A stretch of DNA of 34,454 nt. Source: Bacillota bacterium. GTDB lineage: Bacteria > Bacillota > Sulfobacillia > JAJZYS01 > JAJYTV01. Shown one piece after another: positions 1 to 34,454 of the stretch. The notes below the pieces were generated by a model. That model worked only from the letters and a program-made list of their open reading frames with translations. It was not told where the DNA came from and did no database searches. The position numbers and the translations under genes were made by a program. The stretch covers positions 1 through 34,454 of the forward strand of contig JAJYSJ010000028.1 in NCBI GenBank assembly GCA_021793645.1, read 5' to 3'. How positions within the stretch are numbered: the first letter of the stretch is position 1; each line of letters starts with the position of its first letter.

Positions 1-235
1 CCATCGAGATAACTCTTCAGCTCCGCCTCCACTGATTCCACCCTCCTCCGCTGCGGATGACTTCGTCAAGACAACCAGGAAGTCCTAGCCATGAAAACAC
101 CTGCCGCGGCGAAGTTCACAACGCCGACCCTGAGCTGGTCTTGCGAAACGGCGGACATCCCTGGAGCAGGATGCCATTGCGCAGCGAGACCTCCACGGGA
201 CGCAAGGGAGGTCCTCCGATGGGTCTGGCGCACAG

Positions 236-266
236 TTGACATGACCGCAGCCCCGCGCAGCATACC
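236..266 (+). promoter_or_regulatory. Possible sigma-A promoter for ylbJ
   Basis: A perfect TTGACA lies at 236-241 and a poor -10 candidate, CATACC, at 261-266. The spacing is 19 bases, longer than the usual 17. The position, 37 bases before the ylbJ start codon, is sensible. The weak -10 and the long spacer keep confidence low. Confidence 0.25.
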
Positions 267-270
267 TTCC

Positions 271-289
271 CCAAGGACAACATCCTTGG
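271..289 (+). promoter_or_regulatory. Perfect 7-bp hairpin before the ylbJ ribosome binding site
   Basis: CCAAGGA at 271-277 and TCCTTGG at 283-289 form a perfect inverted repeat around a five-base loop. It ends just before the GGAGG (291-295) of ylbJ and does not cover it. It could be an operator or a 5' RNA stem; no T-run follows, so it is not an intrinsic terminator. Confidence 0.3.
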
Positions 290-302
290 CGGAGGCGGTG
301 CG

Positions 303-1526
303 GTGAAGGCGCGGTCGGCGCTCGCGCAGGGTTTCGTCGCCCTGCTCCTCGTGGCCCTGATGATCATCTACTCGGAGCACGGCTTCCGCGCCTCGCAGGA
401 GGGCATGAAGCTCTTCCTCGACGTGGTTTTGCCTAGTCTTCTGCCCTTCTTCATCCTCTCGGAGGTACTGCTCGCCTTCGGCGTCGTCCACTTCCTCGGG
501 GAACTCTTCGAACCCCTGATGCGCCCGCTGTTCAACGTACCGGGGGCAGGCTCCTTCGTGCTCTCGATGGGCCTCGCGGCCGGCTACCCGATGGACGCCG
601 TGATCACGGCGAAGTTCAGAAAGCAGGGCATGTGCACGCGCGTCGAAGGCGAGCGCATGCTCGCCTTCTCGAACACCGCAGATCCCCTGTTCATCTTCGG
701 AGCGGTCGCCGTCGGCATGTTCGGCATGCCCGCCCTCGGCGCGGCGCTCGCGGCGGCGCACTATATCGGAGCCTTCCTTGTCGGACTCGCATTCCGCTCA
801 TGGGGTCGCAAGGAACCCGAGGAGTCGAGGCCGCCAGTCGTGCAGACGGACGGTACCATCTGGCGAAGGGCGGCGCAGGCGCTCGTCCGCGCACGTGCGG
901 AGGACGGAAGGCCGCTCGGCCTCATCCTGCAGGACGCGATCCGCGACTCCATCGCCACGCTGTTCATGATCATGAGCTTCATCGTGCTCTTTTCGGTGCT
1001 CATTCGTGTTCTGGACGCAACGGGAGTGATGGTCACGGTGCTTTGGCCAGTGGAGCGGCTGCTGGGGCTGGCCGGCTTCGCGCCCTCGTTCGCGCACAGC
1101 GTCGTCCAGGGCATCCTCGAGATCGATATCGGCTCCGCCGCCGTGGCGAAGGTGCCGGCATCGCTCGTGCAGCGTGCGGCCGTCGCATCGGCGATCATCG
1201 CCTGGTCCGGGCTCTCGGTGCAGGGTCAGGTGGCGTCAGTCCTCGCGGACACCGATATTCGCATGCGCCCCTACATCCTGGCGCGGCTGCTGCACGCGGG
1301 GATCGCGGGCGTGCTCACCGTCCTCCTGCTGCCGCTCTTCCACCTGCACGTGCCCACCATCCTGGCGGGGGCAGGGACCGCCCTGACGCCGAAAGGCGGC
1401 TTCATCGGGACACTCGAGCGCGGCGCCGCCCTTGCCGCACTCGCTGCGGCGGCCCCGATCGCACTTGGCCTTGCCTACGGCGCAATGCGCCGCCTGCGCA
1501 TCCTGCGCCTGCGCGTCGGGCGATAG
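303..1526 (+). CDS. ylbJ: Sporulation integral membrane protein YlbJ
   Basis: A 407-residue polytopic membrane protein of the YlbJ family, which contains nucleoside-recognition (Gate-type) membrane domains. In Bacillus, ylbJ is a sporulation gene needed for heat-resistant spores. Family signs are the early stretch LFLDVVLPSLLPFFILSE, the region around GLAAGYPMDAVITAKF, and the second half with IRDSIATLFMIMSFIVLFS and VVQGILEIDIGS. The start is GTG at 303, with GGAGG seven bases upstream. Length and hydrophobic profile look complete. A decayed second copy of the last 240 or so codons lies at 5522-6258, about 4 kb downstream on the same strand, so this is the surviving copy. The presence of YlbJ is the best sign in the window of a spore-former. 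Confidence 0.88.
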   Translation: MKARSALAQGFVALLLVALMIIYSEHGFRASQEGMKLFLDVVLPSLLPFFILSEVLLAFGVVHFLGELFEPLMRPLFNVPGAGSFVLSMGLAAGYPMDAVITAKFRKQGMCTRVEGERMLAFSNTADPLFIFGAVAVGMFGMPALGAALAAAHYIGAFLVGLAFRSWGRKEPEESRPPVVQTDGTIWRRAAQALVRARAEDGRPLGLILQDAIRDSIATLFMIMSFIVLFSVLIRVLDATGVMVTVLWPVERLLGLAGFAPSFAHSVVQGILEIDIGSAAVAKVPASLVQRAAVASAIIAWSGLSVQGQVASVLADTDIRMRPYILARLLHAGIAGVLTVLLLPLFHLHVPTILAGAGTALTPKGGFIGTLERGAALAALAAAAPIALGLAYGAMRRLRILRLRVGR

Positions 1527-1551
1527 TCCTCACGTCGCGCGAAACAGAACG

Positions 1552-1638
1552 CGGGACTTCACCGTGGCCCCCGCGCTCACGACGCTGCGCGGCTCGGTGC
1601 TCGCGGCCTGGCACGGCCACTACGCCTGCTTACGTTAA
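1552..1638 (+). pseudogene. 3' tail of a duplicate of the unknown lipoprotein gene
   Basis: Translated in frame, 1552-1638 reads RDFTVAPALTTLRGSVLAAW, then HGHYACLR and a TAA stop. It matches the last 30 residues of the lipoprotein encoded at 10197-11267 (RRFTAAPALATLRSSVLAAW, then QGHYAYFRWR) almost residue for residue. No start, signal peptide or upstream homology is present, so this is a remnant of about 28 codons. It begins 25 bases after the ylbJ stop. It matters because it shows that a second copy of the lipoprotein gene once lay downstream of this ylbJ. Confidence 0.85.
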
Positions 1639-1694
1639 CTTCCCGCAATCGCATCTTCAGCGGACCGCAACGTCCCGTCCATCGAGTCCTAACG

Positions 1695-1742
1695 CTCCCC
1701 ACCTACGCTTGCGTTGAACCGAAGTACGCAACGTAGGGGGAG
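1695..1742 (+). promoter_or_regulatory. Long hairpin that buries the ribosome binding site of the next gene
   Basis: The left arm (1695-1714) and right arm (1726-1742) pair over 17 base pairs with only three single-base bulges (C1708, A1701, C1697) and an 11-base loop. The right arm contains the whole Shine-Dalgarno run GGGGGA (1736-1741) of the binding-protein gene. Translation should be blocked while the stem is closed. No T-run follows, so it is not an intrinsic terminator. What would open it (ligand, temperature, protein) cannot be read from the sequence. Confidence 0.6.
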
Positions 1743-1747
1743 TGTAC

Positions 1748-2785
1748 TTGGTCCGTCGTTACGTGCCGTTCCTGCTGGCCGCCTCACTGGGGAGCGCCCT
1801 GCTCGCAGGCTGCGGCAGCACAACGCCTTCCTCAGCCGCGCAGAAGCCGACGAAGCTCGTTCTGTACTCTGCCCAGGGCTACGACCAGGCGGAGGCGACC
1901 GCGTTCCAGAAGGCCACCGGCATCAAGGTGGAACTCACCGACATGTCCACTGGAGACCTTCTCGCGAAGCTGCAGGCCGAAGGCTCGCACCCCAAGTGGG
2001 ACGTGGTCTGGTTCGACGGCAACGGCGCCATGGCGGCGCTGGACGCGCAGGGAGAGCTCCTGCGCGGCTTTACGCCCGCCAACGCCAAGTACTACACCGC
2101 CCTCGGCAAGAGCCTGCTGCCGAAGGACCACGCCTGGTTCCCCGGCGGCGTCACCGCGGCGGCCGCGATCGCCTACAACAAGAAGTCCGTGCCAACCGCC
2201 GATGTCCCGACCTCCTGGACGCAGCTCCTGAGCCCGCAGTTCAAGGGCTCCGTCGGCATGAACAACCCCGCCATCTCCGGCCCGACGTACCCCTTCGTCG
2301 CGGAGATCTTCAAGATCATGGGCGTGAGCCAGGGGCAGCAGTTCTTCAAGCAGCTCAAGCAGAACGGGCTGCACATCTACCCCACCAACGGCAACACGCT
2401 GCAGGCGCTGCAGTCTGGCGCGCTGAAGGTCGCGATGTTCCAGGACTCCGCCATCCTGAGCGCCATGCAGCAGGACCCGAACATCGGCATCTCCTACCCG
2501 ACGGAGGGCGTGGCGATGCTCCCCGATGACATGGCGATCTCCTCGAAGGCGCCCGATCTTGAAGCTGCCAAGATGTTTGTGAACTTTGTCCTCTCGCAAA
2601 AGGGACAGCAGGTGCAGACGACGCAGGGCGGCGGAGACTCGCTCTACCAGCCGGTCGTGACCGACGCGACCGAGAACCCGAGCCGGCCGAACGTCAGCAT
2701 CAAGTGGATCACGGTCGATCCGATCTGGGCCGGCAATCACGAGAGCGCCTTGGTGCAGTGGTTCACGGACAACGTCGTCCAGTGA
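1748..2785 (+). CDS. ABC transporter substrate-binding lipoprotein, Fe3+/2-aminoethylphosphonate type
   Basis: A 345-residue extracellular binding protein with a lipoprotein signal: hydrophobic segment, then LLAGC with the lipidated cysteine at about residue 22. The mature start KLVLYSAQGYDQAEATAFQK, followed by GIKVELTDMSTGDLLAKLQAE and WDVVWFDGNGAMAALD, is typical of family-1/6 binding proteins that feed Fe3+ or phosphonate importers. An in-frame GTG at 1742 touches the Shine-Dalgarno run directly, so I take TTG at 1748, with GGGGGA seven bases upstream. The gene begins a three-gene importer operon, and its stop overlaps the permease start (GTGA). A long hairpin at 1695-1742 covers its ribosome binding site. 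The substrate is uncertain: ferric iron, phosphonate and other small oxyanion or polyol ligands all occur in this family. Confidence 0.85.
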   Translation: MVRRYVPFLLAASLGSALLAGCGSTTPSSAAQKPTKLVLYSAQGYDQAEATAFQKATGIKVELTDMSTGDLLAKLQAEGSHPKWDVVWFDGNGAMAALDAQGELLRGFTPANAKYYTALGKSLLPKDHAWFPGGVTAAAAIAYNKKSVPTADVPTSWTQLLSPQFKGSVGMNNPAISGPTYPFVAEIFKIMGVSQGQQFFKQLKQNGLHIYPTNGNTLQALQSGALKVAMFQDSAILSAMQQDPNIGISYPTEGVAMLPDDMAISSKAPDLEAAKMFVNFVLSQKGQQVQTTQGGGDSLYQPVVTDATENPSRPNVSIKWITVDPIWAGNHESALVQWFTDNVVQ

Positions 2786-4530
2786 CAGACAGGGTTCGCT
2801 GGGGGCGCGGTCTCGCGCCTCTGGCACTCGTTGGTGCGATCGTCCTCTACCCGCTCGGCGTGCTGCTCGTCCAGATCTTCTTCCCCGACGTCTTCGCCTT
2901 CCAGCCGTCGGGCCGGTTCTCGCTCGACGCGTTCCATGCGCTGGCGCAGGACCCGCTCTTCTGGTCCTCGCTCAAAGACTCGCTCGTGCTCAGCCTGGCC
3001 GTCGCGGCGACCGCAACGGCGCTCGGCGCGGTCGTGGGCCACTTGGTCGTGCGCGTCCGCCTGTGGCGCCCGGGGGTCTGGAATGCGCTGCTCTGGCTCC
3101 TCTTCTTCGCGCCCTCCTTCATGCTCGCGGAGGGCATCATGCTGTTCGCCATCCAGGGGGGCGTCGCCAGCGGTCTCGGCATCTGGTCGCAAGGCCTGTC
3201 CCAGATCGTCTTCTCTCCGCTGGGCGTCGGGCTCGTGCTGACGATCAAGCTCATGCCGTACGCCGCGATCACCGTGAGCAGCGCCCTGCAGGCGGTAGGC
3301 CAGGAGTACGACGACGCGGCGCGCTCGCTGGGCGCAAGCGGCTGGAGCCGGCTCCGGCGCGTGCATCTGCCGCTCGTGCGCGGCGCGCTCTGGGCAAGCT
3401 TCGCGATCATCTTCGCCGAGGCCGTCTCGGACTTCGGCGTCTCCTCGACGCTCGCTGCATCCGCCCACTTCCCCATGATCCCCTACGCGATCTACTCCGC
3501 GCTCAACTTCGTGCCGGTCAACTTCTCCGGTGCCGCCGTCCAGTCGCTGCTGTTGATCGCCCTCGCACTGGCGGTCCAGCTGCCGCAGGTGCTGGCTGCG
3601 CGCGGCGCACAGCGCGTGATGCACGGCCACCGCCGGCAGTGGCGCCTTCCCGCGCGTGTGAACGGGTGGGCGACCGCGTCGCTCGCCGCCTTCTTCTTCC
3701 TCGCCTTGGGCCTTCCGCTCGTGAGTTTCCTCCTTTGGGCCCTCGTCCCCGACGTCGGGCTCGGCTTCGCCCCGTCGCACTGGACGCTCCAAAGCTTTGC
3801 CGCTCTGCTCGGCAGCGACATCTACACGGGCGGCGCGGCCCTGCGCTCCTACGTCCTCGCCCTGCTCGCGGCCGGGCTGACGACCGGCCTCGGGATCTGG
3901 GTGATGTGGGCCGGCTCGCGCCTCTCCGCGCTTTACGACACGCTGCTCACGGCGACGATCGCCGTCCCCGGCATCGTGCTCGCCGCGGCGTACGTGTTCG
4001 CCTGGAACGCGCCCTGGGTGCAGGGAACGCCCCTCGCGCTCTACGGTACCTACGGGGTGCTCGTCCTGGTGTACGTCGCGGGTGGACTGCCGTACTCGGC
4101 GCGACTCGCCCGCGTTGCGCTCAACCAGGTCGACCAGGGCATGGAGCGGGCCGTGCTCTCGCTGGGGGGCAGTTCCACGAAGGCGCTCGTGCACGTCACC
4201 CTGCCGCTCATCCGCCCGATGGTCGTCTCGACGTTCCTCCTGATCTTCACCGGCGTCTTCTTCGAGCTGCCGGCCTCGTCGCTCCTGTACCCGCCGGGCG
4301 ACCCGACGATCGCCGTCGCGATCGTCCACCAGTTCCACAACGTCGCCTACAGCGTAGGCGCCGCGCTGAGCATCGTGTCGGTCCTTCTGCTCGGCGCGAC
4401 GCTCGGCGTCTTCCGGCTCCTGGATCACTCGACCCGCCAGCCCTGGCGGGAGGCGCGCAAGGAGGTAGAGTACACTGCTGAAGCTGCAGAACGTCTCCAA
4501 GTCCTACAGCGGACAGCCGATACTGTCTGA
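2782..4530 (+). CDS. ABC transporter permease, two fused domains (FbpB/AfuB type)
   Basis: A 582-residue inner-membrane permease made of two tandem BPD_transp_1 halves with about 12 membrane segments. Each half carries the cytoplasmic EAA loop that contacts the ATPase: QEYDDAARSLGASGW near residue 174, and the equivalent GMERAVLSLGGSSTKALVHV near 453. This fused arrangement is usual for Fe3+ (FbpB-like) and related importers. The start is taken as GTG 2782, which overlaps the preceding stop (GTGA) and implies translational coupling; the open frame extends further upstream, but only into the binding-protein gene. The C-terminal 18 codons overlap the start of the ATPase gene. With its neighbours it makes a complete importer; substrate not determined. 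Confidence 0.9.
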   Translation: MTDRVRWGRGLAPLALVGAIVLYPLGVLLVQIFFPDVFAFQPSGRFSLDAFHALAQDPLFWSSLKDSLVLSLAVAATATALGAVVGHLVVRVRLWRPGVWNALLWLLFFAPSFMLAEGIMLFAIQGGVASGLGIWSQGLSQIVFSPLGVGLVLTIKLMPYAAITVSSALQAVGQEYDDAARSLGASGWSRLRRVHLPLVRGALWASFAIIFAEAVSDFGVSSTLAASAHFPMIPYAIYSALNFVPVNFSGAAVQSLLLIALALAVQLPQVLAARGAQRVMHGHRRQWRLPARVNGWATASLAAFFFLALGLPLVSFLLWALVPDVGLGFAPSHWTLQSFAALLGSDIYTGGAALRSYVLALLAAGLTTGLGIWVMWAGSRLSALYDTLLTATIAVPGIVLAAAYVFAWNAPWVQGTPLALYGTYGVLVLVYVAGGLPYSARLARVALNQVDQGMERAVLSLGGSSTKALVHVTLPLIRPMVVSTFLLIFTGVFFELPASSLLYPPGDPTIAVAIVHQFHNVAYSVGAALSIVSVLLLGATLGVFRLLDHSTRQPWREARKEVEYTAEAAERLQVLQRTADTV

Positions 4531-5512
4531 CGTCTCCTTCAGCCTCGCCGAAGGCGAGATCGGCGCCATCCTCGGACCGTCGGGCGCCGGCAAGAGCACG
4601 CTGCTCGCGGTGATCGCGGGGCTCGAGCGCGCGACGCGCGGCACCGTCGCCTGGCAGGGCGAGACCTGGGACGGGGCGGGGAGCTTCGTCCCGCCCGAGC
4701 GCCGCTCGATCGGCTACGTGTTTCAGGACTTCGCGCTGTTCCCCCACCTCACGGTGGCGCAGAACATCGCCTTCGGCCTCGGACTGCGGCGCGTGCCGCG
4801 CACCTCGGCGATGCAGCGCGTGGAGGAGCTGATGCGCCGCATGCGCCTCGACGGCCTCGGCGCGCACTACCCGCACCAGATTTCCGGGGGGCAGAAGCAG
4901 CGCGTCGCCGTGGCCCGCGCCCTCGCCGTGAACCCCCGCCTGCTGCTCTTCGACGAGTCGCTCTCCAGCCTGGACGCGAAGCTGCGCGAGGAACTGCGCC
5001 TCGAGCTGCGCGAACTCCTGCAGGGCCTGCGCCTGACGGCCCTCTTCGTCACCCATGACCCCACCGAGGCGATGCTGCTCGCGAGCCGCATCTTCGTCCT
5101 GCGCGCTGGGAGGCTGCAGGCGTCCGGGACGCCGCAGGACCTGTATGCCGCACCTCCCTCACGCGAGGTGGCCGAGACGCTCGGTCCCGCGTGGTTCTGG
5201 CCCGTCAGCATCCGTCCGGCCGGGCGTGGCGACACGCTCCTGCAGATCGGGGAAGCCCAGCTCGTTCTGCCGCTCGACGCCCCGCCGGCGCCAGGCAGCT
5301 ATCGCATGATGCTGCGGCCGAGCAGCGCCTTCCTGGCCCCCGACGGCATCCCGGCGCAGGTGACGCGCAGCGTCTACGTCGGCGGCGCCTTCCAGGTGGA
5401 ACTGCGCCTACCCTTCGGCGGCGCGATCGAGGTGCGTTGCGCCGCCGCGCCGGGCGCCGAGACGGCGCTGGCCCTCGACCCCGCGCGGCTGCACTTTTTG
5501 CCCGCCGACTGA
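4475..5512 (+). CDS. ABC transporter ATP-binding protein (FbpC/PotA-like), probable CTG start
   Basis: A 345-residue ATPase that energises the importer. It has Walker A GPSGAGKST (residues 34-42), a Q-loop at YVFQDFALFPH (about 84), signature SGGQKQ (137-142), Walker B LLLFDE (Glu161) and switch histidine in VTHD (194). The last 100 residues form a TOBE-like regulatory domain. The Walker B is followed by Ser instead of the usual Pro (FDESLSSLD). The frame is closed upstream by TAG at 4466-4468, and the first GTG is at 4610, inside Walker A, which would destroy the protein. The only sensible start is CTG 4475 (MLKLQNVSKSY), with GGAGGT (4461-4466) eight bases upstream. It overlaps the permease gene by 56 bases. 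Confidence 0.88.
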   Translation: MLKLQNVSKSYSGQPILSDVSFSLAEGEIGAILGPSGAGKSTLLAVIAGLERATRGTVAWQGETWDGAGSFVPPERRSIGYVFQDFALFPHLTVAQNIAFGLGLRRVPRTSAMQRVEELMRRMRLDGLGAHYPHQISGGQKQRVAVARALAVNPRLLLFDESLSSLDAKLREELRLELRELLQGLRLTALFVTHDPTEAMLLASRIFVLRAGRLQASGTPQDLYAAPPSREVAETLGPAWFWPVSIRPAGRGDTLLQIGEAQLVLPLDAPPAPGSYRMMLRPSSAFLAPDGIPAQVTRSVYVGGAFQVELRLPFGGAIEVRCAAAPGAETALALDPARLHFLPAD

Positions 5513-5521
5513 TCCGCGCGT

Positions 5522-6258
5522 CAGGGTTCCTTGGCGCGTTTTTGGTCGGGCTCGCCTTCCGCTCCTGGAGACCAATGAACCCGCGGAGTCCAAACCGCCG
5601 TCATCCATGCAGGTGGAACGATCTGGCGAAGGGCGGCGCAAGCACTCGCATGTGCGCGTCAGGAGGATGGACGACCCCGGGGGCTGATCCTCAGGACGCG
5701 ATCCGCGATTCGACCTCCACCCTCTTCATGATCATGAGCTTCATCGTGCTCTTCTCAGTGCTCATCCGCGTTCTGGACGCGACGGGTGCGATGGTCACGG
5801 TGCACTGAACAGTAGAAAAGCCGCTCGGATTCGTGGGCTTGCGCCTGCCTTCGCGCACAGCGTCGTAGAGGGCATCCTCGAGATCGACATCGGCTCTGCG
5901 GCGGTTGCGAAGGTTCCGGCCACGCTCGTTCAGCGTGCAGCCGTCGCGTCCGCGATCATCGCCTGGTCGGGACCCTCGGTGCAAGGACAGGTGACCTCGG
6001 TGCTTTCCGACACCGATATCCGCATGCGTCCGTACATCCTCGCCCGCCTGCTGCACGCGGCGATCGCAGCCATCCTCACAGTGCTTTTGCTCCCATTCTT
6101 CACCTGCACATGGCACGAGCGCTGCCCTCACCATCCCCGGCGGATTCCTCGGCTCCCTGGGGCGCGGCGCCCTGTTGGCCGCCTTCGCAGGCGCCGCTCC
6201 TCTCGGCCTTGCGTACGGTGCAGTACGCCGTCTACGCGTCCTTCGCCTGCGAATCTAG
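5522..6258 (+). pseudogene. Decayed second copy of ylbJ (3' part)
   Basis: The DNA reads as a degraded copy of the ylbJ at 303-1526. The match begins at FLGAFLVGLAFRSW, runs through IRDSTSTLFMIMSFIVLFSV, continues in shifted frame through the EGILEIDIGSAAVAKVPATL region and QGQVTSVLSDTDIRMRPYIL, and ends at the equivalent of the last codons with TAG at 6256-6258. The first 160 or so codons are missing, a TGA interrupts after MVTVH near 5806, and there are several frameshifts. It starts a few bases after the ABC ATPase stop. Its last 27 bases overlap the convergent end of the aminomutase gene, so that gene's C-terminus is antisense to this relic. Confidence 0.88.
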
Positions 6259-7548
6259 CGCCCGGAGAACGCCGAACGACTCCTCTGCCGCAGTGATCGC
6301 CGCGCGAATGTCCTCCGGCGTGTGCCCGAGCGTGACAAACCACGCCTCGTAGGGCGACGGCGCGAGGTAGATGCCGCGGCGCAGCATCTCCCAGAAGAAG
6401 CGACGGAACGCCTCCCCGTCATGCGCCTTCGCCTCCAGGTAATTGCGGGGCGGCGGGTCACGAAAGAACAGCGTGAACATCGATCCGACCCTGCGGATCG
6501 ACACATTGACCCCATAGCGCAGTCCAGCCGCAAGCACACCGCCGGACAGTTCTGCACCGGCGGCCTCGAGCTGCTCGTACACCCCAGGCTGCGATAGGAC
6601 GTCTAGCGAGGCCTGGCCCGCCGCGACAGAAAAGGGGTTGCCCGCAAGCGTTCCCGCCTGGAACATCGGTCCCAGCGGCGCGATCAGGCGCATGAGGTCC
6701 CGCCGTGCACCATAGGCGCCCATCGCAAGCCCCCCGCCAATCGCCTTGCCGAGGCAGACGATGTCGGGTGTGAGGCCGACAGTCGGTCCGATGATGCCGA
6801 AGCGCAGGCGAAAGCCGACGATGATCTCGTCGTCGATCACGAGCGCGCCGCAGCTGTGCGCAAGGCGCGAGACGCCTGCGAGATAGCCCGGCTCCGGTTC
6901 CACGACTCCCATGTTGCCAGAGATCGGCTCGATCAGCACCGCGGCGACATCGCTTCCCTCTTCCGCGATCAGGCGCTCAAATGCCGCCAGATCATTGAAG
7001 GGCAGGCTCCGGACGTCCTGGCGCACCCCTTCAGTGACGCCCTCCGACCCGCCGCCGCCGGTCGTTGTCGCTCCAGATCCCGCGCGTACCAGCACGGTGT
7101 CTGCATGCCCATGATAATTGCCGTCGAATTTCACGATCACGCGGCGCCCAGTGGCGGCGCGGGCCAAACGGATCGCACTCATCACGGCTTCCGTGCCCGA
7201 CGAGACGAGGCGCACCTGCTCCATCTCCGGGACCGCGGCGCAAAGCCGCTCAGCGAATTCCACCTCGCCGCGGCAAGGCGCACCGAACAGCAGTCCCTCG
7301 CGCATCTGGCGTTCCAGCGCGGCGAGCACCTTGGGATGGCCGTGTCCAATGACGTTTGGACCGAAGGCAGCCAAGAACTCGATGTAACGGCGCCCGTCGG
7401 CGTCGATGAAGTGCCCGCCCTCGGCCGCCGCGACGAAGAGCGGCGCTTCACCGCCCATCGGGCGGAAGCTGCGCGCGGGCGAATTCACGCCTCCCGCGAT
7501 TGCTGCCTTTGCGCGCTGCCAAAGCGCCTCCGACTCCGGCCCGATCAT
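6232..7548 (-). CDS. hemL: Glutamate-1-semialdehyde 2,1-aminomutase-like protein (GsaB type)
   Basis: A 438-residue PLP-dependent class III aminotransferase-fold protein. The family converts glutamate-1-semialdehyde to 5-aminolevulinate for tetrapyrrole synthesis. It has the N-terminal GGVNSPARSF motif, the cofactor lysine in CLGKAIGGG (Lys268), the ring-nitrogen aspartate in IDDEIIVGFR (Asp240), and QAGTLAGNPFS. Wording such as EFLAAFGP and IEPISGNMGVVEPEPGYL is closer to B. subtilis GsaB than to the main HemL. The start ATG overlaps the folE-like stop (ATGA), so the two are translationally coupled. It is the last gene of the SDR-folE-hemL operon. Because the neighbouring FolE-like protein is atypical, the aminomutase could act on another amino-aldehyde; the HemL reaction is the default call. 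Confidence 0.85.
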   Translation of the reverse strand: MIGPESEALWQRAKAAIAGGVNSPARSFRPMGGEAPLFVAAAEGGHFIDADGRRYIEFLAAFGPNVIGHGHPKVLAALERQMREGLLFGAPCRGEVEFAERLCAAVPEMEQVRLVSSGTEAVMSAIRLARAATGRRVIVKFDGNYHGHADTVLVRAGSGATTTGGGGSEGVTEGVRQDVRSLPFNDLAAFERLIAEEGSDVAAVLIEPISGNMGVVEPEPGYLAGVSRLAHSCGALVIDDEIIVGFRLRFGIIGPTVGLTPDIVCLGKAIGGGLAMGAYGARRDLMRLIAPLGPMFQAGTLAGNPFSVAAGQASLDVLSQPGVYEQLEAAGAELSGGVLAAGLRYGVNVSIRRVGSMFTLFFRDPPPRNYLEAKAHDGEAFRRFFWEMLRRGIYLAPSPYEAWFVTLGHTPEDIRAAITAAEESFGVLRALDSQAKDA

Positions 7549-8099
7549 GCGCCTGCACCCAGGAGCCGCACTGCCTCTTGGCGCAGCGGACCCTCGACAA
7601 GGGCGCCTCGCGCCGCAACGGTCACCGTCACCGCGCCGAGTTCCCGCCCTCCCACCATCTGCATGCAGAGCTGCTGCGCCTGCAGCGACACGTAGACGCC
7701 CTGCGGACGAAGTCCTCGCCAGAGCGCATCTGCGATCTCTTCCGTCAGGCGCTCCTGGATCTGCAGCTTGCGCGCGCAGGCATCGACTATATGGGCAAGC
7801 GACCCGAAGCCGGCGATGCGGCCGCCTTGAGGCAGAACGGCAAGCTGGGCCCGGCCGAAGAAGGGCAGGAGATGATGCTCACATGTCGAGAAGAACGGAA
7901 CGTCGCGCATCACGATCAGGTTGTCCGGCCCCTCGATGAGTTCTATCTGGGCCGCCGGGTCCTCGCCGTAGCCGGCGTAGAGCTCCAGTGCCGCCTTCGC
8001 CACCGTATCCGGCGTGCCCTGGATGCCCTCTCTCGCCGCATCCTCGCCGATCGCACGCAGGAGATCGCGCACTGCGCGGCGGATGCCTTCTTGGTCCAA
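7545..8099 (-). CDS. folE: GTP cyclohydrolase I-like protein with altered substrate pocket
   Basis: A 184-residue T-fold protein aligning over its full length with GTP cyclohydrolase I (FolE/MtrA), which makes dihydroneopterin triphosphate from GTP. The zinc site is intact: Cys73, His76 (CEHH) and Cys145 (LCM). The purine-anchoring Glu116 (QER) is also kept. However, the E. coli residues that hold the triphosphate or act nearby are replaced: Lys136 by Ser100, Arg139 by His103, Arg185 by Val149, Arg65 probably by Thr32, and His179 by Gln143. It may therefore use a different, perhaps unphosphorylated, substrate. The start is TTG 8099, behind a strong AGGAGGTG that overlaps the stop of the upstream SDR gene; the stop overlaps the aminomutase start. 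The fold call is firm, the reaction is not. Confidence 0.85.
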   Translation of the reverse strand: MDQEGIRRAVRDLLRAIGEDAAREGIQGTPDTVAKAALELYAGYGEDPAAQIELIEGPDNLIVMRDVPFFSTCEHHLLPFFGRAQLAVLPQGGRIAGFGSLAHIVDACARKLQIQERLTEEIADALWRGLRPQGVYVSLQAQQLCMQMVGGRELGAVTVTVAARGALVEGPLRQEAVRLLGAGA

Positions 8100-8110
8100 A
8101 GAGCCACCTC

Positions 8111-8902
8111 CTATCCCTTGCTTGCGCCGAGTACGTCGAGCCCGCCAGTCACGTAGACGATGTTGCCTGTCAGAAAGTCGGAGTCTTCAGCCAAGAAGAA
8201 CTGCACGATCCGCGCCACGTCCTCACCGCTGCCGGAGCGGCCGACGGGCGCCTGCACTCCGCCGCCTTCGCGTGCCTGCGCGATCGTCCCCTCCTTCAAG
8301 GGATCGCGGATGTCGCCGGGACAGATCGCGTTTACGGTGATGCGGTGGGCCGCCTCCTCGACCGCTAGGGTTTTCGCAAGCGAGAGGACGCCGGTCTTGG
8401 CGGCAGCGTAGGCCGAGCGGCCTGCCCAAGCCGGGAGATCGCCGGCGCGGTCGAAGCCGAAGACGATCACCCGCCCTCCGCCGGCACGTCGCATGTGCGG
8501 CAGTACTGCTGTCGCGTAGAGCAGTGTCGCGATGAGGTTGCCTTCCACCATGTCGATTGCCTCGTCCTGCGGCGTGTCTACGAGGTCGCGCCGGCCAACG
8601 AGGAAGGGCCCGGCTGCATGTACCAGCGCCCAGGGAGCGCCGAACTCCTCCATGTGCGCTGCCACTGAGCGCTCTACATCGCCCGTCTTACCTGCGTTCG
8701 CCTGCAGCACCTGGAGCCGCCACCCGAGGCGCCGTGCCTCGTCGGAGAAGACCTGCGCCCGCTCGTCGGATGCCCGGTGGGTCGCAGTGACGGCATAGCC
8801 ATCCGCCAAGAGCGCCTGCGCGACGGATCGGCCGAGTCCCTCGACGCCTCCCGTGATCAGGGCCGAGCGCCGAAGACGGCCGCCGGAACTGGGGTCTGGC
8901 AC
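8111..8902 (-). CDS. SDR-family NAD(P)H oxidoreductase, possible pteridine reductase
   Basis: A 263-residue short-chain dehydrogenase/reductase with the nucleotide-binding motif TGGVEGLG (residues 17-24), HAAGPF in place of the usual NAG, the catalytic pair in SAYAAAKTG, and the ending VTGGLDVLG. The open frame begins at ATG 8935, but there is no ribosome binding site there. GTG 8902 has GAGGGGGG seven bases upstream and gives a normal SDR N-terminus, so I use it. It is the first gene of the operon with the FolE-like and aminomutase-like proteins, which makes a pterin-type ring reductase (PTR1/FolM-like) reasonable, though motif evidence alone cannot separate this from FabG-like enzymes. It diverges from the MFS gene at 9016. 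Confidence 0.8.
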   Translation of the reverse strand: MPDPSSGGRLRRSALITGGVEGLGRSVAQALLADGYAVTATHRASDERAQVFSDEARRLGWRLQVLQANAGKTGDVERSVAAHMEEFGAPWALVHAAGPFLVGRRDLVDTPQDEAIDMVEGNLIATLLYATAVLPHMRRAGGGRVIVFGFDRAGDLPAWAGRSAYAAAKTGVLSLAKTLAVEEAAHRITVNAICPGDIRDPLKEGTIAQAREGGGVQAPVGRSGSGEDVARIVQFFLAEDSDFLTGNIVYVTGGLDVLGASKG

Positions 8903-9015
8903 CCGATCGCCCCCCTCTTCCCCGCTTTGCCCCATAGTGCGGGAGTCGTCCCGAGAAATGTCGAATCCATGATACCAGATGACCGAATCTCACTACTTTG
9001 CGGAGGAAGTGACGC

Positions 9016-10200
9016 GTGGCGAACGACCTGTCGCACTATCCCAGGGCATTTTGGGTGCTCTTCGCCGGGCGCCTCTTCAACTCGATCGGTACCTCCCTCA
9101 TCTTTCCCTTCCTTACGGTCTACCTGCATGCCACCCTCCACGTCAGCCTGGCCATCGTCGGCCTCGTTCTGCTCGGCCAGGGGGCGGCGCAGGTCATCGC
9201 GGTGATCGTCGGCGGCTTGCTCGCGGATTCATGGGGCAGGCTCCCGACCATGGTTCTGTCGCTACTGGCGGGAGCTGCAGCATCGATTGCGCTCGCCTTC
9301 GTGCATGCGCCGATTTGGATTGTGCTGCTGATCATCCTGCGCGGCGGGCTGCTGCCTTTGTTCGCGCCAGCTGCGCAAGCCCTTGTCGCGGACATCGTTC
9401 CCAAGGAGAAGCTCTACCCTGCCTTCAGCATTCAGCGTGTCGCCGCGAACGCCGGAATCATTCTCGGTCCGATGCTGGGCGCGTTCTTGCTGCAGCACTC
9501 CTTCGCCATCCTCTTCCTTCTGAGCGGTTTGATCGCCGCGGTATTCGGTCTGGCTGCCCCGGCGCTTCTGCGCGGCGTGCAGCCCGCACCTCAGCACGCG
9601 TCGCAAAGCATCGGCAGCGGGCTCAGCCTCGCGCTGCTGCGCGACCGCTACCTGCTGGCAATCGTCGGGCTCCTTGTCCTCGTATCTCTGGCCTACTCGC
9701 AACTCTACTGGGTCGTGCCGGGCTACCTGACCATCTACCTTCACCTTCCCGCGGCCGACTTCGGATTCCTTGCGGCCGAGAACGCGGTGCTGGTCGTCCT
9801 CTTCCAGATGCCGATGACCAGACTCTCCCGCAACTGGCAGCCGGCGACCGCGATCGCAGTCGGGGCATCGCTCTACGGCGTAGGCTTCCTGTCGATGGCG
9901 CCACTCGGCAGCTTCCTGCCCTTCTTCATACCGGTCGCCGTGATTACCATCGGGGAGATCCTACTTCAGCCTAGCGTGACAGCACTCGTGGTATCGCGCG
10001 CCCAGGCGACCGACCGAGGCAAGGCGCTTGGCCTCCTCACGCTGGCAAACCGCTCCGGATCCGGAATCGGCCCGCTCCTGGGCGGCACTCTGCTGACCTA
10101 CGGCGGCCCATGGGTACTCTTCACGGGCACTGCGCTCGTCGCAGGCATAGCCGCCGGCGGCTATGCGAGACTGCGGCACCACGTGGAGGGTGCAGCATGA
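9016..10200 (+). CDS. MFS transporter (12-helix, probable exporter)
   Basis: A 394-residue major facilitator protein with about 12 hydrophobic segments and a motif A loop between helices 2 and 3 (GGLLADSWGRLPTM). The general look is that of the YdeE/MdtH-like drug and metabolite exporters. The start is GTG 9016, with GGAGGA nine bases upstream. It diverges from the SDR-folE-hemL operon across a gap of about 110 bases that must hold both promoters. Its last bases overlap the lipoprotein gene (ATGA). The arrangement suggests export of whatever the divergent operon makes, but the substrate is unknown. Confidence 0.85.
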   Translation: MANDLSHYPRAFWVLFAGRLFNSIGTSLIFPFLTVYLHATLHVSLAIVGLVLLGQGAAQVIAVIVGGLLADSWGRLPTMVLSLLAGAAASIALAFVHAPIWIVLLIILRGGLLPLFAPAAQALVADIVPKEKLYPAFSIQRVAANAGIILGPMLGAFLLQHSFAILFLLSGLIAAVFGLAAPALLRGVQPAPQHASQSIGSGLSLALLRDRYLLAIVGLLVLVSLAYSQLYWVVPGYLTIYLHLPAADFGFLAAENAVLVVLFQMPMTRLSRNWQPATAIAVGASLYGVGFLSMAPLGSFLPFFIPVAVITIGEILLQPSVTALVVSRAQATDRGKALGLLTLANRSGSGIGPLLGGTLLTYGGPWVLFTGTALVAGIAAGGYARLRHHVEGAA

Positions 10201-11267
10201 ACGCCTGCCGGCGCGTCACTGCGGCACTGCTGGGCGGCCTCATGCTATCCGGGTGCGCTGCTGCAGCCACCCCTCCGGCAGTGGGCATGTGGCACGCAGT
10301 GCGTGGCGCCCCGCATGATGCCATGACGACCGGCATCGCCGCAGCGGGCGGGCAGGTATACCTCGCGTACGCGACGCCCGGCGGTAGGCTGCTCCTGCAA
10401 CCCAAGGGCCATCGCCCGATGGCCCTCCCGGGCGGCGACTTGGCGATCGCCGCGCCCGGAACGGCACAAACGCCGATCGCCGCGATCGGCGCGAGTGTGT
10501 ACGCAGCGACCTCGGACGGCGTCGTCGCGTACGTCGGCGGCCGGAACTTCGGGCCGGTCCGCCAGATCCGCAACGGAACTCCGCCGGTCTCTTTGAGTGC
10601 CTGCGACGGAGCGCTCTGCTTCGACGAGATAGCGACCTTCGACCCGAAAAGCCGGACGGAAGTGGGGCCGGCAGCGCTCGTTCGCCTTACGGCTGATGGG
10701 CTGCACGTAGGCACTTTCCCCGATGGGCTGCGCCCGCTGCCAGCTCCGCTGGTGACCGCCGGCGGCAGTCTCTGGCTCGCTGCAGCGCCGGAGCCGGAAA
10801 CTGCTTTCTACCTGCTCGCCGCGCCCGAACGTACGTTGCAGCTACGCATCGTGCATCGCTTCCCGCAGGCACTCAAACCGATTGCCATGGCGGGCTCCGG
10901 CACAGTTCCGACCGTCCTTCTGCTCCAAGCCAGGACAGGTCGCCTGGCCTTGTGGCATCCCGGACAGTTCATGTGGGTAAGCCTGCCCTCCACCGCGCGT
11001 GCGGCGACCGGCGCTGGCGTCGTGACGCTGGGGGCCCTACCCGCTGGCGGCGGCTACCTGCTTGGCCTCCCGGCGCTGCCAGGCAACACGGCGGGCATCT
11101 TGCACCAAGCGTCCCTGTGGCGGATCAGTGCTCTTTCCGGTGCCGGCGTCCGTATCGGCCTCCCGTCCGCACCGCGCCGCTTCACCGCAGCTCCAGCCCT
11201 TGCGACGCTCCGCAGTTCCGTTCTGGCTGCCTGGCAGGGGCACTACGCCTACTTCCGCTGGCGCTAG
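10197..11267 (+). CDS. Lipoprotein of unknown function
   Basis: A 356-residue protein that I do not recognise. It has a clear lipoprotein signal (LLGGLMLSGC, Cys20). The rest is rich in Gly, Ala and beta-type segments ending in short LW/VxY stretches (SLWLAAAPEPE, RLALWHPGQFMWVS, ASLWRIS), reminiscent of a beta-propeller without diagnostic repeats. The start ATG overlaps the MFS stop (ATGA), with GGAGGG six bases upstream; an earlier in-frame start would lie within the MFS gene and lack a signal. Coupling to the exporter suggests a surface partner. A remnant of a second copy of its 3' end lies at 1552-1638. Confidence 0.75.
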   Translation: MNACRRVTAALLGGLMLSGCAAAATPPAVGMWHAVRGAPHDAMTTGIAAAGGQVYLAYATPGGRLLLQPKGHRPMALPGGDLAIAAPGTAQTPIAAIGASVYAATSDGVVAYVGGRNFGPVRQIRNGTPPVSLSACDGALCFDEIATFDPKSRTEVGPAALVRLTADGLHVGTFPDGLRPLPAPLVTAGGSLWLAAAPEPETAFYLLAAPERTLQLRIVHRFPQALKPIAMAGSGTVPTVLLLQARTGRLALWHPGQFMWVSLPSTARAATGAGVVTLGALPAGGGYLLGLPALPGNTAGILHQASLWRISALSGAGVRIGLPSAPRRFTAAPALATLRSSVLAAWQGHYAYFRWR

Positions 11268-11289
11268 GGCGCTGCAACCGCGTGCAGCC
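11268..11289 (+). terminator. Weak hairpin after the lipoprotein gene
   Basis: GCTGCA (11271-11276) and TGCAGC (11283-11288) pair around a six-base loop just after the lipoprotein stop, between convergent genes. There is no T-run, so it is at best a weak or factor-assisted terminator. Confidence 0.25.
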
Positions 11290-11341
11290 CGTGCGACTTC
11301 GATCGCTGCCCGTTCTGACGGCGCAGTAAGCTCCCGAACGG

Positions 11342-14300
11342 TCAGGCCTGGCTCCTGTCTACCGCTAGATGCTGTAGTCCGTCGCCGAGAAGCAGCCCAT
11401 CGATCAGCTGCTCGAGGTCTCCGACGCGATACGGCTTCGCGAGGACTCCATCGAAGCCGTGCGCGGCGTGGTCCGCGAGGATCGCGTCGTTGGAGTAGCC
11501 GCTGGACGCGATCAGTTTGATGCCTGGGTCGATCTCCCGGAGACGACTGCTGGCTTCCTCTCCACCCATTCCTCCAGAGACCGTGAGATCGAGGATCGCG
11601 AGATCGTAATGCTCGCCGCGCTGCAGTGCCTCCTTGCAGCGCGCCACGGCTGCTGCACCTTCACCGACCCCATCCGCCAGGTGGCCGAGATTGCGCAGCA
11701 TGCGCTCCGCGATCTGCCGCACTGCCGCGTCGTCGTCCATGACGAGGATCTTGCCCACGCTGCGCGGGAGGACACCGGGGGAAGTAGCAGCAGGAGCGGC
11801 GCGGTGCGAGCGCGGCAGGTAGACGTGGAACGCAGTGCCGCCCGCCGATAGCGTCTCCACCGAAATGTGGCCGCGGTGCCGCCGTACGATCGACCACGTC
11901 GTCGCGAGCCCCAGGCCCTGACCCGAAGGCTTCGTGGAGAAGTACGGATCAAAAATGCGGTCGATGACGTCCGGGGCGATGCCCGCGCCCTCGTCGCAGA
12001 TCGAGATGCGGACATAGTCGCCCGGTGCGAGCGGCAGGGAATCGCGCTGTGTGACGCGGCAATTCCGCGTCTCTACCCTGACCGTGCCGCCCTCGGGCAT
12101 CGCCTGCTTCGCGTTGACCAGGAGATTTTGCAAGACCTGGCTGATCTGCCCCTCATCCGCCTCTACGGACCATAGGTGGTCCGACATGTCAAAGCGCGCC
12201 TTCACAGTGGATCCACTCAGCAAGAAGCGCACCGACTCCTCGACCAGTCCAGGCAGCGCCAGCGGCTGGGTAATCGGCGCTCCACCCTTCGAGAACGTCA
12301 GAAGTTGTCGCGTGAGGCGTGTCGCCTGGCGGCACGCGGTCTCCGCCTGCAAGAGCAGTTCGGCGGAGTCCGCGTCCGGCGGAGTCTCCGCCCGGGCCAG
12401 CGAGAGGTTGCCCAGCATGACTGCGAGGATGTTGTTGAAGTCGTGGGCGATGCCGCCCGCAAGCACCCCCACCGACTCGATCCGGCGCGTACGCAAGAGT
12501 TCCTCTTCCACCGCTCTGCGTTCGGTCACGTCATGCAGCGTGAAGATCGCACCACCGATGCTGCCGTTTTTGTCGAAGACCGGTCCGGCATCGAGCAGAA
12601 GGAATCGACGCGTACCGTCCGGCCGTTCGATGATGCGCTCGACCTTGCCTACGGGCTTGCCCGTGCGCTTTACCCACTCGACGACATGGTCCTGGTCTGA
12701 CAGCGGCAGCCCTCTCCAGTCCAACAGCCGGACGGACCCGTATCGGGATTGTACGGTGTCCCTGAACTGTCCTGTCGAAACGCCGAGCAGTTCCTGCCCC
12801 GATCTGTTCACGAAGGTCACCCGTCCTGCGAGATCCTCCATCAGCACGGGGTCTCCGACCTGGTCCAGCATCGCCAGGAAGCGTTCGGCCACAAGCTGCT
12901 TCTCTTCTTCGTAGCGGCGCCTGTGGCTTACGTCGACGAACAGGACGACTGCGCCTACGATGCTGCCCTCCTCCGTTTTCGCAGTGACCGTGTAGTCGAT
13001 CGGAACGCGTAGGCCGCTCAGTCCCTGGAGCAGGCAGTCCGCCTCGCGTTTGACGCCGCCCTCCACCAGGATTCGCGCTACGGGGCACTCCGCGGGACCG
13101 TAGAGCGTGCCGTCGGCATGGCAGATCCAAAAGACATCGGAGAATTCCCGCCCGAGCACCTCTTCCTCTGAGAGGTCTACCATGCGCAGCGCCGTTTGAT
13201 TGGCGAAGCTGATCCTGCCATCGGCACCGGTCCCGACGATTCCCTCTCCCGCGTACTCCAAGAGGAGTTCGCGCTGGCGGTTGAGACGAACGATCGCCTG
13301 CGCCGCCGCGCGCTTCTCTGTCGCATCAACGAGTTTCAGCACGACGCCGCCAACGTCACGGTCCTGCGAAAGGTCGATCCCGACGCCTTCCACGACGCGC
13401 CAGGACCCGTCGCGGTGCAGCAACTGCCCCTCGTAGTGGAACGGCAGGCTCGCACCTTCGCCTCTAGCGCCGAGGAGGGCAACATCGGCAGCGCCGGGGG
13501 CCGACAGATCAGCGAGGCTTCGCCCCTGCACGTCACGCGGCATGTAGCCGAGGATCTTCTCGATCGACTGGCTCGCCTTCAGGATCCTGCCGTCGCGGCG
13601 CACCACAATGACAAGGTCCAGCGCATACTGCGAAAGGGCCAGCATGCTGCTCGCAACAAGGCGCCCCTTCAGCCGCTCTGCGAGGGCCGCAGCGACCATC
13701 ACAGCGACGACGCCGAACGCGACGGCCCGCAGGTAGCCCTGTAGTTCCTTGGGCGAGGGCATTCCGTGATGCGCCACGGCCGTCGTGATCGGTATGGCGG
13801 CGACCTGCACGAACACGCTGCCGATCGCCACGGCCGCGACAGCGAGAGCTGCGATCGGAACGCGCAGGTGCGGGTGCACGATTCCGGTCCGCAGAGCTGC
13901 CCTGGCGCTATAGAGACCGGACACGGACAAAAGACACGTGAGGACGGCCCACTGCGCAATGCGCCAGAAACCGATCGGGACGAAGATTGCAAACTCCAAA
14001 TGGTGTGCGAAGTGCAGAAGCAGGGTCGCGAGCGTGACGCCGACGCCGCCAAGAATCGCGGCGCGCGGACCGGGCCGGGAGGTGGCGAAGAGTGCGGCTG
14101 CTGCCCAACCGAGTGCGGCTGCACCCGATGCCGCAAGCGGAAGAGCTTTCAGGTCGCCGTAAATGGGTGTCAGCGCCATAATCATTCCGATGTGTGAGCA
14201 GAGGATGCCCACACTGAGGATGATGGCCGCAGGCAGCCATAGCCAGTTCCGCAATTGCACAACGTGGTGGGACGACCAAAGATCCAGCGCAGTGTAGGAT

Positions 14301-14374
14301 GACGCGTAGGCGATCAGCGCACTGGCAAGTGCAAGGACGGGATCGGAAGCCAAACCCACACACCCCTTGTCCAT
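11342..14374 (-). CDS. Hybrid sensor histidine kinase (MHYT-like, PAS x3, HisKA, HATPase, receiver)
   Basis: A 1010-residue membrane sensor. Residues 10-235 form about seven membrane helices resembling the MHYT sensor domain (ASALIAYASSYTALDL), but the His-containing MHYT motifs are degenerate (CSHIGM, AHHGM). Three PAS domains follow (about 245-355, 365-485, 495-620). The kinase core has the H-box GGIAHDFNNIL (His644), an N-box NLLVNAKQAM, and nucleotide motifs DEGAGIAPD and GQGLGLATTWSIV. A C-terminal receiver domain (873-995) has the acidic pair at MDDD, phospho-acceptor Asp929 and Lys980. No separate response regulator or output gene lies nearby, so phosphate probably passes to an unlinked partner. 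The start at 14374 is the most upstream ATG in frame; its ribosome binding site is weak. Confidence 0.9.
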   Translation of the reverse strand: MDKGCVGLASDPVLALASALIAYASSYTALDLWSSHHVVQLRNWLWLPAAIILSVGILCSHIGMIMALTPIYGDLKALPLAASGAAALGWAAAALFATSRPGPRAAILGGVGVTLATLLLHFAHHLEFAIFVPIGFWRIAQWAVLTCLLSVSGLYSARAALRTGIVHPHLRVPIAALAVAAVAIGSVFVQVAAIPITTAVAHHGMPSPKELQGYLRAVAFGVVAVMVAAALAERLKGRLVASSMLALSQYALDLVIVVRRDGRILKASQSIEKILGYMPRDVQGRSLADLSAPGAADVALLGARGEGASLPFHYEGQLLHRDGSWRVVEGVGIDLSQDRDVGGVVLKLVDATEKRAAAQAIVRLNRQRELLLEYAGEGIVGTGADGRISFANQTALRMVDLSEEEVLGREFSDVFWICHADGTLYGPAECPVARILVEGGVKREADCLLQGLSGLRVPIDYTVTAKTEEGSIVGAVVLFVDVSHRRRYEEEKQLVAERFLAMLDQVGDPVLMEDLAGRVTFVNRSGQELLGVSTGQFRDTVQSRYGSVRLLDWRGLPLSDQDHVVEWVKRTGKPVGKVERIIERPDGTRRFLLLDAGPVFDKNGSIGGAIFTLHDVTERRAVEEELLRTRRIESVGVLAGGIAHDFNNILAVMLGNLSLARAETPPDADSAELLLQAETACRQATRLTRQLLTFSKGGAPITQPLALPGLVEESVRFLLSGSTVKARFDMSDHLWSVEADEGQISQVLQNLLVNAKQAMPEGGTVRVETRNCRVTQRDSLPLAPGDYVRISICDEGAGIAPDVIDRIFDPYFSTKPSGQGLGLATTWSIVRRHRGHISVETLSAGGTAFHVYLPRSHRAAPAATSPGVLPRSVGKILVMDDDAAVRQIAERMLRNLGHLADGVGEGAAAVARCKEALQRGEHYDLAILDLTVSGGMGGEEASSRLREIDPGIKLIASSGYSNDAILADHAAHGFDGVLAKPYRVGDLEQLIDGLLLGDGLQHLAVDRSQA

Positions 14375-14421
14375 CCGGCAAGCGTCTGCTTGACGTGAGA
14401 TCTCGAATCGCCGGTCGCCCG

Positions 14422-14433
14422 TCTACATGTAGA
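14422..14433. promoter_or_regulatory. Perfect 12-bp palindrome upstream of the kinase gene
   Basis: TCTACATGTAGA is a perfect palindrome about 50 bases upstream of the kinase start. It could be an operator. No known consensus comes to mind, and its presence may be chance. Confidence 0.25.
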
Positions 14434-14510
14434 ATAAGGAAGCGTCCGCTCGATTGCTGTCGAAACATAGGTGCTTTCAGTAATTCCGTTTTAACCGGTA
14501 CTAGAAACGA

Positions 14511-14541
14511 AGAACCGGCCGCCTATTGGGCGGCCGGTTCT
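14511..14541 (-). terminator. Intrinsic terminator of the korAB operon
   Basis: A perfect 13-bp stem (14511-14523 with 14529-14541) and a five-base loop lie eight bases after the korB stop. Read on the minus strand, the stem is followed by the T-rich TCGTTTCT. It separates korAB from the kinase gene further along the same strand. Confidence 0.85.
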
Positions 14542-14549
14542 AATCGAAT

Positions 14550-15419
14550 TCAGCGGTAATGCTCCAAGAGCTCTTCGAAGTCGCTCGCTGCCAGTGCGAT
14601 GTCCCGGCCCGCCAACGGTGCCTTCCCGAAGCCAGGCATCGCGCTCTCGTAGGGCACGGAGCTCGGGTCGCGGTAGATGAGGCCGGTCACGAGCTCCTCC
14701 TTCTCCAGGACCTTCGCAATCGCCGCGCCGCGGTTGTCGGGGCGGTAGTCGGGGTCCTCGTCAAGGTTCGTCAGGGTCTGCTTGTAGAAGTCGTACGTGT
14801 TGATCTTGTTGTACGTGACGCAGGGGCTCAGCGTATTCACAAACGCGAAGCCAGGGTGGCGAATCGCGTCCTCGATCAGCCGCGCCAGCTGCGCCTGGTT
14901 CGACGAGAAGCCCTGCGCGACGAAGGTTGCTCCAGCCGAAAGCGCAAGGGAGAGCGGGCGTACGGGAGACTCCACGTTGCCGTGCGGGGTTGCCTTGACC
15001 CGTTGCCCCGCATCGCTTGTCGGCGAGTTCTGACCCTTCGTGAGTCCGTAGATGTGGTTGTCCATCACGATGTACTTGACGTTGATGTTGCGCCGCACCG
15101 CGTGGATGAAGTGGTTCATGCCGATCGCGAAGCCGTCGCCGTCGCCACCGGCGGCGATCACGAGCAGATCGCGGTTCGCCATCTTCACGCCTAGGGCGGA
15201 AGGCAGCGTTCGTCCATGCACCACGTGGATGTTGTAGGAGTTGATGTAGTTGCCGATCTTGCCGGAGCATCCGATGCCCGCGACGATCGCGACCTCGTGG
15301 GGCGCGATGTTCAGGTTGACGAGCGCCTTCTGCATCGCCGCAAGCACGCCGAAGTCGCCGCAGCCTGGACACCACCACGACTTCTCGGATGTCTTGTAGT
15401 CCTTCAGCGTGACCTCCAT
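14550..15419 (-). CDS. korB: 2-oxoacid:ferredoxin oxidoreductase beta subunit (KorB)
   Basis: A 289-residue beta subunit that holds thiamine diphosphate and a [4Fe-4S] cluster. With the alpha subunit it oxidatively decarboxylates 2-oxoglutarate (or a related 2-oxoacid) to the acyl-CoA, passing electrons to ferredoxin. Cluster ligands are visible as Cys17 and Cys20 (WWCPGCGD), Cys51 (GIGCSGK) and Cys200 (SPCVTYNK). The ThDP/Mg motif is GGDGDGFAIGMNH. A TTG at 15425 overlaps the korA stop but lies directly against the Shine-Dalgarno GAGGAGGT, so I take ATG 15419, six bases away. It follows korA with a two-base gap and ends at a strong terminator. The substrate (2-oxoglutarate or pyruvate) is not certain from sequence. 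Confidence 0.92.
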   Translation of the reverse strand: MEVTLKDYKTSEKSWWCPGCGDFGVLAAMQKALVNLNIAPHEVAIVAGIGCSGKIGNYINSYNIHVVHGRTLPSALGVKMANRDLLVIAAGGDGDGFAIGMNHFIHAVRRNINVKYIVMDNHIYGLTKGQNSPTSDAGQRVKATPHGNVESPVRPLSLALSAGATFVAQGFSSNQAQLARLIEDAIRHPGFAFVNTLSPCVTYNKINTYDFYKQTLTNLDEDPDYRPDNRGAAIAKVLEKEELVTGLIYRDPSSVPYESAMPGFGKAPLAGRDIALAASDFEELLEHYR

Positions 15420-15421
15420 CG

Positions 15422-17167
15422 TCAAACCTCCTCTTTCAGTACCAGCGTGCGGACCTCAGCCATGACTTCCTGCGGCAGGAGAAGCGTCCCGTCGTACTTC
15501 AACAGCGAGGCGAACCTCTCGTCCTCGAGTCCTTCGAGGCGGGCAAGCTCGCGGAGTTCTCCTGTCGAGTTCTGCTCGACGAAGAGCACCTTATGTGCAT
15601 CCCGGAGTGCGCTGCGCAGCGGCTCCACGGGGAGCGGCCAAGCCTGCCGGACCTGGACGCGGCCGACCTTGATGCCGATCGCCCTGAGTTCCGACACGGC
15701 CTCGTCGACTGCGCCGATCGTCGAGCCGAAGCAGACGACGACAACCTCTGCGCCAACCGTTCCGTCCGCAAGGATCGCATCTGGCCTCGTGCGCAGCGGC
15801 TGTAGCTTGCGACGGCGCTTCTGCACCTGTGCCGTGCGGTTTATCGGGTCCTCCGACACCTTGCCTGCCTGGCCGTGCTCGACCCCAGTCGCAAGGTACT
15901 GGCCCTTCGGCGTACCGGGAAGCGTTCGCGGCGAGATGCCGTCCGCAGTGATGCGGTAGCGCTCGAACTCCCCCTCAAGGTCTGCCGTCTCGCCAGCTTC
16001 GACGATCGCGCCGCGGTCGATGTGCACATCCTCGTATGGCAGATGCTCGACCGTCTGCACCCACTGGGCAAGACCCAGGTCCGAGAGCACGATGACGGGG
16101 CACTGGTAGCGCTCTGCGAGGTTGAACGCCTCGTAGCCGTCGACGAACGCCTGATTAGCGTCGCCCGGTGTCAAGACGATGCGCTCGCCTTCACCGTGGC
16201 CGCCGAATACGGCAGCCATCAGGTCCGACTGCTCCATCTTGGTTGGCATGCCGGTCGATGGGCCGACGCGCTGCGTGTCGACGACCACCGCCGGGATCTC
16301 CGCAACCGACGCGAGGCCGATGCCTTCCTGCATCAGGCTGAACCCGGGCCCCGACGTCGCTGTCATCGCGCGTGCGCCGGCGTAGCCCGCACCGATCACC
16401 ATCGTGATCGCAGCCAGTTCGTCTTCCATCTGGCAAATCGCACCGCCATATTTAGGAAAAAGCCCTGCAAGCGTTTCCATGATGTCGGTGGCCGGCGTGA
16501 TCGGATACGCAGCCATAAGCCTGCAGCCGGCCCCGAGCGCGCCCAGAGCCAACGCGTCATTGCCTGTCATCAGGTAGCGCTTTCCAGGCGTTGCCTTTGG
16601 CAGTGCGTAGCGCGTCGCCCCGGCAGACTGCTCCTCGATAAACCGGTAGCCTTGCTCGAGCGCCTGCACGTTTTGGGAGACAGTCTGCGCGCCCTTGCGT
16701 GCAAACTTCTCTTCGACGTAGCCTGCAAATGCATCGAGCGGCAGCCCGAGCAACGCCGCGGAAGCTCCGACCGATACCATGTTGCGCACGACCGGTGCAC
16801 CGATCTCGCGTGCGATCTGCGTCAAGGGGATCTCGATCAGGTGCGCCTGCGCGCCTGGCGGCAGCGTCGGTTTGAACGCTGCGTCGGCAAGCACAGGTCC
16901 GCCTGGGACGAGCCCCGAGACATTGCGGTCGATCGTCTCCTGCGTCAGCGCGACAAGCACATGCACCTGTGGTTCTGGCGCAAGGACGGGCTGCGCGCTG
17001 AGTCGCACTGTGTAATGCGTATGCCCGCCCTTGATGCGCGACGAAAAATGCTTGTATCCGTAGATGTAGTATCCGAGGCGACTGGCTACCGTTCCGACGA
17101 CATCGCCTGTCGAATCGATGCCTTCGCCCTGGTCACCGCCGATCTTCCAAGCCAACGACTTCGCCAA
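15422..17167 (-). CDS. korA: 2-oxoacid:ferredoxin oxidoreductase alpha subunit, gamma-alpha fusion (KorA)
   Basis: A 581-residue catalytic partner of KorB. Residues 1-185 form the gamma-type domain (IGGDQGEGIDSTGDVVG, FSSRIKGGHTHY); from about 200 on is the alpha domain, with the substrate/ThDP-binding AAYPITPATDIMETL, the glutamate in CQMEDELAAI, and ATSGPGFSLMQEGIGLA. This gamma-alpha fusion with a separate beta is the two-subunit type found in aerobic Bacillota, Actinomycetota and archaea. The start is TTG 17167, with AGGGGGG eight bases upstream. The gene diverges from a LysR regulator across 103 bases, the usual layout for LysR control of its neighbour. Ferredoxin and other partners are not in this window. 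Confidence 0.92.
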   Translation of the reverse strand: MAKSLAWKIGGDQGEGIDSTGDVVGTVASRLGYYIYGYKHFSSRIKGGHTHYTVRLSAQPVLAPEPQVHVLVALTQETIDRNVSGLVPGGPVLADAAFKPTLPPGAQAHLIEIPLTQIAREIGAPVVRNMVSVGASAALLGLPLDAFAGYVEEKFARKGAQTVSQNVQALEQGYRFIEEQSAGATRYALPKATPGKRYLMTGNDALALGALGAGCRLMAAYPITPATDIMETLAGLFPKYGGAICQMEDELAAITMVIGAGYAGARAMTATSGPGFSLMQEGIGLASVAEIPAVVVDTQRVGPSTGMPTKMEQSDLMAAVFGGHGEGERIVLTPGDANQAFVDGYEAFNLAERYQCPVIVLSDLGLAQWVQTVEHLPYEDVHIDRGAIVEAGETADLEGEFERYRITADGISPRTLPGTPKGQYLATGVEHGQAGKVSEDPINRTAQVQKRRRKLQPLRTRPDAILADGTVGAEVVVVCFGSTIGAVDEAVSELRAIGIKVGRVQVRQAWPLPVEPLRSALRDAHKVLFVEQNSTGELRELARLEGLEDERFASLLKYDGTLLLPQEVMAEVRTLVLKEEV

Positions 17168-17270
17168 TCCGGTTGCCCCCCTAGTAAGATCAGATTACTG
17201 CAGAACCACTTATAATCAAATGAAAGTCCTGCATCCCTCCAATAACCATTGTGCATAGGAGGCGTCCGCC
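17168..17270. promoter_or_regulatory. Divergent korA/lysR promoter region
   Basis: This AT-richer gap separates two divergent genes. A perfect TATAAT lies at 17211-17216 on the plus strand, 54 bases before the lysR start; its -35 is poor. An ATTA (17194-17197) and TAAT (17213-17216) pair flanks it with T-N11-A-like spacing, so a LysR box is possible but not demonstrated. Confidence 0.4.
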
Positions 17271-18164
17271 GTGCTACTGCGTCATCTGCAGACCTTCGCG
17301 CAGATCGTCGATCTGGGGAGCATCACCGCGGCGGCAGAGCGCTTGCATCTGTCGCAACCCGCCGTGTCGCGCCAGTTGAAGTCGCTCGAAGCGGACGTGG
17401 GCACGCGGCTGTGCGAACGACGCGGCCACACCGTCGTACCGACTCCTGCCGGGGAGGTCGTGTACGCGCATGCGCAGCGCATGCAGTCGTTGGAACGCGA
17501 ACTGCACCGTCAGTTGGCGACTGTCTCCTCTCCGGAGGCCGGAGACATTACCGTGGCATGTGTGGACACGATCGCCATCTACACGCTGCCTGACCTGCTG
17601 GCCCCGTTCGCGCGCCGCCACCCGGCCGTGCGCGTGCGCGTCCGCACTGGACCGATCCGGGTCACTGTCGACCGGCTGCTGGCCCACGAGGCGGATGTCG
17701 CCTTGACTACCGTCCCGGTTCAGAGCCCGCGCGTGACCTGCAGGCCGCTGTTCGACGATCCCGTTGCGCTCGTTGCCACGCCCGAGTTTGCAGCGCACCT
17801 CCCGGACGAGATCGAGGCTGCAGACCTGGAGCAGTTGCCGGTGATCGCCTACGAACTTGGCACACACTTCCGCTCCTTCGTCGATGCGGCGCTCGAAGAA
17901 CGCGGCATTCACCCACGGGTGACCATGGAGTTCGACGGCCACGAGGCGGTTCGGGAAGTAGTCGGCCACGGACTGGGCGTAGCCTTCGTCCCCGAATCCA
18001 CTGCTCGTGCCGACGTGGCTCAAGGTCGGCTGCGCCGGCTGCACATCCGCGGCATTCCCGACCTGGCCCGTACGACCTGTCTCGTGGTGCCGCGCGATGT
18101 CTCCCTGTCTCCGACGGCAGAGCTGTTCCTGGAAGAGGTTCTGCAGCACTTTCCCAACTCCTGA
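17271..18164 (+). CDS. LysR-family transcriptional regulator
   Basis: A 297-residue regulator of standard LysR length. The N-terminal winged helix-turn-helix is clear: LQTFAQIVDLGSITAAAERL, then HLSQPAVSRQLKSLEADVG. Residues 90-290 form the periplasmic-binding-protein-like effector domain (GDITVACVDTIAIYTLPDLL at its start). The start is GTG 17271, with AGGAGGCG six bases upstream. It diverges from korAB, which it most likely controls; autoregulation is also usual in the family. The effector is unknown. The following membrane protein gene (18300) is on the same strand but 135 bases on, so it need not belong to the same transcript. Confidence 0.9.
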   Translation: MLLRHLQTFAQIVDLGSITAAAERLHLSQPAVSRQLKSLEADVGTRLCERRGHTVVPTPAGEVVYAHAQRMQSLERELHRQLATVSSPEAGDITVACVDTIAIYTLPDLLAPFARRHPAVRVRVRTGPIRVTVDRLLAHEADVALTTVPVQSPRVTCRPLFDDPVALVATPEFAAHLPDEIEAADLEQLPVIAYELGTHFRSFVDAALEERGIHPRVTMEFDGHEAVREVVGHGLGVAFVPESTARADVAQGRLRRLHIRGIPDLARTTCLVVPRDVSLSPTAELFLEEVLQHFPNS

Positions 18165-18299
18165 CGTCCGCTCAGCCGGCGCCGATGCTGTCGCATTGAA
18201 TCTTCGGTGACCGACAGTGGATGCGGACTCGAACAGGCGCAAGTGCAGGAACCCATGGCGCAGCAACGAAAGGCTATGACTGCCTAGGGAGGGCTGCAG

Positions 18300-19025
18300 T
18301 TGCACGTCTTCGTAGTACTCGCCGTGTTCATCGCTGCCTCGGTCGAATTCGTCGAGGCCTTTACGATCGTTCTGGCCGCCAGCTCTGTGCGCGGCTGGCG
18401 TTCCGCACTCTATGGCACCCTGGCTGCACTGGTCGCGCTCGCCGCGCTAGTCATCGCATTCGGCTATGCCATTTTAGCCCTCTTCCCATTGGGGGCATTC
18501 CGCGCACTGATCGGCGTCATCCTGCTGCTCTTCGGACTGAAGTGGATGCGCAAAGCCATCCTGCGCGCCACCGGACGCAAGGCGCTGCACGACGAGGCCG
18601 CGATCTACCAGCGCGAAGTGCAGAGCCTGCGCAGCGCGGGCCAGAACGTAGATGCGCTCGCCTTCGCGACTGCCTTCAACGGCGTACTCCTTGAGGGCAT
18701 CGAAGTGATCTTCATCGTGCTGACGCTTGGTGGCAACGCGGGCATGCTCGATTCCGCGATCCTCGGAGCCGGACTCGCCTTCGTCGTAGTACTTGCCGCA
18801 GGACTTCTACTGAGGGCGCCTTTGAGCCGCGTGCCGGAGAATACGCTCAAATGGATCGTAGGGGTCATGCTGACCGCCTTCGGCACCTTCTGGGCCGGCG
18901 AGGGCATCGGCATCCACTGGTGGCAGCAGGACGTCTCGATCATCGTGCTCATCGTGCTCTACGCGCTGCTCGGCTTCCTCCTGCAGCGCTGGATGCAGCC
19001 GCAGAGCGCACAAGGCCCAGCCTAG
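18300..19025 (+). CDS. Predicted membrane protein (COG4280-like)
   Basis: A 241-residue protein with six to seven hydrophobic helices. Two related acidic motifs, ASVEFVEAFTIVLA near the N-terminus and NGVLLEGIEVIFIVLTLG near residue 140, suggest an internal duplication and a channel or transporter lined with glutamates, somewhat like Ftr1 or UPF0016 cation carriers. I recognise it only as resembling the uncharacterised COG4280 group. The start is TTG 18300, with AGGGAGGG six bases upstream. A 61-residue membrane protein follows 12 bases after the stop, with its own AGGAGG, and is almost certainly co-transcribed. Metal-ion transport is inference from the acidic helices. Confidence 0.7.
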   Translation: MHVFVVLAVFIAASVEFVEAFTIVLAASSVRGWRSALYGTLAALVALAALVIAFGYAILALFPLGAFRALIGVILLLFGLKWMRKAILRATGRKALHDEAAIYQREVQSLRSAGQNVDALAFATAFNGVLLEGIEVIFIVLTLGGNAGMLDSAILGAGLAFVVVLAAGLLLRAPLSRVPENTLKWIVGVMLTAFGTFWAGEGIGIHWWQQDVSIIVLIVLYALLGFLLQRWMQPQSAQGPA

Positions 19026-19037
19026 GAGGACACGCGA

Positions 19038-19223
19038 TTGCGCAAGGTGTGGGATGTCATCGTCGATCTCGTCTACGAGGATGCATGGCAGTTCGTCGGT
19101 CCGCTCGTCGCCGTGGCCGTCCTCTACTTCCTGGCGCAGAGCGTACGGGGCGCATGGCTCGGCATCGTTTTGTTCGCGCTCGTTGGGCTCTCTCTCTTCA
19201 TGAGCCTGCGGCGCGAGCACTGA
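19038..19223 (+). CDS. 61-residue membrane protein
   Basis: A small protein with two hydrophobic segments (FVGPLVAVAVLYFLAQSV and GIVLFALVGLSLFMSL) joined by a short basic turn. The start TTG 19038 has AGGAGG (19024-19029) eight bases upstream, overlapping the stop of the COG4280-like gene, so translation is probably coupled. I do not recognise the family. It may be an accessory subunit of the preceding membrane protein. Confidence 0.7.
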   Translation: MRKVWDVIVDLVYEDAWQFVGPLVAVAVLYFLAQSVRGAWLGIVLFALVGLSLFMSLRREH

Positions 19224-19262
19224 GAAGGATTCGCCGGCCTTCGCATGTCGATGGGCCTACAG

Positions 19263-20171
19263 TCAGTCCGCGGCGCCTCCGCGCACGATAGAGCCCTGTG
19301 CGTGGTGCGCGCCCGCATCGCCGCGCAGCGAGATGTACACCCCTGCGAGGATCAGCGCGGCCCCCGGCCACAGCCAGAAGCTCAGCCTCTCTCCGAGCAG
19401 GGTCGCGCCAAGCAGTATGCCGACGATCGGCTGAACGAACAGAAACAGTCCGCCAGTCGCCGCAGGAAGCTGCGTGAAGCCATAGTTCCACAGATACATC
19501 GCCAGGGCTGTCGAGACGACGCCGATGTAGAGGATGCCGCTCCAAAGCGCCAGTGAGAAATGGGCATAGGGAAGCGTGAGGACCCTTCCGGAGAACGGCA
19601 GGAGAAACGCCAGCGCGAAAGCGGTCGTCCAAAAATTGACGAACGTGAGATCCTGGGTGCGCGCGATCCGCCGGTTCAGGACCGTGTAGAGACCCCAGGT
19701 GATGGCGGCCACGAGGAGGGCTGCCACACCCCGGATGCTCGCTCCTCCGTTGCCTCCCGGACCCATCACGACGACCGCGCCGAGAAGCGCCAGGCAAAGG
19801 GCCACGATCTGCTTTCGGTGCAACGCGTCGCCCAGCACCGGCAATGCGAGCAGTGCAATGAAGGCCGGGGCCGATGAGGTGATCAGGGAGCCGATGTGGG
19901 CAGATGTCCAGGCCGTGCCGTAGAACTGCGCGACGAGCGAGAGAGCGAACCCGAGCGTGCCCGACAGGAGTACGAGCAGGTAGTCCATCGCCGAGGGGTG
20001 TCGCCTGCGCGTGAAATAGAGGGGTGCAAGCACCACGAGCGTCATCAGCAGCCGGATGGCCACCAGCGGAATCGGCGGGATGAAGCGCAGGACGACACGG
20101 CTCACGACGTAGACGCCGCCCCAGATGGCCGCAGCGATAGCCAACGAAAGGGCGCCGCGCAGGCTGGACAA
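19263..20171 (-). CDS. EamA/DMT-family transporter
   Basis: A 302-residue drug/metabolite transporter with about ten helices in two EamA repeats. Repeat one begins SLAIAAAIWGGVYVVSR; repeat two begins ALLVAAITWGLYTVLNRR, and ends with LFLFVQPIVGILLGATLLGE, a hallmark near helix 9. The open frame runs 52 codons further upstream into a basic, unlikely leader. TTG 20171 has GGAGG seven bases upstream and gives a normal N-terminus, so I use it. It is convergent with the 61-residue gene and on the same strand as DUF72, but separated from it by about 170 bases. The substrate is unknown; the family exports amino acids and other metabolites. Confidence 0.85.
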   Translation of the reverse strand: MSSLRGALSLAIAAAIWGGVYVVSRVVLRFIPPIPLVAIRLLMTLVVLAPLYFTRRRHPSAMDYLLVLLSGTLGFALSLVAQFYGTAWTSAHIGSLITSSAPAFIALLALPVLGDALHRKQIVALCLALLGAVVVMGPGGNGGASIRGVAALLVAAITWGLYTVLNRRIARTQDLTFVNFWTTAFALAFLLPFSGRVLTLPYAHFSLALWSGILYIGVVSTALAMYLWNYGFTQLPAATGGLFLFVQPIVGILLGATLLGERLSFWLWPGAALILAGVYISLRGDAGAHHAQGSIVRGGAAD

Positions 20172-20344
20172 GTGCAAACCTCCCGAGGGAACGACGCAAG
20201 CGGCTCTATTGGCCGCACCTTCCCCGTTCTCCTTCACGCCGAGCGAAGCCGGCGATCCGGTGCGATGAACATTTGGCGTTGCCGGTCCAGATGCAACTCC
20301 GCGCCGCCGCTTTGCCCGCAGCCGCATAGCCTCAGGGATGTCGC

Positions 20345-21181
20345 TTAGCCCTCCGGGAAGAGCAGGTGCGCTTCTGCCGGCGGCGGCGCCTGTCCGATCG
20401 CCCGCGCGAAATCCGCAGCATTTTGCGCCGCGTAGTTGCGGGCGTTGTTGTTGAACAGCACGTGCACCTCTTCGGCCGCCTGCGCCAGGCGGCGCGCCGC
20501 CTGCGCGAGCACGAGGATCTCCTCGTGCCCGTACAGGTAGTCGAAGCGTTCACGCGAACTCTCGCCTCGCACATACCAGGCCTTCGCGTTGCGCCCGTGC
20601 AAGCGCAGGATCGAGAGCCGCCCGGTCACTTCAGGAACGAACGGCACGCTGCCCTTTCCGGCCTGCGGCTCGTCGGCAACGACATGCGCAACTCCCAGCG
20701 ATCGCAGCTCGGAGAGGAGTTCGGCGCCTGCATCGTCGTACCAGCTACGGTGGCGCATCTCCACCGAGACGCCGAAGCCGGAAAGCGCACCGCACAACTC
20801 GCGCAGTTCAGCGAGAGCCGGGGCGCTGCGCACATGCCAGGGCGGAAACTGCAGCAGCACAGGGCCCATTCGCCCTGCGTCCCGCAGCGGCTGCATGCGC
20901 TGCGCGAACTCCGTGCAGGCAGCGATCCGCTCCGCTGCCTTGAGCCCACGGTCGTGGCCTGTCATGCGACGCTCCGCTTTCACGTCCATCACAAAGCCTG
21001 TTGGCGTGCGCCTGATCCAGTTCTCCACCGTCGCTGGCCGCGGTAGTCCGTAGAAGGTGGAATCCACTTCGACCAGCGGGAAGCGCGACGCGTAGAAGGT
21101 CAGGCGCTCTGCATCGGGCAAGCCCGGCGGATAGAAGCCGTCGTGGTCGGTCCAGGCACAGGTGCCCACAAGAATCGGCAT
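20345..21181 (-). CDS. DUF72-domain protein
   Basis: A 278-residue TIM-barrel-like protein of the DUF72 family (YecE-like). Typical stretches are ILVGTCAWTDHDGFYPPGLP at the start, RFPLVEVDSTFYGLPRPATV, and VLLQFPPWHV; the C-terminus has VHVLFNNNARNYAAQNA. The function of the family is not established. The start ATG 21181 shares one base with the DUF3048 stop (TGATG), showing translational coupling. It is the last gene of the operon CDGSH remnant-DUF3048-DUF72. Confidence 0.9.
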   Translation of the reverse strand: MPILVGTCAWTDHDGFYPPGLPDAERLTFYASRFPLVEVDSTFYGLPRPATVENWIRRTPTGFVMDVKAERRMTGHDRGLKAAERIAACTEFAQRMQPLRDAGRMGPVLLQFPPWHVRSAPALAELRELCGALSGFGVSVEMRHRSWYDDAGAELLSELRSLGVAHVVADEPQAGKGSVPFVPEVTGRLSILRLHGRNAKAWYVRGESSRERFDYLYGHEEILVLAQAARRLAQAAEEVHVLFNNNARNYAAQNAADFARAIGQAPPPAEAHLLFPEG

Positions 21182-22170
21182 CAGGGAGTATAGGAGAGCC
21201 GCGTGCCGGTCGGCAGCACCTCGACCCAGGTTTGACCGGGCTGGAAGGGGGCCGGGCTGCCGCCTGCCGAGTAGAAGCGGAAGCCGCCCGGGCCGAATGT
21301 CCAGGTGATCGCAGTGCGCTGAGCGTTCTCGAGCAGCCAGCCGCTGCCGCTCGTCAAAGTGAAATTCACCGCGCCGACCGTGTAGGGATCCGGGTCCGGA
21401 AACTCTGCTGCGTAGATGATCGCAACGTTCTCTGCAAAGACAGCGTTGCCCGCCTGCGTCGATACGGCCTTGCCGTCGATCAGCCTCGACCATGCCTTGC
21501 CGTTCCAACTCCAGCCCACGTCGTAAACCCAGCTGTTGGGGTAGTCCGCATAGGTGATCACGGCGCTGCTCGTCCGTTGTCCGGAGAACTTCCCTGTCGC
21601 GAAGGCCGGGATCGCTGCAGGCGTGTATCCGTCCGCCTTGACGGCCAGTTCGAGGAGCTTCGTCGAGGTGTAGAGGTTGTGCGGCATCGGCCGGTCGGAC
21701 GTCCGCCAGAAATACGCACCGGATCCGTAGATCTGGTCGATGTTCTTGATCCCCAGCGGTCCGATCGCGTGCAGCGCGTCGACATTGCCGCCAGCGTGGC
21801 CTAGCGGCCAGCCGTAGGCGGCCACTACGTTGTCGAAGTAGATGCGGGTAGAGCGCACCGGTCCGATCTTCACGGCAGGCTGGTGCCAGTAAACGGCGAG
21901 ATAGCGCGTGATCCCGCCTTCAGCCGGAAACTCGAAGACGAGGTCTGCGTGCGTCAGCCCGGACTGAGGCCAAGCCCCAGGCGCATTGTCGATGGTCACC
22001 GCAACTGCGGACCCGATGGTTCTTACAGGAGCGATCGGCTTCTTGCGGGGCGCCTCCTGCGTGCTTTGCGTCTTCTGGTGCACCGCAGGCGACACGCTCT
22101 GCGCGCTGCCGCATCCGGCGGCCAGCAGAGCGACAGACAGAAGCAGAAGGGGCTTTAGGCGCGCCGTCAT
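21181..22170 (-). CDS. yerB: DUF3048 lipoprotein (YerB-like)
   Basis: A 329-residue secreted lipoprotein (LLAAGC, Cys20) with the DUF3048 N- and C-terminal domains. Landmarks are VTIDNAPGAWPQSGLTHADL, EFPAEGGITRYLAVYWH, and PVRSTRIYFDNVVAAYGWPLGHAGG written here in part. The family is represented by B. subtilis YerB, whose role is unclear. ATG 22170 has AGGGGGG a few bases upstream, overlapping the stop of the small gene before it; the open frame upstream of this ATG lacks a signal peptide. It is coupled to DUF72 downstream. Confidence 0.88.
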   Translation of the reverse strand: MTARLKPLLLLSVALLAAGCGSAQSVSPAVHQKTQSTQEAPRKKPIAPVRTIGSAVAVTIDNAPGAWPQSGLTHADLVFEFPAEGGITRYLAVYWHQPAVKIGPVRSTRIYFDNVVAAYGWPLGHAGGNVDALHAIGPLGIKNIDQIYGSGAYFWRTSDRPMPHNLYTSTKLLELAVKADGYTPAAIPAFATGKFSGQRTSSAVITYADYPNSWVYDVGWSWNGKAWSRLIDGKAVSTQAGNAVFAENVAIIYAAEFPDPDPYTVGAVNFTLTSGSGWLLENAQRTAITWTFGPGGFRFYSAGGSPAPFQPGQTWVEVLPTGTRLSYTP

Positions 22171-22180
22171 ATTGCCCCCC

Positions 22181-22318
22181 TCAGGACGGATAGAAGGGCA
22201 CGGCTCGCGTGCGTCCCTCTTCGTCATACATGTAGATCTGTTCGCCCGCATCGCGGGTGCGCTTGTGGGAACGGTCGCAGTAGGGCTTTCGGCGGTCATG
22301 CCGCACCAGGCGCGCCAC
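22181..22318 (-). pseudogene. CDGSH iron-sulfur protein with internal deletion
   Basis: A 45-codon open frame with a good ribosome binding site (GGGGGAG, five bases before GTG 22318). Its first part, ARLVRHDRRKPY, matches the start of small bacterial CDGSH proteins, and its second part, CDRSHKRTRDAGEQIYMYDE, matches their end. The stretch between, which should hold the C-x-C cluster ligands, is absent, as if deleted between two PY sequences. The motif itself reads CDRSH in place of CDGSH. Only one Cys and one His of the usual three Cys and one His remain, so a [2Fe-2S] cluster is unlikely. The reading frame is intact and could still be translated; its stop overlaps the ribosome binding site of the DUF3048 gene. 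Confidence 0.65.
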
Positions 22319-22430
22319 ACTAGCTCCCCCTCTCGGCGCCGCGGCGCCGCTTGTCATTTCCCCCAGTGTATCCGCTGTCCAATCCGTTCGAAAGGGATTG
22401 TTCGCGGTTCCACACGGGCGTTCCGCCCAT

Positions 22431-22467
22431 GAAGAAGGCGGCTCCCTCTGGGGGAGCCGCCTTCTTC
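22431..22467 (-). terminator. Terminator of acs
   Basis: A perfect 16-bp stem (22431-22446 with 22452-22467) and a five-base loop lie just past the acs stop. The descending arm on the minus strand ends in CCTTCTTC, so part of the T-rich run is inside the stem. The structure is symmetric and could also stop plus-strand transcripts. Confidence 0.8.
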
Positions 22468-22473
22468 GCATTG

Positions 22474-24507
22474 CTACTTGGTGTGCAGCTTGCGGATCAG
22501 ATCGACCGTCTCGGGGTTGGAGAGGGTCGTGACATCCCCGACGTCGTTGTTGTCGTTGGAGATGGCCGCCAGGATGCGGCGCATGATCTTGCCTGAACGA
22601 GTCTTCGGCAGGTCCGGCACGATCCACACTGCACGCGGCTTGGCGATCGGCCCGATTTCCTTGGCGATCGCGTCGGAGATCCGCTTGCGCAGCTCCTCGG
22701 TCGGCTCCACGTTCGGCTGCAGCGAGACGTAGATCTCGGGCATGATGCCCTTCACGTCGTCCTTCGCCGCCACTACGGCCGACTCGGCCACTTCCGGGAC
22801 GGTCAGCGCCGCCGATTCCAGTTCCTTCGTTCCCAAGCGGTGGCCGGCGACGTTGATCACGTCGTCGATGCGCCCGAGGATGCGGTAATAGCCGTCAGCG
22901 GCCTGCATGGCACCATCGCCGGCCATGTACGGCCAGTCGCGCCAGTCGGTGCTCTTCGGGTCCTTGTTGTACTTCGCGAAGTAGGTGCTCACGAAACGGT
23001 CCGGATCCTTCCAGATCGTCTGGAACATGCCCGGCCACGGGTTGCGGATGCAGATGTTGCCAGCCTTGTTGGACCCAGGCGGCACCTCGTTGCCGTCCTC
23101 GTCGTAGATCACCGGGTGGATGCCTGGCATCGCTGGTCCAGCACTGCCCGGCTTCATCGGATCGATCGCCGGCATGGTGGTGATCAGGAAGCCGCCCGTC
23201 TCGGTCTGCCACCACGTGTCGACGATCACGGCCTCCTTCTTGCCGATCACGTCGTAGTACCACTTCCACACGTCTGGCTCGATCGGCTCGCCAACGGTCG
23301 TCATATGCTTGAAGTGGTAGTTGTACTTCTCGGGGTTCCCGCCCCCTGCCTTGCGCAGCGCGCGGATTGCGGTCGGCGACGTGTGGAAGATCGTCACGCC
23401 GAGTTCCTCCGCGACCCGCCACGGCCGGCCAGCATCCGGGTAGGTTGGCGTGCCCTCGTAGATAATCGAGGAGGCACCCAGCGCGAGCGGCCCGTAGACG
23501 ATATAGGAGTGGCCGGTGATCCACCCAATGTCGGCCATGCACCAGTACACGTCCTCGGGGTGGATGTCCTGGACGTTCTTCGAGGTCCACGCAGCGTATG
23601 AGAGGTAGCCTCCGGTGCCGTGCTGGGCCCCCTTCGGACGACCAGTGGAGCCGCTCGTGTACATGAGGAAGAGGGGATCCTCCGACTTCACCGACACAGG
23701 GTCGACCCGCTGTCCGCGGAAGTCCTTGAGCAGGTCGTTGACGATGATGTCCCGGCCCTCGACGATCGGCGTCGGGCTGGAGTAGCGGCCGGGGTAGCGC
23801 TCAAAGACGAGTACCTTGTCCACCGCGTGCCCCTGGTTCTTTGAATCTTCGTAGGCGATGTCCGCCTTTTCCTTGTGGTCGAGAAGCGCGCCGCTGCGGT
23901 AGTACGAGTCCATGGTGATCAGCAGCTTCGACTCGGAGTCGACGATGCGGTCGGCAGCGGCCTTGCCGCTGAAGCCCGCGAACACGACCGAGTGGATCGC
24001 GCCGAGTCGCGCACACGCGAGCATCGCAATCGGCAGTTCCGGTACCATCGGCATATGGATGGTGATGCGGTCGCCCTGCTTTACGCCCGCGAAGTCGCGC
24101 AGCAGCGCCGCGAACTCGTTCACCCGCACCCAAAGCTCGCGGTACGTCATGTGCTGGATCGCCTCGTGCTCCGGCTCGGGCACGAAGTGGATCGCCGTCT
24201 TGTTGCTGTGCTTCTCGAGATGGCGGTCGATGCAGTTGTAGGACGCGTTGAGGCGTCCGCCGACGAACCACTTGAAGAACGGCGCGTCCGACGTGTCGAG
24301 CACCTTGTCCCAACGCCGGTCCCAGGTCAAGAGATCCGCGAACTCCTCAAAGCACTGCGGAAAGTTATCGAGGCTGAAGCGGTCCCGAATGTTCTTGTCC
24401 TGCAGGTTCGCCTGCGCTGAGAAGCTTGCAGGGGGGTGGAAGTAGGACTCTTCTCCCCAATGGACTGCGATTTCGGCTTCGGAAACGCCCGAGGTCTCGT
24501 CGCTCAA
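22474..24507 (-). CDS. acs: Acetyl-CoA synthetase (AMP-forming)
   Basis: A 677-residue adenylating enzyme that makes acetyl-CoA from acetate, ATP and CoA in the cytoplasm. The P-loop-like YTSGSTGRPKG is near residue 280, the acetate-pocket WWQTETGG near 430, and the catalytic lysine in SGKIMRR is Lys640, the residue acetylated in enzymes controlled by Pat/CobB. The N-terminal ACAS domain (HWGEESYFHPPASF) is present. The start is TTG 24507, with AAGGGGGT six bases upstream; the upstream open frame has no family match. The gene has a strong terminator and a long leader with an intrinsic-terminator-like hairpin about 160 bases before the start, so attenuation is possible. Confidence 0.93.
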   Translation of the reverse strand: MSDETSGVSEAEIAVHWGEESYFHPPASFSAQANLQDKNIRDRFSLDNFPQCFEEFADLLTWDRRWDKVLDTSDAPFFKWFVGGRLNASYNCIDRHLEKHSNKTAIHFVPEPEHEAIQHMTYRELWVRVNEFAALLRDFAGVKQGDRITIHMPMVPELPIAMLACARLGAIHSVVFAGFSGKAAADRIVDSESKLLITMDSYYRSGALLDHKEKADIAYEDSKNQGHAVDKVLVFERYPGRYSSPTPIVEGRDIIVNDLLKDFRGQRVDPVSVKSEDPLFLMYTSGSTGRPKGAQHGTGGYLSYAAWTSKNVQDIHPEDVYWCMADIGWITGHSYIVYGPLALGASSIIYEGTPTYPDAGRPWRVAEELGVTIFHTSPTAIRALRKAGGGNPEKYNYHFKHMTTVGEPIEPDVWKWYYDVIGKKEAVIVDTWWQTETGGFLITTMPAIDPMKPGSAGPAMPGIHPVIYDEDGNEVPPGSNKAGNICIRNPWPGMFQTIWKDPDRFVSTYFAKYNKDPKSTDWRDWPYMAGDGAMQAADGYYRILGRIDDVINVAGHRLGTKELESAALTVPEVAESAVVAAKDDVKGIMPEIYVSLQPNVEPTEELRKRISDAIAKEIGPIAKPRAVWIVPDLPKTRSGKIMRRILAAISNDNNDVGDVTTLSNPETVDLIRKLHTK

Positions 24508-24899
24508 ACAATGACCCCCTTGTCCGAAATGAATCGGTCTAGACAGAAAGTGCGCGGCCCGTATAGGCGCCCGCGGGAAGGGCTGTAGCCCGGATTCCGG
24601 AGGACGCTGCGGTGGCTTGACGTGTATGGCTGCACCTGGTCGAAGCCCCGCGGGCCGAACTGTCGGCAAAAAACGCGGTGCGCGTGGCACCGGAGAACAT
24701 GCGACCTGGCTCGCCGACGACGCAGCGGACGCTCCTTCTCCTGCCTCCCACCCTCTTTCTGTTGTCTAGTTCATTCGATCTATACGCCGGACCTCCTCTT
24801 TGCACCACATCGCAACGAAAGGGATAGTAGGGCCCCTGCGACAGCCGCTGGTCGTCGCATACGGTGAAGTAGTCCCGACTACCTTTCGGAGGGATCATT
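24508..24899. other. Divergent acs/S53 intergenic region
   Basis: Almost 400 bases separate the two divergent genes. I see a terminator-like hairpin on the minus strand (24668-24692), small palindromes such as GGGCTGTAGCCC and GTAGTCCCGACTAC (24869-24882, close to the S53 start), and a TATAGA on the minus strand near 24780 with no convincing -35. No protein-coding gene is supported. Confidence 0.5.
24668..24692 (-). terminator. Terminator-like hairpin in the acs leader
   Basis: On the minus strand CGGTGC (24692-24687) and GCACCG (24681-24676) pair around five bases and are followed, after CG, by six T (24673-24668). It lies about 160 bases before the acs start and no gene precedes acs on this strand, so it may be an attenuator or end a short leader RNA. 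Confidence 0.5.
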
Positions 24900-26342
24900 A
24901 TGCCATTGGCTTTCATCGCAGGACACGCTCCGCGCACCGACGGCGTCCCACTTTCAGGTGATCGCCGGCTGCAGCTCGCCCTCGTTCTTCGGCATTCCGG
25001 TCCCAACCTTGCTGGCGGCGTACTCGCCGGCCTGTTTCGCCACCTCCAGTCCTCCGGGCTCATGCCGGAAGCACCCGACACGAGCGCCGGCGTGGTGTTC
25101 GCGGCCGGCAACGCATCCGCTATCGAGCGGGCTTTTTCGCTTCAACTGCGCGCGGACGCCACGGGATCGTATGCGCCGGACCGCGAGCCCTCCCTGCCGC
25201 GCAGTCTCGCGGCGGAAGTCTGCGCTGTCATCGGACTGACGAACAAACCGCGCGCGAGGCGGGCAGCCCACCGGTTCGCCGCAGAGAGTCAGCCCTTTCA
25301 GGGCTTCCGACCCGACGAGATTGCCCAGGCGTACGCCTTCGATCAGCTGCCGGCGGGCACAGGACGCGCCGTGCTGCTCGAGTTCGGCTCGGGATACAGG
25401 CAGTCGGACCTCGATCTCTTTTGCATGGAAATGGGCTTGCCGCGTCTGCAGCCGACCGTCCGGCGCATCGACCGCGGCGTGGTGGATCCCGGACTGCAGC
25501 CGGTCGATCTCGAAGCCACGCTGGACCTCGAATGGCTGTGGGCAGCCGCGCGAGGCGGCGAGGTCTTCTTTTTGGAGGCACCTCCGGGATCGAACGACGC
25601 CGCGTTCAGCGTCTATCTGGTTGACGCCCTGCGGTCGGCGCTCGCGCTGCGACCGGACGTCGTCTCGGTCAGTTATGGAGACGGCGAACTGCTCTTCCCG
25701 CCGGCGGAACTGCAGGCGATCGATCTCCTGGTCGCACGGCTGCAGTCCGCAGGCGCCGACACCTTCATCGCGTCAGGGGACCAAGGTGCCTATGGACTGC
25801 ACGAACCAGGGCAGCCTGCCATCGCCCAGGTCGACGCCCCCGCCTGCGTGCCGCATGCCATTGCAGTCGGCGGAACGCACCTCGCCGTAGCAACGGACGG
25901 CAGCATCAAGGAGACGGGCTGGACGGACATCGCACAGAACGGAGCCGGAGGCGGCGGCTTCAGCCAGGTCTTCGCCGCGCCGCAGGACCAGCAAGCCTTC
26001 CTGCCGCCAGGCAGTCAAGGACGCGGGGTGCCTGATCTCGCCATGAATGCGGATCCTCTCTCCGGCTATCAGGTTGTCTTCGAGGCACAGGTCACTGTGG
26101 TCGGCGGCACCAGCGTCGCAGCGCCAGTCGCGGCCGGTGCCGCCTTGCGGCTGCGTGCACAGGTTGGGAAGCTCAGTCTCTCCAGCGCGGTCTACTCGCT
26201 GCCGAAGACAGTGTTCCGCGACATCGTCGAGGGCAACAACAGCTACGCGGGAGTGCAGGGCTACGAGTGCGGTCCGGGTTGGGATCCGGTGACCGGGCGC
26301 GGCGCTCCGCTCTTCGCAGAGATCGCGGCCGCCATCCGCTGA
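24900..26342 (+). CDS. Sedolisin-type serine-carboxyl peptidase (S53, kumamolisin-like)
   Basis: A 480-residue acid peptidase precursor. Residues 1-130 resemble the S53 pro-domain; the mature part starts near FRPDEIAQAYAFDQLPAG. The catalytic set is complete: Glu205 and Asp209 (DLEATLDLEW), oxyanion Asp294 (ASGDQGAYG) and Ser405 (GGTSVAAP). The calcium site is at the end (Asp441, then YECGPGWDPVTG). The family is active at low pH, often outside the cell. No signal peptide is visible at the N-terminus, as in several Bacillus/Alicyclobacillus kumamolisins, so the export route is unclear. The start ATG 24900 has GGAGGG seven bases upstream. It is followed by the ene-reductase gene after 57 bases. 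Confidence 0.9.
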   Translation: MPLAFIAGHAPRTDGVPLSGDRRLQLALVLRHSGPNLAGGVLAGLFRHLQSSGLMPEAPDTSAGVVFAAGNASAIERAFSLQLRADATGSYAPDREPSLPRSLAAEVCAVIGLTNKPRARRAAHRFAAESQPFQGFRPDEIAQAYAFDQLPAGTGRAVLLEFGSGYRQSDLDLFCMEMGLPRLQPTVRRIDRGVVDPGLQPVDLEATLDLEWLWAAARGGEVFFLEAPPGSNDAAFSVYLVDALRSALALRPDVVSVSYGDGELLFPPAELQAIDLLVARLQSAGADTFIASGDQGAYGLHEPGQPAIAQVDAPACVPHAIAVGGTHLAVATDGSIKETGWTDIAQNGAGGGGFSQVFAAPQDQQAFLPPGSQGRGVPDLAMNADPLSGYQVVFEAQVTVVGGTSVAAPVAAGAALRLRAQVGKLSLSSAVYSLPKTVFRDIVEGNNSYAGVQGYECGPGWDPVTGRGAPLFAEIAAAIR

Positions 26343-26399
26343 CGCTTTACAAAGCAAAGTACAGGCGGTACGCTTGCCCGCGTAGGAGGAATCACCGCC

Positions 26400-27416
26400 A
26401 TGCCACACCTCTTCGATCCCTTCGATAGCCGCCGCATGCATCTTCGCAACCGCATCGTCATGTCGCCGATGTGCCAGTACTCCGCGCGGGACGACGGGAC
26501 CGTCACCGATTGGCACTTTGTGCATTACGGAGCGCGCGCCGTCGGTGGCGTAGGCCTCGTACTGCTCGAGATGACCCAAGTCGCCCCCTATGGTCGGCTC
26601 AGCCCAGAGGACCTCGGCATTTGGGACGACGCGCAGATCCCTGGCCTGCGTCGACTCGTCGACTTCGTCCACTCGCAAGGGGTTCCGATCGGCGTCCAGC
26701 TCGGGCACGCGGGCCGCAAGGCCGACCCGATCTTCGACGCCGTCGGCCCGTCCGCCATCGCCTTCTCAGACGATTACCGCGTACCCCATGCGCTCGACGC
26801 GAAAGGGATCGCGACTGTCATCGATCAGTTCGCCCAAGGCGCGCGCCGCGCATTGGAGGCCGGCTTCGACACCGTGGAGCTGCACGGAGCACATGGCTAC
26901 CTGCTGCACCAGTTCCTCTCCCCGATCAGCAACAAGCGCGAGGACGGCTACGGCGGGGATCTCGACGGGCGGGCGCGCCTCATCCTCGAGGTCGCCGACG
27001 CCGTTCGCGGCGTACTGCCGCAGGACATGCCCGTCTGGGCACGCCTGTCAATGCTCGAGGCCGGCGCCGAGGGAGGCTATCCCCTTTCGGACACCCTGGA
27101 GGTAGCCAAGCGCCTCCACGACCGGGGAGTGGATCTGATCGACTGCACCACCGGCGGCAACGCCCCGGTGCGTGAACCCGAGTTCCCCGGCTTTAGGCTG
27201 CCGCTCTCCGCCGCGGTGCACGCATTGGGCGTCCCTTCGATGCCCGTCGGACACATGGAGTATCCGGCGCTTGCCGACGCCGCGATTTCGAGCGGTCAGG
27301 CGGATCTCGTCGCGCTCGCGCGCGGTCTTTTGCGCAACCCGCACTGGGCGCTTGCGGCGCAGCAGGCGCTGCAGGTCGACCCCACGCCGCCGGAGCAGTA
27401 CCGCCGCGCGTACTAG
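26400..27416 (+). CDS. namA: NADPH-dependent ene-reductase, YqjM/NamA class of old yellow enzymes
   Basis: A 338-residue FMN flavoprotein that reduces activated C=C bonds with NADPH. YqjM-type residues are present: Cys25 and Tyr27 (SPMCQYS), the substrate pair His162/His165 (LHGAHGYLLHQFLSP), RARLILEV, and the C-terminal arginine finger in QYRRAY (Arg336), which reaches into the neighbouring subunit. The start ATG 26400 is preceded by AGGAGG. It probably begins a transcript with the HAD and site-2-protease genes downstream, although a 50-base gap separates it from the HAD gene. Confidence 0.93.
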   Translation: MPHLFDPFDSRRMHLRNRIVMSPMCQYSARDDGTVTDWHFVHYGARAVGGVGLVLLEMTQVAPYGRLSPEDLGIWDDAQIPGLRRLVDFVHSQGVPIGVQLGHAGRKADPIFDAVGPSAIAFSDDYRVPHALDAKGIATVIDQFAQGARRALEAGFDTVELHGAHGYLLHQFLSPISNKREDGYGGDLDGRARLILEVADAVRGVLPQDMPVWARLSMLEAGAEGGYPLSDTLEVAKRLHDRGVDLIDCTTGGNAPVREPEFPGFRLPLSAAVHALGVPSMPVGHMEYPALADAAISSGQADLVALARGLLRNPHWALAAQQALQVDPTPPEQYRRAY

Positions 27417-27467
27417 CGACAGGAAGCAGCCGCGCCCACCGCGAAGACGCGCGCAGGAGGCGAGTCC

Positions 27468-28133
27468 TTGTCGCTCGCGCTGTTTGACCTCGACCGCACG
27501 CTCATTGACGGCTACGCCTACGCACGGCTGATGCCGGAACTCTGGCGTCGCGGCATCCGCCGCACCGGGCTCATGCGGCTGGTGAGCCGCCTTGTGATCG
27601 CTCGGGCAACATCGCGTGCGCCGCTGAGCAGCTGGTGGCCTCAAGCCTTCGCCAGCTACCTTGGAGGGCTCGCGGCAACGGACGTCGCGCAGGCCTGCGC
27701 GGTCGCCGCGGAGCGCGTAAGGGCGGCCGTGCGCAAGGAGCTCCAGCAGGAGCTGGAGACTCGGCGCGCGGCAGGCGACGAACTGTGGCTGGTGACAGCG
27801 ACCGTCCATCCCCTGGCGGAACCTGTCGCGGCCGCCCTCGGCTTCGAAGAATGCCTTTCGACGCAGGTCGCCGCAGCGGACGGGAGATTCGAGCGCTTCC
27901 TTGCAGGGCCGGTCTGCCGAGGCCAGGAGAAGCTTGCCCGCGTCCGCCAGCGCCTTTTGGAACGCGGACTGCCCGACGACCTTAGCAGTGTCAGCTACTA
28001 CGCGGACGGGAAGGAAGACCTTCCGCTGCTCGCCGCCGTCGGGCAAGCGATCGCGGTCTGCCCGGACGCGGGTTTGGCTCCGATCGCCCGGTCGCGCGGA
28101 TTCCGCATTCTCGGCGCGCCGCGCGCGAAATGA
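27468..28133 (+). CDS. HAD-IB family phosphatase
   Basis: A 221-residue haloacid-dehalogenase-type hydrolase. The nucleophile motif is FDLDRTLI (Asp7, Asp9), motif II is the Thr in LVTAT, and motif III/IV is YADGKEDLPLL. The helical cap between motifs I and II places it in subfamily IB with SerB-like phosphoserine phosphatases and lipid-phosphate phosphatases. The start TTG 27468 has AGGAGGCG six bases upstream. The stop overlaps the start of the site-2 protease (ATGA). The substrate is unknown. Confidence 0.87.
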   Translation: MSLALFDLDRTLIDGYAYARLMPELWRRGIRRTGLMRLVSRLVIARATSRAPLSSWWPQAFASYLGGLAATDVAQACAVAAERVRAAVRKELQQELETRRAAGDELWLVTATVHPLAEPVAAALGFEECLSTQVAAADGRFERFLAGPVCRGQEKLARVRQRLLERGLPDDLSSVSYYADGKEDLPLLAAVGQAIAVCPDAGLAPIARSRGFRILGAPRAK

Positions 28134-28876
28134 CGTCGGGACAGCCGCCGAACTGGCGCCGCCGCCTGTCCGCCATCGGTGCGGCCATCTTGCTGGCGCT
28201 GGCAAAGCTGAAGACCATCGCGCTCTTGGCGCTGCACATCCCTTTCCTCGGTTCCGGCTTGACCTTTCTCCTGAGCGCGTGGGTCTACGGCGCGAGCTTC
28301 GGATGGACGTTCGGCGTCGGATTCGCCGTCCTGCTGCTGCTCCATGAGCTTGGACATTTCGTTGCGATCCGCGCGTACGGCCTGCCTGCCGGCGCGCCGG
28401 TATTCATTCCCTTCCTGGGTGCCGCGATCTTCCTGCGCCAGCAGCCGCAGTCTCCGCAGCAGGAGTTCGTCATCGCGGCGGCCGGGCCGCTCGCGGGGAC
28501 GCTTGCGAGTGCAGCAGTCTGGGTGCTCGGCGCCCTTCTTGGCCAGGACGTGCTGCGCACGCTGGCCTACTTTGGGTTCTTCCTCCAGGCCTTCAACCTG
28601 ATCCCCGTGTGGCCGCTCGACGGTGGCCGCATGGTGGCAGCAGTCGACCGCCGCATCTGGTGGGTCGGCGTGCCTGTGCTGCTGATCATGGCTTGGCTGG
28701 GCCACTCACCGATCGGCATCCTGATCGTCGCCGTGCTGCTCTGGCAGTTCTTCACGCAGCGCCACATGGCTTCGCCGGACCTCCCGGTGCCGCCGCTTCA
28801 GCGGCTCGCCTTCGGTGCCGTGTGGCTGGGTCTACTGGTCGTCAACCTGGGACTCGGTCGTGTTTCCGGGGGGTAG
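28130..28876 (+). CDS. Site-2 protease family membrane metalloprotease (M50)
   Basis: A 248-residue integral membrane protease. Zinc ligands are in LLHELGHF (His72, His76, catalytic Glu73), and the third ligand is in LIPVWPLDGGRM (Asp164). The rest is five to six membrane helices. Such proteases cut membrane-embedded regulators (anti-sigma factors, signal remnants); SpoIVFB belongs to the same superfamily, but this protein lacks a CBS domain and its target is unknown. It is coupled to the HAD gene by ATGA. Immediately downstream lies a polysaccharide deacetylase remnant. Confidence 0.88.
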   Translation: MTSGQPPNWRRRLSAIGAAILLALAKLKTIALLALHIPFLGSGLTFLLSAWVYGASFGWTFGVGFAVLLLLHELGHFVAIRAYGLPAGAPVFIPFLGAAIFLRQQPQSPQQEFVIAAAGPLAGTLASAAVWVLGALLGQDVLRTLAYFGFFLQAFNLIPVWPLDGGRMVAAVDRRIWWVGVPVLLIMAWLGHSPIGILIVAVLLWQFFTQRHMASPDLPVPPLQRLAFGAVWLGLLVVNLGLGRVSGG

Positions 28877-28906
28877 GCGTGCGCTGCGCGCATGCCCTGC
28901 CGCTTC

Positions 28907-29047
28907 AACGGCGGAGGCCCACGGGGTCATATGGTGCGCGCTTTGGCGCTGATCCTACAGGGGTTGAATGAACGGGGCTATCGTTCGATCACTGTGCAAG
29001 ATCTCGTCCGCCTTGGTCCCGTGGTCGCGCATCATCAAGATGTGTAG
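28907..29047 (+). pseudogene. C-terminal remnant of a polysaccharide deacetylase
   Basis: Translated in frame, 28907-29047 reads NGGGPRGHMVRALALILQG, then LNERGYRSITVQDLVRLGPV, ending at TAG. This is the typical end of PdaA/PgdA-type polysaccharide deacetylases (HDGGG..TVRALP.ILQGLKERGYRFVTVSEL). The catalytic NodB domain is absent; only about 46 codons remain, 30 bases after the site-2 protease stop. Confidence 0.6.
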
Positions 29048-29079
29048 TCCGCCCGGATGGAACACATCGACGCTGCGCC

Positions 29080-29520
29080 GTCGCGGGCTTCGGGTTCTAC
29101 GACGCACCGTGGCTGTACACCTTCGCCGGTGGCCGAGGGATCTTCACCGGCCGCAACGGCTTCGATGTCGCCTTCATCCAGTTCGTCCTCACACAGATCC
29201 GCTTCTACGAAGGCCCGGTGCACGGTTACTACCACCAGGCGACCCGAAATGCCGTGATCGCCTTCCAGACCGCTCAGGGGATCGCCGCAGACGGCGTCGT
29301 AGGACCGATCACGTTCTACAACATCGGGCTGCGAAACCCCGTCCCGGCACCTCAGCCACTCGGCATGGCCTGGCCGCCCGGGTCGCCGCCCCTCCCGATT
29401 GACTGCTGCGCCGTATTTCCCCCCAGGGGTTCCCCTCGTTTCGCTCGAGGGCGGATCGCTATGGCTACGCCAGCAAGCGACCGAATACCAGCTCTTGGCG
29501 ACTGCGGTCTTGCCCCCTGA
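29080..29520 (+). pseudogene. Frameshifted peptidoglycan-binding-domain protein
   Basis: One frame encodes AGFGFYDAPWLYTFAGGRGI, then a PG_binding_1 repeat (DVAFIQFVLTQIRFYEGPVH through QGIAADGVVGPITFYN) up to about 29415. The coding trend then jumps at a CCCCCC run to another frame (YFPPGVPLVSLEGGSLWLRQ), which continues to about 29520. No start codon or ribosome binding site is obvious at the left end. The single shift at a homopolymer could also be a sequencing error, but the missing start and the abrupt loss of homology to the right favour a relic. Confidence 0.6.
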
Positions 29521-29650
29521 CCGCGTCGTCGCGCTGCAGGAAGTCCCCGAGGACCTCTTCGGCGGCGAGCGCGCGGCGCCTGGCCTCCTCCATGGAGAGG
29601 AGGACGGCGGGGTCGAAATGGCGGTGTCCCGCGTGGTGCTCGTGCGGCAC
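29465..29650 (-). pseudogene. Truncated 61-codon frame, possibly the start of a methyltransferase
   Basis: Begins with GTG 29650, 22 bases after the MFS stop on the same strand, preceded by AAGGGATGG. The first 35 or so residues (HAGHRHFDPAVLLSMEEARR...EVLGDFL) recall the N-terminus of small UbiE-like methyltransferases (FDP..LLS.ER..WLDPEEVL), but the SAM-binding GxGxG domain that should follow is missing. From about 29520 downward the DNA is antisense to the peptidoglycan-binding relic. I read it as a deletion or recombination junction; the family assignment is tentative. Confidence 0.35.
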
Positions 29651-29674
29651 GAAACCATCCCTTCGTCGCGAAGA

Positions 29675-31141
29675 TCAGCTGCGGGCGGCGGCGGCTTCGG
29701 CGCGCTGCTCCTCCTCCGGACGCTGCGGCGCCTGCATCATCAGGATGCCGATCGCGCCGAACAGCAGTCCGCTCCAGAAGACGCCGCGGAAGCCGAGCAG
29801 GAAGACGGCCGGATACGAGGCGGAGGTGTGGGACGGGGCGGGGCCGATGCCCGCGAGGATCCAGAAGATCGAGAGCTCGATCGAGGCGACGGCCACGCCG
29901 ACCGAGCGGCCGAGGTTGCGCTGGACCGCGAGGAGACTCGAGGCGAGGCCGGTATCCTTGGCCGGCACCGAGTTCAGCACGGCCGTGTTGTTCGGCGCGT
30001 TGTAGAGCCCGGACGCGGTGCCGATCGCGAGCAGGATGAGCATCACCGCCCAGAGCGGCGGGTTGGCGGGAAGCAGCGCCAGGGCGGCGTCCGAGACCAT
30101 AAAGAGCGCAAGGCCGACGCGTCCGGGCAGGAGGACGCCGAGGCGATCGACGAGCTGTCCGCCGAACGGCGAGACGACGATCATGCCGAGCGCCTGAGGG
30201 ATGAGGCTGAGGCCGACGACGGCGATCGGCTCGCGCAGCACGAGGCGCAGGTAGAACGGCATCAGCAGCGAGGGGGCCATCATCAGGAGCCAGTACGCCA
30301 TCCCGGCGACCATATTGCGCCAGAACGGTGCGATCGCAAAGAGCCGTAGCGGCATGACCGGGCGCGCCGCGCTGCGCTCGTGCCGGATGAAGACGGCCAT
30401 CGCCAGGGCCGTGAGCAGCAGCAGCCAGAGCCCCACCACCTGGTGCAGGTTCGACAGGCCGAACTGCAGGAGCGTCGTCGCGGCCAGGAAGAGCCCTGCG
30501 CCGAACCAGTCGAGGCGACGCAGGCTGAGGCCGTGGTCGCGCGGAAAGGCGGGCAAGTAGCGCCAGGATGCCCAGATGCCCCAGACGCCGATCGGCAGGT
30601 TCACCCAGAAGATGCTCGGCCAGCCGTAGAGGGCGGTGAGGAGTCCGCCGATCGGCGGGCCCGCGAGCGTTCCCGCCGCCACGACGGAACCGATCATGCC
30701 GAGCGCCTTGCCGCGGCCCTCGATCGGGAACGTCAGCACGACGATCGCCATCACGTTGGCCTGGATGATCGCGCCGCCGATGCCCTGCAGCATGCGCGCA
30801 CCGACGAGCGGCAGGAACCCGGAGGAGAGCGCCGCAAGCACGGACCCGAGCGTGAAGGCGCCGATCCCGAGCACGAAGAGACGCTTTCGCCCGACGAGGT
30901 CCGCCACCTGCCCCGTCAGCGGCAGCACCCCCGTGATCACGAGGAGGTAGGACGTCACGACCCACTGCAGGGCGGCAATCGGCAGGGCGAACTCGCGCTG
31001 CATCACCGGCAGCGCGACGTTCACGGCCGTCGCGTCGATGTTCACCATCAGGGTTCCTGTCGTCGCCGCCGCGAAGCTCAGCCAGAGTGCGGAGCCCCGC
31101 AGCGATGGCATCGCGCCTGAGGCGGTGGGATGCTTGGGCAT
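29675..31141 (-). CDS. MFS multidrug efflux pump, DHA2 (EmrB/QacA) type
   Basis: A 488-residue, 14-helix drug:H+ antiporter. It has motif D1 in MVNIDATAVNVALP, motif A in GQVADLVGRKRLFVLG, and motif C in GTLAGPPIGGLLTALYGWPS, with FWVNLPIG following, as is normal for this group. The open frame extends to 31246, but ATG 31141 has AAGGAG six bases upstream and a sensible N-terminus. It lies 80 bases after the Fur-family gene on the same strand and probably shares its transcript, so it may respond to metal. The substrate is unknown. Confidence 0.88.
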   Translation of the reverse strand: MPKHPTASGAMPSLRGSALWLSFAAATTGTLMVNIDATAVNVALPVMQREFALPIAALQWVVTSYLLVITGVLPLTGQVADLVGRKRLFVLGIGAFTLGSVLAALSSGFLPLVGARMLQGIGGAIIQANVMAIVVLTFPIEGRGKALGMIGSVVAAGTLAGPPIGGLLTALYGWPSIFWVNLPIGVWGIWASWRYLPAFPRDHGLSLRRLDWFGAGLFLAATTLLQFGLSNLHQVVGLWLLLLTALAMAVFIRHERSAARPVMPLRLFAIAPFWRNMVAGMAYWLLMMAPSLLMPFYLRLVLREPIAVVGLSLIPQALGMIVVSPFGGQLVDRLGVLLPGRVGLALFMVSDAALALLPANPPLWAVMLILLAIGTASGLYNAPNNTAVLNSVPAKDTGLASSLLAVQRNLGRSVGVAVASIELSIFWILAGIGPAPSHTSASYPAVFLLGFRGVFWSGLLFGAIGILMMQAPQRPEEEQRAEAAAARS

Positions 31142-31221
31142 GTTCTGCTCCTTGGGCTTGTCCTTTGCGTGAGCGGGGATGCGGGACAGGGTACAAACAA
31201 TGGGACGATCCGGCAAGCTGC

Positions 31222-31680
31222 CTACGCCGTCGCGCAGCGCGCGCACAGGCCGTAATAGTCGAGGCTGTGGCTCTGTACCTGGAAGCCCCAGGCGTCGCCG
31301 ACGCGAACCTGTGCCTCCGAGAGACCGCAGCCTTCGACTTCCCAGACGCCCCAGCAGGCGGAGCAGATCAGGTGGTGGTGGTGGCGGTCGGAGCAGAAGG
31401 CGTAGTGCGCCTCGGCGCTCTCGCTGAGATGGTCGTGCAGGACGTAGGCCGCTCCGATCTCGGCGAGCAGCGCCAGGGTGCGGTAGACGGTCATCACGCC
31501 GACGCGGTCGCCTTGCGCGCCCAGGCGGTCCGCCAGCTGGCGGGCGGTGAGGGCGCAGGGGGAAGCGAGGAGCTCCTGGGCCACGAGGCGGCGCTGCGGC
31601 GTCGCGGCGTGACCCGAGCGGACCATGCGTTCCAGTGCGCGATCGAGAAGGATCTGCTGCGAGGCATCGAGCTGTGGCAT
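31222..31680 (-). CDS. Fur-family metal-responsive repressor
   Basis: A 152-residue regulator. A winged helix-turn-helix occupies residues 20-85 (TPQRRLVAQELLAS, GVMTVYRTLALLAEIG). The dimerisation domain carries the metal-site histidines (DRHHHHLICSACW) and two CxxC pairs, CSAC and the C-terminal CARC, which bind structural zinc in Fur, Zur and PerR. Which metal it senses cannot be told. TTG 31689 overlaps the preceding stop but sits against the CGGAG; ATG 31680 is nine bases from it and is preferred. It is the second gene after the Fur-like operator at 32542-32566, so it probably represses its own operon. Confidence 0.9.
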   Translation of the reverse strand: MPQLDASQQILLDRALERMVRSGHAATPQRRLVAQELLASPCALTARQLADRLGAQGDRVGVMTVYRTLALLAEIGAAYVLHDHLSESAEAHYAFCSDRHHHHLICSACWGVWEVEGCGLSEAQVRVGDAWGFQVQSHSLDYYGLCARCATA

Positions 31681-31685
31681 TTCGG

Positions 31686-32540
31686 TCAACTCCGCTGTAG
31701 AAGTGCGCGTTCGCGCCGGACGCCGCGGGCGACCGACGTGAGGCCGATGCCGAGAACGACGAAGATCACGAGGACGAGTCCGATGTTGATGCTGTCGAGG
31801 TTCGGGATGGCGATATGGGTCGGCAGCGACCAGTTCACGGCCGCCGGCCAGAGCACGCCGGCGAGGCCGGCCAGTGCGAAGGCGAAGCCACCGAAATAGA
31901 GGGTCTCACCGGCCGAACGCGCCGCGATCGACTGGATCGAGCGGTCCGGCAGGTGCAGGCGGCGCATGTAGTAGCCGAACAGTGCACCGGCGGGGGCCTG
32001 GATGATCAGGGTGCCGATCCCGAAGAGCAGACCGGGCAGGAAGCCGAAGGCAGGCCCCGGCATGCTCGGCGCGAGCACCGTGTAGAGGACGAGCGCGTAG
32101 GCGCCGACGCCGAAGCCCGCGATCACGCCGTGCAGCGCGGCCATCTGCGGCGTGACGAAGGGGCGCGGCGGGCCGCCTGCGGCGTGGTGCTCGCGCGCCC
32201 GGCGCAGCGCGATGTAGCCGGCGATGGCCATCGCGCTGCCGACGGCGATGTAGACCGGGTTGTTGATCGCGGGGGAGGACAGCACGCGGCTCAGGCCGAG
32301 GTACGCAAGTTCCGAGAGGACAGCGCGCTGCAGTGTGAACGCGAGGGCGAAGATGCCGCCGACGATCAGGCCGCCGCGTACGGAGTAGGTACCGATCGCA
32401 TAGCTGAACGTGATCGGCCAGGTGTGCTCGTCGGGGGTGATGCCGTGCACGACCCCGAGCAGGAGCGCGAAGGCAAGGCTGAGGCCGAACGGCAACACGG
32501 CCCCGCTGTGCAGAGAGGAGAACAAGCGCCCCGCCCCCAA
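31686..32540 (-). CDS. Polytopic membrane protein, probable metal transporter
   Basis: A 284-residue membrane protein with about seven helices. The N-terminal segment LLLGVVHGITPDEHTWPITF resembles the His/Asp/Glu signature of NiCoT/RcnA and UreH-type metal transporters (HA.DPDH), where such residues bind Ni or Co; here the spacing is H-x4-DEH. The open frame starts with TTG 32540, next to the operator; TTG 32525, behind GGGGGCGGGG, is an alternative. The stop overlaps the start region of the Fur-family gene. Control by a Fur-like operator supports a role in metal handling, but direction and ion are unknown. Confidence 0.7.
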   Translation of the reverse strand: MGAGRLFSSLHSGAVLPFGLSLAFALLLGVVHGITPDEHTWPITFSYAIGTYSVRGGLIVGGIFALAFTLQRAVLSELAYLGLSRVLSSPAINNPVYIAVGSAMAIAGYIALRRAREHHAAGGPPRPFVTPQMAALHGVIAGFGVGAYALVLYTVLAPSMPGPAFGFLPGLLFGIGTLIIQAPAGALFGYYMRRLHLPDRSIQSIAARSAGETLYFGGFAFALAGLAGVLWPAAVNWSLPTHIAIPNLDSINIGLVLVIFVVLGIGLTSVARGVRRERALLQRS

Positions 32541-32541
32541 T

Positions 32542-32566
32542 TGATAATGGTTCTCACTAACGATAA
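32542..32566 (-). promoter_or_regulatory. Fur-like operator
   Basis: Plus-strand TGATAATGGTTCTCA (32542-32556) matches the 7-1-7 Fur box TGATAAT-n-ATTATCA in 12 of 14 arm positions, and the stretch continues as CTAACGATAA, giving overlapping half-sites. It lies between the -10 hexamer and the start of the first gene, an ideal place for repression by the Fur-family protein encoded two genes on. Confidence 0.6.
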
Positions 32567-32594
32567 CCTATACCAGTCCAGAGCGGAGCGTCAA
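32567..32594 (-). promoter_or_regulatory. Sigma-A promoter of the metal operon
   Basis: On the minus strand, TTGACG (32594-32589) and TATAGG (32572-32567) are separated by 16 bases. The -35 matches the consensus at five of six positions. The Fur-like operator follows at once. Confidence 0.6.
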
Positions 32595-32651
32595 GCGCTT
32601 TCTAGCGTGGATCGCACAGCAGGAGGTCACGGATGCGCTGCGAGATGGTGA

Positions 32652-32880
32652 CCTGTTGCGGTCGAAGATGAGGCCTGCCGCGCCGGCCTCGAGGCACGGT
32701 ACCGGCTTTCTGGGCACTTCGTCGGCCGAGCCCTTCTCTCCGCCGGACTGCATGACCTGACGCAGCATCCCGGCTTCGTCCATATTCAGGCCGGGATAGG
32801 GCGCGAGCGAAAGATTCGCCTACTCAGCGTCGAACTTCGACACGTTCAACTTGACGACGTCGGCGCCCAGCTTAGCGACG
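32652..32880 (-). pseudogene. Remnant of a DhnA/LsrF-type class I aldolase
   Basis: In one frame on the minus strand lie KLGADVVKLNVSKFDAE, a TAG stop (32822-32820), then MLRQVMQSGGEKGSADEV and EAGAAGLIFDRN. These resemble the two phosphate-barrel motifs near the end of DhnA/LsrF aldolases (GADivK..., GG.k..deevL..v..aleAGAaGvifGRN). The catalytic lysine region and N-terminus are missing, the second motif reads FDRN in place of FGRN, and an in-frame stop separates the parts. Confidence 0.5.
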
Positions 32881-33011
32881 GGAGATCCGCGCCCGACCCG
32901 CCGCGCGGGGGCTTCCGCCAAGGCGGTGACGCTCGACCGGACGGTCTTGCAGCAGAAGGTTCCCGCCGCACGGAAGCGATCCCGAAAGCACTGGCCTTGG
33001 GAGACGCGACC

Positions 33012-34046
33012 ATGAAGGCGGTACGCATGCACGGCCTCGGCGGCCCGGAGGTCCTGCACTACGAGGATGCCCCGGATCCCGTGCCGCGCACAGGCGAAGT
33101 TCTGCGTGCGCGTGCGCGCAGCGTCGCTCAACCACCTCGACATCTGAAACCGGGCGGGCCTTCCCGGACGATAGCCGGCCCGCCCTGCCGCACATCCTCG
33201 GCAACGATGCGACGGGTGAGGTCGCTGCGCTCGGCGAGGGCGTCGAGCACCTGCGCGCGGGTGCGCGTGATCGCGAACCCCGGCTACGGCTGCGGTCACT
33301 GCAGGCACTGTCTCGCCGGCCGCGAGACGCTCTGCCGCAGCTACCGCATCCTCGGCTACGAACTACCGGGCACCTATGCCGAGTACGTGGCGCTCCCGGC
33401 CCAGAATGTCGTCGCGATGCCCGAGAACCTGGACTTTGCGGGCGCAGGCTCGATCGGCCCCGTTTCCCTGACCGCATGGCACATGCTCGTGACGCTCGCG
33501 AAGGTCCAGCCGGGCGAGACGGTGCTCGTCCTGGGGGCGGGCTACGGCGTCGGCGTCGCGGCGATCCAGATCGCGAGGCTCTTCGGCGCGCGCGTGATCG
33601 CAACGGCCTCCGGCCCCGAGAAGAGTGAGAAGGCGCGCCTACTAGGCGTGGACGAGACGATCGGCCACGCCCAGTAGGAGACCCACCGCGAGGTGCGTCG
33701 CCTCACGGAGAAGCAGGGTGTCGAGGTGGTCGTGGAGCACATCGGCCAGGCGACCTGGGCCGACAGCCTGCGCAACCTCATGCCGGCCGGCCGCCTCGTC
33801 ACCTGCGGCGCCACCACCGGACCCTTTGGCGAGACCGACATCCGCTACATCTTCAGCCGGCACTTGCAGGTGCTGGGCTCGTACATGGGCTCGCGCTCCG
33901 AACTCGTGCAGCTCATGCCGCTCTTCGCGGACGGCAGGCTGAAGCCGGTCGTCGACCGTGTCTTCCCGCTGCGCGAGGCCGCCTCCGCGCAGACGCACCT
34001 CGAGGCGCGCCACCACTTCGGCAAGGTCGCCCTGCTCCCCGACTGA
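33012..34046 (+). pseudogene. Zinc-dependent medium-chain alcohol dehydrogenase, inactivated
   Basis: Full-length relic of an MDR alcohol dehydrogenase of about 340 codons. It starts MKAVRMHGLGGPEVLHYEDA, includes the structural-zinc loop NPGYGCGHCRHCLAGRETLC and the Rossmann segment VLVLGAGYGVGVAAIQIARL, and ends HLEARHHFGKVALLPD. The frame is broken: near 33110 the coding trend moves to another frame (ASLNHLDI, a TGA, then HILGNDATGEVAALGEGVEH) and returns near 33260, and an in-frame TAG stands at 33675-33677. Two frame changes and at least two stops make sequencing error an unlikely explanation. Confidence 0.85.
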
Positions 34047-34331
34047 CAAGACCGCCCGTACCGGGCCGACCACTTGCCGGAAGGGGAGCGTACGTTGCCT
34101 GAGGCGCCGCGCACCGCCAGCGTGCTCAGGCTCGCCCCGCGCGACCGGTGGGCCGCAAGGAAGTCGTCGATCAGCGCCATTCCCGCGCCCTCCTCGCCAG
34201 CCCTATCAGTAATGCAAACCCCGAAACGGGCCTTAGCACCCCGCCATGAGGGCGCAGACAGGCCGAATTATGAGCGGTGCCGTAAAACGTCGTCGTTGAG
34301 GGCGAGGATATAAGGCGCGGGCGGGAAGCGT
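34047..34331. other. Gap between the dehydrogenase relic and the transposase
   Basis: Contains a minus-strand open frame beginning MALIDDFLAAHR at 34180 behind GAGGAGGG; it soon runs antisense to the dehydrogenase relic and I do not recognise it. From about 34200 to 34331 the DNA should be the right end of the IS200/IS605 element. A small CCCGAAACGGG hairpin lies there, as expected for such ends, but the exact boundary is not visible. Confidence 0.35.
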
Positions 34332-34454
34332 TCAATGCGGGGTCTCCTGGTGTTCGATGTACTGCCGGATGATGGAAAGCGGTGCGCCCCCGGCCGATGC
34401 AGCGAAGTAGCTCTTGGACCACAGGCTGCCTCCCCACAGTGCCTTCTGGATGGA
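34332..34454 (-). mobile_element. tnpA: IS200/IS605-family transposase TnpA, 3' end (cut by window edge)
   Basis: The last 40 codons of a Y1 HUH transposase: KALWGGSLWSKSYFAASAGG, then APLSIIRQYIEHQETPH and a stop. The tyrosine in IRQYIEHQ is at the position of the catalytic nucleophile. The LWSxSYF.A..GGAPL pattern is characteristic of the family. The rest of the gene lies beyond the right edge of the window, so its integrity is unknown. Elements of this family move as single strands and have no inverted repeats. Confidence 0.85.

Follow-up and report, generated by a model that had tools for sequence, protein, structure and literature searches.

The window (the whole stretch of DNA analysed, 34,454 nucleotides) encodes a divergent homologue of GTP cyclohydrolase I, hereafter FolE', in which the loss of otherwise invariant residues is, as judged from alignments, concentrated on the triphosphate side of the active-site pocket. 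GTP cyclohydrolase I is the textbook first step of folate synthesis. Our best explanation, held tentatively, is that FolE' is the pterin-forming folate enzyme of the order, and that in the window's family the triphosphate has been given up for a guanine substrate with fewer phosphates. The parts of this reading differ in strength. FolE' is probably the entry enzyme to folate; if it is, the balance tips slightly toward a substrate with fewer phosphates. The argument concerning substrate draws on residue loss together with gene content.

The FolE' gene and its pocket

The FolE' open reading frame (7545..8099) lies on the minus strand, a detail absent from an earlier reading of the sequence alone. 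It begins with TTG and specifies 184 amino acids. A ribosome-binding site, AGGAGGT (8106..8112, minus strand), stands six bases 5' of the TTG and overlaps the stop codon of a gene for an SDR-family oxidoreductase; the FolE' stop in turn shares bases with the ATG start of HemL2, the aminotransferase gene that follows (ATGA). Profile matches, alignments and a table of pocket residues identify the protein. It matches PF01227 (GTP cyclohydrolase I) over 175 of 179 positions (1e-50; 172 bits against a cut-off of 27), and this is its sole Pfam match, unlike FolE2/MptA (GTP cyclohydrolase IB, PF02649), which shares with GTP cyclohydrolase I the reaction and the T-fold superfamily. Among NCBIfam models, FolE' passes the cut-off of the broad FolE subfamily NF006826 (193 vs 162 bits) and falls below that of the folE equivalog TIGR00063 (153 vs 181.6 bits). 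With GCYH-IA (FolE; PF01227, TIGR00063; solved as 1a8r and 1n3r for E. coli and as 1wm9 and 1wur for T. thermophilus) it has in common fold, zinc ligands, guanine-binding Glu, His112 and length, and structural alignment with the solved Listeria and M. tuberculosis GCYH-IA enzymes gives 38-40% identity. The predicted model (mean pLDDT 73) aligns with solved GTP cyclohydrolases I at Z of 8-11: the fold is intact in this model, in which the loop 146-154, carrying position 185, is poorly predicted. By sequence, FolE' is a clear FolE homologue.

Alignments of FolE' with solved GTP cyclohydrolases are free of gaps across and near the pocket motifs. In E. coli crystal numbering, C110, E111, H112, H113, Q151, E152 and C181 are kept; unlike GCYH-IA, FolE' lacks R65, S135, K136, R139, H179 and R185, which are replaced by Thr32, Gly99, Ser100, His103, Gln143 and Val149, respectively. 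The sequence-only reading had listed the conserved zinc ligands (Cys73, His76, Cys145) and Glu116, together with Ser, His, Val and Thr in place of Lys136, Arg139, Arg185 and, probably, Arg65 and Gln in place of His179, and the ungapped alignments agree with it throughout; the change of Ser135 to Gly is an addition. In the T. thermophilus enzyme the phosphates are contacted by Lys134, Arg137, Arg183 and Arg64 (counterparts of K136, R139, R185 and R65), ribose hydroxyls by Ser133 (S135) and guanine by Glu150 (E152), and His177 (H179) takes part in N7 protonation (PMC4005822). In the human enzyme the beta and gamma phosphates are held by R216, which corresponds to R185 (PMC7750480).

Homologues sharing the pattern were found in nine genomes, those of the window's family (f1). 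Publicly named relatives are recorded as metagenome-assembled 'Bacillota bacterium' (JAKAPV010000189.1, JAJZAT010000013.1, JAJYTV010000041.1). All nine members retain the zinc ligands C110, H113 and C181, the catalytic H112, the guanine-binding Glu152 and Gln151, and all nine lack R65, S135, K136 and R185. The pattern as first described is thus shared in its core and not at every position: residue 139 is His, Arg or Asp (Arg is kept in two of the nine) and residue 179 is Gln in eight members and His in one. Asp stands at 139 in the sister genus g2. The prevalence of Gln179 contrasts with the reported requirement in E. coli, where replacement of His179 is said to abolish activity (PMC4005822).

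To gauge these losses we used a reference set of 44 canonical FolEs from the class and phylum, in which 62 of the aligned columns show an invariance of 95% or more. Ten of the 62 have been lost in the window's family: five of six in the pocket vs five of 56 elsewhere (Fisher p = 2e-4). The claim that all changes fall on one face of the pocket was therefore too strong, since half of the lost invariants (H122, Y125, E176, K189 and P190) lie outside it. No compensating Lys or Arg has been gained anywhere in the protein across the nine members. For most close pairs within the family dN/dS is 0.09-0.19; this, together with the sharing of losses, indicates that selection went on acting on the protein while pocket residues were being lost.

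Folate genes and the SDR-FolE'-HemL2 operon

Profile searches of the window's genome revealed no other FolE (PF01227) and no FolE2 (PF02649), and the second, canonical folE whose presence the sequence-only reading had proposed to check did not come to light. The genomes of the order are draft assemblies, 76-99% complete (96% for the window's genome). Exactly one PF01227 gene is present in 14 of 15, every copy a variant; the fifteenth, 80% complete, gave no match. At 96% completeness a second folE might escape notice in a single genome, but hardly in all 11 genomes of the order that are at least 90% complete, each of which carries one variant copy. The failure to find a canonical folE makes a folate role likelier than a side pathway.

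The remaining folate genes are in place. FolK is present in 16 of 17 genomes searched, including that of the window, where an operon fhs-folP-folB-folK (L056, G000:C30, 6505-10100) is without folE. Relatives from the class have folE either flanked by fhs and folP (G016, G042) or adjoining folP (G058, G015, G039, G033); the fhs/folP junction is empty of folE in all four genomes of the order in which it can be read (G000, G001, G005, G012). PTPS/QueD was not found in the order, and a role in queuosine/7-deazaguanine or biopterin synthesis via PTPS/QueD was rejected on that account. Since no enzyme requiring dihydroneopterin triphosphate was found, there is no obvious demand for this compound. 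Classical DHFR (PF00186) is likewise missing from the order, and from 30 of the 31 genomes searched in order and class together. Most of the class, including members with an ordinary FolE, shares this absence.

The gene upstream of FolE' (8111..8935, minus strand) encodes the SDR-family oxidoreductase, which profile matches (Pfam/NCBIfam) and comparison of neighbourhoods make a candidate dihydropteridine or dihydrofolate reductase; the latter role is proposed on the grounds that no classical DHFR was found. In each of the order's four families it adjoins FolE', and G049, a relative from the class, has a similar SDR close to a canonical folE. The SDR fold and a folE neighbourhood are shared with the pterin reductases FolM, PTR1 and TmpR. 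However, FolM/PTR1-type enzymes carry the motif TGX3RXG (PMC1971073), whereas the window SDR has TGxxxGxG (TGGVEGLG), with Arg at that place in no orthologue; its best NCBIfam match is TmpR (NF012208), at 151 bits far below the cut-off of 325. Divergent from the operon is an MFS transporter gene (9016..10200, plus strand), a neighbour kept in f1. Also kept near the operon in f1 (cluster 3) is a membrane protein that contains a nucleoside-recognition Gate domain (window 303-1526).

HemL2 (6232..7548, minus strand) is a class-III aminotransferase, a diverged paralogue of glutamate-1-semialdehyde aminomutase. It matches HemL/GsaB (3l44) over its whole length at about 440 bits and has the PLP lysine motif in common with it. 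Unlike the genome's HemL, it belongs to a separate clade, with changes fixed in 13 of 13 operon copies (e.g. A61, A302, S307, F381, T406). We considered HemL2 as the HemL of the genome and rejected this: against the hemL equivalog TIGR00713 it scores 486 bits (cut-off 527), and a canonical HemL encoded elsewhere scores 553. HemL2 is an old, long-separated HemL paralogue that has been kept vertically in the order. The order SDR-FolE'-HemL2 is found in three of four families (f1, f2 and f4); in f3 SDR and FolE' remain together, HemL2 is not adjacent, and a threonine-synthase-like PLP enzyme is next (L044 6161-7729, G011). In f4 a homologue of ComA (phosphosulfolactate synthase) follows HemL2 (L041 8393-9304, G012).

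Pocket changes in other FolE proteins

Families f2, f3 and f4 also show change at the pocket: in each Ser135 is Gly and Lys136 is Glu or Asp, with R139 and R185 kept. R65 is kept in f2 and f3 and is Leu in f4; position 179 is Gln in f3, and His in f2, f4 and the one exceptional member of f1. The loss is therefore not a requirement of the operon, since an operon of this type occurs with R65, R139 and R185 intact in f2 and f3 and with R139 and R185 intact in f4. In the FolE tree the window's family forms one clade (support 99). The copies of the order could not be placed against those of Microbacteriaceae, and the data neither establish nor reject a single clade of the order's copies excluding Microbacteriaceae (AU p 0.49).

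In the top-scoring loci inspected across 398 genomes of the phylum, no other family shows the full pocket pattern: from about 340 bits, scores fall to 228 at the next-best FolE loci, which have a canonical pocket. A pattern scan of public collections, requiring Gly135 and a GAG codon, listed 80 loci, most from Microbacteriaceae. Among these listed matches, Microbacteriaceae FolEs combine Gly135 with, often, Ala, Thr, Ser or Asn at 136, and Nitrospirota FolEs combine it with Glu or Asp at 136 and mostly Lys at 139. Both groups thus resemble FolE' in the change of Ser135 to Gly and in an altered Lys136, but, unlike it, keep R65, H179 and R185 almost throughout (among the matches listed); the Microbacteriaceae genes, again unlike FolE', mostly adjoin folP, folB or folK. 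One or other of these three genes is near 65 of the 80 listed loci, which makes changes at S135 and K136 compatible with ordinary folate synthesis, and the Microbacteriaceae enzymes lacking K136 and S135 probably still use GTP. In class relative G047 (L045/L046) a FolE with Lys136 replaced by Asp and His179 by Gln directly adjoins folB, suggesting that a folate enzyme may be able to do without His179.

On this comparative evidence the pocket changes of FolE' differ in weight. Those at S135, K136 and H179, being present in Microbacteriaceae, Nitrospirota and G047 FolEs, do not by themselves show a new substrate. The loss of Arg185, by contrast, is peculiar to the window's family: it is found in nine of nine members and in none of the other sequences tabulated, and among the listed matches of the public scan in members of this family only. 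Loss of Arg65 also marks the family out, although R65 is also replaced in f4 and, among those matches, in a few scattered sequences (Lys, Leu or Ala). The changed substrate proposed by the sequence-only reading is still the best reading where it draws on triphosphate-side loss with no compensating Lys or Arg; those changes that recur in folate-linked FolEs lend it less. A GMP-using FolE, or one devoid of the triphosphate site, was not found in the open-access literature.

Substrate and role of FolE'

The main rival to our explanation is that FolE' still uses GTP, holding the triphosphate via other contacts (the kept Arg188, the backbone, a bound metal), perhaps less tightly. We regard this as a serious possibility, if short of probable. 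A single FolE copy in a folate-making genome is what it predicts; the catalytic core is fully kept, FolEs with other folate genes as neighbours tolerate variation at K136, S135 and H179 (in the listed matches and in G047), and the score lies above the cut-off of the broad subfamily. Against it stand the disappearance of all four basic contacts from the window protein with no basic gain anywhere in the family, the Asp at 139 even in sister genus g2, and a score under the equivalog cut-off. It is the dismantling of the phosphate grip in the window's family that points to a substrate carrying fewer phosphates. That FolE' is instead a decaying or structural relic, as the loss of many catalytic-pocket residues might suggest, is scarcely credible: dN/dS of about 0.1 in close pairs, an invariant zinc site, occurrence in nine genomes and a strong ribosome site speak against it. 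The earlier argument against decay, from an intact frame and coupling to both neighbours, is upheld by this purifying selection and conservation, which mainly refute decay.

Two further readings give HemL2 a larger part. FolE', SDR and HemL2 could together make some other pterin- or formamidopyrimidine-derived compound, with dihydroneopterin supplied by an unknown enzyme. Conservation of a three-gene operon with a diverged aminotransferase, the missing folE of the folate operon and a canonical HemL elsewhere, leaving HemL2 free for other work, all fit; but FolB, FolK and FolP are present in a genome with no other FolE or FolE2, and in f3 SDR and FolE' occur with no adjacent HemL2, and we consider this reading improbable. 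Less probable still is that FolE', having Gln for His179, would only open the ring, releasing the formamidopyrimidine (2-amino-5-formylamino-6-ribosylamino-pyrimidinone) to a partner, possibly HemL2, that finishes the reaction. HemL2 is translationally coupled to FolE', and E. coli FolE mutants at His179 are reported to form a formylamino intermediate (Bracher 1999, as cited in PMC7750480). Gln179, however, occurs with no HemL2 in G047, whose FolE adjoins folB, and with no adjacent HemL2 in f3, and in f2, in f4 and in a single f1 member HemL2 accompanies a retained His179. The presence of Gln179 does not track that of HemL2, and a finishing reaction by HemL2 was rejected as the explanation of His179Gln. 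This uncoupling, and the finding of no other pterin source, make both readings less likely.

Under the preferred explanation, a folate entry enzyme acting on fewer phosphates, guanine would be held by Glu152 and Gln151 of FolE', and the imidazole ring opened by zinc-activated water (Cys110, His113, Cys181) with His112. GMP, guanosine or GDP would then yield dihydroneopterin or its monophosphate, instead of GTP yielding dihydroneopterin triphosphate. We infer that FolE' is active and feeds FolB; FolB, FolK and FolP would work as usual, and the SDR of the operon would reduce dihydrofolate. The gene for FolE' would have moved out of the folate operon to a place beside the candidate DHFR replacement. 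The fully specified route, started by GMP or guanosine, bypassing the dihydroneopterin triphosphate pyrophosphohydrolase, with the SDR as DHFR and the HemL-like enzyme possibly a partner, is on the doubtful side.

The triphosphate contacts of GTP cyclohydrolase I are taken as invariant. A bacterial family whose sole FolE lacks them, and in which folP, folB and folK are kept, raises the question of whether the triphosphate could be dispensed with altogether. Most genomes have no known gene for the dihydroneopterin triphosphate pyrophosphohydrolase step (PMC1971073), and a start from fewer phosphates would be a possible detour round that step. The analysis also proposes that, in bacteria in which no classical dihydrofolate reductase was found, the SDR may take its place.
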